Shown piece by piece: positions 1-64,000 of a stretch of 64,000 nucleotides of DNA. Under the pieces are notes generated by a model, which was not told the DNA's origin, did no database searches, and saw only the letters and a program-made list of their open reading frames with translations. The translations under genes and the position numbers were made by a program. Each line of letters begins with the position of its first letter. The first letter of the stretch is position 1. The stretch comes from Acetobacteraceae bacterium (lineage in GTDB: Bacteria; Pseudomonadota; Alphaproteobacteria; Acetobacterales; Acetobacteraceae): the NCBI GenBank assembly GCA_947475245.1, contig CANJLW010000001.1, forward strand, positions 162,025 through 226,024, given 5' to 3'.

Positions 1-350
1 TTTCGGGCTTTGAGGCCGAAACCACGAACAATCGGATGGAGCTGACTGCGGCGGCGGAGGCTTTGGCCGCGCTGAAGCGGCCCTGTTGGATCACGCTGCA
101 CACCGACAGCGAATACCTGAAAAACGGTATTACGCGTTGGCATCAAGGTTGGGTGCGGAAGAACTGGCGCAGTTCGACCGGCGATCCCGTGAAAAACATG
201 GATCTGTGGAAACGCATCCTGGCCGAATCCGCGCGCCATCAGATCGAATGGAAATGGGTGCGAAGCCACGTCGGAATCGCGCTGAACGAGCGCGCCGACA
301 AGTTGGCCACAAAGGCGAGAGAAGACGGGCTGGCGAAAGCGCGCGGGTAA
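1..350 (+). CDS. rnhA: Ribonuclease HI, C-terminal part (5' end outside window)
   Basis: RNase HI cuts the RNA strand of RNA-DNA hybrids, removing primers and R-loops. The open frame runs in from before the window, so the ATG at 36 is an internal Met and not the start. Visible family landmarks are NNRMEL (the Glu equivalent to E. coli E48), HTDSEYLKNGI (Asp70 equivalent), and HVGIALNERADKLA (active-site His124 and Asp134 equivalents). The first catalytic Asp lies upstream of the window. The gene ends 6 bases before a convergent gene. Identification is firm; the length cannot be judged. Confidence 0.93.
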   Translation, partial: SGFEAETTNNRMELTAAAEALAALKRPCWITLHTDSEYLKNGITRWHQGWVRKNWRSSTGDPVKNMDLWKRILAESARHQIEWKWVRSHVGIALNERADKLATKAREDGLAKARG

Positions 351-356
351 AGCCGC

Positions 357-1118
357 TTATGGCTTCGCTTCCTCCATCCCGTGGCTTTTGAATTCCGCCT
401 TGGCCTGCTCTCCCTGGAACAACGACAGAAGCTGGTTCGCGGCATCGGGCGCGCGTGCCGCGGTGCCGATGGCGCCTGAGTAGATCGTATAGTTCTGCAC
501 CTCGGCGGGCAACGGACCGACCAGCGTGGCCCCCTTCACAGCCAGAATCTCACTGATTTGCTGCATCCCGACCGTGGCCTTGCCGTCGACCAGGCGTTCG
601 GCGACCAGCCCGCCGCGTACCAGCACCGCCTTGGGAGCGATGGTGTCGGCGATGCCCAGACGTTGAAACAGGCCGGCGAGGTAAATCCCGCTCGAACCGC
701 CTGACGCCGGATCGATGTAGGCGACCGACGGCGCGTCGATCAGCATTTTTCGGAACGCGTCCACACTTGAAATATCCGGCACCGCTTCGCCGGTCTTGAT
801 GCCGACGCCGATACCGACACGCACCAGATCGACGATCGATGTCGGAACGACTTTGCCCTTCGCGGCGAGATCGCGAAGCCCCGATGGCGTCAGCACGACC
901 AGGTCGAACGCTTCACCATCCGCGATACGACGCGCAACGCCGCCCGCGGTATCGTTGGCCAGAACGACCTTGTGCCCGGTCTGCTTTTCGAACACCGGGA
1001 TCATGCCCAACGCCACCGGCTTGAAAGCTCCGGTGGTCAGCATGGATACTTCAGCCGCCGAACAGGGCGCGATCGCCGCCAATGCGAGGAACGCCAGAAA
1101 TGCCGAGCGAATGCTCAT
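357..1118 (-). CDS. ModA-like periplasmic substrate-binding protein (SBP_bac_11 type), orphan
   Basis: This 253-residue exported protein has an N-terminal signal peptide ending near CSAAEV. It then shows the two-lobe pattern of ModA/SBP_bac_11 proteins: an early TTGAFKP strand, a DLVVLTP segment, and YIDPASGGSSG in the ligand-cleft region. The family includes molybdate/tungstate binders and many proteins of unknown ligand. No ABC permease or ATPase is adjacent, so the ligand is unassigned. It converges on rnhA and diverges from the next gene with 83 bases between them. Confident as a binding protein, weak on molybdate. Confidence 0.8.
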   Translation of the reverse strand: MSIRSAFLAFLALAAIAPCSAAEVSMLTTGAFKPVALGMIPVFEKQTGHKVVLANDTAGGVARRIADGEAFDLVVLTPSGLRDLAAKGKVVPTSIVDLVRVGIGVGIKTGEAVPDISSVDAFRKMLIDAPSVAYIDPASGGSSGIYLAGLFQRLGIADTIAPKAVLVRGGLVAERLVDGKATVGMQQISEILAVKGATLVGPLPAEVQNYTIYSGAIGTAARAPDAANQLLSLFQGEQAKAEFKSHGMEEAKP

Positions 1119-1201
1119 GCTTCACCATTATTTGTGTTTCGGTACGTCGTGGCCCTATGCTTTAGCAGAAAACGAAACATGGCAGCGATAGGACGGAAAC
1201 G

Positions 1202-1525
1202 ATGGTTCGGAAAATTGTCTTCGCGACCGTAATCGGTTTGGGCTTGGCCGGTGCCGGTCAGGCCAATGCCGCGGGAGCAGCGACCCAGGTCGCGGCCGGT
1301 GGAATCGTCGGCGGCCTGGTGGGCGCAGTCTATAATTCCGGGTTCAGCGCCACGGCGGCATCGGTCACGTCGGCGGTGACCGGCACGGTTTCCAGCGTGG
1401 TCGGCATCATTCCCGCGACCGCGACGGGCATTGCCGGCACGATCGCCTCCACCAGCACCCCCGTACTTGCCGGTGTCGTCATCGGCGGATCGGCGGCTTA
1501 CCTGATGTATCGATCCGCCCGATAG
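1202..1525 (+). CDS. Small exported/membrane protein, unknown function
   Basis: I do not recognise this 107-residue protein. It begins with a charged end and a hydrophobic stretch ending at a likely signal-peptidase site (GQANAAG). It continues as a Gly/Ala/Val/Thr-rich chain with further hydrophobic segments and finishes GGSAAYLMYRSAR, a membrane span with a basic end. An AGGACGG-like ribosome site precedes the ATG. It stands alone between divergent modA-like and convergent lexA genes. A function should not be inferred. Confidence 0.6.
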   Translation: MVRKIVFATVIGLGLAGAGQANAAGAATQVAAGGIVGGLVGAVYNSGFSATAASVTSAVTGTVSSVVGIIPATATGIAGTIASTSTPVLAGVVIGGSAAYLMYRSAR

Positions 1526-1538
1526 ATTCGCCCGCCGA

Positions 1539-1549
1539 GGGGGGGGGGG
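1539..1549. repeat. G11 homopolymer tract
   Basis: Eleven consecutive G lie in the short gap between the ends of the small exported protein gene and lexA. The tract is outside both reading frames. It may be slippage-prone in replication or a sequencing-length uncertainty. Confidence 0.9.
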
Positions 1550-1561
1550 AGCCGAGCGGCG

Positions 1562-2278
1562 TCAGTACTGCCGCAGCAGGGCAACCAGCTTGCCCTGCAC
1601 CTTGACCTTTTCGGCCGGGAAGATGCGGGTTTCGTGACGAACGTTGCAGGGTTCCAGCGCGATTGAATTGCCGCGTCGGCGCAGACGCTTCAACGTGACC
1701 TCCGTCCCCTCGATCAATGCGACAACGATCTGACCATTCTCGGCGGTCTCGCTGCGTCGAATGATGACCGTGTCGCCGTCCAGGATGCCGGCTTCGACCA
1801 TCGAGTCACCGGCGACTTCCAGACCGAAATGTTCCCCACTGCCGATCATCGCCAGCGGGACTTCGATATGCGCGGGGGTATCGTTCAGCGCTTCGATCGG
1901 CAAACCGGCGGCAATTTTTCCATACAGCGGCAATTGGATCGCGCCCGCGTTGTCGGCGGTGCGAACACCCTGCAAGCGCGCGGAGAAATCGCCGCGAATC
2001 ACGTTGGGGGAGAACGGCGTCGCGGCATCGTCATCCGTGTCGGTATCCGGCGCGACCACCATGTTGTCGGGCAGACGCAAAACTTCCAGCGCACGGGCGC
2101 GATGATGGCGCCGTCCGAGATAGCCGCGCTCTTCCAGTGCCGAGATAAGTCGATGGATGCCTGACTTGGACTTAAGCGTCAGAGCTTCCTTCATTTCCTC
2201 GAAACTCGGGGAAAAGCCGGTTTGTTTCAGGTGCTTGTCGATATAGACGAGCAGTTCGTATTGCTTGCGAGTCAGCAT
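1562..2278 (-). CDS. lexA: LexA repressor, SOS response
   Basis: LexA represses DNA-damage genes and cleaves itself when RecA is activated. The 238-residue protein has the N-terminal winged helix ([13 protein letters not shown] to RGYLGRR), a hinge of about 45 residues with an acidic stretch, and the peptidase domain. The scissile Ala124-Gly125 pair is in KIAAGLP, the nucleophile is Ser159 in AGDSM, and the general base is Lys197 in VTLKRL. A GGGGGAT ribosome site precedes the ATG. It is the last gene of the trp-moa-moe run but has its own upstream region with an SOS box, so it is probably autoregulated. Confidence 0.97.
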
Positions 2279-2323
2279 GCTGAATCCCCCGGACCGGCTC
2301 GGAACAAACCGGCAACCGAGGAT

Positions 2324-2338
2324 GTTCTATGTTAGTTC
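2324..2338 (-). promoter_or_regulatory. LexA (SOS) box of lexA
   Basis: The 15-base element reads GTTC, seven bases, GTTC on the plus strand, which is GAAC-N7-GAAC toward lexA. This exactly matches the known alphaproteobacterial LexA operator. It lies 45-60 bases upstream of the lexA start codon, where bound repressor would block transcription. Confidence 0.88.
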
Positions 2339-2384
2339 CCGAAATCCCGTCAAGCCAATCCGTAAAAATCGACCGAATAACGCG

Positions 2385-3620
2385 TTAAAGGCCGAGCGAA
2401 TCCAAGCGGATGATGGGAACGCGGGCTCCAGGCTCAAGTGCAGAGGCATGGGGCGCGCGCAGAATCAGCGCGTCGGCATGCGCAAGGCGGCGCAACATCG
2501 CCGAATCCTGCACGGGGAACGGAGTTACGACGATCTCGCCATCCCCATTCGTTTCTATCGTCGCGCGAAGATGATCCGCTCGGCGATCATTTTCGCGCAG
2601 CGCCGAACCCAGCAGTGCCTGCGTGACCGGGGGCGGCGCGGCCGGCAATCCGCACAGGCGCGACAGTGCGGGCAGCAGAAACAAAATAGCGCAGACCATG
2701 GCGGAAACCGGATTGCCGGGAAGACCCAACACCGGAACGGCCCCCATGCGGCCGAACAGCAACGGCTTGCCGGGACGCATGGCGATTTGCCAGAAATCGA
2801 CAACCAATCCGCGCGTTTGCAGGCCGGAGATCACCAGATCGTGGTCGCCGACCGACGCGCCGCCGGTGGTGACCAGCAGGTCCATTCCCGTAACGGAATC
2901 GGCGACCGCCGCGATCGCCTCCCGCGTGTCCTTGGCGACGGGCATGATCACGGCTTCCCCGCCCGCGGCGCGTACCAACGATGCCAGCGCGTGGGAGTTG
3001 GAACTGACGATTCCGCCGGGTGGGATGGGTTCGCCCGGCATGGCGATTTCATCCCCGGTGGCCAGAATGGCCACGCGCGGCCGTCGGTGCACCGCCAGCC
3101 AGGGATAGTTCGCCGCCGCCGCAAGGCCGATATCGCGGGCGGTCAGCTTGCGTCCGGCCTGGATCACCGTATCGCCGGCGGCAAAGTCCTGTCCGGCGCG
3201 CCGGATATGACGCGCCGGCGCCGTGGCTTCGTTAACGCGCACCGTATCGCCGTCGCGCGTCGCGTCTTCCTGCAGCAGGATCGTCGTGGCGCCCGCCGGC
3301 ACAACGCTGCCGGTGAAGATGCGCACGGTCTGACCGGCACCGACGGAACCCGCGAAAGGATGGCCGGCCGGTGCCGCGCCGATCACGCGCAGTTCCGCGC
3401 CCAGCACCCCGTCCTCGGCCCGCAGGGCGTACCCGTCCATCGCCGAAACGTCCGCCGGCGGTTGCGTCAGCCGGGCGACGACCGGTTCCGCCGTCACGCG
3501 GTTCCAGGCATTCGCCAGGGCAACGATCTCCGCCGGAGTTGGCTTCAGATCCGCCAAAATGCGGTCGCGCGCCTGATCGACGCTGATCATCGCGGGTTGA
3601 GTGTGACCAGTCTGGCTCAT
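2385..3620 (-). CDS. moeA: Molybdopterin molybdenumtransferase MoeA
   Basis: MoeA inserts molybdate into adenylylated molybdopterin, the last general step of Mo-cofactor synthesis. The 411-residue length fits the family. Landmarks are [10 protein letters not shown] in the N-terminal part, [11 protein letters not shown] (the MoeA/MogA-fold active loop) and [11 protein letters not shown] near the start of the C-terminal third. Its ATG overlaps the moaC TGA as ATGA, implying translational coupling. About 106 bases separate its stop from lexA. Confidence 0.95.
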
Positions 3621-4093
3621 GGCTGGGAGAACTCCCCCGATTTGCCGCCCGCCTTGTGGACGACGCGCAGCCCGTCGATGCGCATCGATCGATCGACAGC
3701 CTTACACATGTCGTAAACGGTCAGCGCGGCGATGCTGGCGGCGGTCAACGCCTCCATTTCCACACCGGTCTGACCGGTCGTGCGCACGGTCGCCAAAATG
3801 TCGATCGCATTGTCCGCCGCGTCGGGCGTCAGGTCCAGCGTCACCGCCGTAATCGGCAGGGGATGACACAGCGGGATCAGGTCGGCGGTCCGCTTCGCGC
3901 CCATGATCCCGGCAAGCCGCGCCACGCCCAGAACGTCGCCCTTTTTGGCGGTGCCGGCCTGAATCATCGCCAGCGTCTCCGCCTGCATCAGGACCCGCGC
4001 GCGGGCAGAGGCGATGCGGTCGGTTGCGGGTTTCGCGGAGACATCGACCATGGTCGCGTTACCGGCCGCGTCGAAATGGGTAAACCCGCTCAT
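3617..4093 (-). CDS. moaC: Cyclic pyranopterin monophosphate synthase MoaC
   Basis: MoaC acts after MoaA to form cyclic pyranopterin monophosphate in Mo-cofactor synthesis. The start at 4093 gives MSGFTHFD and 158 residues, the usual length. A longer upstream frame to 4186 would run into trpC and is not needed. Landmarks are [33 protein letters not shown] (the conserved KxTxxxIPLCH region) and [23 protein letters not shown]. The gene sits 8 bases behind trpC and overlaps moeA by 4 bases, so it is co-transcribed with both. Confidence 0.96.
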
Positions 4094-4101
4094 GACTGTT
4101 C

Positions 4102-4926
4102 CTATCCGATGGGGCATCCGAGCAAAGCGCGCGTCGCGGCGGTGACGTCGTCCTGACGCATCAGGCTTTCCCCGACCAGGTAGCAATGCGGTCCGACGGC
4201 GGCCAGACGACGCAGGTCCGCGGTGTCGCGAATGCCGCTTTCGGCGACCAGAAAGCGATCCGGCGGCACCAGCGGCGCCAGCGCTTCCGTCGTGGCCAGA
4301 TCGGTTTTCAGGGTTTTAAGGTTACGGTTGTTGATACCGATCAGCGTCGTTTCCAGGCCGAGCGCGCGTTCAAGTTCGCGCTGGTCGTGGACTTCGACAA
4401 GCACGTCCATATCCAGGTCGCGCGCCAGCGATTCCAGCTCGCGCGCCTGCGCGTCGCTCAGCGCCGCCATGATCAACAAAATGCAATCCGCCCCAATCGC
4501 TCGGCTTTCGTAAACCTGCCAGGGATCGAGGATGAAGTCCTTGCGCAGAACCGGCAGATCGACCGCCGCGCGGGCGGCTTGCAGATGTTCGATGCTGCCC
4601 TGAAAAAACCGCTCGTCCGTCAGCACCGACAGGCATGTCGCGCCGCCGGCCTTGTAGGCGCGGGCGAGGGCGGGCGGGTCGAAGTCCGGGCGGATAAGAC
4701 CGCCGGACGGGGATGCCTTTTTGATCTCCGCGATCAGGCCATAGCGCCCGCTGATCGTCGCGTCCTTCAAGGCGACCCCAAAGCCGCGCGGCACGTCGTC
4801 GAGCGAATCAATCTGCTGGCGCAGCGCTTCCGTGCTCAGCGCGGCTTTTTTCGTGGCGACTTCGGCCCGTGTATTGTCGCAAATGCGCGCCAGTACGTCG
4901 GACTGCGTGTCGGTCTCGTTCGGCAT
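4102..4926 (-). CDS. trpC: Indole-3-glycerol phosphate synthase
   Basis: This enzyme closes the indole ring of CdRP in tryptophan synthesis. The 274-residue TIM barrel shows the expected motifs in order: [10 protein letters not shown] (phosphate and substrate Lys), [32 protein letters not shown] and AESGI. It is a stand-alone TrpC with no fused TrpF domain. It lies 9 bases behind trpD and 8 bases ahead of moaC, an arrangement common in alphaproteobacteria. Confidence 0.97.
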
Positions 4927-4935
4927 TGTCTCTCC

Positions 4936-5949
4936 TCAGGCGGCGGTTTCGCGCCGCAGGGTTTCGAGCGTGGCATGGGCGTCGCCCGATACGATGGCCT
5001 GGTTTGCCAAGGCAACGCCCGTCCTTAGATCGGAAACGCGGCCGGCGACAATCAGTGCCGCGGCGGCGTTGAAGACGACGGTGTCGCGATAGGCGCCGGG
5101 CGCGCCTTGCAGCATCGACTGCAGGGCGGCGGCATTGAATGTCGCGTCGCCGCCGCGAATGGCCTCGATCGGCGCGCGCTTCAGGTCCGCGTCTTCGGGG
5201 CGGACGATGAAGCTTTCGATCCGACCGTCGCGCAACGCCGTCACCTGGTTCTCTCCGGCCAGTGTCAGTTCGTCCAGGCCCATGCCGTGGACGATCCAGG
5301 CACTTTCGTGGCCCAGGGCAAGCAGCGTTTCCGCCATCGGGCGCGTCCAATCCGGGGAAAAGACACCGGTCAGTTGCCGACGCACGCGGGCGGGATTGGC
5401 CAGGGGGCCGAGTAGATTGAAGATGGTGCGGGTGCCGAGTTCGACGCGCGGGCCGGCGGCATGGCGCATCGACGGGTGATGGCGCGGCGCGAACAGGAAC
5501 ACGCACCCGGCATTCAGCAAAATCTCGGACAGACGCTCCATCGGTGCGTCGATATTGACCCCGAGCGCGGTCAGCACATCGGCACCGCCGGCGCGCGAGG
5601 ACAGCGCGCGGTTACCGTGTTTCGCGACCGGCACGCCGCAGGCAGCCACGACGAAGGTCACGGCGGAGGAGACGTTCAAGGTTCCCGCGCCGTCGCCGCC
5701 CGTGCCGCAAACGTCGATGGCACCCTCCGGCGCGTCGATCGCGGTCATCCGGGCGCGCATCGCGCGGACCGCGCCGGTGATCTCCGACACCGCTTCGCCC
5801 CGGACGCGCATGGCCATCAGCAGCCCGCCGATCTGCGCCGGTGTCGCGTCGCCGTTCATGATGATTTCGAACGCCGACTCGGCGTCGGCCTCCGACAGCG
5901 TCTCGCCGGCCGCGAGGCGCGCGATGACGGGTTTCAGGTTGTTCGACAT
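4936..5949 (-). CDS. trpD: Anthranilate phosphoribosyltransferase
   Basis: TrpD transfers the phosphoribosyl group of PRPP to anthranilate. The 337-residue protein has [14 protein letters not shown] (the PRPP-binding glycine loop), [17 protein letters not shown], and [18 protein letters not shown]. These are all family hallmarks at the expected spacing. It starts 4 bases after the trpG stop, and trpC follows after 9 bases, so the three are one transcription unit. Confidence 0.97.
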
Positions 5950-5953
5950 GGGA

Positions 5954-6565
5954 TCAGGCGGCGTGGGCCGGGGCGTTCACGCCGCGGGCGATGTCCAGGA
6001 AGTTGGCCAGGATGCGGTGACCGTGTTCGCTGGCAATGCTTTCCGGATGGAACTGCACGCCGTGGATCGGCAGGGTGCGATGGTGCATGGCCATGATGAT
6101 TCCGTCCTGTGTCCAGGCGGTCGGCACCAGCGTGTCGGGCAGGGTGTCGCGATCGACGATCAGGCTGTGATAGCGCGTGGCGGCGAACGGGGTCGGCAGA
6201 CCGGCCAGAATACCCGTGCCGTTGTGCGAAATGGGGCTGACCTTGCCGTGCATCGGTTCCGGTGCGCGCACGACCGTGCCGCCGAACACCTGACCGATCG
6301 ATTGATGGCCGAGGCAGACGCCCAATACGGGGATTTTTCCCGCCGCGGCGGCGATAAGATCAAGGCAGATGCCCGCTTCGTTCGGCGTGCAGGGACCGGG
6401 CGACAGCACGATCGCTTCCGGCTGCATGGCGATTGCGTCCTCGACGGTCAGCTTGTCGTTACGCCAAACCTGACAGTCAAACACACCGTCCCTGGCGGCG
6501 ACGTCGCCCAGGAAGTGGTAAAGATTGAAGGTAAAGCTGTCGTAGTTGTCGATGAGCAGGATCAT
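5954..6565 (-). CDS. trpG: Anthranilate synthase glutamine amidotransferase subunit (TrpG/PabA)
   Basis: This subunit releases ammonia from glutamine for anthranilate, or 4-amino-4-deoxychorismate, synthesis. The 203-residue class I amidotransferase has [15 protein letters not shown], the oxyanion loop SPGPCTP, the nucleophile Cys84 in GVCLGHQSI and the His/Glu pair in QFHPESI. Its place beside trpD and trpC points to tryptophan. The large subunit TrpE is not upstream, so the same protein may also serve PabB. Confidence 0.93.
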
Positions 6566-6621
6566 GGCGGCGCATCCTTGCTCCGCCGGCGCGGAGAGGT
6601 CAATCGGTCGTGGATCGGCTG

Positions 6622-7770
6622 CTAGTCCAACAGCCGGACGGTGCCGGGGTTGGTGAACTGGCTACGGGTCAACGGTTGGCCGTCGCGCCACGCCAGTTGG
6701 AAATACAGCGCCGCGACCTCGGCATAGTTCTCGAAGCTTCCGGACGCTTCCAGGGCCCTGCGATTCAGCGCCGCGGCTTCGTCCTTCTGGCCTTGTTCGG
6801 CCTTGATTTCCGACCACAATGCAAGGGCGAGCGAACTGTCCGGGTTAGTGGCGACCGCATGGGCCAGTTTTGCGTTGGCGCCATGGAAGTCCTTCATCCC
6901 GACATGGGCACCCGCCCAGATCATATAGGCCGTGCTGAGCAGGACCCTGTCCCTGGGCGGGGTCGTTTCGATGAACTGCCGCATGCGACGGTCGGCGTCC
7001 TTGTAGCGGTCCAGCTGAATTTCGACGAAACCGGCGTTCAGAACCTGCGCGATGCCGTCGGGATCGGACGCGATCGCCTTGTTGAACGCGGTCAGGGCCT
7101 GATCCGGCTTTGCCTTGAACAGCCACACAATGCCCTGGAGATTTTCAAACAGCGCGCGGTCCTGATTGACCGGCGTTGGCGGCAAGGCGGCGATCGTCGC
7201 GGCCACCAGTTCGTCCACATCGGTAAAATCCTTGCCGGCGGCGTTTTTCTGCAGCAGGTGGAGCGCGGTGAAGTACGGGTCGATCCGACTAAGGCCGACA
7301 ATCGACGCGCGGTGAACGAGCTCGAGGATCGTCTCCCCCTTGCGTTGTGACACAACGGCCTCAAACGGCGGGGTCTTCACGCGGCCGCCCTGTCCGCTGC
7401 CGCTGACGACGACCTTGTTGACGTTGCCCTCTGTCATCAGGGCCAGCTTCAGTTGTTCCGGCACCAGGCCGAGTTGGCTTTGCAGCGCCAGAACGACGGA
7501 TTGAAGCTTCAGCGATTCCGCGATGGCCATCGCCACGCCCTTGGTCGCCCCGACCCGAATTTCCGGTGCCGACACGATCGACGGCGTGGCCGAAATTCGG
7601 CTGACCTCCCCGGCCAGGATGGCGCTGACGATGTCCTGATCGATGACCGCGTTCTCGAGTTTGGACGGCACCGAAACCTCGAGCAAAACCGTCGTCGGGT
7701 TCAGGGCGGTGTCCATACCGAGGATTCCGAACACCATTGCAACCAAAAGGCCAAGCGAGGTCAGGTCCAT
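6622..7770 (-). CDS. Membrane-anchored TPR-containing protein, unknown function
   Basis: This 382-residue protein starts with a hydrophobic segment (TSLGLLVAMVFGILGM) that looks like an uncleaved anchor. A central region without recognised motifs follows. From about residue 190 there are helical repeats of TPR type (FENLQGIVWLFKAKPDQALTAFNKAI, and ALALWSEIKAEQGQKDEAAALNRRAL). TPRs usually hold protein partners. It lies 56 bases upstream of trpG and 16 bases downstream of the MFS gene on the same strand, so it may be co-transcribed. I cannot name it. Confidence 0.6.
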   Translation of the reverse strand: MDLTSLGLLVAMVFGILGMDTALNPTTVLLEVSVPSKLENAVIDQDIVSAILAGEVSRISATPSIVSAPEIRVGATKGVAMAIAESLKLQSVVLALQSQLGLVPEQLKLALMTEGNVNKVVVSGSGQGGRVKTPPFEAVVSQRKGETILELVHRASIVGLSRIDPYFTALHLLQKNAAGKDFTDVDELVAATIAALPPTPVNQDRALFENLQGIVWLFKAKPDQALTAFNKAIASDPDGIAQVLNAGFVEIQLDRYKDADRRMRQFIETTPPRDRVLLSTAYMIWAGAHVGMKDFHGANAKLAHAVATNPDSSLALALWSEIKAEQGQKDEAAALNRRALEASGSFENYAEVAALYFQLAWRDGQPLTRSQFTNPGTVRLLD

Positions 7771-7786
7771 CGGGTCAACTCCGTAT

Positions 7787-9013
7787 TCAGGCGGTAACAG
7801 TGACGTTCCGGCGGGATCGGCGTTCGCTGGCCAGTCCCATGATGGCGGTCAGGGTCATGAACACGACCGAGGAATAGAATACCCAACGCGGCAGGCTGTG
7901 GTCCATGATCCATCCGCCGATAATCGGCCCGATCGTGCCGCCGATGTTGAAACCGGTCGTAACGATGCCGAATACCCGCCCGAAAGCACCGGGTGGGGAT
8001 GCGGCGCGCACCAGCATATCGCGGGATGGAGAAATCATGCCCGATAAAAATCCGGCCATCCCCATGCACAGGATCATCGGGACCGCGCCCAGGTCGAACA
8101 GCCCGATCAGCAGAATCAGCACTGCCGATCCGCCAAAGCCCGCCGCCGCCACGTCGCCGTGGCGTTTGGTCGCGTCGGCGATGAACCCGCCCGCGAGCAC
8201 GCCGATGGCGGTGGAGAACAGAAACGCCGTCAGCGCCGCATTCGCCGCCGAGAGTGACACGTCGTAAATCGAGACCAGCGCCACGGCGGAGTAATTTGTT
8301 AAAGCCCCGCTGCTCAGCGCCAGCAGGGTGAAGAAGCCGACAAGACTGAGCACGGCGGGGGTCAACAGCCTACGCAGCGGGATATGGGTGTCGCCCCCCG
8401 CCGGGACACGCGCCGCGGCGGTGCGATCGAGCCAGCCCGCCATCATCAGCGGCACCGCGACCGCGAGCGACAGAATGCCCGCCGCCGCGATCGCAATCTG
8501 TATGCCCCACAGACTGGCGAGCAGCAGCACCGTCATCGGCGCCACCGCCCCTCCCAAAAACCCACAAAACGTATGAAACGAGAATGCTCGGCCTAACCGG
8601 GATGGTTCGATAACCGCCCCGAGGATCGCGTAATCGGCGGGGTGATAGACGCCGTTGGCAATGCCGAGCAGCACAGCGGATGCGAGGATCCAGGGGTAGG
8701 TCGGGAAGAGGCCGATGGAGATATAGGCCAGCCCGCCCAGGGTCAGCCCGGCCACCAACACCAGCCGCGCGCCGAACCGATCGACCGCGTAGCCCATGGG
8801 CGTCTGCACGACGCCGCTGACGATGTTGAACAGGGTAATGGCGAAGCCGAGTTCGACGTAACCGACTCCCAAAGTCTCCTTCAGCAGCGGGAACAGCGGC
8901 ACCAGCACCAGATAATGATAATGGCTGACCAGATGCGCGGCGCAGATCAGGCCCAGCGCCCGATTTTCGAGCTTCCGGTTCTCGGCGGAGTGTTCGTTCG
9001 GGGGCGCGCTCAC
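7787..9013 (-). CDS. MFS-family transporter
   Basis: This 408-residue carrier has about twelve hydrophobic segments and the MFS loop motif as [16 protein letters not shown] after the second span. A second-half repeat is visible around [22 protein letters not shown] (RxxxxAxxxxxRGRVFG-like). The GTG at 9013 is chosen because it overlaps the TGA of the upstream luciferase-like gene (GTGA). Longer frames to 9097 read through that gene. The translational coupling suggests that the substrate or product of the oxidoreductase is carried, but the substrate is unknown. Confidence 0.85.
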
Positions 9014-10083
9014 CGATCGAACGCGCGCTTGATCCGCGCCCAATCGTCCAGGGCATCTTCCTGACCGGGGGTGATCGGGATGACGAACTGGCTCCACCCG
9101 GCATCGCGCATGGCTTCGATCCGTTGCGTCAATTCCTGTTCCGTCGCGGTAAAGGTCGTGCGGCGGATCAGTTCGGCGTTGACGAAGGGCCGTTCCTCCG
9201 GCTTGACGAAGACGAAATGACCGCGATGGTTCATCAGATAGCGCGCGTCGGCCGGTTCGAAGTTGCGCGCGACCTCGTTATAACCGGCGATGCTTTCGGC
9301 GACAGTGGGCGGGACTTCCGTCGTGTTCTTCCAGCCTTCCATATCGAGGTCGGCGGCGCGGTGCAGGAGCACGGCGGCGCGCGGTCCGGCCTGCGCCATG
9401 GCGCGCGGGCTGTCGGCGGGTTCGCCGGGTTGCAGCACGCAGCCGCAGACCCAGGCCGTGGTGTAGAGATCCGCTTCCGAACGACCCGCCGCCGCCCAGT
9501 CTTTCTTCATGCCCTCCAACGCGCCCAAGGCGCCGGGCACGTCGCTGATGAAGGTCTTCCAGGCCGCGCCGAGCTTTGCGACCAGGGTCTGTGATTTTGG
9601 TCCGTAGGCGGAGACGTGCAGCTTGATCGGGTCTTCGATATTGAACAGGCCGATTTCCGGGTTCAGGAAGCGGATTTTCTTCTTCTTGCCCTCGATCAGC
9701 GTCTCCAGTGTCTCACCGGCCAACAGCCCGTAGACGACACGGATGTATTCTTCCATGTCCGCCAGCTTCATACCGCTCAGCCCCATCGCGCGACGGGCGG
9801 AGAACCCGGTGCCGACGCCGAAGTCCAGGCGTCCGGGTGCCATGGCGTTCAGGGTCGCGAAGGCATTGGCGGTGACGGGGGCGATGCGATTGGACGGCAC
9901 CAGAACGCCGGTGCCCAGGCGGATGCGGCTGGTCTTCATCGCCGCGCCGGCCATCGCGATGAACACGTCCGCCGTGATCATCTGCGTGTCGTAGAACCAT
10001 GCGTGCGTGAAGCCGAGTTCTTCCGCGCGTTGCGCGACTTTCCAGGAATCATGGCTGCTGGCGATGCCGATGCCGAAATCCAT
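9010..10083 (-). CDS. LLM-class (luciferase-like) flavin-dependent oxidoreductase
   Basis: This 357-residue TIM-barrel protein belongs to the bacterial luciferase/F420-reductase superfamily. Its family features are [41 protein letters not shown], the [17 protein letters not shown] loop and [13 protein letters not shown]. Such enzymes use FMNH2 or reduced F420 to oxidise or reduce small organics. The coupled MFS gene downstream may handle the same compound. The substrate cannot be read from sequence. Confidence 0.87.
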
Positions 10084-10184
10084 GTCGATGTTTCCCCAAC
10101 GGTTTCTTTAGCGTGTTGCCGTGACGCTAGCGGAAATTGGAAGCGACGAAAACAGGGGGCAATGTGGCCTGAACCGCGCGCTAC

Positions 10185-11192
10185 TCACGCGACGGGGCGA
10201 ACCACCAGCTTACCGGTGTTCAGTCCGCGGAACAGCATCCCCAGCGCTTCCGGCGCGCGATCCAGGCCGTCGACGACGTGCAGCCTTTGGATCAATCGGC
10301 CCGCACGCAAATGCATGCCAAGCCAGGCGCGCGCCTCCGGATAGCGGGCGTTGTAGTCGAAGACGATGAAGCTCTGCATCCGCGCGCGCTTCCCGCTGAG
10401 CGCGCCGAGATTGCGGATCGGATGCGGTTCGGCGGCGACGGTTTGCGAGATGCGGCCGCACAGGGCAATGCGCGCGCCGATACGTAGATTGGCCAGCGCC
10501 GCGTCCAGTGTCGGCCCGCCGACATTGTCGAAATACAGATCGACGCCGTCGGGGCACGCCCGCGCGATGGCCGCGGTCAGATCGGGTTCGGCGCGGTAAT
10601 CGATCACGTCGTCGAGGTGCAGCGTGTCGCGCAGGAACGCGCACTTCTCGGCGCCGCCTGCGATGCCGACAACGCGGCAACCCTCCAATTTCGCGATCTG
10701 GGCCGCCATCTGGCCGACGCCGCCGGCCGCGCCGGAGACCAGAACCCGATCGTTGGGTTTCAACGATCCGACGTCGCGCAGGCCGAAATAGGCCGTCAAC
10801 GCGCTGGTACCCAACGGCCCGATCCAGTCCTCCACCGTATAGGTCGACAGGTCGAGTTTCTGCGCCTGGCTGCCCCGAAGGACCGGGTGCGTCTGCCAGT
10901 TCACCCGCCCCTGCACGATATCGCCTGTCGCGAAGTCCTTGGATCGGCTGTCGAGCACGCGCGCGACGCCGCCGGCGCGCATCGTCGCGCCCAGAGCGAC
11001 CGTCGGCACATAGCTCGGACCCGCGCCGATCCAGGACCGCATCGCCGGGTCGATCGAGATGTAAAGCGTCTCCGTCAGCAATTCTCCGTCCGCCAGGGGC
11101 GGAACGGGTGCGTCGGATGCCTCAAAATGTTCGGGGCCCGGAATGCCGTCGGGACGTTGTTTCAGCACCAGTCGGTGGTTGATGATCGGCAT
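10185..11192 (-). CDS. NADP-dependent medium-chain reductase (CurA/leukotriene B4 dehydrogenase-like)
   Basis: This 335-residue zinc-free medium-chain dehydrogenase/reductase resembles enoate and 2-alkenal reductases of the CurA/PTGR type. It starts MPIINHRLVLKQRPDG, which is typical, and the longer frame to 11255 is unlikely. Landmarks are YISIDPAMRSWI, a Rossmann glycine loop in VSGAAGGVGQMAAQIAK, and DLYFDNVGGPTLDAAL followed by ICGRISQ-like ALCGRISQ. The family reduces the double bond of alpha,beta-unsaturated ketones or aldehydes. It diverges from the carboxylesterase gene over a 62-base shared control region. Confidence 0.9.
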   Translation of the reverse strand: MPIINHRLVLKQRPDGIPGPEHFEASDAPVPPLADGELLTETLYISIDPAMRSWIGAGPSYVPTVALGATMRAGGVARVLDSRSKDFATGDIVQGRVNWQTHPVLRGSQAQKLDLSTYTVEDWIGPLGTSALTAYFGLRDVGSLKPNDRVLVSGAAGGVGQMAAQIAKLEGCRVVGIAGGAEKCAFLRDTLHLDDVIDYRAEPDLTAAIARACPDGVDLYFDNVGGPTLDAALANLRIGARIALCGRISQTVAAEPHPIRNLGALSGKRARMQSFIVFDYNARYPEARAWLGMHLRAGRLIQRLHVVDGLDRAPEALGMLFRGLNTGKLVVRPVA

Positions 11193-11254
11193 GCGCCCGG
11201 ACTCCCGCATCGGATTGTTCCGTGCCAGCATGATCGGGGGAAACGGAGGATACA

Positions 11255-12799
<1,545 letters not shown>

Positions 12800-12802
12800 C
12801 GG

Positions 12803-13726
12803 TCAGTCGACGGTAAAGACGGCTTTCCCCGCGATCCCGCGTGCGCGCAGGTCGGCGGCGACTTCGGCGAAGTCCCGCCAACCGCGATCCGCGCCGATTA
12901 CCGGACGCAGCGTGCCATTGTCGATGGCGCCAACCAGCAGTGCCAGGTCAGGCGCAAAGCGCTCTTCCGGCTCCGACGTGAAGTAGAAGAAACTTTGGAT
13001 GCGGGCGTTCTGCGCGCCGCGGAAATCGCCGAACGCGATCGGCGTCGTTTCGGCGGCGCTGTTGCCGTAGACGACGACCGTGCCGAAGGGTTCGATCAGG
13101 CGCAGCGCCTGTGACAGCGACGCCCCGCCCGCCGCTTCCAGGATCAGGGCGAAGCGACCCTGGGCATTGTCGATGCCGACCACAACATCCGTCGCGCCAA
13201 GTTCGCGCAGCCCGTCCGCGCGGGACTCACTGCCGACAACGGCGGTGACATGCGCGCCGCTGTGTTTGGCCAGTTGGATCGCCAGCGTGCCGACGCCGCC
13301 GGCCGCGCCGGTGATCAGGACGCGCCGCCCGAGCAGCGCACCGCCGTGGCGGAGTGTGCGTAACGCCGTCAGCCCGGCGACCGGCAGCGTCGATGCCTGT
13401 GCGAAACTGACGGAATCCGGCAGGACCGCCATCCGGTGCGCGGGCACGGCAACACGTTGCGCCCAACCGAATTCGTCGGTCAGGGCCACCACGCGCGCGC
13501 CTGCGGCGGGGCCGCTGCCGTCTTCCGCCGAACGGAGTACGACGCCGGCGACATCCTGGCCCGGAATCCAGCCGTCGCCGTTATGCGCGATCGAACGCAA
13601 TTCCCCGCGATTCAGCGAGAAAGCGCGCACCGCCACAAGCGCTTCGTTTCGCGCCGGCGTCGGTTCCGCGACCTCGCGCAGTTCCATCGGGGCGGTGCCG
13701 TTGGGCGTGGTGAGCAGGGCCAGCAT
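12803..13726 (-). CDS. Quinone oxidoreductase-like MDR protein (zinc-free)
   Basis: This 307-residue medium-chain reductase has the start MLALLTTPNGTAPMELREV at 13726; the longer frame would overlap the TctC gene. It has FSLNRGELRSI, GQDVAGVV, the NADPH loop ITGAAGGVGTLAIQLAKHSGA, and no catalytic-zinc cysteine motif. Related proteins reduce quinones or enones. It is 7 bases downstream of the TctC-like gene and probably in one operon with it and the phosphotriesterase-family gene. Confidence 0.86.
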   Translation of the reverse strand: MLALLTTPNGTAPMELREVAEPTPARNEALVAVRAFSLNRGELRSIAHNGDGWIPGQDVAGVVLRSAEDGSGPAAGARVVALTDEFGWAQRVAVPAHRMAVLPDSVSFAQASTLPVAGLTALRTLRHGGALLGRRVLITGAAGGVGTLAIQLAKHSGAHVTAVVGSESRADGLRELGATDVVVGIDNAQGRFALILEAAGGASLSQALRLIEPFGTVVVYGNSAAETTPIAFGDFRGAQNARIQSFFYFTSEPEERFAPDLALLVGAIDNGTLRPVIGADRGWRDFAEVAADLRARGIAGKAVFTVD

Positions 13727-13733
13727 GGGGATG

Positions 13734-14699
13734 TCAGTCGATCGTAATCTTGGCGTCGGCGATGATCTTCTTATGCAGGGCATCGTCGGCCAGGTAGAAG
13801 TCACGCAGTTCCGGCAGCTTGAGCGAGCGGGTCACAAGCCCCATGGCGAGCAGCTTGGCCTGGATTTCCGGCTGAGCGGAAATTTCGGCGACGGCCTGGT
13901 TCATCTTCTCCCGAATTGCCTGCGGGATGCCGTGCGGTCCGTAGAATCCCTGCCAGATCGGTGTCGCAACCTGCGGATAGCCCAGTTCGGCCATCGTCGG
14001 CGTATCGGGAAACTCAGGATGACGCTTATCGGCGAACATCGCCAGGATTTTGAGCTTACCGGCCTTGACGTGCGGGAAGCCGTTCAACTCGATGATCGCG
14101 TCGAGCGTGCCGCCCAGCAGGTCGTTCAACGCGGCGGCGTTGCCGTTATAGGGAACGTGAACCATGTCGAGTCCGAGTATGGTCCCCAGAAACTTCATGC
14201 GCAGTTCCGTCGGGCTGCCGACGCCCGAGGAGCCATAGGCGATCTTGCCGGGGTTTGCCTTGGCATAGGCAATGAACTCCGCAAAAGTCGTCGCGGGGTT
14301 CTTCGGCCCGACCAACAGGCCGGAGACATACATCGCGGTCATCGCGATCGGATCGACATCCGCCGCCTGATAGGATGTCTTACGCAGATTCCCAACCGTA
14401 GAGACAACGGTCGAGGCGCACATGCAGAACGTGTAACCGTCGGGTTTGGAACGCAGGACACTTTCCAGCCCAACCGTCCCGCCGGCGCCGCCCCGGTTTT
14501 CCACCACAAAGGGTTGGCCGAACATGCGCGACAGGGCGTCGGCATAGGGCCGAGCACCGGTGTCGTTGGCACCGCCGGGGGGGAAGGGAACGATGACGCG
14601 CACCGGTCCCTTCGGCCAATCGGTCTGCGCACCGGCCGGGGCGGCGGCCAACAGGCCGATAAGCGCCGCCATGCCGACCAACAAGTGCCGCCAGTTCAT
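13734..14699 (-). CDS. TctC/Bug-type periplasmic solute-binding protein, orphan
   Basis: This 321-residue protein has a signal peptide (MNWRHLLVGMAALIGLLAAAPAGAQ split by the hydrophobic core) and then the Bug-family start WPKGPVRVIVPFPPGG. PYADALSRMFGQPFVVENRGGAGG and a GYPQVATPIWQGFYGP-type C-terminal segment follow. The family binds small carboxylates and related ligands. No TctA/TctB membrane genes are present. Its neighbours suggest the ligand may feed the adjacent hydrolase or reductase. Confidence 0.92.
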   Translation of the reverse strand: MNWRHLLVGMAALIGLLAAAPAGAQTDWPKGPVRVIVPFPPGGANDTGARPYADALSRMFGQPFVVENRGGAGGTVGLESVLRSKPDGYTFCMCASTVVSTVGNLRKTSYQAADVDPIAMTAMYVSGLLVGPKNPATTFAEFIAYAKANPGKIAYGSSGVGSPTELRMKFLGTILGLDMVHVPYNGNAAALNDLLGGTLDAIIELNGFPHVKAGKLKILAMFADKRHPEFPDTPTMAELGYPQVATPIWQGFYGPHGIPQAIREKMNQAVAEISAQPEIQAKLLAMGLVTRSLKLPELRDFYLADDALHKKIIADAKITID

Positions 14700-14716
14700 C
14701 GTTCGGTCTCTCCGCT

Positions 14717-15712
14717 TCAGGCTTTGGGCAGGGCTTCGCCGGCGAAGAAGCGGCGCGGATTGTCGAGCAGGATCGATGCGATTTCCGCCTCGCTCAGGCC
14801 GCGCTGTTTCAACATCGGGACGAAATCGGTGAACAGATAGGTGTAAGGCGGCGGCCAGTTGCCCTGCGCTTTCAGGGCGTCGATCTTCGCCTGTTCGTCG
14901 GGCGGCACCTGACGGGCGAACTTGCCCAGCCAGCCGCAATGGCGGTCCTGCGACATCATGATCTGCGACTGGTGGCCGTCACGAACCAGCTTGACCAGGT
15001 TATCGGCGCGGGTTTCGTCGGGCATGTAGCGGTGCAGCCCGATACGGTCGAAGCCGATATAGGACCCGCCGTCGACCACGCGCTTATGGTAGTTCTGGTC
15101 GGGGTTGCCGCAGCAATGACCGATCAGGCAGTGATGCGCCGCGACGCCGCCGGCGGCGAAGGCGGCTTGTTGTTCCGGACCGTTATAGCCGTCCTGGGTG
15201 TGGGTGATGATCGGCACGCCCGTCGCCTTTTGCGCGATGCATGCGGCGTTCAGGAATTTCATTTCCAGTTCGGTGATATCCGGCGCGCCGGTGGCGACCT
15301 TGATCGCGCCCGCCTTCACACCGGTATTGCCAATACCCTGCGTAATCTCACGAATATACAGCTCGGCGATCTCTTCGGCCGTGCGCGCGCGCCAGTAAAT
15401 CGGCAGGCCCATCGCCTCGAAGTAAAATCCCGTCGTGCAGATCACGTTCATTTCGGATTTTTCGGCAATTTCCTTCATCATCCCGGCGTCGCGGCCAAGC
15501 TCGATCGGGCAGGGATCGACGAAGGAGCGCACGCCGTGTTCGGTGCGCAGCTGACGCAGCCGCTTGACGGCTTCGTTAATGAAACCGGCGCGATCGAACA
15601 GCGCGGTCGGGTCGAATTCCGCGCCCGAGAATGCAATGAACAAATGTTCGTGCATCAGTGTGCGGCCGAGTTGATCGAGGCCGATGGGGCCGGTGACGGT
15701 TTGGACGGGCAT
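14717..15712 (-). CDS. Phosphotriesterase-family metal hydrolase (lactonase-like)
   Basis: This 331-residue amidohydrolase-superfamily barrel carries the binuclear metal set: His21 and His23 in LMHEHLF, the bridging Lys138 in AGAIKVATG, His171 in IITHTQ, His199 in LIGHC, and Asp256 in SQDRHCG. The phosphotriesterase-like lactonase branch hydrolyses lactones, with some members acting on organophosphates. It is the first gene of a unit with TctC and an MDR reductase, fitting uptake followed by ring opening or ester cleavage. The substrate is an inference. Confidence 0.88.
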   Translation of the reverse strand: MPVQTVTGPIGLDQLGRTLMHEHLFIAFSGAEFDPTALFDRAGFINEAVKRLRQLRTEHGVRSFVDPCPIELGRDAGMMKEIAEKSEMNVICTTGFYFEAMGLPIYWRARTAEEIAELYIREITQGIGNTGVKAGAIKVATGAPDITELEMKFLNAACIAQKATGVPIITHTQDGYNGPEQQAAFAAGGVAAHHCLIGHCCGNPDQNYHKRVVDGGSYIGFDRIGLHRYMPDETRADNLVKLVRDGHQSQIMMSQDRHCGWLGKFARQVPPDEQAKIDALKAQGNWPPPYTYLFTDFVPMLKQRGLSEAEIASILLDNPRRFFAGEALPKA

Positions 15713-15792
15713 TGCTTCCTCCGGATCGCGTTGCCCTTACTCTGCCATCCATTATCCGGTTTTCCAAACCCGCTCGGCCCTGTCGTCTGAAC

Positions 15793-16260
15793 TCAGCGAG
15801 AGCGGCGGGAGCCAAGCAGGACGTCGCGGGCCTGATTGATGCGCGCGGCGAGCCAGTCGGACCCGCCGCTGTCGGGATGGGCGGCGCGCATCAGGCGTCG
15901 GTGGGCGTCGCGAATTTCCTGCTCCGTCGCGTTCGGGGGCACGCCCAGCACTTCGAAGGCCTGATCGCGGGTCATCCCGTCCGATGTGCGTTGCGGCGGT
16001 GGGGGCGCGCCTTTGATTTTGCCGTCGAATGCGCCCTCACGCCATTTTTGCCACAGCAACGGGCCGAACAGCAGCAGGGCGCTGACCGCGAAGCCGCCCC
16101 GGCCGGTCAGGATCAACAGCAGCGCGAGGCTGAGTCCGCCGAGCGCGGCGACCCAGGCCAGCAGTGACTTGATGTTGGTGACGGATGCCCGCTCGAAGGC
16201 GCGCATGCCGCCGAGGAGAGCGAACAGGATAGCCGCGCCGATGATCAACCAGATCAGCAT
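15793..16260 (-). CDS. Small membrane protein with C-terminal J domain
   Basis: This 155-residue protein has hydrophobic segments at about 3-18, 34-52 and 57-70, then a linker (GAPPPPQRT) and a short J domain at about 97-150. The J domain has the essential HPD motif at 128-130. This layout matches the membrane-bound TIM14/DnaJ-like proteins frequent in alphaproteobacteria, which stimulate DnaK or another Hsp70 at the membrane. Its start overlaps the malic-enzyme stop by 7 bases, so it is probably translated from the same transcript. Confidence 0.85.
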   Translation of the reverse strand: MLIWLIIGAAILFALLGGMRAFERASVTNIKSLLAWVAALGGLSLALLLILTGRGGFAVSALLLFGPLLWQKWREGAFDGKIKGAPPPPQRTSDGMTRDQAFEVLGVPPNATEQEIRDAHRRLMRAAHPDSGGSDWLAARINQARDVLLGSRRSR

Positions 16261-18539
16261 GCGCGGTTCGGATCGTTGGCTTGCGCGGCGACGACGGCGA
16301 GGGCGCTGAGATTGACGATGCCGCGCGCGGTGACGCTGGGCACCAGGACATGGATCGGTTTCGACATGCCAAGCAGCATGGGCCCGACGGGCAGCCCGTC
16401 GGCGGCGGCCTTCAGCAGGTTGAAGGCTATGTTGGCGGAGTCGAGGTTGGGCATGATCAACAGATTGGCGGTGCCGGTCAGCTTGCTGTCGGGCACGGCG
16501 CGTTCGCGGATCGCTTCGACCAGGGCAGCGTCGGCATGCATTTCGCCGTCGATTTCCAGGCCGGTGGCTTCCGCCCGGATCATGCGCAGCGCGAGGCGCA
16601 TCTTCCGGGCGGAGTCCGTATCGCTGGCGCCGAAGCTGGAATGCGACAGCAGCGCCGCTTTCGGTGTCAGGCCGAACCCTCGGACGGCTTCGGCCGCCAA
16701 CAACGTCAATTCCGTGACTTGTTCGGCCGTGGGGTCGGTGACCATGTGCGTGTCGCACAGGAACAACACCCCGGCCGGTAAAATCAGGCACGACAGCGCA
16801 TAAGCGCGGGTCACGCCTGCTCGGCGCGGGATGATGGGCAGAATGTATTGTATCTGTCGCCCCCATCCGCCGGTGCCGCCGCAAATCGCGGCGTCCGCGA
16901 GATCGGCATGCAGCATCATCGCGGCGGCGACGGAGGAGCGCGTGGCAACCCGGCGTTCGGCCGGCTCCGGCGGGGTGCCGCGCCGGCCTACCAGGACCCG
17001 ATACTCCTTGGCGAGCGGATCGAAGACCGCGTGGTCGCGCGCGGGGTCGAGCACGCGCAGGCCTTTGTCCGGCGTCAGGCGTAAACCCAGTTCCTGGATC
17101 TTCGCCGCGATCACGTCGTGACGGCCGAGCAGAATGGGAAAGGCGATGTTGTCGTCGATCAGGGTTTGCGCGGCGCGGAGCACGCGTTCGTCCTCGCCTT
17201 CAGCGAAGACGATGCGCTTCGGGTCACGGGTGGCGGATTCGAACACCGGGCGCATCAGATAGCCGGAGCGGAACACGAAGCGTTCGAGTTCGCGTTGGTA
17301 GACGACGAAGTCCTTGATCGGACGGCGCGCGACGCCGCTTTCCATCGCCGCGCGGGCAACGGCGGGGGCGACTTCCAGGATCAGGCGCGGGTCGAAGGGG
17401 CGAGGGATGATGTAGTCGGGGCCGAAGATCGGGGCGACGCCGCCATAGGCCGCGGCGACGACTTCGCTCGCCTCGACGCGGGCCAGGCTGGCGATTGCCT
17501 CCACCGCCGCGATCTTCATGGCTTCATTGATGGTGGTGGCCGAAACGTCCAGCGCGCCGCGAAAGATGAACGGGAAGCACAGGACATTGTTGACCTGGTT
17601 GGCATAGTCGCTGCGACCGGTGGCGACGATGGCGTCGGGCCGGATCGCATGGACCTCGGCTGGGTCGATTTCCGGGTCGGGATTGGCGAGCGCCAGGATC
17701 ATCGGCCTTGGGCCGAACAGCGGCAGGAACGCGGGTTTCAGGACGCGCGGCGCGGACAGGCCGAGGAACACGTCGGCGCCGGGCAGGGCGTCTTCCAGCG
17801 TATTGGCGTTGGTTTCGCGGGCGTAGCGCGCCATGTTCGGCAGCATGTCGGGCCGGTCGGCGCGCACCACGCCCTTGATGTCCGTCAGGGTGACGTTTTC
17901 CGGTTTCAGTCCCATGGAAACCAGCAGATCGACGCAGGCCAGCGCGGCGGCGCCGGCACCGGATGTGACCAGACGGACCTCCGCCAGTTCTTTGCCTTGC
18001 AGCAGCAATCCATTGCGCACGGCGGCGGCGACGGTGATCGCGGTGCCGTGCTGGTCGTCGTGAAACACCGGAATTTTCATCCGCCGCCGCAACTCGGCCT
18101 CGATGGCGAAACATTCCGGGGCTTTGATGTCTTCCAGGTTGATCGCGCCGAAGGTGGGTTCCAGCGCGGCGACGACGTCGCAGAACAATTTCGGGTCCTG
18201 TGCGTCGACCTCGATATCGAACACATCGATGCCGGCGAACTTCTTGAACAGGACGGCCTTGCCCTCCATCACCGGCTTGCCCGCCAACGCGCCGATGTTG
18301 CCGAGACCGAGCACGGCGGTGCCGTTGGAGATGACGGCGACCAGATTTCCGCGCGCGGTATAGTCATAGGCGGCGTCGGGATCGGCGACGATGGCTTCGC
18401 ATGCGGCGGCGACGCCCGGAGAGTAGGCCAGTGCCAGGTCGCGCTGGGTCGCCATCCGTTTGGTCGCCTGGACCGCCAGTTTTCCGGGTTGCGGCAGCCG
18501 ATGGTAATCGAGCGCGGCCTTGCGAAAGTCGTCGTCCAT
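16254..18539 (-). CDS. maeB: NADP-dependent malic enzyme with phosphotransacetylase-like C-terminal domain
   Basis: This enzyme decarboxylates malate to pyruvate, giving NADPH. The start at 18539 ([16 protein letters not shown]) gives 761 residues, the usual size of the fused MaeB form; the longer frame is not supported. Malic-enzyme landmarks are [46 protein letters not shown] (split here by function: catalytic Tyr region then nucleotide-binding glycines) and [10 protein letters not shown]. From about residue 430 a phosphotransacetylase-like domain ([14 protein letters not shown]) follows. That domain is regulatory rather than catalytic in known MaeB enzymes. Confidence 0.95.
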
Positions 18540-18684
18540 GGGCTGGGTCCTCGCTGGTCGGGCGACAAGATAGGGGCAGAGGGGAGGGGGCTGGCAATGC
18601 GGGTCGTCCAAAACCTGGGGATGGGCGGAAAATGGCGGCGAATCACGCGTGGCAAGCGCCGTTTCGATCTGCCAGAAAGCGCTA

Positions 18685-19236
18685 ATGTCCAGTTCGCGCC
18701 CATCGCAGGTCACGGTTCCTTATCAGGACACCGCACTTGAACCGGTCGCGCCGGCGCGGGTGCGCGCCTTGCGCCGCCATCTCGTCGACTCCCTGCGCGA
18801 TCTGCGTTCCGCGAAACATCCGGAGCGCCTGATCCAGAAGCCGACGCCTGTTCTGGAGGGATTCACGGCGACGGTCGCGGCGGAAGGCTGCGCGCGATGC
18901 CGCGGCTTTTGCTGCCAGAAGGGCGGCGAGCACGCCTATATCGACGATCGCACGATGGCGCGGGTGCGGCGGGACCATCCGGAGTTGGACGCGCGCGCGG
19001 TCATTCGGCTCTACGTCGACGCGGTCGCGCCGGTCGGGTTCGCCGGATCATGCGTCTTTCACGGCCCAAACGGCTGCACCTTGGCGCGGGCGCTGCGGGC
19101 GGAACTGTGCAACAGCTACTACTGCACCGGCCTGTGGGATTTTCTGAACAAGAAGGAAAAGCCCGACGCCGTCGTCGTCGTGGCCGCGCGCAACGGCAAG
19201 GGGTCTCGGTCCGGCGTTTTGCGCAAGGACGTCTGA
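18685..19236 (+). CDS. Cysteine-cluster protein (YkgJ-like metal-chelating pattern), unknown function
   Basis: This 183-residue cytoplasmic protein has eight cysteines in pairs: CARCRGFCC at 69-77, then Cys123 and Cys131 (CVFHGPNGC), then Cys142 and Cys147 (CNSYYC). The pattern resembles the CxxCxxxCC proteins thought to bind zinc or iron (YkgJ type). The ATG at 18685 is chosen; an in-frame GTG at 18649 would add 12 residues and has no better ribosome site. It is divergent from maeB. The role is unknown. Confidence 0.65.
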   Translation: MSSSRPSQVTVPYQDTALEPVAPARVRALRRHLVDSLRDLRSAKHPERLIQKPTPVLEGFTATVAAEGCARCRGFCCQKGGEHAYIDDRTMARVRRDHPELDARAVIRLYVDAVAPVGFAGSCVFHGPNGCTLARALRAELCNSYYCTGLWDFLNKKEKPDAVVVVAARNGKGSRSGVLRKDV

Positions 19237-19248
19237 CGGCCCGTCCGT

Positions 19249-20427
19249 TCAGGTTCGGATCAGCCGTCGCATCGGTTCGACGTCGCGGCTGTTCGGGAAA
19301 ACGGCGTCGAGCGAGCCGATCGGCAGGCGCAGATGCGCGCTCAACAACCCCTTGGCGACGGAGCGTAAATCGCCGGTTGGCATCAGGTCGCGGTTTTCCA
19401 GCAGGGCATCCGGCCCCAGGCCGGGCCATTGTCCGCGCACCACGCCGCCTTCAACCGCGCCGCCGAGGATAAAGGCCACCGTGGCGGTGCCGTGATCGGT
19501 GCCTCTTGTTCCGTTCGCGCGCGCCGTGCGGCCGAATTCCGTCATCACCAGCACGCAGCTTTGCTTCCAGACCGAACCCAAGGCGGCCTTCAGCGCCGCC
19601 ATGCCGGTGTCGAGTTGGCGTAACGGCCCGGCCAGCCGGTTGACCTGTTGGGCATGTGTGTCCCATCCGCCCAGTTCCAACGCGGCGATGCGGGGACCAT
19701 CCTCGGCGCGCAGCATCTCTCCGGCGGCGGTGGCCAAGGCGGGGAAGGCGAAGCGGTCTTTCGGTTCCTCGCTGCCCGCCAGGATGGCGGCTGTGAAGCC
19801 GCGCCCGCGCAGACCTTCGGCGACGGCCGGGCCCGTTACGCGATCCGCTGCGTTCAGTTCGGCGATCGTTTGATACAGATGCGCGGGCGGAGACGCGAAA
19901 CCGCGCGGTGCCCAGTTATCAACCGCGTTCGACCCGCGCAGCAGCAATGGCAGGGCAACGCCCACCGCCAGCGCGTCGCCGCGTCCGCGCCTGTCCGGCA
20001 TCGCGGCGACGGCTCTGCCAAGCCAGCCGCTGGACATGCGGTGATCGGTGCCGCTTTCCAGGCAGTCCTGGGCCACGAAATGGCTGCGCGCGCGGTAGGG
20101 ACCGGCGACGGCGTGCACGATGGCCATTTCCCCGGCGGCATACAGCGCGTGCAGGTTGGGCAAGGCTGGGTGCAGTCCGAAGAAGCCGCCGAGGTCGAGC
20201 AGCCCATCCGGCTCGCCGATCGGCGGCGCCATCAATTCGCGGCGCAGCCCCGCCAAAGCGGGATCGCCATAGGGCGCGACGGCGGCCAGGCCGTCGAGCG
20301 CGCCGCGCAGGTTGACCACGACGAAGCGTCGCTCGGTCGGCGCGGCGGCCAAGGCGAGCGCGTTGGGTCCCGCGCTCAGCAGGCCGGCCAATCCCAGAAC
20401 AGCGCCGCGACGGGTCAATGCTGGCAT
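19249..20427 (-). CDS. DUF1501 exported protein
   Basis: This 392-residue protein starts with a twin-Arg and hydrophobic segment (TRRGAVLGLAGLLSAG), suggesting Tat-type export. The DUF1501 signature TEFGRTARANGTRGTDHG lies in the C-terminal third and resembles metal-site sequences of the alkaline phosphatase/sulfatase fold. Its ATG shares one base with the stop of the upstream DUF1800 gene (TAATG). The DUF1800-DUF1501 pairing is widespread, but the biochemical role is not established. Confidence 0.88.
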   Translation of the reverse strand: MPALTRRGAVLGLAGLLSAGPNALALAAAPTERRFVVVNLRGALDGLAAVAPYGDPALAGLRRELMAPPIGEPDGLLDLGGFFGLHPALPNLHALYAAGEMAIVHAVAGPYRARSHFVAQDCLESGTDHRMSSGWLGRAVAAMPDRRGRGDALAVGVALPLLLRGSNAVDNWAPRGFASPPAHLYQTIAELNAADRVTGPAVAEGLRGRGFTAAILAGSEEPKDRFAFPALATAAGEMLRAEDGPRIAALELGGWDTHAQQVNRLAGPLRQLDTGMAALKAALGSVWKQSCVLVMTEFGRTARANGTRGTDHGTATVAFILGGAVEGGVVRGQWPGLGPDALLENRDLMPTGDLRSVAKGLLSAHLRLPIGSLDAVFPNSRDVEPMRRLIRT

Positions 20428-21716
20428 TATCGCCTCTGAAATTCGGGGGAGGTCAGCAGCAGGGTCAGGCCGTCGCGGCGCGATCCCGCTCGTTTGACGG
20501 CCATCAGGGTTTCGTCGCGCAGTAAAGGGCCAAGCGCCGCTTCGGCGAGTTCGGCGGGGTCGCGCGCGCCGATGCGGGCGGCGAAGGCGTGCGCCCAGTC
20601 GATGCGTCGCATCATCGCCTCGGGTCCGGCCCAGTCATCCGCACGGTCGGGCCATCCGTTCGGCGCGGGCGCGGTCCAAAGCGGCTGACCCAGACCGGCG
20701 AGGATGGCGGTCAGATTGGGGGGCGGATCGCCGAGGGGCGCGAGCAGGCGGACGCAGGCAACGACGTAATCGAGCGGGGTGCGCAGCTTGCCATGCGATT
20801 GCCATGCGGCGTCGAGCCCGATCAGTTCCAGCGAGGCCGCCCCGAGATCGCCCCCGGTGTCGCGCAGGACGGCTTCGATACGCCGAACCGTCTCGGCCGG
20901 GGGATCGTCGGCGATGAAATGCCGAGCGAGTTTGGTGGCGAGGGCGCGGTGGGTCGCGGGATGGTCGGCCAGGAAGCGCAGGGCCTGCACGCCGCCGGCC
21001 TCATCCGCCGCCAAGCGCTGCCCCATGACGATGTGCTCGCCGGGTTGATGGGCGCGGGGGCGATAGCGAAATCCGGGCGATGCCGCGTTCATGTCGATGG
21101 ACCAGCCGGTCAGCACGCGCGCGAAGCTTGTCACATCGGTCTGAGTGTATTGGGAGGCGGGCGTGACGGTGTGCAGTTCCAGGCATTCGCGGGCGAGGTT
21201 TTCGTTCAGTCCGCGCGCGCCGCGATCGGCCGCGGGGCTGTCCGGGCCGACGGAGGCGGCGTTGTCCAGATAGAGCAGCATCGCGGGGTGACGCGTCACC
21301 GCCAGCACCATATCGGCGAATCGGCCGGTGACATGCGGACGAATGGCTTCCTGCACGAAGGCACCGGCCAGTCCGGCCACCTGACCGCGTCGCAACGAGA
21401 CGGTGAAGTGGTTGGTCCAGAACCAGACCAGGCGTTCGCGAAACGGTGCAACGGTGGAAACGGCGTGGTCGAGCAAGGTCTGGGCGGAGGCGCGGTAGAT
21501 CGCGCGTGCCTTGGATTCGCCGGGTTGCGGCCCGGCCTCGCGGTCCTGTCGGATGGCGAGCAGCCCGTCGGCGGCCGACGGCACGGGTAACGCGAGGGCG
21601 GGATCGGGTTGCGTGATCTGAGCGCGCGCCCAGGCGGCGGCATCCAAGGGAACCGGTTCGGCGGGGCGCCGTCCGAGTCCGAAGCGCGCGAGGGCATGAA
21701 ATGCGGCTGCTTGCAT
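20427..21716 (-). CDS. DUF1800 protein
   Basis: This 429-residue protein has the DUF1800 hallmarks ARFGLGRRPAE near the N-terminus, LVWFWTNHFTVS, MLLYLDNAASVG, and GLNENLARECLELHTV. It also has FARVLTGWSID and a late PNGWPDRADDW segment. No clear signal peptide is visible, unlike many relatives. It is the first gene of a two-gene unit with DUF1501. Function is unknown; members of the pair are often exported together. Confidence 0.88.
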   Translation of the reverse strand: MQAAAFHALARFGLGRRPAEPVPLDAAAWARAQITQPDPALALPVPSAADGLLAIRQDREAGPQPGESKARAIYRASAQTLLDHAVSTVAPFRERLVWFWTNHFTVSLRRGQVAGLAGAFVQEAIRPHVTGRFADMVLAVTRHPAMLLYLDNAASVGPDSPAADRGARGLNENLARECLELHTVTPASQYTQTDVTSFARVLTGWSIDMNAASPGFRYRPRAHQPGEHIVMGQRLAADEAGGVQALRFLADHPATHRALATKLARHFIADDPPAETVRRIEAVLRDTGGDLGAASLELIGLDAAWQSHGKLRTPLDYVVACVRLLAPLGDPPPNLTAILAGLGQPLWTAPAPNGWPDRADDWAGPEAMMRRIDWAHAFAARIGARDPAELAEAALGPLLRDETLMAVKRAGSRRDGLTLLLTSPEFQRR

Positions 21717-21878
21717 GGTTGCGACCCTATCGCGCGTTCATGTTTCAAACCGTCACAAACGGTAAAGCGGTTGAGTATGGCCGTGGTGCGCTCGTTCCCA
21801 TGGCGTTCGAGCGAGGCTGTCGGGCGTATTTCGCGCTTGCAAAAAGCTTAACGCTGTCGCATTTCACCCCCGACTTAG

Positions 21879-21905
21879 CCGGCTGCGCTCCAGCCGGTGT
21901 TTTTT
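21879..21905 (+). terminator. Terminator-like hairpin in the fusA leader
   Basis: A perfect 7-base-pair stem (CCGGCTG / CAGCCGG, loop CGCTC) is followed directly by TGTTTTTT, the form of an intrinsic terminator reading rightward. The gene to the left (DUF1800) is transcribed away, so the only rightward RNA expected here is the leader of fusA or a small RNA. It may therefore act as an attenuator. Confidence 0.6.
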
Positions 21906-21979
21906 CACGGGCGCGCAGTGGCGCGACCGTGGCTTCGCCCTGATGGTCTGCCTCCGGTTCGGGGGCATGGAGGTTTACA

Positions 21980-24067
21980 GTGACAGAGTCGCCGCTCGCC
22001 CGGATTCGCAATATCGGCATTACCGCGCATATCGATGCCGGAAAGACCACGACGACCGAGCGCATCCTGTATTACACGGGCGTGTCGCACAAGATTGGCG
22101 AGGTCCACGACGGCAACACCACGACCGACTATATGGACCAGGAGCGTGAGCGCGGCATCACCATCACCTCCGCCGCCGTGACCTGCGAATGGGCCGACCA
22201 TCGCATCAATATCATCGACACCCCGGGGCATATCGACTTCAACATCGAGGTCAATCGCAGCCTGCGCGTGCTCGACGGCGCGATCTTCATCATCGAGGGC
22301 GTGGCCGGCGTGCAGCCGCAGTCCGAGACCAACTGGCGCCTGGCCGATCGCTACAACGTGCCGCGCATCATCTTCATCAATAAGCTCGACCGCACCGGCG
22401 CGGACTTCTACCGCGCCTTCGACACGTTGAAGGAAAAGCTCGATATCATCGCGCTGCCCTTGCAGCTGCCGATCGGCGAGGAAGACAAGTTCCTCGGCAT
22501 CATCGACCTCGTCGAAATGAAGGCGATCATCTGGGAAGGCGGCGAACTCGGCGCGAAGTATCACGACGAACCGATCCCGGCCGAACTCGCCGACAAGGCC
22601 GCCGAATATCGACAATTGCTGCTCGACACCGCGCTGTCGGTCGATACCGAAGGCATGGAAGAGTATTTCGAGAACGGTGACGTGTCCGTCGCCACCCTGA
22701 AGCGCGCCATCAAGCGCGGCACGATCGACGGCGACTTCCGCCCCGTGCTGTGTGGCACCGCGTTCAAGAACAAGGGCGTGCAGCCGCTGCTCGACGCCGT
22801 CATCGACTACCTGCCGTCGCCGATCGACGTGCCGGGCATCGCGGTCGCCCTGGACGAAGGCGTCGACGAAGCGCTGCACCCGGATCGCCGCCGCATCAAG
22901 GCCGACGTGTCCGCGCCGTTCTCCGGCCTCGCGTTCAAGATCATCAACGACAAGTACGGCACGCTGACCTTCGTGCGGGTCTATTCCGGCACGCTGAAGA
23001 CCGGCGACATGGTGATGAACACCACCAAGGACCACCGTGAGCGGATCGGCCGCATGTTCCAGATGCACGCCGACAAGCGGGCGGAAATCAAGGAAGTGCA
23101 CGCCGGCGACATCGCGGCCTTCGTGGGCCTGAAGGACACCGGCACCGGCGACACCCTGGCATCGTCCGACGATCCGGTCGTGCTGGAACGCATGGCCTTC
23201 CCGGTCCCCGTCATCGACATCTCCGTCGAGCCGCGCACCAAGGAAGCCGTCGAGAAGATGACCCTTGGCCTGCAGAAGCTGGCCGGCGAAGATCCCTCGC
23301 TGCGCCTGAAGACCGATCAGGAAACCGGCCAGACCATTCTGTCGGGCATGGGCGAACTGCATCTGGAAATCATCATCGACCGGCTGCGTCGCGAATACGG
23401 CGTCGATTGCAACATCGGCGCGCCGCAGGTGGCCTATCGTGAAACGATTTCCAAGGCGCACACCGAAACCTATACCCACAAGAAGCAGTCGGGCGGTTCC
23501 GGCCAGTACGCGGAAGTGAAGATCGTCTTCGAACCGCAGGAACGGAACCTGGGCGTCCTGTTCGAAAACAAGGTCGTCGGCGGCTCCGTCCCCAAGGAAT
23601 ACATCCCGGCCGTCGAAAAGGGCATTCGCGTTCAGGCCGACACCGGCGTGCTCGCGGGCTTCCCGACGGTGGACTTCAAATACACCCTGGTCGACGGCAA
23701 GTACCACGACGTCGACTCCTCGGCGCTGGCCTTCGAAATCGCCGCCAAGGCCTGCTTCCGCGAAGGCATGAAGAAAGCCAGCCCGATCATCCTCGAACCG
23801 ATCATGGACGTGGAAATCACCACGCCGCAGGATCACGTGGGCGACGTGGTGGGCGATCTCAACCGCCGCCGCGGCATGATCCAGAACCAGGAAAGCTCCG
23901 GCTCCACCATCCTGGTCCGCGCCCAGGTGCCGCTGAAGGAAATGTTTGGTTACATTTCGCACCTGCGCAGCATGACGAAGGGACGCGCGTCCTTCACCAT
24001 GCAGTTCCATCACTACGATCCGGTGCCGCGTAACATCGCCGAGGAGATCATGGCGAAAAGCGCCTGA
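21980..24067 (+). CDS. fusA: Translation elongation factor G (stand-alone, possibly a second copy)
   Basis: EF-G is the GTPase that moves tRNA and mRNA through the ribosome. The 695-residue length and all five domains fit. G1 is [10 protein letters not shown] at 16-25, the switch-I region is [10 protein letters not shown]3 is DTPGH, and G4 is NKLD where NKMD is commoner. Domain IV is seen in [14 protein letters not shown]. The start is a GTG with a GGAGG site 6-10 bases upstream. It has no rpsL, rpsG or tuf neighbours. Segments such as [21 protein letters not shown] differ from the usual str-operon protein, so it may be a paralogue. Confidence 0.9.
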
Positions 24068-24099
24068 TCCCAAGCCGAACAGACGCCTGACCTACCGCG

Positions 24100-24131
24100 C
24101 GACGCGGGCGATCCCATCGCCCGCGTCGTTT
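24100..24131 (+). terminator. Intrinsic terminator of fusA
   Basis: A perfect GC-rich stem (GACGCGGGCGAT / ATCGCCCGCGTC, loop CCC, extendable by one C-G pair) is followed by GTTTGCATTT. It begins 33 bases after the fusA stop, the expected position and orientation. Confidence 0.85.
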
Positions 24132-24219
24132 GCATTTCCGACATCAAATTCCTTTCACGCGCGCCGAACGAAACATGCTAACTCCCCTGACATCGAGAGT
24201 GCTGGGGAGAGCGGGATCG

Positions 24220-24582
24220 ATGCTGCGCCTGCGTACCGATCAGATCATGACCCTTTCAGCCGCCTCGCTCGCTCCGCGTGTGCAGGTCCTGTTGCTCGCG
24301 GCTTTTGGGCCCGTCGCGCTGACACTCGATCGGGCCTTTGTAGTGGCCGCCATCCGGCGTGCCGTTGCCGCCGGCATGGCCACCGAACAGCAGGTCGGTC
24401 GTTACGTCATGTTGGCCCTGGTCGTGCGACCGGATTTCGAAACCAATCCCAACACCGCCTGGGCACATCCCGTCGTGACCGACCGCCGTATGCCCCCCGA
24501 ACGCAAGCTCAGTCGGCTGTATGCCCTCGCGCGCCGTCATGGTCACACCGTGGGCACGGTCCAGTCAGACCGGGCCGCCTGA
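24220..24582 (+). CDS. Small helical protein resembling type VI-neighbourhood hypothetical proteins
   Basis: This 120-residue protein starts at the ATG preceded by GGGGAGAG; frames beginning at 24130 would start inside the fusA terminator. From memory, its layout matches a family of about 120-150 residues often encoded beside type VI secretion or PAAR genes. That layout is an opening like LRLRTDQIMTLS, a middle AIRRAVAAGMATEQQVGRYV, then RPDFETNPNTAWA and ILxD-like VVTDRRM, and a final RKLSRLY. No other type VI gene is seen in the window. It is 15 bases upstream of the giant helical protein, so the two are probably one operon. Confidence 0.6.
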   Translation: MLRLRTDQIMTLSAASLAPRVQVLLLAAFGPVALTLDRAFVVAAIRRAVAAGMATEQQVGRYVMLALVVRPDFETNPNTAWAHPVVTDRRMPPERKLSRLYALARRHGHTVGTVQSDRAA

Positions 24583-24597
24583 CCCGAGGAGAGCACA

Positions 24598-26523
24598 GTG
24601 CCCGCCGATTTCGTCGACGAAGCCGCCCAAGGGGCGCGAGATGCCGCTCAGAACGCGGCGGACGCGGCGCAGAATGCCGCGGATGCCGCTTCGAATGCCG
24701 CCGATCAGGCCGGGCAGGCCGCCGCTCAGGCCGGACAAGCCGCCGGGCAGGCGACGCAGGGCTTTAAGCAACAATCGGAAGAGGCGGCGAAGCAGGTCGG
24801 CGATACCGCGAACAAGGTCGCCGATACCGTCGGCAAGGAAGCCAACAACGCGGTCGATCAGGCGCAGAGCGCTTTGGACGATGCCGCGAAACAGGCCGAC
24901 GACGCGATCAAGGGCGCGACCGGACAGGCCAAGGACGCCATCGCCGACGTCAAGAACCAGGCCGACGGCTATGCCGATCAGGCGAACGACGCGATTACCC
25001 AGGTGCAGGAAGCCCCCGGCAAGGCGGTGCAGGAACTGAAGGACAAGCAACAGGAACTGCTCAACAAGATCGACGATGTCGGCAAGGACGTGAACCAGCA
25101 GATCCAGGACGTCACCGATCAGGCCAATCAGAAGATCAACGAGGTCAACGACGCCGTCCAGAACGCCGAAAAGGAACTGGAAAACAAGCTTCAGGAAGCC
25201 GTCGATACCGCGCAGAACACCGTCCGCGATGCCGCGAACAAAGCCCGCGAAGCCGCGCAGGCAGCCCGCGATGCCGCCAAGGACGCCGCCGAAAAGGCCC
25301 GCGCGCTGGCCCAACAGGCCGCCGATGAGGCAACGAAGGCGATCGCCGATGCCGCGGCCAAGGTCGCCGAGGAAGCCGATCGCGCCGCCGCCCTTGCCGA
25401 CGAAGCCGCCGAGGCCGCCGAACGCGCCGCCGCCATGGCGGAACAAGCCGTCGACGATGCCGAAAACGCGCTCGACGACCAACTCGATGCCGTCAACAAC
25501 AAGGTCAACGACCTGCTGAGCAAGCTGCCGGCGAATTTGCCGGCGATGCCGTGCCCGATGACGCAGATGATCGCCGACAGCCTGACCCCGGCGCTCGATC
25601 TGCCCGACAATCCGCTGGGCGATGCGATCAACCAGGTCAAGGCGGCGGCACAGGCGGCCAAGGCGGCGATCAAGGCCGCGCTCGAAGCAGCCCTCGCCGC
25701 CGCCCGCGCTTTGGCCGAACAGTTGCGGGCACTGGCGCAGCAGATCAAGGATCAGGCCGCCGCCCTGGCCGCCAAGGCGCTGGAATTAGTGCAAAAGGGC
25801 CTGGAACAGGCAAACGCGCTGATCGACAAGGCGATTGAGCAACTCGACGCCGCCCTCGCCGCGGCCAACGAGATGGCCGACAAGGCGGAACAGGCCGCGA
25901 TGGACGCGATCGAAAAGGGACGCGAAGCCGCCCAACCCGCCGTCGACGCCGCCCGCGCCGCCGCCGGCAAGGTTCAGGAACTCGCCAACAAGGCGTCGGA
26001 AACGCTGAACGAAGCCTCCCAAAAGGTGCAGGGTATCGTGACCGACGCGACGGAAAAGGTTCACGAACTGGCGGAAAAAGCGACACAACCGATCATCGAC
26101 GCGGCCGAGAAAGCCAAGGACGCCATCCAACCCACGCTCGATCAGGCGGCGGAAAAAGCCCACGACGCCGTGAACACGGTCAAGGACAAGGTCGACGAGG
26201 TCGCCGACAAAGGCACGGAAATGGTGCAAAAGGCCGAGGACACCGCGACCGAAGCCGCCGAGAAGGCCAAGGACGCCGCCCAGCAAGGCGTCGATGCCGC
26301 CCGTGACGCCGCGCAGACCGCCGCGCAAACCGCGAACGAAGCCGCTCAATCCGCGCAGGAAGCCGCCAAAGCCGCCGCCGACGGGGCCAACAGCGCCGCC
26401 GATGCCGCGCTCGATGCCGCGCAGCAAGGCGCGCAGGCAGCCCAGGAAGCCGCCCAACAGGCATCTCAGGCCGCGAAGGAAGCCGGGCAGGCGGCACAGA
26501 ACGCGGCAAACGCCGTCCCCTGA
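24598..26523 (+). CDS. 641-residue Ala-rich LEA/apolipoprotein-like helical protein
   Basis: I do not recognise a named family. The chain is overwhelmingly Ala with Gln, Lys, Glu, Asp and Asn, in 7- and 11-residue periods (AADAAQN-type at both ends, KAKDAAQQGVDAARDAAQ-type inside). This is typical of LEA group 3 and apolipoprotein-like amphipathic helices. There is no signal peptide or membrane span. The pattern breaks once, at about 302-343, with a Pro-rich segment containing LPAMPCPMTQM and the only Cys (319). The two ends are Gln/Ala-rich and the flanking arms more charged. The GTG start has a GAGGAGA site. Possible roles are a stress protectant, a filament or scaffold, or secreted cargo. 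Confidence 0.75.
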   Translation: MPADFVDEAAQGARDAAQNAADAAQNAADAASNAADQAGQAAAQAGQAAGQATQGFKQQSEEAAKQVGDTANKVADTVGKEANNAVDQAQSALDDAAKQADDAIKGATGQAKDAIADVKNQADGYADQANDAITQVQEAPGKAVQELKDKQQELLNKIDDVGKDVNQQIQDVTDQANQKINEVNDAVQNAEKELENKLQEAVDTAQNTVRDAANKAREAAQAARDAAKDAAEKARALAQQAADEATKAIADAAAKVAEEADRAAALADEAAEAAERAAAMAEQAVDDAENALDDQLDAVNNKVNDLLSKLPANLPAMPCPMTQMIADSLTPALDLPDNPLGDAINQVKAAAQAAKAAIKAALEAALAAARALAEQLRALAQQIKDQAAALAAKALELVQKGLEQANALIDKAIEQLDAALAAANEMADKAEQAAMDAIEKGREAAQPAVDAARAAAGKVQELANKASETLNEASQKVQGIVTDATEKVHELAEKATQPIIDAAEKAKDAIQPTLDQAAEKAHDAVNTVKDKVDEVADKGTEMVQKAEDTATEAAEKAKDAAQQGVDAARDAAQTAAQTANEAAQSAQEAAKAAADGANSAADAALDAAQQGAQAAQEAAQQASQAAKEAGQAAQNAANAVP

Positions 26524-26529
26524 ACGGCT

Positions 26530-26545
26530 TGGCACGCGTCATGCT
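26530..26545 (+). promoter_or_regulatory. Sigma-54-type promoter candidate
   Basis: TGGCACG and ATGCT place the invariant GG and GC exactly ten bases apart, as in -24/-12 promoters, with one mismatch in the -12 element (ATGC for TTGC). It lies 37 bases upstream of the start of the polyamine-type binding-protein gene. Nitrogen-related control would suit an amine importer. Confidence 0.45.
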
Positions 26546-26581
26546 TAGCCCCGATGCAACGGATGCTCGGGAGCCTATCCA

Positions 26582-27850
26582 ATGACAAGCAAGCGCGTCA
26601 CTCGTCGTACACTGCTCGCCGGCGCGGGCGTCGCATTGGGATCGGGGGCCGTCACCGGCTTTCCCACGATCTGGGCGCAGAACATCAAGAACGTCACCCT
26701 GCGCCAGTTCGGCACCGGCGTGTCGAACCTGAATGCCGTCGCCGATCAGGTCAAAAAGGACCTCGGCTTTACGCTCTCGATGACCGCGCTCGACTCCGAC
26801 GCCGTCACGCAAAAAGCCGTCACCCAGCCGAAGTCCTACGATGTCGCTGATATCGAATACTGGATCTGCAAGAAGGTCTTCCCGACCGGCACGATGCAGC
26901 CGATGGATGTCAAGCGGATCAAGAATTTCGACAAGATCGTGCCGATTTTCACGTCCGGACGCCTGACGCCGTCGTCGTCCATCGCCCAGGGCACCGCGCC
27001 GCATACGGTCGGTTTTGTCGAGAAGCAGGACTCCAAAACCTTCTCGACGAAACAAACCGGATGGATGACCCTCATCCCCACCATCTACAACGCCGACACG
27101 CTCGGCATTCGACCCGATCTCGTCGGGCGCAAAATCACCCATTGGAAAGATCTGGTCGATCCCGCCTTCAAGGGCAAAGCGTCGATCCTGAACATTCCCT
27201 CCATCGGCATCATGGACGCCGCGATGGTCATGGAATCCCTCGGCACGCTGAAATACGCCGACAAGGGAAACATGACGAAGGCCGAGATCGACAAAACCAT
27301 CGCGTTTCTGATCGAAGCCAAAAAGGCCGGACAATTCCGCGCCTTCTGGAAAAGCTTCGACGAAAGCGTCAATCTGATGGCCTCGGGGGAGGTGATCATC
27401 CAGTCGATGTGGTCCCCGGCCGTTGCCGCGGTCCGCTCCAAGGGCATCCCCTGCGTATATCAACCCCTGGCCGAAGGCTACCGCGCCTGGGGCGGCGGGT
27501 TGGGACTGGCGAGGCATCTGACCGGTTTGCAGCTTGATGCCGCCTACGAATACATCAATTGGTACCTGTCCGGCTGGGTCGGGGCCTATCTCAACCGCCA
27601 AGGCTATTACAGCGCGGTACTGGAAACCGCGAAGCAGCATATGAGCGCGGATGAATGGGGCTTCTGGATCGAGGGTAAGCCCGCCAAGGCCGATATTCTG
27701 AGCCCGGATGGCAAGGTGATGGAAAAGGCCGGCGCCGTGCGCGACGGCGGATCGTTCGAACAGCGCATGGGCGCGGTCGCCTGCTGGAATTCCGTGATGA
27801 CCGAGGACCGTTATATGGTCCAAAAATGGAACGAATTCATCGCGGCATGA
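26582..27850 (+). CDS. Polyamine/iron-type ABC binding protein (family 1), Tat signal
   Basis: This 422-residue protein starts with a twin-arginine signal (TRRTLLAGAGVALGSG). It continues as an extracellular solute-binding protein of the PotD/PotF or family 1 type, with TIYNADTLGIRPDL, ITHWKDLVDPAFKGKA and GWVGAYLNRQGYYSAV. Relatives bind spermidine, putrescine and other small charged solutes. The ATG follows CGGGAG. Its stop overlaps the permease start as ATGA, so expression is coupled. The exact ligand is unknown. Confidence 0.88.
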   Translation: MTSKRVTRRTLLAGAGVALGSGAVTGFPTIWAQNIKNVTLRQFGTGVSNLNAVADQVKKDLGFTLSMTALDSDAVTQKAVTQPKSYDVADIEYWICKKVFPTGTMQPMDVKRIKNFDKIVPIFTSGRLTPSSSIAQGTAPHTVGFVEKQDSKTFSTKQTGWMTLIPTIYNADTLGIRPDLVGRKITHWKDLVDPAFKGKASILNIPSIGIMDAAMVMESLGTLKYADKGNMTKAEIDKTIAFLIEAKKAGQFRAFWKSFDESVNLMASGEVIIQSMWSPAVAAVRSKGIPCVYQPLAEGYRAWGGGLGLARHLTGLQLDAAYEYINWYLSGWVGAYLNRQGYYSAVLETAKQHMSADEWGFWIEGKPAKADILSPDGKVMEKAGAVRDGGSFEQRMGAVACWNSVMTEDRYMVQKWNEFIAA

Positions 27851-28698
27851 GGTTGCGCGCCTGTCTGCCATGGATCCAGGCGGCACCGCTCGCCTTGATC
27901 CTCGGCGGGTTTTTGTTACTGCCGATTCTGGTGCTGATCGTCGTCAGCTTCTTTGATTACGACAGCGTCCAGATCCTGCCCGGCTTCGTGCTGACCAACT
28001 ATGTCGATGTGCTCGGGTCGGTCACGACCTGGCGCATTTATGGCAATACGCTGCGCTATACAGCCATCGTCTGGGTGCTGACGACACTGTTGGGATTTGG
28101 CGTCGCCTACGTGCTGGCGTTCGAAATCCGCGATCGCGCAATGCAGATGGTGCTGTTCCTGGTCTGCACGGTGCCGTTCCTGACCTCTAACATCATTCGC
28201 CAGATCTCCTGGATCCCCTTCCTGGGGCGAGAGGGCCTGTTGAACCAGGCCCTGCTCCGCCTGGGCGTGATCGATGCACCGTTGGAATTCCTGCTGTTCT
28301 CCGACTTCGCCGTCATCCTGGCCTATGTGCATCTGTATACGTTGTTCATGGTCACGCCGGTGTTCAACACCATGATGCGCATCGACCGACGCCTGATCGA
28401 AGCCGCCGTCGATAACGGCGCCAATGCCTGGCAAGTGCTGACGCAGGTCATCATTCCGCTCTGCAAACCAGGCATCGCCATCGGATCGATCTTTGTCGTG
28501 ACCCTGACGATGGGCGATTTTATGACGGTGCGGCTCATGAGCGGCGGGCAGAGCGCGTCCGTCGGTCTGATGATCGCCAATCAGATATCGTTGCTGCAAT
28601 ACCCGGCCGCTTGCGCCGGCGCGGTCGTGTTGCTGGCGGCGGTGCTGGGCATGATCGCGGCGATCCTGCGCATCGTCGATATCAGGCGGGAACTGTGA
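27847..28698 (+). CDS. ABC permease, PotB-like
   Basis: This 283-residue inner-membrane protein has about six hydrophobic spans and a cytoplasmic EAA-type loop (EAAVDNGANAWQVLTQVIIPLCKPG) that would dock an ATPase. The ATG at 27847 overlapping the upstream TGA is preferred to the longer frame at 27826. It pairs with the next permease to form the channel of a polyamine-type importer. Confidence 0.9.
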   Translation: MRLRACLPWIQAAPLALILGGFLLLPILVLIVVSFFDYDSVQILPGFVLTNYVDVLGSVTTWRIYGNTLRYTAIVWVLTTLLGFGVAYVLAFEIRDRAMQMVLFLVCTVPFLTSNIIRQISWIPFLGREGLLNQALLRLGVIDAPLEFLLFSDFAVILAYVHLYTLFMVTPVFNTMMRIDRRLIEAAVDNGANAWQVLTQVIIPLCKPGIAIGSIFVVTLTMGDFMTVRLMSGGQSASVGLMIANQISLLQYPAACAGAVVLLAAVLGMIAAILRIVDIRREL

Positions 28699-29504
28699 TG
28701 AGGGCGCGGCTACGACGCTGGGCGCTGTTGGGCTTCCTCGGGCTGTTCATCCTGTTCCTGTATGGGCCGACCTTTACGATCCTGCTGCTGTCGTTTCAGG
28801 GGCCGGACGGCGGACTGACCTTTCCGATGAACGGCGTTTCACTGCATTGGTTCGTTCGACTGTTCCAGCAGCAGGCGGTGGGCGATTTCGGCGGGGCGAT
28901 GCAACGATCCCTCGCGCTGGCGACGATGGTGACGGTGGCGACCGTGTCGATCTCGCTCTCCGCCGGGCTCGCATTCCGGCGCGGCTTTCGTGGCGCGGAT
29001 TGGTTGTTCACCCTGACCGTCGCCAGCCTGATCGTGCCGTCGATCCTGATCAGCCTGGGGATCGGATTGCTGTTCAACCAATCCGGCCTCGACCCGACCT
29101 GGTACGGATCGGCGTTCGGCGCCCAACTCACCTGGACCCTGCCGTTCGGTCTGTTGATCATGTTCGCGGTTTTCAATCGCTTCGACCGATCGTTGGAAGA
29201 AGCCGCGCGCGATCTCGGCGCGTCCCCCGCCCAGTCGTTGCGCTTCGTGCTTCTGCCCTTGATCACGCCCAGCCTGATCGGCATCGCCCTGTTCGGTTTC
29301 ACCCTGTCGTACGACGAATTCGCGCGCACGCTGCTGACCGCCGGCAGCGACAACACCTTGCCGTTGGAAATTTACGGCATGACCACAAACGTCACCACGC
29401 CGGTGCTCTATGCCCTGGGCACAGTCACAACCGGCGTGTCATTCGTGGCGATCGGTCTGGGCTTGTGGGCGATGCGGGCGTTGAGCCGACGACCGGCGCG
29501 TTAA
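28698..29504 (+). CDS. ABC permease, PotC-like
   Basis: This 268-residue inner-membrane protein has about six spans and the EAA loop EEAARDLGASPAQSLRFVLLPLI. Its ATG shares a base with the upstream stop (TGATG). The gene ends in a 4-base convergent overlap with a dipeptide-type ATPase gene. No PotA-like ATPase is encoded next to this binding protein and permease set, so an ATPase from elsewhere must drive it. Confidence 0.9.
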   Translation: MRARLRRWALLGFLGLFILFLYGPTFTILLLSFQGPDGGLTFPMNGVSLHWFVRLFQQQAVGDFGGAMQRSLALATMVTVATVSISLSAGLAFRRGFRGADWLFTLTVASLIVPSILISLGIGLLFNQSGLDPTWYGSAFGAQLTWTLPFGLLIMFAVFNRFDRSLEEAARDLGASPAQSLRFVLLPLITPSLIGIALFGFTLSYDEFARTLLTAGSDNTLPLEIYGMTTNVTTPVLYALGTVTTGVSFVAIGLGLWAMRALSRRPAR

Positions 29505-30523
29505 TCGACCGTCGTCAGCTTGCGCGACGCCATGAAGCCCAGCAGCGAGTCGCCCTGCAACTTCGGACCGCTGGTGTGCAGGTGGCAGGCCGCGTGGCCG
29601 CCGCCATCCAGCTCGATACGCGGCGGCGCTTCCTGTGCGCACACGTCCATAACAAACGGACAACGCGTCCTGAAGCGGCAACCGCTCGGCGGGTTCAGCG
29701 GGCTGGGCAGATCGCCGCCCAGAATGATCCGTTCCGACTCCCGATGCCGCTTCGGATCGGGGAAGGGCACGGCGGAAATCAGCGCGGCGGTATAGGGATG
29801 CCGAGGCGCATCATAAACCCGCGCGCTCGGGCCGGTCTCCACGATCTCGCCAAGATACATCACCGCGACGCGGGGACTCATCAGCCGTACGACGGACAGA
29901 TCGTGCGCGACCAGCAGGAACGCGGTGCCGGAGTCTTCCTGGATCTTCCGCAGCAGGTTCATGATCTGGCTTTGCGTCGACACGTCCAGCGCGCTGACCG
30001 GCTCGTCGAGCACGATCAACTCGGGATGCAGCATCATTGCGCGGGCGATCGCGATGCGCTGGCGCTGGCCGCCGGAAAATTCGTGCGGATAGCGGGCAGA
30101 ATAGCCGGCGTGTAGCCCGACGGATTCCAGCATGCGACCAACCCGGTTCTGACGTTCCGGCTTGGGGATGTCGGCGTGGATGATCAGTGGCTCGGACAGC
30201 AACTGCTCGATCGTCATCGACGGGTTCAGCGACGAGTACGGGTCCTGAAACACCATCTGCATGCGCTTACGCATGGCGCGAAGCTCGGTGCGATTGGCTG
30301 CCGTCACGTCGGTATCGCCCAGACGCACCTGGCCGGACGCGGGCTCGATCAGCCGCAGAATCGCCAGGCCCGCGGTGGACTTGCCGCTGCCGGACTCGCC
30401 AACCAGGCCCAACGTTTCCCCGGCGGCGATTTCCAGCGACACATCCTTCGCCGCGTGCAGCTTTTTGCCGCCGACGTCATAGATGACATTCAGATTCTTG
30501 ACCGAAAGACACGGCGTCGTCAT
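29501..30523 (-). CDS. Dipeptide/oligopeptide ABC importer ATPase, DppF/OppF type
   Basis: This 340-residue ATPase shows Walker [13 protein letters not shown] signature SGGQRQRIAIAR, Walker B LIVLDEPVSALD, and the C-terminal oligopeptide-transporter extension (GCRFRTRCP), whose cysteines often bind an iron-sulfur cluster. It is the last gene of a nine-gene minus-strand unit and overlaps the preceding ATPase gene by ATGA. It works as a heterodimer with DppD at the inner membrane. Confidence 0.94.
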   Translation of the reverse strand: MTTPCLSVKNLNVIYDVGGKKLHAAKDVSLEIAAGETLGLVGESGSGKSTAGLAILRLIEPASGQVRLGDTDVTAANRTELRAMRKRMQMVFQDPYSSLNPSMTIEQLLSEPLIIHADIPKPERQNRVGRMLESVGLHAGYSARYPHEFSGGQRQRIAIARAMMLHPELIVLDEPVSALDVSTQSQIMNLLRKIQEDSGTAFLLVAHDLSVVRLMSPRVAVMYLGEIVETGPSARVYDAPRHPYTAALISAVPFPDPKRHRESERIILGGDLPSPLNPPSGCRFRTRCPFVMDVCAQEAPPRIELDGGGHAACHLHTSGPKLQGDSLLGFMASRKLTTVD

Positions 30524-31536
30524 GCCACCACCATCTCGCTAAGGGTCGAGCGCAGCGACGCCGACAACGCGCATCGCACCAGGCCATGATCGTCGGCGGC
30601 GAGGGGCACGGGGTTCGTCGTGCAGGGGCCGTCCTGGCGATACGTACAGCGCGGATTAAACCTGCACCCGGAGGGCCACGCATGGGCCTGCGCGACGGTG
30701 CCGGGGATGGAGATCGGATCGACGCCCTTCGCCAGCGCCACCTGCGGCATCGCACCCAGCAGCCCGGCGGTGTAGGGGTGGCGAGGAGACGCGAACAGTT
30801 CGTCGACCGGTGCTGCTTCCACCACCTGTGCCCCGTACATCACGACCACGCTGCGCGCGATTTCCGCCACCACGCCCAGATCGTGCGTGATGAACAGGAC
30901 CGACATCCCCGAATCCTTCTGCACTTCCTTCAGCAATTCCAGGATGCGCGCCTGGATCGTGACGTCCAGCGCCGTGGTCGGTTCATCCGCGATCAGCAGC
31001 TTGGGGTCGCAGGCGATCGACATCGCGATCATCACGCGCTGACGCATGCCGCCGGAAAACTGGTGCGGGTAGTCATGCGCGCGCGACGCGGCGGACGCGA
31101 TATGGACGCGATCCAGCATCTCCACCGCCCGCTTCCACGCATCGGCGCGCGATGCGCCGCGATGGCGACGCACGACCTCGGCGATCTGCTCTCCGACCGT
31201 ATAGGCCGGGTTCAGGCTCGACATCGGTTCCTGGAAGATGAAGCCGATGTCGTTGCCGCGGATGCGGTTGAGTTGCTTGTTGCCCATGCCGACCAGTTCC
31301 TGGCCGTCGAACTTCACGCTGCCGGATTTGATCCGCCCGCCCTTGGACTGCACAAGCCCGACCGCGGCCTGGGTGGTGACGCTTTTGCCCGAGCCGGACT
31401 CGCCGACGATACACACGATATCGTTGCGCCCGACACTGACGGAAACGTTGTCGACGACCGTCAGCCAGCCATGCGCCGACGGGTATTGCACCGTCAGATC
31501 GCGAATCTCCAGCAATGACTCCTGTCCCACAGCCAT
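30520..31536 (-). CDS. Dipeptide/oligopeptide ABC importer ATPase, DppD/OppD type
   Basis: This 338-residue partner ATPase has Walker [10 protein letters not shown], an early [21 protein letters not shown]-loop region, signature [12 protein letters not shown] and Walker [13 protein letters not shown]. The C-terminal [16 protein letters not shown] extension carries three cysteines typical of the Opp/Dpp subfamily. It starts 2 bases behind the DppC-like permease and overlaps the second ATPase gene. Confidence 0.94.
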
Positions 31537-31538
31537 GC

Positions 31539-32420
31539 TCAGTCTCCTGCTCGGCGCATGCGGCCGACGGAATCGCGGATGCCGTCACCGATCAGATTGA
31601 AACACAGCACGGTAACGGAAATGACCAGACCGGCGGCGATGGTTGGCGTGGGCGACTGCGCCATGTATGGGAAAGCAGTGCCGAGCATGGCGCCCCAACT
31701 TGCTTCGGGGGGTTGAACGCCGAGGCCGAGGAAGCTGAGACCGGCTTCCGCCAGCAGCGCCTGACCCATCAGCACGGTCGCCTGCACGACCAGTGGGCCG
31801 GTCACATTGGGCAATACGTGCAGCGCGATGATGCGGGCGTCGCTGCATCCCAGCGCGCGCGCCGCGCGGACATAGACCTCTTCACGCACGCTGAGCGTGC
31901 TGCCGCGCACCACGCGCATGATGCGCGGCGCATAGACAAGGCCGATCGCCGTCATCGCGTTGCTCAGGCTCGGCCCGATCAGTCCGACGATCACAACAGC
32001 CAGGATCAGGGCCGGAAAGCTCATCAGCGCGTCGTTGACGCGGGAAATGACCGTATCGACCCAGCCGCCGACGTACCCGGCGATCAACCCCAGCGGCAGA
32101 CCGATGACCAGGGCGATGGCGACAGCCTGCACGCTGGCGACGAGCGACAGGCGAGAGGCGTACATCAGTCGGCTGAGCACGTCGCGGCCAAGATCGTCCG
32201 ACCCCAGCCAATAGACGGCATTGGGTGCCTTCAGGATGTTGCGCAGCGAAGACCGCGCGGGATCGTGCGGAGCGATATAGGGTGCCAGGATCGCGATCAT
32301 CACGATCGCAATCAGGATGATCGTCGAGATCAGCGCGGTTCGGTTCCTGCAATAGCGTTGCAGGAAGCTGCTGGGGGGCGGCAGCGCGACGGCGGCCGTC
32401 GGATTGGTCGTGGCACTCAT
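31539..32420 (-). CDS. Dipeptide-type ABC permease, DppC type
   Basis: This 293-residue inner-membrane protein has the extra N-terminal span of DppC proteins, the periplasmic APYIAPHDP segment and the GSDDLGRDVLSRLMYASRLS motif seen throughout the family. The EAA loop is ARALGCSDARIIALHVLPNV. It overlaps the DppB-like gene by ATGA and is followed at once by the ATPase pair. Confidence 0.94.
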   Translation of the reverse strand: MSATTNPTAAVALPPPSSFLQRYCRNRTALISTIILIAIVMIAILAPYIAPHDPARSSLRNILKAPNAVYWLGSDDLGRDVLSRLMYASRLSLVASVQAVAIALVIGLPLGLIAGYVGGWVDTVISRVNDALMSFPALILAVVIVGLIGPSLSNAMTAIGLVYAPRIMRVVRGSTLSVREEVYVRAARALGCSDARIIALHVLPNVTGPLVVQATVLMGQALLAEAGLSFLGLGVQPPEASWGAMLGTAFPYMAQSPTPTIAAGLVISVTVLCFNLIGDGIRDSVGRMRRAGD

Positions 32421-33367
32421 CCCGCGCGCACCTTCGGATCGAAGTAACCGTAAGACATGTCCACCAACAGATTAACGATCAGGACGATAACGGCCGTGGT
32501 CAGCGCCACGCCCAGCAGGACCGGCAGGTCGCGCAGGAACACGGCGCGCACGGCGAGGGAGCCAACCCCGTTCATCGCGAAAATTTGCTCCACGATCACG
32601 GTGCCGCCGAGCAGGCGGCGCACCTGCAGGCCCAGGACGGTGACGACCGGGATCGCCGCGTTTTTCAGCCCGTGCTTGATGATGATGGAGAAGCCCGACA
32701 GGCCCTTGGCGCGCGCGGTCTGGATATAGTCGCGCGACAGCACGTCGATCATCGCGCCGCGCACCTGACGCGCCAGTTCCGCGGCGACGCCCAGCCCCAG
32801 GGTGATGGACGGCAGCGTCAGCCGGCGCGCCCATTCGACCGGGTCTTCCTCGAACGGGATATAGCCGGTCGCCGGCAACCAACCGAGTTCCAGGGCGATG
32901 AGCAGGACCAGGAGCAGGCCGATGAAGAATTCCGGCGCGGCAATGCCAAGCGAGGTGCCGAAAATGGTGACTTTGTCGAGCCAGGAGCCGCGCTTGGTCG
33001 CCGCGAACACGCCCAGCGGCACGGCAATTAGCAGCCCGATCAGGGTGGCACCGGCGGTCAGCGACAAGGTGATCGGCATGCGATCGAAGATCAGCTCCGT
33101 CACCGGCTTGCCGCTGGTGAACGAGGTGCCGAGATCGCCGTGCAGGACCGCGACCAACCAGTGCCAGAACTGCACCAGGAAGGGTTGGTCCAGGCCCAGC
33201 CGATGCCGAGCGGCGTCGATGGCTTCCTGGGAGGCGTTTTCGCCGGCCACGACAGCCGCCGGATCGCCCGGAGTGATGTGGATCAGCAGGAACGTGATCA
33301 GCCCAACCATCACCAGCATCGGCAGTGTGGAGCCGAGGCGACGATAGAGATAACGGAATGTGTTCAT
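32417..33367 (-). CDS. Dipeptide-type ABC permease, DppB type
   Basis: This 316-residue permease starts FRYLYRRLGSTLPMLVMVGLI, has the conserved RLGLDQPFLVQFWHWL and LGTSFTSGKPV segments, and the EAA-like loop TARAKGLSGFSIIIKHGLKNA. It lies 40 bases behind the last of five tandem binding-protein genes, so all five proteins may dock onto this single channel. Confidence 0.94.
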   Translation of the reverse strand: MNTFRYLYRRLGSTLPMLVMVGLITFLLIHITPGDPAAVVAGENASQEAIDAARHRLGLDQPFLVQFWHWLVAVLHGDLGTSFTSGKPVTELIFDRMPITLSLTAGATLIGLLIAVPLGVFAATKRGSWLDKVTIFGTSLGIAAPEFFIGLLLVLLIALELGWLPATGYIPFEEDPVEWARRLTLPSITLGLGVAAELARQVRGAMIDVLSRDYIQTARAKGLSGFSIIIKHGLKNAAIPVVTVLGLQVRRLLGGTVIVEQIFAMNGVGSLAVRAVFLRDLPVLLGVALTTAVIVLIVNLLVDMSYGYFDPKVRAG

Positions 33368-33407
33368 GGCCTGGATCGCTCGCCGGATGGGCCTCTCGCC
33401 GCGTCGC

Positions 33408-34949
33408 TTACTTGCACTTCGCCCCCACCTTTGTGTCGTTGATCCGATCGTTGCCCGTCGGCAGGTAAGCCGGCAGGTTCAGGATGCAGCCCGGTCGGTA
33501 AGCATAGACCGCCGACCTCGTCATCAGCGTGATATGCGATACCTGCTCCGTCGTCACCTTGGCGAGTTCGTGCAGAACCCCCAGGCGTGCCGGGTCGTTC
33601 GGCACCATCGCCCGCGCCTTGCCGATCAGCGTGTCGATTTCCGGCGCGACCGAGCCCCACGGAATGGCGGTGCTGCCCGACGATTCCTGGAACGTCTGCA
33701 ATGGGTCGGGGCGTCCGCCCCAGCGCACCATAAGGATGTCGCCGCGCTGCGGCGGTCGGCGGAATGTGTAGTACTGCGACACGTCGACGATATCGAATTT
33801 GATGCGAATGCCGACCTCGCCCAGCATTGACTGCACGGCCTCGCCGATCTGCTTGTATTCGGCGGTGTTCAGCAGCAACCACGAAGCGTCGATGCCGTTG
33901 GGATATCCGGCTTCGGCCAGAAGCCGCTTCGCCTTGGCCTGATCGAAGGGGTAGCGATCGTCGAGTGCCTTGACATAGGCCGGATCGGCGGAGGCGAAGA
34001 TTTGCGACGTCGGTTTGCTGGCGCCATAGCCCAGCGCGTCGGACAGGGCCTGACGATCGATGGCGTGCATCATGGCCTGACGCACTTTCAGCTTACCCAT
34101 GTGCTCGCGCGACGTATTGACCTGAATTTCCCAGGTGCTGTTCTTTTCGTTGATCTGCACCGAAAAGCCGGCACCCTTGGCTTCGGCGATCTGGCGGGCC
34201 TCGATCAGCGCGAGGTTGGCCTGGCCGGAGCGAACGGCGTTGATCCGCGCGCGCGCTTCGGGCACGAAATGATGCTCGAATGCCGCCGGGCGCCCCTCGA
34301 TCCCGCCCCAATAGGCGTCGTTGCGCACGGTCAGCGTGCGGACGTTGGATTCGAAGGATCGGACTTTGTAAGGACCCGCGCCGATCGGTTTCAGACCGGC
34401 GCCGAACGCGTTGTCGCCCAGGGCGGCGGGGGAAACCATCATGCCCGCCTGGAACCCGAACAGGTAAGGCATCTGCCCGCTGGGGGCCTTGAGCCGAACC
34501 CGCACGATGTCGTCGCCTTCGGTCTCGATGGCCGCGACCTGGGACATGGTTTCCATCGTCGCCGCGCCCGCGCGGTTTCCCAGCGCGGTCGAACGTTCGA
34601 GGTTGCGGACCACCGCCGCCGCATCCAACTTCGTGCCGTCATGGAACGTCACGTTCGGGCGCAGCTTCATCGTGAACACGGTCAGGTCGGCATTGTATTC
34701 CCAGGACTGGGCGAGGCCGGGTTTCGGCATGCCGCGCTCGTCCAGCAGAATCAACGGCTCGAACACCGCCATCAGCACGCCTTGGGAAAAGCTGCTGTTG
34801 TTCTGCGGTTCCTGCGGGTCGAGCGTTTGATTGCTGACCGCGTCGAAGTAGACCAGCGTCGCGTTCGGGTTGAAGTCGGTCTGCGCGGCGGCCGGGACCG
34901 CCGCGGCCAACAGGGCACCCAGAAGCGCGGCGCGCGCACTCACTTGCAT
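33408..34949 (-). CDS. Family 5 ABC binding protein, array member 1 (nearest the permeases)
   Basis: This 513-residue periplasmic protein has a short signal peptide ending AAAQTDF. It then has the array's shared opening YFDAVSNQTLDPQEPQNNSS, FHDGTKLDAAAVVRN, SGQANLALIEARQIAEAKGAG and HMGKLKVRQAMMHAIDRQAL. It ends GNDRINDTKVGAKCK, with an earlier Cys in RPGCILNLP that could form a disulfide with the terminal one. The ATG overlaps the preceding gene's last ten bases. An alternative GTG two codons later overlaps the stop as GTGA. Confidence 0.92.
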   Translation of the reverse strand: MQVSARAALLGALLAAAVPAAAQTDFNPNATLVYFDAVSNQTLDPQEPQNNSSFSQGVLMAVFEPLILLDERGMPKPGLAQSWEYNADLTVFTMKLRPNVTFHDGTKLDAAAVVRNLERSTALGNRAGAATMETMSQVAAIETEGDDIVRVRLKAPSGQMPYLFGFQAGMMVSPAALGDNAFGAGLKPIGAGPYKVRSFESNVRTLTVRNDAYWGGIEGRPAAFEHHFVPEARARINAVRSGQANLALIEARQIAEAKGAGFSVQINEKNSTWEIQVNTSREHMGKLKVRQAMMHAIDRQALSDALGYGASKPTSQIFASADPAYVKALDDRYPFDQAKAKRLLAEAGYPNGIDASWLLLNTAEYKQIGEAVQSMLGEVGIRIKFDIVDVSQYYTFRRPPQRGDILMVRWGGRPDPLQTFQESSGSTAIPWGSVAPEIDTLIGKARAMVPNDPARLGVLHELAKVTTEQVSHITLMTRSAVYAYRPGCILNLPAYLPTGNDRINDTKVGAKCK

Positions 34950-36499
34950 TTGTCGCCAACCCGCACATCGTTGATGCGGTCATTGCCGGTCGGCAGATAG
35001 GCGGGGATGCCGCCGATGCAGCCGGGCTTGAACGCATAGACGTTCGAACGGGTCATGATGCCGAAATGGGCCGCCAGTTCCGTGGTCAGACGGGCCAGTT
35101 GCTTCAGCACGACCATGCGCGCGGGATCGGCGGGATCAAGCCGCTTGGCCTTGTCGATCAATGCGTCGATCTCCGGCGAGGCCGCATCGCCCGCGTTGAC
35201 CGATCCACCCGTGCCGGTCACTTCCTGGAACGCCTGCAACGGGTCCGGGCGACCGCCCCAGCGCGCCATCATTATATCGCCCCGGGTCGGCGGGCGGCGG
35301 AACGTGATGTATTGTGATACGTCGACGATATCGAATTTGATGCGAATGCCGACCTCGGCCATCATCGCCTGCACGGCTTCCGCCAGTTGCTTGTATTCGG
35401 TCGTGTTCAGCAACACCCAGTTGACGTCGACGCCGTTCGGATAACCGGCCTCGGTCAACAGAGCCTTGGCCTTCTTTTGGTCGAACGGGTACATCTTATC
35501 CAGGGCCGCGTCGTACATCGGCGAGGATTGCGCGAACAACTGCGCCGTCGGCTTGCTGGCGCCATAGCCCAGGGCATCCGCCAGGGCTTCCCGATCCATT
35601 GCGTGCATGAAGGCCTGCCGCATCTTCAGCCGGCCGATATTGTCGCGCTTGACGTTCAGATAGATGTCCCAGGTGCTGTTCTTCTCGTTCACCTGCACGG
35701 CGAACCCGGCACCCTTGGCTTCATTGATCAGCCGCGGATCGATCAGCGCCAGATTGGCCTGACCGGATCGCACCGCGTTCAGACGCGCGCGACCGTCCGG
35801 CACAAAATGATGCTCGATGGCCGCCGGCCGCCCGGCGGTGCCGCCCCAATACCCGTCGTAGCGGTCCATGATCGTCCGCTGTGTGGATTCGAACGAGCGG
35901 ACCCGGAACGGACCGGCACCGACCGGCTTGAACGACGAACCGAACGCATCGCCGGCCACCGACGCCGGGCTGATCATCATGCCGGCCTGGCTGCCCAGCA
36001 GATACGGCAATTGCCCGTTCGGCGTCTTCAGCTTCAACGTGATCGTATGCTCGTCGCGGATGTCGACGGAGGCGATCTGGTTCATCGTGTCGTAGACCGC
36101 GAAACCGGCCTTCAGACCCAAGGCGGTGGCGCGTTCGAAGTTGGTCGCAACCGCGGCGGCGTCAAATTTCGCGCCGTCGTGGAATGTCACGCCCTTGCGC
36201 AGTTTCAGCGTGATTTCCGTCAGATCGGCGTTGTACGACCAGGATTCCGCCAACCCCGGCTTCGGCTCCCCGGCTTCGTTCAGGTAGACCAGCGCATCGA
36301 AGATCGCCATCAGCGGCCCTTGCGCGAAGCTGCTGTTATTCTGCGGCTCCCGCGGGTCGATGGTCATGTTGTTGACGGCATCGAAGTAAATCAGCGTCGC
36401 CGTGGGGCTGCCCTGCACGTCGGCGGCGTGAGAGGCCGGTGCCAGCGCGACCGGCAAAAGGGCGCAGCCGGCGAGCAGCCATCGCTTGAGTGTGCGCAT
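34940..36499 (-). CDS. Family 5 ABC binding protein, array member 2
   Basis: This 519-residue paralogue is built like member 1 along its length (YFDAVNNMTIDPREPQNNSS, FHDGAKFDAAAVATNFERAT, MRQAFMHAMDREALADAL). The ATG at 36499 is preferred because GAGGAAACAGGA lies just upstream and it gives a clean signal peptide (RTLKRWLLAGCALLPVA). In-frame ATGs at 36526 and 36520 overlap the previous stop and cannot be excluded. It ends NDVRVGDKCK. Confidence 0.92.
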   Translation of the reverse strand: MRTLKRWLLAGCALLPVALAPASHAADVQGSPTATLIYFDAVNNMTIDPREPQNNSSFAQGPLMAIFDALVYLNEAGEPKPGLAESWSYNADLTEITLKLRKGVTFHDGAKFDAAAVATNFERATALGLKAGFAVYDTMNQIASVDIRDEHTITLKLKTPNGQLPYLLGSQAGMMISPASVAGDAFGSSFKPVGAGPFRVRSFESTQRTIMDRYDGYWGGTAGRPAAIEHHFVPDGRARLNAVRSGQANLALIDPRLINEAKGAGFAVQVNEKNSTWDIYLNVKRDNIGRLKMRQAFMHAMDREALADALGYGASKPTAQLFAQSSPMYDAALDKMYPFDQKKAKALLTEAGYPNGVDVNWVLLNTTEYKQLAEAVQAMMAEVGIRIKFDIVDVSQYITFRRPPTRGDIMMARWGGRPDPLQAFQEVTGTGGSVNAGDAASPEIDALIDKAKRLDPADPARMVVLKQLARLTTELAAHFGIMTRSNVYAFKPGCIGGIPAYLPTGNDRINDVRVGDKCK

Positions 36500-36516
36500 T
36501 GGTCCTGTTTCCTCGA

Positions 36517-38070
36517 TCATTTGCATTTTGCGGCGATTTTAACGTCGTTGAAGCGGTCGTCGCCCATCGACAGGAATGGCGTCAAGTCCAGAATACAGCC
36601 GGGCTTGAAAGCGTAAACGTTCGAGCGGGTCATCAGCGGCATATTGGACACGTGTTCCACCGCGACACGCCCGATCTGACGCGCGACGTTCAGCCGTTCC
36701 GGGTCTTCCGGCAACATGCGCTTGGCTTTTTCGATCAAGGTATCGATTTCCGGAGTCGCCACGCCGACCGGATTATAAGTTCCGCCCGTGCCCACCAACT
36801 CCTGAAATGTCTGCAACGGGTCCGCTCGGCCGCCCCAACGCGCCATCAGAAAATCGGCGCGATACGGAGGACGGCGAAACAGATTGAATTGCGAGGCATC
36901 GACAACGTCGAATTTCACGCGAATGCCGGACTCCGCCAGCATCGCCTGCAACGCTTCCGCCAATTGCTTGTATTCGGTCGTGTTCAGCAGCAACTGCGTG
37001 ATTTCGATGCCGTCCTTGTGACCGGCTTCGGCCAACAGTGCCTTGGCTTTCTTCTGATCGAACGGGTAACGCTTTTCCAACGCCGGATCGAATACCGGGG
37101 AACTCTGCGCGAAGAACTGAACGGTCGGCTTGCCGCTGCCGAAACTCAGCGCTTCCGCCAGGGCCTCTCGGTCGACGGCGTGCATGAAGGCCTGCCGCAC
37201 CTTCAGATCGTTCAACGGCGCGCGCCCCAGGTTTACGTAAATGTCCCAAACGCCGTTCTTCTCGTTAATCTGCACCTGCATCCCGGCGCTCTTGGCTTCC
37301 GGGATTTGCCTGGGATCGATCAACACGACGTTTGCCTGACCCGACCGCAGCGCGTTCAGGCGCGCGCGCCCATCGGGGACGTAGTGATGCTCGAAGCTTG
37401 CCGGGCGACCGGCGGTTCCGCCCCAATACTCCTCGTTCCGCGTCATGATGGTTTTGACGTTGGATTCAAAGGATTTCACCCGGTACGGGCCTGAACCGAC
37501 CGCCTTGAAGTTCACCCCGAACGCGTCGGGTCCGATCGACGCCGCGGACGCGATCATGCCGCCGATACCGCCCAGGAAATACGGGATTTGCCCGCTGGCG
37601 GATTTCAGCAACAGCTTGAATTCCAGTTCGCCCAGAACCTCCACCCCGGCGATCGGTCGCACCGATTCCAACATCGTGCCGCTGACCTTGGTGCCCAGCG
37701 ACAGGTTGCGTTCGATGTTCTGCTTGACCAGTTCGGCGGTCAGCTTCGATCCGTCATGCATGATCACGTTGGGACGCAACGTGAATGTGAACGACATTAA
37801 ATCCGGGGCGGCTTTCCACGACAGCGCCAGGCCGGGCGTGGTGTTGCCGGCATCGTCCAGCCGCACCAGCGTATCGAAGATCGCCAGCAGCACTTCCTGG
37901 GAGAAGCTGCTGCCGCTCTGCGGTTCCGCCGGATCGAGCGTTTCGTTGCCGACGGCGTCGTAATAGACCAAAGATGCCGTCGTATTGACGTCGGCGGCCA
38001 CCGCCGGTGCGGTCAGGGCACAGGCGAGCAGCGCCGCCTTAAGCGATCGTGCGAAGGTCATTATTTGCAT
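36517..38070 (-). CDS. Family 5 ABC binding protein, array member 3
   Basis: This paralogue of up to 517 residues has the signal peptide FARSLKAALLACALTAPAVA and then YYDAVGNETLDPAEPQSGSS. It keeps the SGQANVVLIDPRQIPEAKSAG and LKVRQAFMHAVDREALAEAL segments and ends FNDVKIAAKCK. Two starts are possible: 38070 (ten-base overlap with the previous gene) or the ATG at 38061 sharing one base with its stop (TAATG). It differs most in the GGIGGMIASAAS stretch, hinting at altered ligand choice. Confidence 0.91.
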   Translation of the reverse strand: MQIMTFARSLKAALLACALTAPAVAADVNTTASLVYYDAVGNETLDPAEPQSGSSFSQEVLLAIFDTLVRLDDAGNTTPGLALSWKAAPDLMSFTFTLRPNVIMHDGSKLTAELVKQNIERNLSLGTKVSGTMLESVRPIAGVEVLGELEFKLLLKSASGQIPYFLGGIGGMIASAASIGPDAFGVNFKAVGSGPYRVKSFESNVKTIMTRNEEYWGGTAGRPASFEHHYVPDGRARLNALRSGQANVVLIDPRQIPEAKSAGMQVQINEKNGVWDIYVNLGRAPLNDLKVRQAFMHAVDREALAEALSFGSGKPTVQFFAQSSPVFDPALEKRYPFDQKKAKALLAEAGHKDGIEITQLLLNTTEYKQLAEALQAMLAESGIRVKFDVVDASQFNLFRRPPYRADFLMARWGGRADPLQTFQELVGTGGTYNPVGVATPEIDTLIEKAKRMLPEDPERLNVARQIGRVAVEHVSNMPLMTRSNVYAFKPGCILDLTPFLSMGDDRFNDVKIAAKCK

Positions 38071-39611
38071 CCCGCGGCAATTTTAACGTCGTTGAACCGG
38101 TCGTCGCCGGAGGGCAGATAGGCTTCAAGGTTCAGGATACAGCCGGGTTTCGCGGCGTACAGATTGGATCGGCTGATGATCGGCATCGTCCCGACCATCT
38201 CGGAAACCTCCCGCGCCAGATCGTGCATGACCGCCAAACGCTTGGGATCGGTCGCCGCCATGGCGCGCGCCTGATTCAGCAAATCGTCGATCTTCGGGCT
38301 GGCCGAACCGCCCGGCGCGTAGTTGCCGCCCGTGCCGACCAGTTCGAACACCGACTGCACGGGATCGCTGCGCCCGCCATAGCGCGCCATCAACACGTCG
38401 CCGCGCGGCGGCTGCTTGAAGAACAGCGGGAACTGCGACACGTCGACGACATCGAACTTGATCCGGATGCCGACCTCCGCAAGATTGGCCTGCAAGGCTT
38501 CCGCCAGCAGGCGATATTCGGAGTTATTGAGTAACAGGAACGATAACTCAAACCCATCCTTGAAACCGGCCTCCGCCATCAAGGCTTTGGCCTTCTTCTG
38601 GTCGAACGGGTACCGGTTTTCGATGTCCTTGACATAGAACGGCGACTTCGAGGACCAGATTTGCTGCGTCGCCTTGCCGCTGCCGTTGGTCAAGGCGTCG
38701 CCCAGCGCTTCCCGGTCGATCGCGTGCATGATCGCCCGCCGGATGCGGACATCGCCCAGAGGGCCTTTCTTCAGGTTCGGGTAAATATCCCAGAACGCGT
38801 TCTTCTCAATGATATGAACCGTCAGCCCGGCACCCTTCGCCTCCGGGATCGCACGGGCATCCAGCGTCGCGATATTCGCCTGCCCCGACCGTAATGCATT
38901 CAACCGTGCTCGGCCGTCGGGAACGTAATGATGTTCGAAACCGGCCGGACGTCCGGCGGTTCCACCCCAGTACTCGTCGTGGCGCGCCATCCAGGTCGTG
39001 ACGTTGGCCTCGAACTTCTTCAGCTTATACGGACCGGTTCCGATCGCGGTGATTGCCCCGCCAAACGCATCGTCCTTGATGCCCGCCGGCGCGATCATCA
39101 TGCCGGAGTTGCCGCCAAGCCAGTATTCGATCTGACCGTTGGCGGCTTTGAGCTTCAGCTTCACCGTATCGTCGCCGATATACTCGATCGACTGAATCAG
39201 ATTGAAGGTTTCCACCACCGTGCCGGCGGCGCGCCGACCAAGCGCGGCCATCCGGTCGAAATTGTGCTTCACGGCCTGGGCATCGAACGGCGTACCGTCG
39301 TGGAACTTCACACCGCGCCGCAGCTTCAGCGTCATCTCCGTCAGATCGGCGCTGCGTGTCCAGGACTCCGCAAGCCCCGGACCGGGCACCCCGGCCTGAT
39401 CCAGGCGGATCAGCGTGTCGTACAGCGCCAGCAGCGATTCATGCGAATAGCTGCTGTTGTTCTGCGGTTCGGCCGGGTCGAGCGTCTCATTGCCCGCGCT
39501 GTCGTAGTAAACCAGTGTCGCCGACGTGTTGTATTCGGCGGCGACCGCGGGCGTCGCGCCCAGCAGACACGCGGATAATAGCCAGGACTTGATCGAAGGT
39601 TTCACTTGCAC
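38061..39611 (-). CDS. Family 5 ABC binding protein, array member 4
   Basis: This paralogue of up to 516 residues has the signal peptide SIKSWLLSACLLGATPAVAA and then YYDSAGNETLDPAEPQNNSS and FHDGTPFDAQAVKHNFDRMA. It also has LKKGPLGDVRIRRAIMHAID. Both starts considered are GTG: 39611 (ten-base overlap) or 39605 (GTGA overlap). By eye it is closest to member 5 (shared HEALMAIFD/HESLLALYD, LKKGPLGD and WSSKSPFYV segments), suggesting a recent duplication. It ends FNDVKIAAGCK. Confidence 0.91.
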   Translation of the reverse strand: MQVKPSIKSWLLSACLLGATPAVAAEYNTSATLVYYDSAGNETLDPAEPQNNSSYSHESLLALYDTLIRLDQAGVPGPGLAESWTRSADLTEMTLKLRRGVKFHDGTPFDAQAVKHNFDRMAALGRRAAGTVVETFNLIQSIEYIGDDTVKLKLKAANGQIEYWLGGNSGMMIAPAGIKDDAFGGAITAIGTGPYKLKKFEANVTTWMARHDEYWGGTAGRPAGFEHHYVPDGRARLNALRSGQANIATLDARAIPEAKGAGLTVHIIEKNAFWDIYPNLKKGPLGDVRIRRAIMHAIDREALGDALTNGSGKATQQIWSSKSPFYVKDIENRYPFDQKKAKALMAEAGFKDGFELSFLLLNNSEYRLLAEALQANLAEVGIRIKFDVVDVSQFPLFFKQPPRGDVLMARYGGRSDPVQSVFELVGTGGNYAPGGSASPKIDDLLNQARAMAATDPKRLAVMHDLAREVSEMVGTMPIISRSNLYAAKPGCILNLEAYLPSGDDRFNDVKIAAGCK

Positions 39612-41152
39612 CCCGTGGAGACGTAGACATCGTTGAACCTGTCGTCGCCCGACGGCAGGTATGGTTCAAGGTTCAGAATGCATCCGGCCTTATAGGCATA
39701 GACATTGGCGCGGGTGATCATCGGCATCGTCGCCGCGCTGTCGGAAATCTCGCGCGCCAGATCCTGCATCACGCCGATCCGCCGAGGGTCCGTCGCGGCC
39801 ATGCGGCGCGCCTGATTGATCAGTTCGTCGATCCGCGGGCTTGCCGATCCGCCGGGCGCATAGGAACCGCCGTTACCGACGATCTCGTGCACCGTCATGA
39901 TCGGATCGCTGCGCCCGCCATAGCGACCCATCAGAATGTCGCCGCGGGTCGGCGGTCTGTAGAATTGCGGGAACTGCGACACGTCCACGACATCGAACTT
40001 CATGCGAATGCCGACTTCCGCCAGATTGGCCTGCAGGGCTTCCGCGACCTGACGATACTCACTGTTGTTCAGCAGCAGGTCCGTCAATTCGAACCCGTCC
40101 TTCAAACCGGCTTCGGCCAGCAAGGCCTTGGCCTTCTTCTGGTCAAACGGATACCTGGTTTCCAGTTCCGGCACGTAGAACGGAGATTTGCTCGACCACA
40201 TCTGCGATGTCGGGCGCCCGCTGCCGTTCGTCAGCGCATCCGCGATGGCCTCTCGGTCGATGGCATGCATGATTGCTCTGCGCACGCGAAGATCGCCCAG
40301 CGGTCCCTTTTTCAGGTTCGGATAGATCAGCCAAAGCGCGTTTTTCTCAACCACCTCGATGTGCAGCCCCGCGCTTTTCGCCTCGGGGATTTGGCGCGGA
40401 TCGATCAGCGCGATATTCGCCTGTCCCGAGCGCAAGGCGTTAAGCCGAGCGCGTCCGTCGGGGACATAATGGTGCTCGAAGGCGGCGGGGCGGTTTTTCG
40501 TGCCTCCCCAATAGTTGTCGACCCGAGTCATCACGGTTTTGACATTCGGATCGAACGATTTCAGCCGAAATGGGCCGGCGCCGATTGGCTGAAGTGCGCT
40601 GCCGACGACGCCTTCCTTCAATGCCGCCGGGCTGATCATCATGCCGGAGTTCGACGCCAGCCAGAATTCGATCTGCCCGCTGGGTGCCTTCAGCTTCAGG
40701 CGGATCGTGTCCTCGGCAAGCACTTCGACCGACGATACCAGCTTGAACGTCTCGATCATCGTCGTGCCGACGCGCCCGCCCAGACCCGCCATACGCTCAA
40801 AGTTACGGCGCACCGCTTCGGCGTTCACCGGCAAACCGTCGTGGAAGGTGATGCCCGGCCGCAGCTTCAAGGTCAGCTCGGTCAGGTCGTCGTTCCGCGT
40901 CCAGGACTGCGCCAACCCAGGCTCCGGATTGCCCGCGCCGTTCAGGCGGATCAGCGGATCGAAGATCGCCATCAGCGCTTCGTGCGAATAGCTGCTGTTA
41001 TTCTGCGGTTCGGCCGGGTCCAACGTCTCATTGCCCGCCATGTCGTAGTAGATCAGCGTGGCATTGGGATTGGGTTCGGTGGCCCAGGCGTTTGCCTGGA
41101 TCCCGCCGAACAGCACGGCCATGAGGAGTATCGCGCGGAGGCTTCGTCCCAT
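39602..41152 (-). CDS. Family 5 ABC binding protein, array member 5 (first in operon)
   Basis: This 516-residue paralogue has its start at the ATG beginning MGRSLRAILLMAVLFGG, with a signal peptide cut near AWATEP. The longer frame to 41335 runs into the control region and is rejected. Landmarks are YYDMAGNETLDPAEPQNNSS, FHDGLPVNAEAVRRNFERMA, and LKKGPLGDLRVRRAIMHAID. It ends FNDVYVSTGCK. A 195-base gap separates it from the upstream importer operon, the likely site of its promoter. Confidence 0.92.
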   Translation of the reverse strand: MGRSLRAILLMAVLFGGIQANAWATEPNPNATLIYYDMAGNETLDPAEPQNNSSYSHEALMAIFDPLIRLNGAGNPEPGLAQSWTRNDDLTELTLKLRPGITFHDGLPVNAEAVRRNFERMAGLGGRVGTTMIETFKLVSSVEVLAEDTIRLKLKAPSGQIEFWLASNSGMMISPAALKEGVVGSALQPIGAGPFRLKSFDPNVKTVMTRVDNYWGGTKNRPAAFEHHYVPDGRARLNALRSGQANIALIDPRQIPEAKSAGLHIEVVEKNALWLIYPNLKKGPLGDLRVRRAIMHAIDREAIADALTNGSGRPTSQMWSSKSPFYVPELETRYPFDQKKAKALLAEAGLKDGFELTDLLLNNSEYRQVAEALQANLAEVGIRMKFDVVDVSQFPQFYRPPTRGDILMGRYGGRSDPIMTVHEIVGNGGSYAPGGSASPRIDELINQARRMAATDPRRIGVMQDLAREISDSAATMPMITRANVYAYKAGCILNLEPYLPSGDDRFNDVYVSTGCK

Positions 41153-41347
41153 TGTCTTGTGCTTTCGCTGTGTGACCGACCAGGAGTTAGTCGCGAGGAC
41201 GGCGAAAGCCTTGAACGAACGACCGCATGACCGGCGTTCGGACGATGTCTGCTCCCTGTGCCCGCGTCCGTTCTCCGAACCCGTTATTATCCGCCTAAGA
41301 TGCCTTGGACGCCGGTCGCTGTCTACCGGACACAACCGTATCTGGAT

Positions 41348-42337
41348 TTATCCGGGATGCAGGTGGCAACTGACGGCCTGACCGTCGCCCAAAGCCGTCA
41401 AGGCAGGGATTTCGGTCTTGCAACGCGCCATCGCGACGGGACAGCGCGTATGGAACCGACACCCCGATGGCGGGTTCAGCGCGCTCGGCACTTCGCCGGT
41501 GACGATCTGCCGAGGCCGCGCGGCCTCGATCGCCGGGCTGGGAATGGGGATCGCCGACAACAGCGCCTGCGTATAGGGATGCAGAGGGCGCGCGTACAGC
41601 GTTTCCCGTTTGGCGATCTCGACGATCTGGCCCAGGTACATCACGGCGATGCGGTCGCTGATATGGCGCACCACCGCCAGATCGTGGGCGATGAAGATCG
41701 TGCCGATGCCCATCCGCGCCTGAAGGTCCTGCAACAGGTTCACCACCTGCGCCTGGATGGACACATCCAACGCCGATACCGGTTCGTCGCAAATCAGCAG
41801 TGCCGGCTCGACCGCCAGGGCGCGCGCGATGGCGATGCGCTGGCGTTGCCCGCCGGAAAATTCGTGTGGGTATCGCCCCGCCATTTCCTTGGTCAGGCCG
41901 ACCGTGGACAGCAGGTCCAGCACTTTGGCCCGCCGCGCCCCGGAGTCGCCGATGCGGTGCACATCCAAGGGTTCGCCGACGATATCCGCGACCGTCATCC
42001 TTGGGTTCAGCGAACCGAACGGGTCTTGATACACCATCTGCATGCGCCGACGGATCGGCAGCATCTGCTTGCGATCGAAGCGGGTGATATCCGTGCCTTC
42101 GAACACGATCTGCCCGCCGGTCGGTTCCAACATGCGCAGCAGCGCCAGCCCGGTGGTGGATTTTCCGCACCCGCTTTCGCCGACCAGGCCCAGCGTTTCG
42201 CCGGGCATCACGCTGAACGACACGCCGTCGACCGCGCGCACGCGCCCGACCTCCTTCTGCGCGATCACACCGCTATAGACGGGAAAGTGGACTTGCAGGT
42301 TTTCCACCCGCAGCAGGGGAACAGGTTCAGGTGTCAT
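41348..42337 (-). CDS. Second importer: ATPase, DppF/OppF type
   Basis: This 329-residue ATPase has Walker A GESGCGKST, signature SGGQRQRIAIAR, Walker B LLICDEPVSALD and a C-terminal GCRFHTRCPVAMARC extension. It is the last gene of a five-gene unit (permease, permease, binding protein, ATPase, ATPase) and overlaps the preceding ATPase by 11 bases. It resembles the DppF of the neighbouring importer but differs in its N-terminal 30 residues. Confidence 0.94.
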   Translation of the reverse strand: MTPEPVPLLRVENLQVHFPVYSGVIAQKEVGRVRAVDGVSFSVMPGETLGLVGESGCGKSTTGLALLRMLEPTGGQIVFEGTDITRFDRKQMLPIRRRMQMVYQDPFGSLNPRMTVADIVGEPLDVHRIGDSGARRAKVLDLLSTVGLTKEMAGRYPHEFSGGQRQRIAIARALAVEPALLICDEPVSALDVSIQAQVVNLLQDLQARMGIGTIFIAHDLAVVRHISDRIAVMYLGQIVEIAKRETLYARPLHPYTQALLSAIPIPSPAIEAARPRQIVTGEVPSALNPPSGCRFHTRCPVAMARCKTEIPALTALGDGQAVSCHLHPG

Positions 42338-43304
42338 GCAGGAAACACGCGGACAGGTGGTTGGGGGCGACTTCGCGCAGCACCGGAACCGCTTCGCCGC
42401 ATCGCGCGTGCACGTTTCGGCAGCGCGGGGCGAAGGCGCATCCCGGCGGCAGCGCGGCCAGGTCCGGCGGCTGCCCGTCGATCGCCGTCAGGCGGCTGCC
42501 CGCCGCTGAATCAAGCCGCGGCACGGATGCCATCAGCCCGATCGTGTAGGGGTGCGATGGTCGTTCGTAGATGTCGGTGGCGGTGCCGGATTCCACCAGC
42601 CGCCCGCCGTACATCACCGCGACGCGATCCGCATAGCGCGCCACCACGCCCAAATCATGCGTGATCAGGATCAGCGACGATCCGGTTTCCCGTGTCACTT
42701 CCTTGAGCAAATCCAGGATTTGCGCCTGCACCGTGACGTCCAGCGCCGTTGTCGGTTCGTCGGCGATCAACAGGCGCGGCGCGTTGGCCAGGGCCATCGC
42801 GATCATGGCCCGTTGCCGCATGCCGCCGGAAAACTGGTGCGGCCAGGCATCGACTCGCCGAGCGGCATCGGGGACGCGGACGCGGGACAGCAGGGTTTTC
42901 GCGGCGTCGATGGCTTTTGCCCAGGGCGTATTGTGATGGACGTTCAACGGTTCGGCGATTTGCATGCCGATCGGCAGGGAGGGATTGAGTGAGCTCATCG
43001 GCTCCTGAAAGATCATCGCGATGCTGTTGCCGCGCACGCGTTGCATCTGATGTTCAGTCAGGTTCAGCAGATTCTGGCCGTCGAACAGCACCTCTCCGCC
43101 CGCGATGCGGCCGGGCGGCGTTGGGATCAGGCGCAGCACCGACAATGCGGTGACGCTTTTGCCCGATCCTGACTCGCCGACGATGGCCAACGTCTCACCC
43201 GGGAAAACATCGAATGAGACGCCGTTCACCGCCCTGACCGTTCCGCGTTCCGTGCGGAACTCGGTCGTCAGATCGCGGACCTGAAGCAGCGGGGAAGGGG
43301 GCAT
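42327..43304 (-). CDS. Second importer: ATPase, DppD/OppD type
   Basis: This 325-residue ATPase has the start at 43304 (MPPSPLLQVRDLTTEF), sharing one base with the binding-protein stop; the longer frame runs into that gene. It has Walker [28 protein letters not shown], signature SGGMRQRAMIAM, Walker [13 protein letters not shown] and a GCAFAPRCRNVHARC extension. Confidence 0.94.
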   Translation of the reverse strand: MPPSPLLQVRDLTTEFRTERGTVRAVNGVSFDVFPGETLAIVGESGSGKSVTALSVLRLIPTPPGRIAGGEVLFDGQNLLNLTEHQMQRVRGNSIAMIFQEPMSSLNPSLPIGMQIAEPLNVHHNTPWAKAIDAAKTLLSRVRVPDAARRVDAWPHQFSGGMRQRAMIAMALANAPRLLIADEPTTALDVTVQAQILDLLKEVTRETGSSLILITHDLGVVARYADRVAVMYGGRLVESGTATDIYERPSHPYTIGLMASVPRLDSAAGSRLTAIDGQPPDLAALPPGCAFAPRCRNVHARCGEAVPVLREVAPNHLSACFLHDT

Positions 43305-45001
43305 CAGAAGCCCATCTTCTTCTTCAACTCCTGGTCGACCCAGATCCGGGCATAGATCGGCCCGGGCCGCACCGCGCCGGCGCGCAGTTCGCCATTGTAG
43401 TTCTTCACCCAGGGCCACCAAGCCGTGTAGTTGTACGGGATGGGCATCCAAATATAGGGCGTGGCTTCCAGAATATCGCGAGTCAACTCCTTGATGATTT
43501 GCTGCCGAGCCGGTTCGTCACGCGTACGGTACATTTCGGCGACCTTGGCGTCGAAGGCGGGGTCGCTGTATTGGGACGGGTTCCACAGTTCCTTGGTCAC
43601 GAAGCTTTTGTGCAGGCTACGTGTCGGGTTGGTGTGGCCGTTGTTCATGAAATAGCCGGGGGCGTTGGTCTTCGATGTCATCGCCGACAGGAAGGCGGCG
43701 TATTCCATCGTCTGCACCTCGATCTTCACGCCCACCTGTTCAAGATATGCGGCGACCAGCGGCACCAGATCGAGATGATCGGGGTTACAGGCGCAGACCT
43801 GAACCTTGAACGTGAAGCCCTTGGCATAGCCCGCCTCGGCCAGCAGTTTCTTGGCCTTGGCCGGATCGTATTTGTACAGATCCTTGATCGAATCCGGCAT
43901 GGCCGACAGCGGCTCGAAGTAGCCGTTGTAATCGGGGTGCTGCGGATAGGCGAAGAGTTCGGCGTTGCCGCCGTAATAGGCGCTGACGATTTCCTGCTTG
44001 TTGACCGCGTAGTTCAGCGCGCGCCGCACGCGGATATCGTCGAACGGCTTCGTGTCGGTGCGCATTGCCAGGAACGTGCCGGACATGTTCAGCCAGCGCG
44101 ACCATTGCAGTTGCGGCGCGGTCTTCTTCAGACTCTCGACGTTCTGCCAACGGATGGTTTCCAGGATGTCGAGCTTGCCGGTGCGCAGCGACGACACCTG
44201 CGTCGCCTCGTCCTTGATGGTGCGATAGACGACTTTATCGACGAACGGCAGCTTGTACTCGACGCCGTCGATCTTTTCCTTGTCCCAGTAGCCGGGGTTT
44301 TTCGTATAGGTGTTGGAATTGCCCTGTACGAAGTCGGTCAGTTGGAACGGTCCGGTGCCGACCGCGTTCTTCCAGTTCGCGATGCCGGCGTCGGCGAGTT
44401 CCTTGGGATAGATCGGCGAGTAATAGCCCCAGCCGAAGCGGTAATCCCACTCCGCGTGAAATTCCTTGAACACGAAATCGACGTTGTACTTGCCGCGCGC
44501 CGTGACGTTTTCGACATAGTCGAAATAGCCAGGCTGCGCCTTGGCGCTGCCGGCGAGCCGGCGATAGCTGAAGATCACGTCGTCCGCGGTCAGTTCCCGC
44601 GCCGCCATCACGCCGGGCTTTTCGGGGAACATTACGCCCTCGCGCAGCTTGACCTCCACGCGCAGGGGATTTTCTTTCCACTCCCAGCTTTCCGCCAGTT
44701 CGCCGCGGATCGCGTCCGACGGCAGGAACGCATCGGCGTAGAACCTGTGCTTGCCGCCGCTTTTCGCGCTTTTCGACAGGTCGGCCGCGAACAACTGTTC
44801 CAGATAGTTGCCGGTGTCGTGGTTCAGCTTCCAGTTCCAGTCCGCGGGATCGAACGACAGCGCCGACAGCGTGACATAGACGGTGCCGATTTCCAGCGAG
44901 CCACCGGGTCGAGGCACTTCCGCCGCTTGCGTGGCGGGGGCGGACAGCAGGCATCCCAGCGCCAAAGCGCCGGCGCGGATCGTTCGGCCGAACCGAGTCA
45001 T
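43304..45001 (-). CDS. Second importer: family 5 binding protein
   Basis: This 565-residue periplasmic protein has a signal peptide (RAGALALGCLLSAPATQA) and a strong AGAGGAAGGAAA-like ribosome site before the ATG at 45001. It has LAESWEWKENPLRVEVKLREGVMF split from LTADDVIFSYRRL, FDDIRVRRALNYAVNKQEI and KKLLAEAGYAKGFTF. It is longer than, and clearly different from, the five array members and lacks their Cys-Lys ending, so this operon probably serves another ligand. Confidence 0.93.
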   Translation of the reverse strand: MTRFGRTIRAGALALGCLLSAPATQAAEVPRPGGSLEIGTVYVTLSALSFDPADWNWKLNHDTGNYLEQLFAADLSKSAKSGGKHRFYADAFLPSDAIRGELAESWEWKENPLRVEVKLREGVMFPEKPGVMAARELTADDVIFSYRRLAGSAKAQPGYFDYVENVTARGKYNVDFVFKEFHAEWDYRFGWGYYSPIYPKELADAGIANWKNAVGTGPFQLTDFVQGNSNTYTKNPGYWDKEKIDGVEYKLPFVDKVVYRTIKDEATQVSSLRTGKLDILETIRWQNVESLKKTAPQLQWSRWLNMSGTFLAMRTDTKPFDDIRVRRALNYAVNKQEIVSAYYGGNAELFAYPQHPDYNGYFEPLSAMPDSIKDLYKYDPAKAKKLLAEAGYAKGFTFKVQVCACNPDHLDLVPLVAAYLEQVGVKIEVQTMEYAAFLSAMTSKTNAPGYFMNNGHTNPTRSLHKSFVTKELWNPSQYSDPAFDAKVAEMYRTRDEPARQQIIKELTRDILEATPYIWMPIPYNYTAWWPWVKNYNGELRAGAVRPGPIYARIWVDQELKKKMGF

Positions 45002-45053
45002 GCTTTTTCCTTCCTCTGATAAATCTTCTTCAGGTATGCGCGCCCGATCGGGA

Positions 45054-45896
45054 TCATCGGCTGCCCCGCATCCGGGGGTCGAGCAGGTCGCGCAAGGCAT
45101 CGCCCAACATGGCGATCGCGTAGACGACGAATGTCAGGCAAAGCCCCGGCGCCAATGCCAGCCACGGTCCCTGATACATATACGCTCGGCCCGAGCCGCT
45201 GAGCATGCCGCCCCAGGTCGGCGCCGGCGGCGGTACGCCGAACCCCAGAAACGAAAGCCCGGATTCGGCCAGAATGACCGCGCCCACGCGATTGGTGAAC
45301 AGCACGATCAACGGCGGCATGACGTTGGGCAGCACGTGCCGCCACAGGATGCGCAGCGTGCCTGCCCCCATCGACTGCGCGGCATGGACATACATATTCT
45401 CCCGCACTGACACGACGGTGCCGCGGATGATGCGCGAACCGCCGATGCCCAGCAGCAGGCCCAGCACGACGATGATCTGTCCCATGCCCGGCCCCAGGAC
45501 AGAGACGACGACGATCAGGATGATGAGTTCGGGAAAGCTCATCCACGCATCGACGAAGCGCTGGGTCACCAGGTCGGTCTTGCCGCCCAGATAGCCGCTG
45601 ACGATGCCGATGACGGCCGAGATCGCGGTCGCCAACGCGGCGCCGGAGAAGCCGATGATCACTGAAAGCTGTGCGCCGTAAAGGCATCGCGAAAACACGT
45701 CGCGCCCGAGATTGTCGGTGCCGAAGAAGAACTGGCCCGAGGGCGGCTTGACCCGGTTCAACAGGCTGATCTGGTTATACCCGTAGGGCGCGAGGAAATC
45801 CGCGAAGATCCCGCAGAACAGAAACACAAGGCAGATAACCGCGCCGGCCGCGCCAAGCGGCTTTTCGCGCAGCAGCCGAACCAGCAGGCGTTTCAT
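45054..45896 (-). CDS. Second importer: permease, DppC type
   Basis: This 280-residue inner-membrane protein has FLAPYGYNQISL, FGTDNLGRDVFSRCLYGAQLS and an EAA loop AAQSMGAGTLRILWRHVLPNV. Its ATG overlaps the DppB-like stop by 4 bases. A 52-base gap to the binding-protein gene contains that gene's ribosome site only. Confidence 0.94.
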   Translation of the reverse strand: MKRLLVRLLREKPLGAAGAVICLVFLFCGIFADFLAPYGYNQISLLNRVKPPSGQFFFGTDNLGRDVFSRCLYGAQLSVIIGFSGAALATAISAVIGIVSGYLGGKTDLVTQRFVDAWMSFPELIILIVVVSVLGPGMGQIIVVLGLLLGIGGSRIIRGTVVSVRENMYVHAAQSMGAGTLRILWRHVLPNVMPPLIVLFTNRVGAVILAESGLSFLGFGVPPPAPTWGGMLSGSGRAYMYQGPWLALAPGLCLTFVVYAIAMLGDALRDLLDPRMRGSR

Positions 45897-46849
45897 CGGT
45901 AACGCACCTTGGGGTCGAGGAATCCGTAGCTGAGATCCACGATAAGATTGATCAACTGCACGGCCACGCCGACGATCAGGAACACACCGGTCACGATCGG
46001 GTAGTCACGCTGGCTGACGGCGTCGAGCAGCATCAGCCCGGTACCGGGGATAACGAAAATCTGCTCCATGATCACCGCGCCGCCGATCAGGATTGGCGCT
46101 TGCAGCCCGATCAGCGTCACCACCGGGATCAGCGCGTTGCGCAAAGCGTGGCGGATGACCACCAGTCGTTCGTTCAGCCCCTTGGCCCAGGCGGTGCGGA
46201 CGTAGTCCTGGCGCAGAACCTCCAGCATCATCGTGCGCGTCATGCGCATCGTGACCGCCGACAGCGCGCATCCCAGAATGATCGCCGGCGGCATCATCTG
46301 GCCAAGATTGCGCAGCGGATCGACGTGGAAGGCCACGAACTGAATGTCGGGCGACCAGCCCCACCAGATCGACGGAAACACCATCACCAGCGTCCCCATC
46401 CAGAAGCTGGGCACCGCCAGCATCAGGATGGAGAACGAACGCCCGAGATAATCACCCATCGTGTCCTGGCGGATCGCCGCCCAGATGCCCACCGGCAGCG
46501 CGACGCACAACGCGACAAGCAGCGCCAGGAAGCCGAGTTCGAAGGTGATCGGCATGCGCTGGGCGATCAACTCCGTCACCGGCGTGTTCTGCCACAGGGA
46601 ACGACCCAGACTGCCCTCGAACAAGATCGCGCCGACCCAGCGCAGATATTGCCAGTGCACGGGTGTATCGAGGCCGAGAGCCGCTTCGAGTTGAGCGCGG
46701 GACTTCTTGTCGGCGCTGATATCGTTCTGCGACAGCATCAGATCGATGACGTCGCCGGGGATCAGCCGTACGGTGATGAACACGATCAGGCTGGCGAACA
46801 GCAATGTCGGGATTAACGCCAGCAGGCGACGAATGGCATACGCGCGCAT
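45893..46849 (-). CDS. Second importer: permease, DppB type
   Basis: This 318-residue permease is the first gene of the second importer. It has AYAIRRLLALIPTLLFASLI, the conserved ALGLDTPVHWQYLRWV and LGRSLWQNTPV segments, and VRTAWAKGLNERLVVIRHALRNA as the EAA region. The 255-base gap before the divergent TctC gene should hold promoters for both directions, though I see no convincing consensus in it. Confidence 0.94.
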   Translation of the reverse strand: MRAYAIRRLLALIPTLLFASLIVFITVRLIPGDVIDLMLSQNDISADKKSRAQLEAALGLDTPVHWQYLRWVGAILFEGSLGRSLWQNTPVTELIAQRMPITFELGFLALLVALCVALPVGIWAAIRQDTMGDYLGRSFSILMLAVPSFWMGTLVMVFPSIWWGWSPDIQFVAFHVDPLRNLGQMMPPAIILGCALSAVTMRMTRTMMLEVLRQDYVRTAWAKGLNERLVVIRHALRNALIPVVTLIGLQAPILIGGAVIMEQIFVIPGTGLMLLDAVSQRDYPIVTGVFLIVGVAVQLINLIVDLSYGFLDPKVRYR

Positions 46850-47104
46850 ACCCTGGTCAGCCTCGCGGCGTCGGACGGCTTTGCCGTGTCACGATATTCG
46901 TTCTCCCTGTCGCGCCCTGTCTCGGGTTCTCGCTTACCGTCACATTAGGGGAAGCCTGTCAGTGCGGCAATCGGCAAGTCGGCGGTCGCGCGGATGATCG
47001 CGTTTGCCCTGCGGTTTTGGGTGACAGGGGGCGACACAGTGATTTAGCGTCATGGGGTGGAGGTTAATCGCGCGCCAGGCGCGAGCCAAAACAGGGAGTG
47101 AACG

Positions 47105-48082
47105 ATGTCCAAATTACGCCTGCTTGCCGCCTGCGCGGCGGGTATTCTGTCCTTTGCCGTCAGCCTGTCGTCCGCCTTCGCGCAAGGGGCGGAAACCTGG
47201 CCGAACAAGCCCGTGCGTCTGATCGTCAATTTCGGGCCGGGCGGTTCGACCGACAACGCCATGCGGCCCTACGCCGATCGGCTGTCGCGCAATCTCGGGC
47301 AGCAATTCGTCATTGAAAACAAAGGCGGAGCATCCGGAGCGCTCGGCCTGGAAGCCGCCGTCCGTTCGGCGCCCGACGGTTATACCTTTGTGGCGACACC
47401 GGCGCTCAGCGTCACCATCCTGCCCAACATGCGCAAGCTGGCCTTCGATGTCTTCAAGGACCTGATGCCGGTTTCCCAATTCGTCGACGGCACGTTGCTG
47501 GTTGCCGTTCACCCGTCGGTGCCGGCCAATTCCATCCCCGATCTGGTGGCCTATGCCAAGAAGAATCCGGGCAAGCTGAGTTGGGGCACCGCCGGGTTCG
47601 GCGCGCACGGGCATTTGATCGCCGAGGCATTCAAACTCGCCGCCGGGGTGGACATTCTGCATGTGCCGTATCGCGGGGGCGGCGAGGCACTGTCGGACTT
47701 CCTGGCCAACGTCGTGCAAATCCACGCCGATCCAAACACGCTGCCGCATGTAGCCGCCGGCAAGGCGAAGCTGTTGGCGGTGCTGGATCGCCAACGCCAT
47801 CCCGATTACCCCAATGTGCCGATCCTGAAGGAGTTCTATCCAGAGACAGACTTCATCGGCTGGTTCGCGCTCTACGCGCCCGTCGGCACACCGCCGGCGA
47901 TCGTGCGGAAAATGAGCGACGAGTTGAACAAGGTGTCGCGCGATGCCGAGCTGAAGGCACAATTGCAGAAGCTGGCGCTGAACCCGAACATCAGTTCGCC
48001 GGAGGCATTGGCCGCAACGACCCGCAAGGATTACGACCTGTACGGCGGACTGGTGCGGAAGCTGGATTTGCGCATGGATTGA
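47105..48082 (+). CDS. TctC/Bug-type periplasmic solute-binding protein, second orphan
   Basis: This 325-residue protein has the signal peptide RLLAACAAGILSFAVSLSSAFAQ (core only) and the Bug start WPNKPVRLIVNFGPGGSTDN. It also has PYADRLSRNLGQQFVIENKGGASG and TGADILHVPYRGGGEAL-like AAGVDILHVPYRGGGEAL. AGGGAGTG precedes the ATG. It has no TctA/TctB neighbours. It is similar in build to the protein at 13734-14699 but is a separate gene. Confidence 0.92.
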   Translation: MSKLRLLAACAAGILSFAVSLSSAFAQGAETWPNKPVRLIVNFGPGGSTDNAMRPYADRLSRNLGQQFVIENKGGASGALGLEAAVRSAPDGYTFVATPALSVTILPNMRKLAFDVFKDLMPVSQFVDGTLLVAVHPSVPANSIPDLVAYAKKNPGKLSWGTAGFGAHGHLIAEAFKLAAGVDILHVPYRGGGEALSDFLANVVQIHADPNTLPHVAAGKAKLLAVLDRQRHPDYPNVPILKEFYPETDFIGWFALYAPVGTPPAIVRKMSDELNKVSRDAELKAQLQKLALNPNISSPEALAATTRKDYDLYGGLVRKLDLRMD

Positions 48083-48090
48083 CGCAGGGG

Positions 48091-48145
48091 CTCGGGAGAA
48101 GGGGGGCAAACTATCGTGTCGATGACCCCCCTTACCCTGCCCGAG
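48091..48145. repeat. Nested inverted repeat downstream of the TctC gene
   Basis: The outer arms are CTCGGG (48091-48096) and CCCGAG (48140-48145). The inner arms are AAGGGGGG (48099-48106) and CCCCCCTT (48126-48133), with a small ATCG-TGT-CGAT hairpin in the loop. No T-run follows. It could end TctC transcription or be a structured RNA or protein site. Confidence 0.6.
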
Positions 48146-48216
48146 AGGCCATGGTGCCGCGTTCTCACATGCGTGGACTCATACATTGCCGGACGGTAGC
48201 GCTGGGATCGGAATGC

Positions 48217-48253
48217 TTGACACGCGGTGCCAACCCCCCAATATGGGGGTGGC
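48217..48253 (+). promoter_or_regulatory. mqsRA promoter with palindrome over the -10 and ribosome site
   Basis: TTGACA (48217-48222) is followed after 16 bases by CAATAT. Spanning this is an inverted repeat, GCCA(A)CCCCC at 48229-48238 against GGGGGTGGC at 48245-48253, ending at the mqsR ATG. It fits an autoregulatory operator and could also fold over the start in RNA. Confidence 0.5.
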
Positions 48254-48565
48254 ATGAGGCGACGGCAGCCGCATTATTCTTTGTCCCGTGTCAAAGCCGC
48301 GTTCGCCGACCCGGCCCGGATGAACCGGACGATGACGGCGGCCGAAGGGGCAGAGACTCTTGGGTTGGACGAAAACGCGGTGGTCGAGATCATCGCCAGG
48401 CTCGGGGCTCGGGATTTCGACAAGTCGATGCCTTCGGTGATCAATGCCTCGGTCTGGCAGGATGTTTACAAGCCGGTCATCGACGGCCAGGAATTATACG
48501 TAAAGTTTACACTGGATGCGCTCGGCGCGTTGCTATTGATCAGCTTTAAGGGGAACGAGCCATGA
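48254..48565 (+). CDS. mqsR: MqsR-family mRNA interferase toxin
   Basis: MqsR cuts mRNA, mainly at GCU/GCA sites in the E. coli protein. The 103-residue length is close to E. coli MqsR (98). It keeps the opening RQPHYSLSRVKAAF and the core DFDKSM and VWQDVY. The residues equivalent to the E. coli active set are all present: Lys57, Gln69, Tyr82 and Lys99. The ATG at 48254 is preferred to an earlier frame because it gives the normal N-terminus. It overlaps the antitoxin by ATGA, toxin first as in E. coli. Confidence 0.92.
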   Translation: MRRRQPHYSLSRVKAAFADPARMNRTMTAAEGAETLGLDENAVVEIIARLGARDFDKSMPSVINASVWQDVYKPVIDGQELYVKFTLDALGALLLISFKGNEP

Positions 48566-49089
48566 CCAACCCTCGGAATTATCCAGACGCGATCAGCAGC
48601 GCGGAGACCGGCAGGACTCTGCGGCGCGGCGTCAAGATGCTGACAATCGACGCGGGCGGTCATCCTTTCACGTACGGCCAGCCCGGATGGTGGGCGTCGC
48701 TCGACGATCCCCAAGACAAAGACGGTCAGTTGACCGACGAGGACAACGTGATCCGGGCCGCTGCCCGGCGGGAGGCAAAGGCCAGCGCGAAACAGGCGGC
48801 GCTGACTCCGCTGGTTATTCGGGCGATTCGTGAGGGCTGCGGGTTATCGCAGCAAAATGCGGCGCGGGTGTTCGGCGGTGGGGCCAAGGCCTTTGAGAAA
48901 TACGAAAGCGGCGAAGTCGTGCCCAGTTCGGCGATGATGCGCCTGTTGTTACTGGCGGCGAAGCATCCGGCGTTGTTTCGGACGGACAGCGGGGAGCCGT
49001 TGGTGAGCGAGGACGATGCCGAGCTGATTCGGGAGACGGTGAGGAAGAGTTCGGTCGAACGGATTTATGAGCACATTTATGGTTCATGA
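48562..49089 (+). CDS. mqsA: MqsA-like antitoxin without zinc cysteines
   Basis: This 175-residue protein has the MqsA helix-turn-helix domain at about 80-137 (LSQQNAARVFGGGAKAFEKYESGEVVPSS in two parts: recognition helix and wing). The N-terminal half follows the MqsA toxin-binding domain around RRGVKMLTI and PGWW. All four zinc-binding cysteines of that domain are replaced, and the only Cys is 93, in the DNA-binding part. Residues equivalent to E. coli Asn97 and Arg101 are Lys109 and Lys113. A C-terminal extension of about 38 residues is not in E. coli MqsA (131 residues). Confidence 0.88.
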   Translation: MTNPRNYPDAISSAETGRTLRRGVKMLTIDAGGHPFTYGQPGWWASLDDPQDKDGQLTDEDNVIRAAARREAKASAKQAALTPLVIRAIREGCGLSQQNAARVFGGGAKAFEKYESGEVVPSSAMMRLLLLAAKHPALFRTDSGEPLVSEDDAELIRETVRKSSVERIYEHIYGS

Positions 49090-49214
49090 TCGGCCCCGGG
49101 CAAGCGCGCCTCAGGATAGTTCCCGGCTGGACCATCCGCCCAATGCCCGCCATTGACACCCCCATTCCACCCTCACACCCTCCTCGCCACCAAGCCAAGC
49201 GGGAGGACAGAACC

Positions 49215-51008
49215 ATGACCGAACACGAAAACAACGACGATAAGCGCCTGCGCTCTCGTCGTTGGTTCGATAACCCGGCCGATCCCGCGCTGACCGCGCT
49301 GTACCTCGAACGCTACATGAACTACGGCATCACCCCGGACGAACTGCGCGGCGGCAAGCCTATCATCGGCATCGCGCAGACCGGCTCCGACCTGTCGCCC
49401 TGCAACCGCCACCATATCGAACTCGCGTCGCGCATCCGCGACGGTATTCGCGATGCCGGCGGCGTGCCGCTGGAATTCCCCATTCACCCCATCCAGGAAA
49501 CCGGCAAGCGCCCCACGGCGGCGCTGGATCGCAACCTCGCCTACCTCTCCTTGGTCGAAGTTCTGCATGGCTACCCGCTCGATGGCGTCGTGCTGACGAC
49601 CGGCTGCGACAAGACCACCCCCGCCTGCCTGATGGGGGCCGCCACCGTGAACATCCCCGCCATCGTGCTGTCCGGCGGTCCGATGCTCGATGGATGGTGG
49701 CAGGGCCGCCTGTCCGGTTCCGGCACCATCGTCTGGGAAGGCCGCAAGCTCTTCGCCGAGGGCAAGATCGACTACGAAGAATTCATGAAAATGGTGTCGT
49801 CCTCCGCGCCGTCCGTCGGCCACTGCAACACCATGGGCACGGCAACCTCGATGAACTCCCTGGCGGAGGCATTGGGCATGTCGCTGCCAGGCTGCGCCGC
49901 CATTCCGGCACCGTATCGGGAGCGTGGCTGGATGGCGTTCGAAACCGGCAAGCGCATCGTCGGCATGGTCAAGGAAAACCTGCGCCCGTCCGACATCATG
50001 ACCAAAAAAGCCTTTGAAAACGCCGTCGTCGCCGCCGCGGCCCTCGGCGCATCCTCCAACTGCCCCATCCACATGGTCGCCATCGCTCGGCATATGGGCG
50101 TGGAACATAATCTCGACGATTGGCAACGCCTGGGGCCGGAGATCCCCCTGCTGGTCGACCTGCAACCCGCCGGTCGCTTCCTGGGCGAACGCTTCCATCG
50201 CGCCGGCGGCGTGCCCGCGGTGATGAAGGAACTGCTCGACGCCGGCAAACTGCACGGCGACGTCATGACCGTCACCGGCAAGACCCTGGCGGAAAACCTG
50301 AACGGCGTCCCGGATGGAGAGCGCGAGGTCATCCGATCCTTCGCGCAACCGATGAAGGAATCCGCCGGCTATGTCGTGATGTCCGGCAATCTGTTCGACA
50401 GCGCGGTGATGAAGATTAGCGTGATCGATCAGGATTTCCGCGCCCGCTTCCTGTCTAATCCCGACCGTCCGAACGTGTTCGAGGGGCGCGCGATCGTATT
50501 CGAAGGGCCGGAAGACTATCACGCCCGTATCGAGGACCCGGCGCTGGAGATCGAGGAACAATCGGTCCTGATCATTCGCAACTGCGGCCCCGTCGGCTAC
50601 CCCGGCAGCGCGGAAGTGGTGAACATGCAGCCCCCGGCGTCGTTGATGAAAAAGGGCGTGATGACGTTGCCGACCATGGGCGACGGGCGCCAGTCCGGCA
50701 CCTCCGGCTCTCCGTCGATCCTGAACGTCTCGCCGGAAGCCGCCGTCGGCGGTGGCCTGGCCCTGCTGAAAACCGGCGATCGCATCCGCATCGACCTGAA
50801 TACGCGCAAGGTCGATGTCGTTCTTCCGCCGGGCGAACTGGATGCGCGCCGCGCGGGTTGGGTCGCGCCGAAGCTGGTCAGCCAGACCCCGTGGGAGGAA
50901 ATCTACCGCTCGATGGTCGGCCAGATGGGCACGGGCGCCTGCCTGGAACCGGCGACATTGTATCTGAACGTTATCGAGACGCTGGGGGAAAGCCGCAACA
51001 ACCACTGA
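49215..51008 (+). CDS. IlvD/Edd-family sugar-acid dehydratase (pentonate type)
   Basis: This 597-residue iron-sulfur dehydratase removes water from a polyhydroxy acid to a 2-keto-3-deoxy acid. The cluster cysteines are in LSPCNRHH, TTGCDKTTPACLMG and GHCNTMGTATSMNSLAE. A Ser in DGRQSGT lies where the family's base sits. The opening SRRWFDNP is typical of arabinonate/xylonate dehydratases rather than branched-chain IlvD. The ATG at 49215 follows GGAGG; the longer frame to 49086 is rejected. The precise sugar acid is not known. Confidence 0.88.
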   Translation: MTEHENNDDKRLRSRRWFDNPADPALTALYLERYMNYGITPDELRGGKPIIGIAQTGSDLSPCNRHHIELASRIRDGIRDAGGVPLEFPIHPIQETGKRPTAALDRNLAYLSLVEVLHGYPLDGVVLTTGCDKTTPACLMGAATVNIPAIVLSGGPMLDGWWQGRLSGSGTIVWEGRKLFAEGKIDYEEFMKMVSSSAPSVGHCNTMGTATSMNSLAEALGMSLPGCAAIPAPYRERGWMAFETGKRIVGMVKENLRPSDIMTKKAFENAVVAAAALGASSNCPIHMVAIARHMGVEHNLDDWQRLGPEIPLLVDLQPAGRFLGERFHRAGGVPAVMKELLDAGKLHGDVMTVTGKTLAENLNGVPDGEREVIRSFAQPMKESAGYVVMSGNLFDSAVMKISVIDQDFRARFLSNPDRPNVFEGRAIVFEGPEDYHARIEDPALEIEEQSVLIIRNCGPVGYPGSAEVVNMQPPASLMKKGVMTLPTMGDGRQSGTSGSPSILNVSPEAAVGGGLALLKTGDRIRIDLNTRKVDVVLPPGELDARRAGWVAPKLVSQTPWEEIYRSMVGQMGTGACLEPATLYLNVIETLGESRNNH

Positions 51009-51103
51009 CGGTAGTGTGCCGATCTGTGCGATTGCGCACATACTACCCGGTCGCGATGCTCAATAGTGCCGGGACTGGGATCAAGAACACCCTCTGGTCC
51101 TGA

Positions 51104-51148
51104 GGCACGGTGCTCGGCTTATGCCCCCCCTAAGCCGAGCACTGTGTC
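51104..51148. terminator. Long hairpin between convergent genes (first of two)
   Basis: GTGCTCGGCTTA (51110-51121) pairs perfectly with TAAGCCGAGCAC (51131-51142) over a 9-base C-rich loop. Outer bases extend the stem with wobble pairs. There is no long T-run. Its position between convergent stops suits a two-way terminator. Confidence 0.65.
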
Positions 51149-51163
51149 CTCGGAGGAGCGGTG

Positions 51164-51187
51164 TCCGGCCCCCCGAGGGGGGCCGGA
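51164..51187. terminator. GC-rich hairpin between convergent genes (second of two)
   Basis: TCCGGCCCCCC and GGGGGGCCGGA are perfect 11-base complements separated by GA. It ends 10 bases from the amidohydrolase stop and could stop transcription in either direction. Confidence 0.65.
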
Positions 51188-51196
51188 TCGTCGCGA

Positions 51197-52345
51197 TCAG
51201 CCGTTAAGGCCGTAGAACTCGATCGCGTTGTCGCAGGTGATCTTCTGGATGTCGGAGGCGGTCAGGCCCTCGAACTGTTCATCGATATACTTGGTGGATT
51301 CAGGCCAGATCCCGTCGGTGTGCGGGAAGTCGGACCCCCACATCAGCGTGTCGACAGTCATCAGGTTGTTCGTGCCGATCAGCTTCGGGCCAATGACGTC
51401 GTACTGGAACGTCGCCTTGCACTGGCGCTGCCAGTACTCGGAGGGCTTCAGCTTCATCAGGTCGCGGAACCGGTCTTCGAACTCGAAATCCATCCGATCC
51501 AGCGCGTACGGGATCCAACCGATGCCGCTTTCGCCGAACGAGACCTTAAGGTTCGGATAGCGCTCGAACACGCCGGCACCCATCATGGCGGCCAGGATGT
51601 GGATCAGGCCCATCTGGAACGCCGAGACCCCGGTAAACATCGCGGCGCGACGGACCTGGACGGAGTCCACTTCCTTGGCGCGCGGCGCGGTCGTCGGGAA
51701 GGTGTGGAAGTGCAGCGGAAGCTGCACGTCCGAAACGGCCTTCCACATCGGTTCCCAACACGGATGCCACATCGGTTCCATGTCCCAGGAGCAGGACAAC
51801 TCCAGACCCTTCAGGCCCATGCGCGCGCAGCGATAGACTTCGTCGACCGCGGCTTCGATGTCGCCGTAGGGAATGCAGCCGAGACCGATCTGACGATCGG
51901 GGTAGTGGCTGCAGAACTCCTTGAGCCAGTTATTGTAGATGAACAGCATGTGGTTCGCGGCTTCGACGTCCTGCATCTTGGACGCGCCACCGAGAATGCC
52001 GAAGATGACCTCGGCGTCGACGCCGTCGCGGTCCATGTCCTTGATGCGCAGATGCGGGTCGCTGACGCGCTGGATGCCCTGCTTGCCGTCGGCGAACAGG
52101 CCGGTTTCGGCCATGAGGTCGACGCGCTTGTTCTGACCGGGGACCAGCTTGGCACCGCCCGGGCCGACACCGTTCAAAAGGCCGAAATTCGCGCCGGATT
52201 TGGTCACCCACATCGGCCCGTCGGGACCGTCGGTGACGTAAGGCATACGTTCCTTAAGGCCCTGGGAGGCTTCCGACGTGAACAGAGTCGGCGGCATCCA
52301 GGGCATATCGAGATGGCAGTCAGCAGAAATCCGATTATATTTCAT
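51197..52345 (-). CDS. Amidohydrolase 2-family protein (ACMSD-like)
   Basis: This 382-residue TIM-barrel metal hydrolase or decarboxylase has the start at 52345 (MKYNRISADCHLDMPW). Metal-site landmarks are DCHLD at the N-terminus, LPLHFHTFP in the middle and GSDFPHTDGIWP near the end, as in ACMSD and related decarboxylases. The family includes enzymes of aromatic breakdown. It is convergent with the dehydratase and divergent from the TauE-type permease. The substrate is unknown. Confidence 0.88.
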   Translation of the reverse strand: MKYNRISADCHLDMPWMPPTLFTSEASQGLKERMPYVTDGPDGPMWVTKSGANFGLLNGVGPGGAKLVPGQNKRVDLMAETGLFADGKQGIQRVSDPHLRIKDMDRDGVDAEVIFGILGGASKMQDVEAANHMLFIYNNWLKEFCSHYPDRQIGLGCIPYGDIEAAVDEVYRCARMGLKGLELSCSWDMEPMWHPCWEPMWKAVSDVQLPLHFHTFPTTAPRAKEVDSVQVRRAAMFTGVSAFQMGLIHILAAMMGAGVFERYPNLKVSFGESGIGWIPYALDRMDFEFEDRFRDLMKLKPSEYWQRQCKATFQYDVIGPKLIGTNNLMTVDTLMWGSDFPHTDGIWPESTKYIDEQFEGLTASDIQKITCDNAIEFYGLNG

Positions 52346-52556
52346 GGCGTTATCCCTCTCTTCGCGACGCGGTCGCGTGGCCGTCATATAGCCGATAAAG
52401 TCTAGGCCCGGTTTGCGCGGGTTCCAAGAGGCGAGAGTGACGGCATCCGATCCGGGTGTGAAATGGATAGCCCGAACGCGCCTCTGTCGGGTGGCCACGG
52501 GCGATCTTCACGTGCATTGATCGCTCGGCCCGGGACTGTCTCGGGCGGAGCGTGCG

Positions 52557-53318
52557 ATGTTCGACAGTCTTGTAGGCGATGCGACTTCCTTGCTGGACGG
52601 CCGGTTCCCCTGGGCGGCCGGTTTCGCCGCGTTGGCCGGTTTCGTGCGTGGGTTTTCCGGCTTCGGCGCCGCGCTGATCTTCATTCCGTTGGCCAATATT
52701 CCCTACGATCCCGCGACTGCGATCATTGCGCTCTGGGTCATCGATGCCGTGGCCTCCGCCCCGCTGCTGCCGCCGCATTTACGCCGAGCGGCGTGGCGAG
52801 AGGTGGTGCCGCTGCTGGTGGGAAGCGCGGTCGCGATGCCGTTCGGTGTTTGGATCCTGTCGCATACCGATCCCTACGAGTTGCGGCTGGGGGTGTGCGG
52901 TATGGTCTTGATCTCTACCCTGTGCCTGGCGAGCGGTTGGCGTTACCGGCAGGCACCGACGTTACCGGTAACGCTGAGCGTTGGCGGCGTGGCGGGGTTT
53001 ACCAGCGGGGCGGTGGGGATCGGCGGGCCTCCGCTGGTGCTGTTTTGGCTGGCGGGGCAGGCGAACGCGGTGCAGGCCCGTTCGAACATCTTCGCCTACT
53101 TCGCCCTGACGACGTTTACGGCGATCGGCCCTTATATCTGGCAGGACCTGTTCACGGCGCGGCGGTTGGTGCTGGGGGCGGCGCTGACGCCGGTGTACGC
53201 GCTGACGATGACGTTAGGGGATCGATTGTTTCGACGCACCGGAGAAACCGCGTTTCGCCAGGTTGCGTTCTGGCTTTGCGCCGCCGCCGCGATATTGGGT
53301 CTGCCGATGTGGCGCTGA
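52557..53318 (+). CDS. TauE/SafE (TSUP) family permease
   Basis: This 253-residue inner-membrane protein has about eight hydrophobic spans. The paired family motifs are GFVRGFSGFGAALIFIPL near the N-terminus (RGFxGFGxxL) and SGAVGIGGPPLVLFW at mid-length (SGxxGIGGPP). TSUP members export or import sulfite, sulfonates and small organic acids. It lies 67 bases upstream of the alcohol dehydrogenase gene on the same strand. The cargo is not known. Confidence 0.92.
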   Translation: MFDSLVGDATSLLDGRFPWAAGFAALAGFVRGFSGFGAALIFIPLANIPYDPATAIIALWVIDAVASAPLLPPHLRRAAWREVVPLLVGSAVAMPFGVWILSHTDPYELRLGVCGMVLISTLCLASGWRYRQAPTLPVTLSVGGVAGFTSGAVGIGGPPLVLFWLAGQANAVQARSNIFAYFALTTFTAIGPYIWQDLFTARRLVLGAALTPVYALTMTLGDRLFRRTGETAFRQVAFWLCAAAAILGLPMWR

Positions 53319-53385
53319 GCGCGCCGGTTTTGCTCTGTCGAAGCGCGGGTTTATGCTGTCTGGAAACGAGAGGGGACGACGTCGC

Positions 53386-54417
53386 ATGCTAACCTTGCGC
53401 AAAACGAAACCAGGCTTCGGGCTCGATCTGCTGGACGGTGCCGACGCCGCGCCGCCCACGGCCGGAGAGGTCACGGTGCGGGTCGAGAATGCCGGTATCT
53501 GCGGCTCCGACGTGCACGCGTACGAATGGACGGACGGCTATGGGTTCATGACGCCGCACATGCCGATCGTCATGGGGCATGAGTTCGCCGGCCGGATCGA
53601 GGCTGTCGGCCCAGGGGCCGAGGTCGCGGTCGGCACCCGGGTCACGATCATGCCGGGGGTCACCTGCGGGGTGTGCATCAATTGCGCGCGCGGCGATCGG
53701 CGCAATTGCCTGAAGCGTGGATCGATCGGATTGACGCGCCATGGCGGCTTCCAGCGCTACGTCACCATTCCCGCGGAAAATTGTCTGCCGCTTCCGGCCT
53801 CTGTCGATACCGAACTCGGTGCGTTGACGGAACCGCTTGGCGTCGGATGCGAAGCGGTCCTGACCGGAGAGGTCGGGCTCGGCGACACGGTGTTGGTGAT
53901 GGGGCCAGGGACGATCGGCCAGGCGATCGCGTTGTTCGCGCGCGCGGCGGGCGCGGGGCGGGTGTTGATCGCGGGCAAGGCGGACGGGCCGCGCTTCGAC
54001 GTGCTGCGCGCGCTGGGTTTCAACGATATCCTGGATGTGGCCGAAGCGCCGTTGGCCGACCTGGTGTCGGCCGCGAATGACGGCCGCAAGGTCGATGTGG
54101 TGATCGAGGCGACAGGCTATCCGCCAAGCGTGGTGGATGGGTTGGGCGTGCTGAAAAGCGGCGGGGTGTTCGTGGTGGCGGGCATTCATCCCGGACCCGT
54201 CTCACTCCCGCTGACCGATTTCGTGCGGGCGCGCCATCAGTTGCGCGCGACGCATGGCTGCGCGCGCCCGACCTGGGATCGCGTGTTGTCGCTGCTTGGA
54301 CGCGATCCGGAGGCGTTTCGGCCGATGATCACGCACCGTTTGCCGTTGGAGCGTGGGATCGACGGGTTTGAACTGTCGCGGCAGCGGGCGGCTTCCAAGG
54401 TGATGTTGCAGCCTTAG
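53386..54417 (+). CDS. Zinc-dependent alcohol dehydrogenase (sorbitol/threonine dehydrogenase-like)
   Basis: This 343-residue medium-chain dehydrogenase has the catalytic zinc ligands in GICGSDVHAYEW and MGHEFAG. The structural zinc cysteines are in CGVCINCARGDRRNC (four Cys), and the NAD loop is VMGPGTIGQAIALFARAAG. It resembles polyol and L-threonine dehydrogenases. The ATG at 53386 gives the normal start (LTLRKTKPG); the longer frame is rejected. With the nearby sugar-acid dehydratase it may belong to sugar or polyol breakdown. Confidence 0.92.
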   Translation: MLTLRKTKPGFGLDLLDGADAAPPTAGEVTVRVENAGICGSDVHAYEWTDGYGFMTPHMPIVMGHEFAGRIEAVGPGAEVAVGTRVTIMPGVTCGVCINCARGDRRNCLKRGSIGLTRHGGFQRYVTIPAENCLPLPASVDTELGALTEPLGVGCEAVLTGEVGLGDTVLVMGPGTIGQAIALFARAAGAGRVLIAGKADGPRFDVLRALGFNDILDVAEAPLADLVSAANDGRKVDVVIEATGYPPSVVDGLGVLKSGGVFVVAGIHPGPVSLPLTDFVRARHQLRATHGCARPTWDRVLSLLGRDPEAFRPMITHRLPLERGIDGFELSRQRAASKVMLQP

Positions 54418-54437
54418 AAGCCGCCGCGTCGCGGTTA

Positions 54438-55292
54438 TCAGGCGGTCTGACGGATAAGCGCGGCCCAGCGATCGAGGATCGGCAGGGCCACGTCTTCCTT
54501 CGCGGCCGGCAGGCTGATCGAGACTCGGGCGATGCCCAGATCGCGATAGCGTTTCAGTGTGTCGACATCCTCGGGCGCGGAGAAGATCGATATCGGGCAG
54601 GATTCCGGCGCGCGGTCGGCTTCCTTCAGCATCGCGTGGAATTTCGGCACATAGTCGAAAACGTCGCCATACTGTCCGGGACGGCCGGCCAGCGGGATCC
54701 AACCTTCGCCGTAGCGCACCGCGCGCCGAGCGCCATAGGGGAAAGCACCGCCGACGATGACCGGCGGATGCGGGCGCTGGACAGGCTTGGGCCAGGTCAT
54801 CATCGGGCCGAAATTGACGAACTCCCCGCTGTATTCCGGCTTCGATTTGGTCCAGATCAGCTTCATCGCCTCGATCCGTTCGCGAACCAGCTTGGCTCGG
54901 CTGGCGAAGACGGTGCCGTGATCCTCCATTTCCTCGGCGTTCCAGCCCACGCCGACGCCGAACAGGAAGCGCCCGCCGGAGATCTGGTCGATGGAGGCGA
55001 CGAGTTTCGCCGTCTGGATGGGGTCGCGCTGATTGACCAGGCAAACGCCGGTGCCGATGTTCAGCTTGGTGGTGGCCATGGCCGCGGCCGTCAGGGTCAC
55101 GAAGGGGTCCATCACATCGTAGTATTGCTTGGGCAGTTCGCCGCCACCGGGCCAGGGGGAGCGGCGGGAAACCGGGATGTGGGAGTGTTCGGGCGCCCAG
55201 ATGGACTCGAAGCCACGCTCCTCCAGCGCCTTGGCCAGGGCGGCCGGGGTCATCGAATAGTCGGTGAAGAACATGGACGCGCCGAAATGCAT
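54438..55292 (-). CDS. LLM-class oxidoreductase, F420-dependent type
   Basis: This 284-residue luciferase-fold protein has MHFGASMFFTDYSM, ALEERGFESIWAPEHSHIP, GTGVCLVNQRDPIQTAK and GVGVGWNAEEMEDHG. These fit the group annotated as probable F420-dependent (TIGR03619-like). Whether this organism makes F420 is not shown here; FMN is the alternative. It is convergent with the dehydrogenase and lies 24 bases downstream of fcl on the same strand. Confidence 0.88.
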   Translation of the reverse strand: MHFGASMFFTDYSMTPAALAKALEERGFESIWAPEHSHIPVSRRSPWPGGGELPKQYYDVMDPFVTLTAAAMATTKLNIGTGVCLVNQRDPIQTAKLVASIDQISGGRFLFGVGVGWNAEEMEDHGTVFASRAKLVRERIEAMKLIWTKSKPEYSGEFVNFGPMMTWPKPVQRPHPPVIVGGAFPYGARRAVRYGEGWIPLAGRPGQYGDVFDYVPKFHAMLKEADRAPESCPISIFSAPEDVDTLKRYRDLGIARVSISLPAAKEDVALPILDRWAALIRQTA

Positions 55293-55316
55293 GGAAATCT
55301 CCCTTTTATTGATTGA

Positions 55317-56285
55317 TCAGGTCGCGGTGGCGAACTCTCCCGCATTCCAGCGGGTCTGGAAATCGTGATAGGCGCCGACGAAGCCGTCACGCAGCGGAAT
55401 GCGCGCTTTCCAACCAAGCGCGGACATGCGGCTGTCGTCCAGCAGCTTGCGCGGTGTGCCGTCGGGTTTGGTGCGATCGAAGACGAACTCGCCACGCCAA
55501 CCCACGACACCGGCGATCAGGTGGGCAAGCTCTTCGATGGTGACTTCCTGGCCGCTGCCGATGTTGATCGGATCGGGATCCACCCAGGATTTCATCAGGA
55601 AGACGCAGGCCTGGGCAAGGTCGTCGACGTGCAGGAATTCCCGGCGCGGCGTGCCCGTGCCCCAGATGGTCACCTGTTTGGCGTTCTCGACCCGGGCCTG
55701 ATGAAACCGGCGCAGCAAGGCAGCCGCGACGTGGCTGTTTTGCGGATCATACGAGTCGTTCGGTCCATAAAGATTGGTCGGCATGACCGAGATCAGGTTC
55801 ATCCCGTATTGCCGCCGATAGGCCTGGGCGAGCTTGATGCCGGCGATCTTGGCGATGGCGTACCACTGGTTGGTTTCTTCCAGCGGGCCGGTCAGCAGGC
55901 AGTCCTCCGGCATCGGCTGGGGGGCGAACTTCGGGTAGATGCACGACGATCCCAGCATCATGGTCTTTTCCACACCGGCGAGGCGGGCGGCTTCCACGAC
56001 GTTGGTCTGGATTTGCAGGTTGTCGTACAGGAACTGGCCCGGATACGTATCGTTCGCCAGGATGCCGCCGACGCGCGCGGCGGCCAGGAAGATGAACTCC
56101 GGCTTGTGGCGCATCACCCAGGCCTCGGTCTCCGCCTGTCGGCGCAGGTCGAGTTCCTTGCTGGTGACGGTCAGGATTTCGCAGCCTTCGCCGGCGAGCG
56201 CGCGCAGTAATCCGGCCCCGACCATGCCGCGGTGTCCGGCGACCCAGACGCGTCGACCGGCCAATGAGATCGATTGTTCGGCCAT
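55317..56285 (-). CDS. fcl: GDP-L-fucose synthase
   Basis: This epimerase-reductase converts GDP-4-keto-6-deoxymannose to GDP-L-fucose. The start at 56285 gives 322 residues. It has the Rossmann loop VAGHRGMVGAGLLRAL, the Ser in LGSSCIYP, the YxxxK pair in WYAIAKIAG, and PTNLYGPND, all standard. It is 13 bases behind gmd, forming the two-enzyme GDP-fucose route for surface polysaccharide. The upstream frame to 56483 is gmd in another frame. Confidence 0.96.
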   Translation of the reverse strand: MAEQSISLAGRRVWVAGHRGMVGAGLLRALAGEGCEILTVTSKELDLRRQAETEAWVMRHKPEFIFLAAARVGGILANDTYPGQFLYDNLQIQTNVVEAARLAGVEKTMMLGSSCIYPKFAPQPMPEDCLLTGPLEETNQWYAIAKIAGIKLAQAYRRQYGMNLISVMPTNLYGPNDSYDPQNSHVAAALLRRFHQARVENAKQVTIWGTGTPRREFLHVDDLAQACVFLMKSWVDPDPINIGSGQEVTIEELAHLIAGVVGWRGEFVFDRTKPDGTPRKLLDDSRMSALGWKARIPLRDGFVGAYHDFQTRWNAGEFATAT

Positions 56286-56298
56286 CCGTTGTCTTTCC

Positions 56299-57369
56299 TT
56301 AATCCGCCGCACCGCGGCGCGCATAATCGGGGGACTCGAGCCGAGCGATGTCGCTTTGGACCATCTGGGTGACGAGTTCGGCGAAGGTGATGGTGGGTTG
56401 CCAACCCAGCTGGGTGCGTGCCTTGGTGGCGTCGCCCAGCAGCGTGTTGACCTCGGTCGGACGGAAGTAGCGCGGATCGACACGGATCAGCACGGCGTTG
56501 GTTGCGGCATCGACGCCGACTTCTTCGACGCCATCGCCGCGCCAGACAATGCGGCGACCGACCCGATCGAAAGCGCATTCGACGAATTCGCGCACCGAAT
56601 GTTCTTCGCCGGTGGCGAGCACGAAATCGTCGGGCTTGTCGTGTTGCAGGATGCGCCACATGCCTTCGACATAGTCGCGGGCGTGGCCCCAGTCGCGTTT
56701 GGAATCGAGGTTCCCCAGGAACAGTTCCGATTGCAGGCCCATGCTGATGGCGGCGACGGCGCGGGTGATCTTACGGGTGACGAAGGTTTCCCCGCGGATC
56801 GGGCTTTCGTGATTGAACAGAATGCCGTTGCTGGCGAAGATGTTATAGGCTTCGCGGTAGTTTACGGTGATCCAGTAGCCATACAGTTTCGCGACCGCGT
56901 ACGGGCTGCGGGGGTAGAACGGCGTGGTTTCGCGCTGCGGCACTTCCTGCACCAGGCCGTACAACTCCGACGTCGATGCCTGGTAGAATTTGGTTTTGCC
57001 TTCCATGCCCAGGATGCGGATCGCCTCCAACAGGCGCAACGGCCCGATTGCGTCGGCGTTCGCGGTGTATTCCGGGGTTTCGAAGCTGACCTGCACGTGG
57101 CTTTGTGCCGCCAGATTATAGACTTCGTCCGGGGCGATCTGCTGCAGCAGGCGGATCAGGTTGGTGGAGTCCGTCATGTCGCCGTAATGCAGCCGCAGCT
57201 TCGGCGATCCCTTATGCGGGTCCTGATACAGGTGATCGATCCGCTCGGTATTGAACGACGATGACCGACGCTTAAGGCCGTGCACGGCATAACCCTTGGC
57301 AATCAGAAGTTCGGCGAGGTAGGCGCCGTCCTGGCCGGTTGTGCCCGTGATCAAGGCGGTCTTTGTCAT
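56299..57369 (-). CDS. gmd: GDP-mannose 4,6-dehydratase
   Basis: Gmd makes GDP-4-keto-6-deoxymannose from GDP-mannose. The 356-residue protein has the NADP loop [30 protein letters not shown], the active Ser/Glu in STSELYG, and the Tyr/Lys in [14 protein letters not shown]. The start at 57369 (MTKTALITG) is clear; a longer frame is not supported. No glycosyltransferase or export gene is adjacent. Confidence 0.97.
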
Positions 57370-57593
57370 TGATGGCCCTTCGTTGCGGTTCGGCGCGTGG
57401 GCGTCGTGACGGCCCTGCATCCAGTTTACGGCTTTGGTGACGCGGAACCAAGATGCGATGCGCGGCCGGGGAATGTTCGGCGGGCATGGCCGGACGCGGC
57501 CCATTAAGAGGAGCCGCATGTAAGGCAGCATAGCAGAACGCGGCGCAAGGTCCTAAACTCCCGCCAAATCGCAAATCCGGAGGGAACCCTGAC

Positions 57594-59237
57594 ATGTTCG
57601 GCCTGATGCAATCGCGCGGACTCCTGATCTCGTCCATCCTGACCCATGCCGCGCGGCACCACGCGGGGACCGAGGTCGTGTCGCGCACCCATGAGGGCAC
57701 GACCCATCGCTATACCTGGGCGGATGTGGAGCGTCGGTCGCGCGGACTGGTGCGCGTGCTGCAAAAGCTGGGCGTGGGCATGCACGATCGGGTCGGCACG
57801 CTGGCCTGGAACGGTTACCGCCATCTGGAAGTCTATTATGCCGCGCCGGGCATGGGCGCGATCTGCCACACCATCAACCCGCGGCTGCATCCCGACGACA
57901 TCGCCTATATCGTCAACCATGCGGCCGATTGCGTGCTGTTCGTCGACATGAGTTTTGCAAGCCTGGTGTCGGGCATCGCCGAACGGATCGCGGGCAGCGT
58001 CCGTCACGTCGTGATGCTGACCGATGCGGCGAACATGCCCGACATCGCGCTTGCCCCGGGCATGACGCTGCACTGCTACGACGACCTTCTGGCCGCGGCC
58101 GATGAGGATTTCGCCTGGCCGGAGTTCGACGAAAACACCGCCAGCGCGCTGTGCTATACGTCCGGCACCACGGGCCGCCCCAAGGGGGTCTTGTACAGCC
58201 ACCGGTCGACATTCCTGCACGTCTATGCCGCCTCGATGCCCGACGTGCTGTGTCTGCGTGCGTCCGATCGGATCCTGCCGGTCGTGCCGATGTTCCACGT
58301 CAATGCCTGGGGCATACCTTATGCCACCGCGCTGCTGGGCGCCGCGCTGATCCTGCCGGGACGTCATCTGGACGGCGCCAGTATGGCCGATCTCCTGAAC
58401 TCCGAACGCGTCACCATGTCCGCCGGCGTACCCACCGTCTGGCTCGGCCTCCTGCAACACCTCCGCGCGACCGGCCAGAAGCTGACCACGACACAACGCA
58501 TCATGACCGGCGGATCGGCCGCGCCGCCGCTGCTGATCGAGGCGTTCCGCGACGAGCAGGGTGTGCGGATCGAGCATGGCTGGGGCATGACGGAACTAAG
58601 CCCGGTCGGCACGTATAACGCGCCCAAGGCGGCGCAGGTGGGCCTGGGTAAGGACGAAGCGGTGCGCCACATGCTGAAGCAGGGCCGCATCCTGCCGGGC
58701 ATCGACATGAAGATCGTCGATGGCGACGGCAAGGAACTGCCGTGGGACGGCGTATCGTTCGGCGATCTGCTGGTGCGCGGCCCTTGGGTCGCCGGCGCCT
58801 ATTTCGGCGACGCGCCGGGCAGCGCGTTGGAACCCGACGGCTGGTTCGCGACCGGCGACGTGGCGACCATCGACCCCGATGGATTTATGGAGATCACCGA
58901 CCGCTCCAAAGACGTGATTAAGTCCGGCGGGGAATGGATCAGCTCGATCCAACTCGAAAATATCGCGGTCTCGCATCCCGACGTGGCGGAGGCGGCGGTA
59001 ATCGCGGCCCTGCATCCGAAATGGGACGAGCGGCCTTTGCTTCTGGTTGTCGCGCGCCCGGGCTGCGCACTCGATCCGCGCTCGGTGCTGAGTGTCTACG
59101 ACGGGCAGGTGGCGAAGTGGTGGCTGCCGGATGAGGTGCTGGTGGTGGACGAGCTGCCGCACACCGCCACGGGCAAATTGCAGAAGACCACGCTGCGCAC
59201 ACGCTATCGTAACCATTATCTGGATTCTCAGCGGTGA
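57594..59237 (+). CDS. Acyl-CoA ligase (AMP-forming, AlkK/FadD-like)
   Basis: This 547-residue adenylate-forming enzyme activates a fatty or related acid to its CoA ester. The AMP motif is [12 protein letters not shown], the adenine-site motif [10 protein letters not shown], then [22 protein letters not shown] and the C-terminal Lys in TATGKLQK. Its length and form resemble medium/long-chain ligases of the AlkK type. CCGGAGGGAA precedes the ATG. It is divergent from gmd over a 224-base gap. Confidence 0.93.
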
Positions 59238-59342
59238 ATGCCGAAAAATCGGACATTTATCGCGGGATTAGGTTTGCAATCGGACGCTGAAATGTCAGAA
59301 ATGGATCGATGAACGATTTTTGATCGATTGGATCGACCGCGA

Positions 59343-60308
59343 ATGGATGATGCCGCCGCAGACGCCCTGATCCGCCATTCGGAAGCCCTCGTGAGCCTGG
59401 TGGCGCGCGCGGCGGGGTCGCTGGTGGCCATCCGAGTCGGCGGCGCCAAACACATCACCGGCCTGTTGTGGCGCGACGATCTCGTGGTGACCTCGGATCG
59501 GGCGCTGCCGGCGCAGGACGGCTATACGATCATGCTGCCGAATGGATCGCTGGCGTCGTGCCGCAGCTCGCAGCGCGATGCCGGGGCCAATCTGGCACTG
59601 CTGAACCTGGATATCTCGACCGGCGCGGTGCGTCCGCGCCCCGGCCTCGCGCAGGTGGGCGCGCTTGCTTTGGCCCTGGGCACAGAAGCGGATGCCAGCC
59701 CGACCGTGCGGATGGGCTCGATCCAGCGGCTGGTCCGCAACCCCGCCTCCGACGGGGTTGCCATCGTCTTGAACCTGGCCGGTCCGGCGGAACAGGGCGG
59801 GCCGGTGCTGGATGCCGCGGGCGGGCTGATCGGTATCGCCGACATCGGCCCGATGAACGAAACGGTGGTGATCCCGCATGCTGTGATCGCGCGGGTCGCG
59901 GATGGTTTACCGGTCCGCGACGTGGAGCAACCGCCGGTCATGCGGGCCGTTGGTCGAGTCGCGCCGCCGGCGGTCCAACCCGCGCGGGGCGGCGGCGCTT
60001 CCGGGCGACGGGGGTGGTTGGGCGTGGCCCTGCAACCGATCACCGTCCCCGAACCGATGGTGCCGCGGGCCGGCCAGGCATCCGGGCGCATGGTCATGAG
60101 CATGACCGCCGGAGGGCCGGCGGAACGGGCCGGCCTGCAGGTCGGCGACGTCCTGCTGGCGCTGAACGGCCATAGTGCCAGCGGCGCGCATGCTCTGCGG
60201 GCGTTCATGGGCGCGGATCGCATAGGCACGCAGATCGAGGTACGGCTGCTGCGCGACGGCGTCGTGATGCTCGCCAACGTGGTCGTCGCGGAACAGCCCG
60301 CGTACTGA
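59343..60308 (+). CDS. HtrA-like PDZ protein with all catalytic residues replaced
   Basis: This 321-residue protein keeps the trypsin-like HtrA layout: a LLWRDDLVVTSDRAL strand pair, a DAGANLALLNLD segment, AEQGGPVLDAAGGLIGI, then a PDZ domain at about 225-320 (GWLGVALQP, GGPAERAGLQVGDVLLALNG). At the three triad positions it has Arg53 for His, Asn83 for Asp and Gln151 for Ser, so it should not be a protease. No signal peptide or membrane span is seen. The ATG at 59343 is preferred over a TTG 15 bases earlier. Confidence 0.8.
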   Translation: MDDAAADALIRHSEALVSLVARAAGSLVAIRVGGAKHITGLLWRDDLVVTSDRALPAQDGYTIMLPNGSLASCRSSQRDAGANLALLNLDISTGAVRPRPGLAQVGALALALGTEADASPTVRMGSIQRLVRNPASDGVAIVLNLAGPAEQGGPVLDAAGGLIGIADIGPMNETVVIPHAVIARVADGLPVRDVEQPPVMRAVGRVAPPAVQPARGGGASGRRGWLGVALQPITVPEPMVPRAGQASGRMVMSMTAGGPAERAGLQVGDVLLALNGHSASGAHALRAFMGADRIGTQIEVRLLRDGVVMLANVVVAEQPAY

Positions 60309-60317
60309 CGTACCTTA

Positions 60318-60333
60318 TGGGGGAGTTCCCCCA
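60318..60333. repeat. Small perfect hairpin after the HtrA-like gene
   Basis: TGGGGGA and TCCCCCA are separated by GT, ten bases after the stop. It has no T-run. It may mark the transcript end before rpmF; the rest of the 180-base gap shows no clear element. Confidence 0.5.
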
Positions 60334-60488
60334 GGGGTAGATTTCATGGCCCTGTCCGCGGTCTCGCCTTGCGGCTTGGGCGGTGCTCTGCTAGACGCCG
60401 CCGCTCATTGTTTATGTCCAGTATGTGACTGCCCAGGTGGCCATTCGGTCAGCGAAGCTTCACCTAGATTGAGAAGGGGCGAAGTCCC

Positions 60489-60692
60489 ATGGCCGTACCG
60501 AAAAGAAAAACCTCCCCGTCGCGCGCCGGCATGCGTCGCAGCCATCAGGCGTTGCCGACCCAGGCGAACGCCGAATGCGCGAATTGCGGCGAACTGAAGC
60601 GCCCGCATCACGTGTGCAGCCACTGCGGCCATTACGACGGTCGCGAAGTCGTTGCCGCTGGCAAGGCGCTGAGAGGCGCTGTTCGCGCCTGA
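60489..60692 (+). CDS. rpmF: 50S ribosomal protein L32
   Basis: This 67-residue basic protein starts [20 protein letters not shown] (family hallmark) and has four cysteines as a zinc site: Cys30, Cys33, Cys43 and Cys46. A GAAGGGG ribosome site precedes it. The position directly upstream of plsX-fabH is the common bacterial arrangement linking ribosome and fatty-acid synthesis. Confidence 0.97.
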
Positions 60693-60722
60693 CGATGGTC
60701 CTGGTGTGACCGTTTTCCGGCC

Positions 60723-61841
60723 TTGACCAGCCCCTATACGCTCGCAGTCGATGCCATGGGGGGCGATAACGCCCCCGGCATGGTTGTGGCGGGTCTGGAA
60801 ATTGCTGCGGAACGCCATCCCAAGGCGCGCTTTCTGCTTGTCGGGGACGAGGCAGTGCTGACGCAGGCACTGTCGCGCAGCCGTCGCGCGCGGGATGCGT
60901 GCACCATCCGCCATGCGCCCGACGCCATCGGCAACGACATGAAGCCGACGGCGGCCCTGCGCATGCGCGGCTCGTCCATGCGCATGGCCATCGATGCCGT
61001 GGCGAATGGCGAAGCCTCCGGAGTCGTTTCCGCCGGCAACACCGGCGCGCTGCTGGCGCTCGCGAAAATCGTCATCAAGGCACTGCCTGGTATCGATCGA
61101 CCCGCCATGGCCGCGATCGGCCCCTCGGCACGCGGCGACGTGGTATTGCTCGATCTCGGTGCCAACGTCGTCTGCGACGTGCGCAACCTCGTCGAATTCG
61201 CCGTCATGGGCGACGTCTTCGCCCGCACCGTGCTCGGCCTGACAGCCCCCACCATCGGCCTGCTGAATGTCGGGGCGGAGGAGTTGAAGGGCGACGACAC
61301 CGTGCGCGAGGCCGCCGAAATCATCCGCGCCAGCCATCTGCGCCCGCAATTCCACGGCTTCGTCGAAGGCCACGATATCGCCGCCGGCACGACCGACGTC
61401 GTGGTGACCGACGGTTTCAGCGGCAACGTCGCGATCAAGACCGCCGAGGGCGCGCTGAAGCTGATCGGGTCTATGCTGAAGCAGGTCTTCAGCAGCAGCA
61501 TCGCCACCAAGCTGGCATATCTGTTGGCCCGCCCCGGACTGGATCGTCTGCGCGAGTGGCTCGATCCCCGCCGCTACAACGGCGCGGTCATGGTCGGCTT
61601 GAACGGCGTCGTGGTGAAATCGCACGGCGGCACCGATGCCAAGGGCTTCGCCCATGCCGTCGATGTCGCGGTCGATATGGTCACGCACGGCTTCAACGAG
61701 CATATCCGCGCCGATCTGGCCCGTCTGGGGCTGGACAAGCGCGTGGCGCGGGACAAAAACGGCCCGTCCGACAAGCCGGTCGACAAGACCGGCGACAAAA
61801 ACACCGACAAGGCGGGCGGCCCCACGCTGGCCACCGTCTGA
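60723..61841 (+). CDS. plsX: Phosphate acyltransferase PlsX
   Basis: PlsX turns acyl-ACP into acyl-phosphate, the donor for phospholipid synthesis. The 372-residue protein has the start region LAVDAMGGDNAPGMVV, VSAGNTGALLALA, DLGANVVCD and DGFSGNVAIKTAEG. The start codon appears to be TTG at 60723. The last 30 or so residues are a Lys/Asp/Pro/Gly-rich tail (RDKNGPSDKPVDKTGDKN) beyond the conserved fold. fabH follows after 24 bases. Confidence 0.95.
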   Translation: MTSPYTLAVDAMGGDNAPGMVVAGLEIAAERHPKARFLLVGDEAVLTQALSRSRRARDACTIRHAPDAIGNDMKPTAALRMRGSSMRMAIDAVANGEASGVVSAGNTGALLALAKIVIKALPGIDRPAMAAIGPSARGDVVLLDLGANVVCDVRNLVEFAVMGDVFARTVLGLTAPTIGLLNVGAEELKGDDTVREAAEIIRASHLRPQFHGFVEGHDIAAGTTDVVVTDGFSGNVAIKTAEGALKLIGSMLKQVFSSSIATKLAYLLARPGLDRLREWLDPRRYNGAVMVGLNGVVVKSHGGTDAKGFAHAVDVAVDMVTHGFNEHIRADLARLGLDKRVARDKNGPSDKPVDKTGDKNTDKAGGPTLATV

Positions 61842-61865
61842 CGAAGGAGCCTTCGGGTAAAATCG

Positions 61866-62837
61866 ATGACCATCCGCTCCATTCTCGCCGGTGTCGGCGG
61901 CTATCTGCCCGAACGCGTCGTCACCAACGACGCGCTGTCCGAAACCGTCGACACCACCGACGCCTGGATCCGCGAACGCACGGGAATCGCGCAGCGGCAC
62001 TTTGCCGCCGAACACGAAACCGCGGCGTTCATGGGAACCGAGGCATCGAAAGCCGCCCTGGCATGCGCCGGCGCGACGGCGGACGATGTCGACGCCATCA
62101 TCCTGGCCACCAGCACCCCGGATCAGGCATTTCCCGCCACCGCCGTGCGGGTGCAGGCGGCCCTGGGCGTGACCAAGGGGTTCGGCTTTGACCTCGCGGC
62201 GGCCTGTTCCGGCTTTCTCTACGGCCTGTCCGTCGCCGACGGCATGATCCGCGCCGGTCAGGCGCGCGGGGTTCTGGTCATCGGCAGCGAAGTCTACTCC
62301 CGCATTCTGAACTGGGAGGATCGCGGCACCTGCGTGCTGTTCGGCGACGGGGCCGGGGCGGTCTTCCTGCGCGCCGGCGAAGGCAGCGGCACGACCGATC
62401 GCGGCATCCTGTCGACCCATATCCACGCGCAAGGCACCCTTGGCGATATCCTGTATGTCGACGGCGCGGTAGGCCGCCCGGATCGCCCCGGGCATCTCGT
62501 GATGAACGGGCGGGAAGTCTTCCGCCACGCCGTGGCGCGTCTGTCCGAGGCGGTGGACGAAGCGCTGGCCGCGAACAACCTGACCCGCGCCGACGTGGAT
62601 TGGCTGGTCCCCCATCAGGCCAATCGCCGCATCATCGATGCCATGGGCAAGCGGCTCGGCCTTCCGCCGGAGCGTGTGGTGGTGACGGTTGACCGCCATG
62701 CCAATACGTCCGCCGCTTCGGTTCCCCTGGCCTTGTCCGAAGCGTGGAGCGACGGGCGGATCAAGCCGGGCGATCTGGTACTGCTCGAAGCCCTCGGCGG
62801 CGGGCTGACCTGGGGATCGGCGCTGGTCCGAATGTAA
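61866..62837 (+). CDS. fabH: 3-oxoacyl-ACP synthase III
   Basis: FabH starts fatty-acid synthesis by condensing acetyl-CoA with malonyl-ACP. The 323-residue protein keeps the triad Cys114 (AAACSGF), His250 (PHQANRR) and Asn280 (RHANTSAAS), with GTGIAQR-like RTGIAQRH near the N-terminus. A GAAGGAGC ribosome site precedes the ATG. It is part of the rpmF-plsX-fabH run. Confidence 0.97.
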   Translation: MTIRSILAGVGGYLPERVVTNDALSETVDTTDAWIRERTGIAQRHFAAEHETAAFMGTEASKAALACAGATADDVDAIILATSTPDQAFPATAVRVQAALGVTKGFGFDLAAACSGFLYGLSVADGMIRAGQARGVLVIGSEVYSRILNWEDRGTCVLFGDGAGAVFLRAGEGSGTTDRGILSTHIHAQGTLGDILYVDGAVGRPDRPGHLVMNGREVFRHAVARLSEAVDEALAANNLTRADVDWLVPHQANRRIIDAMGKRLGLPPERVVVTVDRHANTSAASVPLALSEAWSDGRIKPGDLVLLEALGGGLTWGSALVRM

Positions 62838-62908
62838 CGGGATTTGCCGGCGCACACCGGACGCTGACCGCAAGCACCTGATCCTGACGGATTTTTCTGA
62901 GTGAAATC

Positions 62909-62937
62909 TTGACGGATCGGCACGATCTGCCTAGCGT
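62909..62937 (+). promoter_or_regulatory. Promoter candidate of ihfA
   Basis: TTGACG (62909-62914), 17 bases, then TAGCGT (62932-62937). A start six or seven bases further on would fall at or one base before the ihfA ATG, suggesting a leaderless message. No purine-rich ribosome site precedes the ATG, which agrees. Confidence 0.45.
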
Positions 62938-62943
62938 CCGGAC

Positions 62944-63255
62944 ATGCTGACCGTCACACGCTCGCACCTGGCCGAGATGATCTATGCCCAGGTAGGCTTG
63001 TCCCGCAATGAATCCGCCGATTTGCTGGAACATGTGCTCCAGCGGATTTCCACCACGCTTGAGTCTGGTGAATCTGTCAAAATCAGTGGGTTCGGAACCT
63101 TTTCTGTGCGTCAGAAGGGACGGCGCATCGGTCGCAACCCGAAGACCGGCGAAGAAGTGCCGATCCTGCCGCGGCGCGTTCTGGTGTTCCGGCCAAGCCA
63201 TGTGTTGAAAGCCCGCATTAACGGTGGAACGGCGGAAGAGGGTGACGATGAGTGA
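62944..63255 (+). CDS. ihfA: Integration host factor alpha subunit
   Basis: IHF-alpha pairs with IHF-beta to bend DNA in the nucleoid, at replication origins and at sigma-54 promoters. The 103-residue protein has the HU/IHF pattern: helices to [15 protein letters not shown], then [14 protein letters not shown], the DNA arm [12 protein letters not shown] and [11 protein letters not shown]. No Shine-Dalgarno-like sequence is visible before the ATG. It sits in the conserved fabH-ihfA-merR order. Confidence 0.95.
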
Positions 63256-63313
63256 TGTCGCCCGTCGCGACACGCCGGCGCTTGAGCGTTAATTCCGCCT
63301 TGGACGTTCGGCT

Positions 63314-63874
63314 ATGAGCGACGAGATCGACGCCGCCGAACCCGACGACGCCGCCGCTCGCACGCGCCCCAAGAAGGCACCGAATGCCTTCAGGACGATC
63401 AGCGAGGTCGCCGACGAGCTACAGGTTCCCCAACACGTCCTGCGCTTCTGGGAGAGTAAGTTCACCCAGGTGAAGCCGCTGAAGCGCGGCGGCGGACGGC
63501 GCTATTACCGCCCCGACGATATCGTGCTGCTGCGTCGGATCGCCGACCTTCTTTACAACCAGGGCTACACGATCAAGGGCGTGCAGCGCTTGCTGCGCGA
63601 GGGGGGAGGGCGGCTGTCGGAAAATATCCCGCCGCCCACGCCCGACGAAAAGGCTCAGGCGGAGGCCGAACGCGCGGCCTTGCCGGAAGCCGATCCGGAA
63701 GAACTGTTTCCCGAACTCACCCTGGCCTCCCCGCCGGCGCAAGTGACGCGCCTCGTGCCGCGCGCGCGCGCCGATCAGGATGTGGAGCGTTTGCGCGCAT
63801 TGCTGCGGGAGGCGCTGACGGAGTTGGAGGCGCTGCGGGCTTTGCTCGCGGACGAGGCGACGACGACCGACTAG
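63314..63874 (+). CDS. MerR-family transcriptional regulator
   Basis: This 186-residue protein has a MerR winged helix at about 22-95: [24 protein letters not shown] (recognition part), [22 protein letters not shown], and [15 protein letters not shown] disordered acidic/Pro linker and a C-terminal coiled helix ([19 protein letters not shown]) follow. No metal-binding cysteines are present. This uncharacterised MerR follows ihfA in many alphaproteobacteria. Confidence 0.93.
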
Positions 63875-64000
63875 CGTGCCAGGCGGGGCGCGTAAGTGCC
63901 GATCCAGCCATCGGGCAGGATGTATTGCTCCGCCGGTCCCCAGGGCGAGACCAGATACAATGCCAACTGGGCGTGCGAGACGGCAATGCCGAGCAGGGTG
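63871..64000 (-). CDS. 3' end of an unidentified protein (runs off window)
   Basis: The minus-strand frame from the window edge is open for 42 codons and stops with TAG overlapping the merR stop by 3 bases. The visible C-terminus includes [18 protein letters not shown] and [16 protein letters not shown]. Its base composition fits coding DNA, but I do not recognise it. Confidence 0.5.

What the first reader, a model, noticed from the sequence alone, without database searches (positions are those of the whole stretch)
24220..26523. Two-gene locus: type VI-neighbourhood-like small protein plus a giant LEA-like helical protein
Seen: a 120-residue protein and, 15 bases later, a 641-residue Ala/Gln/Lys/Glu chain with 7/11-residue periods, broken only by a Pro-rich centre with the sole Cys. 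A terminator precedes the pair and a promoter candidate follows it. Known: LEA group 3 and apolipoprotein-like repeats form amphipathic helices in stress protection or membrane binding. From memory, the small protein resembles ones found near type VI genes. Inference: the pair may be a protectant, a filament system or an exported cargo with its adaptor. I know of no described system with this pairing.
Basis: partly seen in the sequence, partly recalled or inferred. Interest (0 to 1): 0.72.

Follow-up and report, generated by a model that had tools for sequence, protein, structure and literature searches.

The report
Secretion-adaptor fragment with giant helical cargo
A small gene related to the cargo-gripping half of type VI secretion adaptors sits directly before a gene for an unusual 641-residue, alanine-rich helical protein, so the pair looks like a carrier and an odd new kind of cargo for a bacterial injection machine, though nothing has been tested at the bench.

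Summary
The two genes exist as described. The 120-residue protein (P0001) looks like a stand-alone copy of the helical C-terminal lobe of DUF4123 (Tap/TEC) type VI secretion adaptors: a profile built without it finds it at E = 9.4e-10 among 2829 open frames, and 9 of 18 other family members are fused to DUF4123. Fourteen of 18 have DUF4123, PAAR or VgrG fused or in the fetched stretch. Of 11 downstream proteins run against Pfam, 7 carry an effector-type domain. The window's genome has a type VI cluster on another contig.

The 641-residue partner (P0002) is therefore best read as the lobe's cargo. Its hydrophobic stripe keeps phase at 3.628 residues over the whole chain (power 129.7; next best of 316 genes 10.3). 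It is not LEA-like (11/3), matches no family above cut-off and was not found in 58 related genomes. Its only cysteine, in a Pro-rich hinge, resembles a short Cys motif near the start of most cargos; that fit alone is weak. No immunity gene follows, and no DUF4123, PAAR or VgrG lies in the window. How the cargo acts is inference.

Verdict: new variant of a known kind.

The parts
24099..24129 (+). intrinsic-terminator-like hairpin (14 pairs) after fusA, separating it from the pair
24220..24582 (+). stand-alone adaptor lobe (P0001, 120 aa), homologous to the domain that follows DUF4123 in type VI adaptors
   Evidence: profile built without it gives E = 9.4e-10
24598..26523 (+). putative cargo (P0002, 641 aa): Ala-rich amphipathic helices with one phase-coherent hydrophobic stripe of period 3.628 residues
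25528..25620 (+). Pro-rich hinge of P0002 (residues 311-341) with the sole Cys (residue 319, codon 25552-25554), context LPAMPCPMTQM, resembling the single-Cys motif of five other cargos of the family

Best explanation
[quoted passage not shown] P0001 is the cargo-binding C-terminal lobe of a DUF4123 adaptor, encoded on its own without the VgrG-binding N-terminal lobe. It binds its neighbour P0002, probably at the exposed Cys/Pro hinge, keeps it competent for export, and hands it to the VgrG-PAAR tip of the machine on contig C35, perhaps together with a separate DUF4123 protein. P0002 folds into four long amphipathic helices arranged about the central hinge, probably a hairpin roughly 45 nm long. 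Once delivered, its unbroken Ala/Val/Leu stripe would pack helices together or lie on a membrane. Shown: homology of P0001, gene order, periodicity, presence of a type VI cluster. Inferred: binding, hinge recognition, export, hairpin, membrane action.
For: Profile without P0001 finds it at E = 9.4e-10 among 2829 six-frame ORFs; in the own-genome pieces scanned nothing else reached 0.01. 9 of 18 other family ORFs are fused to DUF4123 (Pfam agrees in all 7 run); 14 of 18 have DUF4123, PAAR or VgrG fused or in the fetched stretch. In all 18 loci a downstream ORF starts between 31 bases before and 22 bases after the end of the family gene (taken as the longest ORF starting from 61 before to 150 after). 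Of 11 of these run against Pfam, 7 carry an effector-type domain above cut-off: Ntox15 x3, Tox-REase-5 x2, Tle1-like, lysozyme. Own genome: VgrG, PAAR, VipB and TssA on C35. Papers: Tap3's C-terminal domain (residues 199-302) is a five-helix bundle that touches its effector, and Tap6's C-terminal lobe was proposed to recognise its effector (PMC12909789, passages); similar for Tla1 (PMC13133936, passages). P0002's Cys context fits the single-Cys motif of 5 other cargos.
Against: No VgrG, PAAR or DUF4123 was found in the window; no DUF4123 on contig C35 or in the 12 kb before the window; the rest of the genome was not searched for it. P0002 has no match above cut-off in Pfam or NCBIfam and only coil-type matches in PHROGs and PADLOC, and no immunity gene follows: 58 bases after its stop an ABC transporter gene starts. 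P0002 is unlike every other cargo in the set (31% Ala; the next intact one is 17%). Its Cys is at residue 319, not near the N-terminus, and its motif arises in 4.6% of shuffles. The relatives L009 and L046 have none of the three markers in the fetched stretch. No solved structure matched the family by sequence, so the tie to the Tap3 lobe is indirect. The two genes may be neighbours by chance.
Confidence: 0.68

Rival explanations
1. P0002 is an intracellular protectant or surfactant (LEA- or apolipoprotein-like), unrelated to secretion; P0001 is its dedicated chaperone, recruited from an adaptor lobe.
For: Ala/Gln/Asp/Lys/Glu-rich amphipathic helix with net negative charge; Pfam's best hit is the apolipoprotein A1/A4/E profile at 49.2 bits, below its cut-off; no immunity gene; no toxin domain.
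Against: Period 3.628, not 11/3: power at 11/3 is 0.2 against 107.5. No LEA family among the Pfam matches. The proteins after P0001-type genes are often toxins (7 of 11 tested). Not found in 58 relatives, odd for a general protectant.
Confidence: 0.15
2. P0002 is a structural rod: a coiled-coil stalk or filament former that is displayed or exported and has no toxic part of its own, like the stalk of Streptomyces umbrella toxin.
For: Foldseek's top solved structure for the P0002 model is chain A of the Umb1 umbrella particle, E = 9.4e-8, the only one under 0.001. Four long helices with breaks roughly symmetric about the hinge. The Val/Ile/Leu and Ala profiles are mirror-like about the centre (r = 0.39 and 0.50; 4 and 6 of 299 shifts as good).
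Against: TM-score is only 0.22 and the model comes from one sequence (pLDDT 70.8), so any long Ala-rich coil might match; phmmer against solved structures lists only a three-helix bundle (4tql, E = 1.1e-5). A 3.628 stripe is straighter than the 3.5 of a left-handed coiled coil. The Asp/Glu mirror correlation is negative (-0.23), Gln/Asn and Lys/Arg are low (0.14, 0.15).
Confidence: 0.2
3. The pair is a chance neighbourhood or a decaying remnant: a leftover adaptor lobe beside a fast-changing repeat gene with no shared function.
For: P0002 not found in 58 other genomes; none of the 27 same-genus fusA loci with 1.5 kb of downstream flank in view shows the pair; P0001 lacks DUF4123; one family match in G1082 holds an in-frame stop.
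Against: The 15-base spacing, good start sites and host-like codon use, and the phase-coherent stripe (16 blocks, R = 0.938), which decay would destroy; TRF finds only short weak arrays, so recent slippage does not explain it.
Confidence: 0.1

Closest known systems
DUF4123 type VI adaptors (Tap/TEC; Tap3, Tap6, Tla1)
   Same: P0001 is homologous to the part that follows DUF4123 in 9 family ORFs, and it lies directly upstream of its putative cargo.
   Different: No DUF4123 in P0001; not beside vgrG; cargo without a known toxin domain. Other single-domain and tandem forms without DUF4123 exist.
Stand-alone type VI loading domains (MIX, LysM, PG_binding_1, FIX-like; PMC10673891, abstract and one section read)
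   Same: A loading domain that exists both fused and as its own gene.
   Different: A different, unnamed domain, here fused to the adaptor rather than to VgrG or the toxin; no Pfam or NCBIfam model covered it in the members run.
LEA group 3 and apolipoprotein-type repeats
   Same: Ala-rich amphipathic helices built from 7- and 11-residue steps.
   Different: 3.628-residue period instead of 11/3 (the LEA period is recalled); no family match above cut-off.
UmbC of Streptomyces umbrella toxin particles (PMC11062931, passages read)
   Same: Very long coiled-coil stalk; best Foldseek match (that chain A is UmbC1 is my reading).
   Different: No ALF-type or toxin family among the Pfam matches of P0002, no signal peptide by eye; TM-score 0.22; no sequence match.

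Membership tests
DUF4123 type VI adaptor (Tap/TEC) | N-terminal DUF4123 domain | tested here: not met
   No Pfam match in P0001; no DUF4123 in the window or other own-genome pieces searched. P0001 is therefore not filed as a DUF4123 adaptor.
DUF4123 type VI adaptor (Tap/TEC) | helical C-terminal lobe | tested here: met
   E = 9.4e-10 with a profile that excludes P0001; mostly helical single-sequence model, mean pLDDT 67. Direct match to the Tap3 structure not obtained.
DUF4123 type VI adaptor (Tap/TEC) | encoded directly upstream of the effector | tested here: inconclusive
   15 bases upstream of P0002, but P0002 is not a proven effector.
DUF4123 type VI adaptor (Tap/TEC) | vgrG or paar in the same locus | tested here: not met
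   None found in the window; both are on contig C35.
DUF4123 type VI adaptor (Tap/TEC) | binds effector and VgrG | not testable with these tools
   Needs a pull-down or secretion assay.
Antibacterial type VI effector | toxin domain and cognate immunity gene | tested here: not met
   No toxin family in P0002; the next gene is a solute-binding protein of an ABC transporter.
LEA group 3 | 11-residue (11/3) repeat and LEA_4 profile | tested here: not met
   Power 0.2 at 11/3 against 107.5 at 3.628; no LEA family among matches up to E = 10, though filters drop most matches above 0.1.
Apolipoprotein A1/A4/E (PF01442) | score above the curated cut-off | tested here: not met
   49.2 bits against 90.
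Umbrella toxin UmbC | ALF repeats, Tat signal, C-terminal toxin | tested here: not met
   No such family among the Pfam matches of P0002; no Tat-like N-terminus by eye.
Umbrella toxin UmbC | extended coiled-coil stalk | tested here: inconclusive
   Foldseek E = 9.4e-8, TM-score 0.22, single-sequence model.

The most novel reading that the evidence does not exclude
The adaptor lobe recognises a short cysteine tag (C-x2/3-C, or a single Cys after [VTA][QM]x) set in a flexible stretch of otherwise unrelated cargos. P0002 is a new class of type VI cargo in which this tag sits at the tip of a giant amphipathic helical hairpin that coats or disrupts the target's membranes rather than acting as an enzyme.
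Probability: 0.25. Interest if true: 0.78.

Novelty: new variant of a known kind. Interest (0 to 1): 0.6.

Why it matters
How DUF4123 adaptors recognise unrelated effectors is still largely open: a structure published in 2026 is described by its authors as the first atomic view of it (PMC12909789, passages). A lobe that exists alone, in tandem or fused to DUF4123, with a recurrent cysteine motif in the next gene's product, gives a directly testable rule for cargo choice. If P0002 is exported, a non-enzymatic amphipathic rod would be an unusual kind of injected protein.

Tried and rejected
LEA or apolipoprotein membership: rejected on period and score. NCBIfam lipo_Ag473 (40.6 bits, cut-off 100), PHROGs tape-measure and PADLOC ZorA hits of P0002: treated as low-complexity coil matches. 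BMC-domain hits of P0001 in NCBIfam and PDB (best E 0.041 and 0.11): rejected as weak. In one search, 4 of 59 genomes matched, own included; two of the three others (G002, G019) fell antisense to, or inside, unrelated genes and were dropped. Of the 20 matches I followed G007 and G026; G027 holds the query, and of the matches at E > 0.001 only P0001 itself was used. G825 and G898 were not counted: G825 scored E = 0.0039, G898 was not fetched. Fold search with the P0001 model gave nothing (best E 3.3). Profile A5 found no related solved structure (best E 0.37), phmmer with one DUF4123-fused relative none (best E 0.079). Plasmid searches with P0001, P0003 and the P0002 centre gave no match; the viral-contig search found no relative of P0001. 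The P0002 centre gave, besides itself, two weak matches (E 0.0051 and 0.0063) in 385 genomes of the class, not pursued. Profile A2 rang only in the own genome (1 of 299) and P0003 in none (0 of 299). The larger genome searches scored a capped number of candidates per genome (21, 15 in 34, 8 in 38, 12 in 63, 11 in 80), so misses are possible. The mirror-symmetry test is mixed. Errors of mine: the DNA pattern was out of frame, so the single genome-contig scan gave only chance matches (L018-L025; L014), not examined; notebook entry 3 miscounts 16 of 20, entry 4 corrects it to 14 of 18; one search did not orient the minus-strand loci, so repeats it oriented.

Full report
What is there. The window holds a 120-residue ORF (24220-24582) and, 15 bases on, a 641-residue ORF (24598-26523), both on the + strand. 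They lie 152 bases after fusA, behind a 14-pair terminator-like hairpin, and 58 bases before an ABC transporter gene. Codon use looks like that of the two neighbours compared. No sigma-70-like promoter was found in 23900-26800.

The small protein. P0001 has no Pfam, PHROGs or PADLOC match and only weak NCBIfam ones (best E 0.041). Starting from one weak hit in a same-genus genome (G027, E = 0.0015), I found clear relatives in G007 and G026, then in G800, G936 and G1039 (order search; 8 of 395 genomes at E <= 0.01, own included, of which G825 and G898 were not counted), then in G250, G321, G1082, G1079, G252, G278 and G1091 (phylum search; 8 of 388 genomes at E <= 0.001, own included). Two other weak hits were false. 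As a blind test I built a profile from six relatives without P0001; against 2829 six-frame ORFs of the fetched stretches and the window it finds P0001 at E = 9.4e-10, and in the own-genome pieces scanned nothing else reaches 0.01.

What the family is. That profile finds 18 ORFs outside the window at E < 0.001; six were its seeds. Nine of the 18 carry DUF4123 in the same frame, N-terminal to the P0001-like domain; Pfam agrees in the seven I ran. Fourteen of 18 have DUF4123, PAAR or VgrG fused or in the fetched stretch; the four without are L009, L046 and two copies in L081. In L083 and L085 DUF4123 lies in an overlapping other frame and was not counted as fused. Published work gives DUF4123 adaptors two lobes: in Tap3 the C-terminal lobe (residues 199-302) is a five-helix bundle that touches the effector, although a loop of the N-terminal lobe supplies about half of the contacts; Tap6's variable C-terminal lobe was proposed to recognise the effector while the N-terminal lobe meets VgrG (PMC12909789, passages; PMC13133936, passages). 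P0001 has the size, predicted helicity and homology of this C-terminal lobe, but no DUF4123. Other members without DUF4123 in the same ORF include G1039 and G1082 (single domain) and the tandem forms in G027, G007 and G026. In G026, G1039 and one G1082 locus a separate DUF4123 gene lies nearby. No related solved structure was found by sequence, so identity with the Tap3 lobe is inferred from fusion and domain borders.

What follows these genes. In all 18 loci an ORF of at least 75 codons starts between 31 bases before and 22 bases after the end of the family gene (one is cut short by a contig end). Eleven of these proteins were run against Pfam; seven carry an effector-type domain above cut-off: Ntox15 three times, Tox-REase-5 twice, Tle1-like once, phage lysozyme once. 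Four do not: P0004, P0010, P0009 and the one in L085. Seven were not run. P0009, and the second downstream genes P0005 and P0011, show HExxH-type metallopeptidase motifs by eye. By position P0002 stands in the place of a cargo.

The genome has the machine. Contig C35 carries VgrG, PAAR, TssA and two VipB matches, in a run of genes that I recognise from memory as further type VI components. VipB occurs in 25 of 33 genomes of the genus, including all four that carry clear family members, which by itself is weak evidence. No DUF4123 was found on C35, in the window or in the 12 kb before it; the rest of the genome was not searched for it.

The large protein. P0002 is 31.0% Ala with 112 acidic and 60 basic side chains. 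Its hydrophobicity repeats every 3.628 residues, with power 107.5. Split into 16 blocks of 40, the phases agree (R = 0.938; 500 random-phase trials with refitting reached at most 0.76), so one stripe runs in register through the chain, hinge included. Among 316 predicted genes, itself included, it scores 129.7 on a normalised scale, the next best 10.3. On the wheel the stripe is Ala plus Val/Ile/Leu/Met/Phe and the opposite face is Asp/Glu with Gln/Asn/Ser/Thr. This equals a mix of 7- and 11-residue steps (autocorrelation peaks at 7, 11, 18 and 29), nearly a straight stripe on a helix, unlike heptad coiled coils (3.5) or LEA-type 11/3 repeats (values recalled). DNA-level tandem repeats are short and weak, so recent slippage does not explain it. 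The single-sequence model has long helices at 2-136, 143-316, 339-502 and 511-639 and a short one at 319-333 in the hinge (mean pLDDT 70.8). Large hydrophobics are rare at both ends and richer in the middle, and the Val/Ile/Leu and Ala profiles are mirror-like, but Gln/Asn, Asp/Glu and Lys/Arg are not; a hairpin is plausible, not shown. The best solved structure by Foldseek is chain A of the Umb1 umbrella toxin particle (E = 9.4e-8, TM-score 0.22), which I take as a resemblance of long coils.

A possible cargo tag. Twelve of the 18 downstream proteins have C-x2-C or C-x3-C in the first 120 residues; five others have a single-Cys motif [VTA][QM]xC; one has neither. In 284 control genes of the same stretches, with all 18 cargos and the family genes left out, the counts are 16 and 5 (17 and 6 of 308, which left out fewer). 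I wrote the second motif after seeing those five, so the numbers describe, they do not test. The five single-Cys cargos all follow family members without DUF4123 in the same ORF; but four other such members (L081 twice, L083, L085) precede C-x2/3-C cargos. P0002's only Cys (AMPC) fits the single-Cys motif in a Pro-rich stretch, but at residue 319 rather than near the start; shuffled P0002 gives the motif in 925 of 20000 cases. On print: a search for 'type VI secretion', 'CxxC' and 'DUF4123' together gave no paper, and one for stand-alone or C-terminal-lobe forms gave two, of which I read parts; nothing outside that library was searched.

Against conservation. P0002 rang in the own genome only (1 of 59 searched at E <= 1e-8). 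Of 29 same-genus fusA loci, 27 show 1.5 kb of downstream flank and two are cut short by contig ends; none has a P0001-family match downstream, and none a stripe like P0002's. The pair is thus seen only here, beside fusA. That is what a private effector insertion would look like, and also what a chance or decaying pair would look like.

Judgement. P0001 as a stand-alone adaptor lobe: about 0.85. P0001-P0002 as an adaptor-cargo pair: about 0.68. What P0002 does after delivery is open; membrane-acting helix and structural rod are the two leading options.

Noticed in passing
L062:5921-8645 and L063:7353-10043: PAAR, DUF4123-lobe fusion and Ntox15 toxin in direct succession, followed by a gene that by position looks like an immunity gene; L063 holds several related copies of that gene. 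Its family was not tested.
   Followed up: partly
L081:4891-5160 and 9358-9600: Two short copies of the lobe (one search match there held an in-frame stop), each before a Cys-motif gene, the second with Tox-REase-5.
   Followed up: no
L083:9154-10042 and L085:8584-9596: The lobe and DUF4123 lie in overlapping different frames; either overlapping genes or frameshifted fusions.
   Followed up: no
L007:9133-9723: A DUF6931 gene (E = 2.1e-47) directly after vgrG in the own type VI cluster; function unknown.
   Followed up: no
window 24068-26581 and L086-L115: What follows fusA varies among genomes of the genus; a few share a neighbour (a similar 106-107-residue ORF in L097, L112, L113, L114; an exonuclease-like gene in L092, L093, L102).
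   Followed up: partly
window 19249-21716: A DUF1501/DUF1800 gene pair on the minus strand upstream of fusA; a similar pair lies near the lobe locus of G027 (L009:17941-19984, by eye).
   Followed up: no
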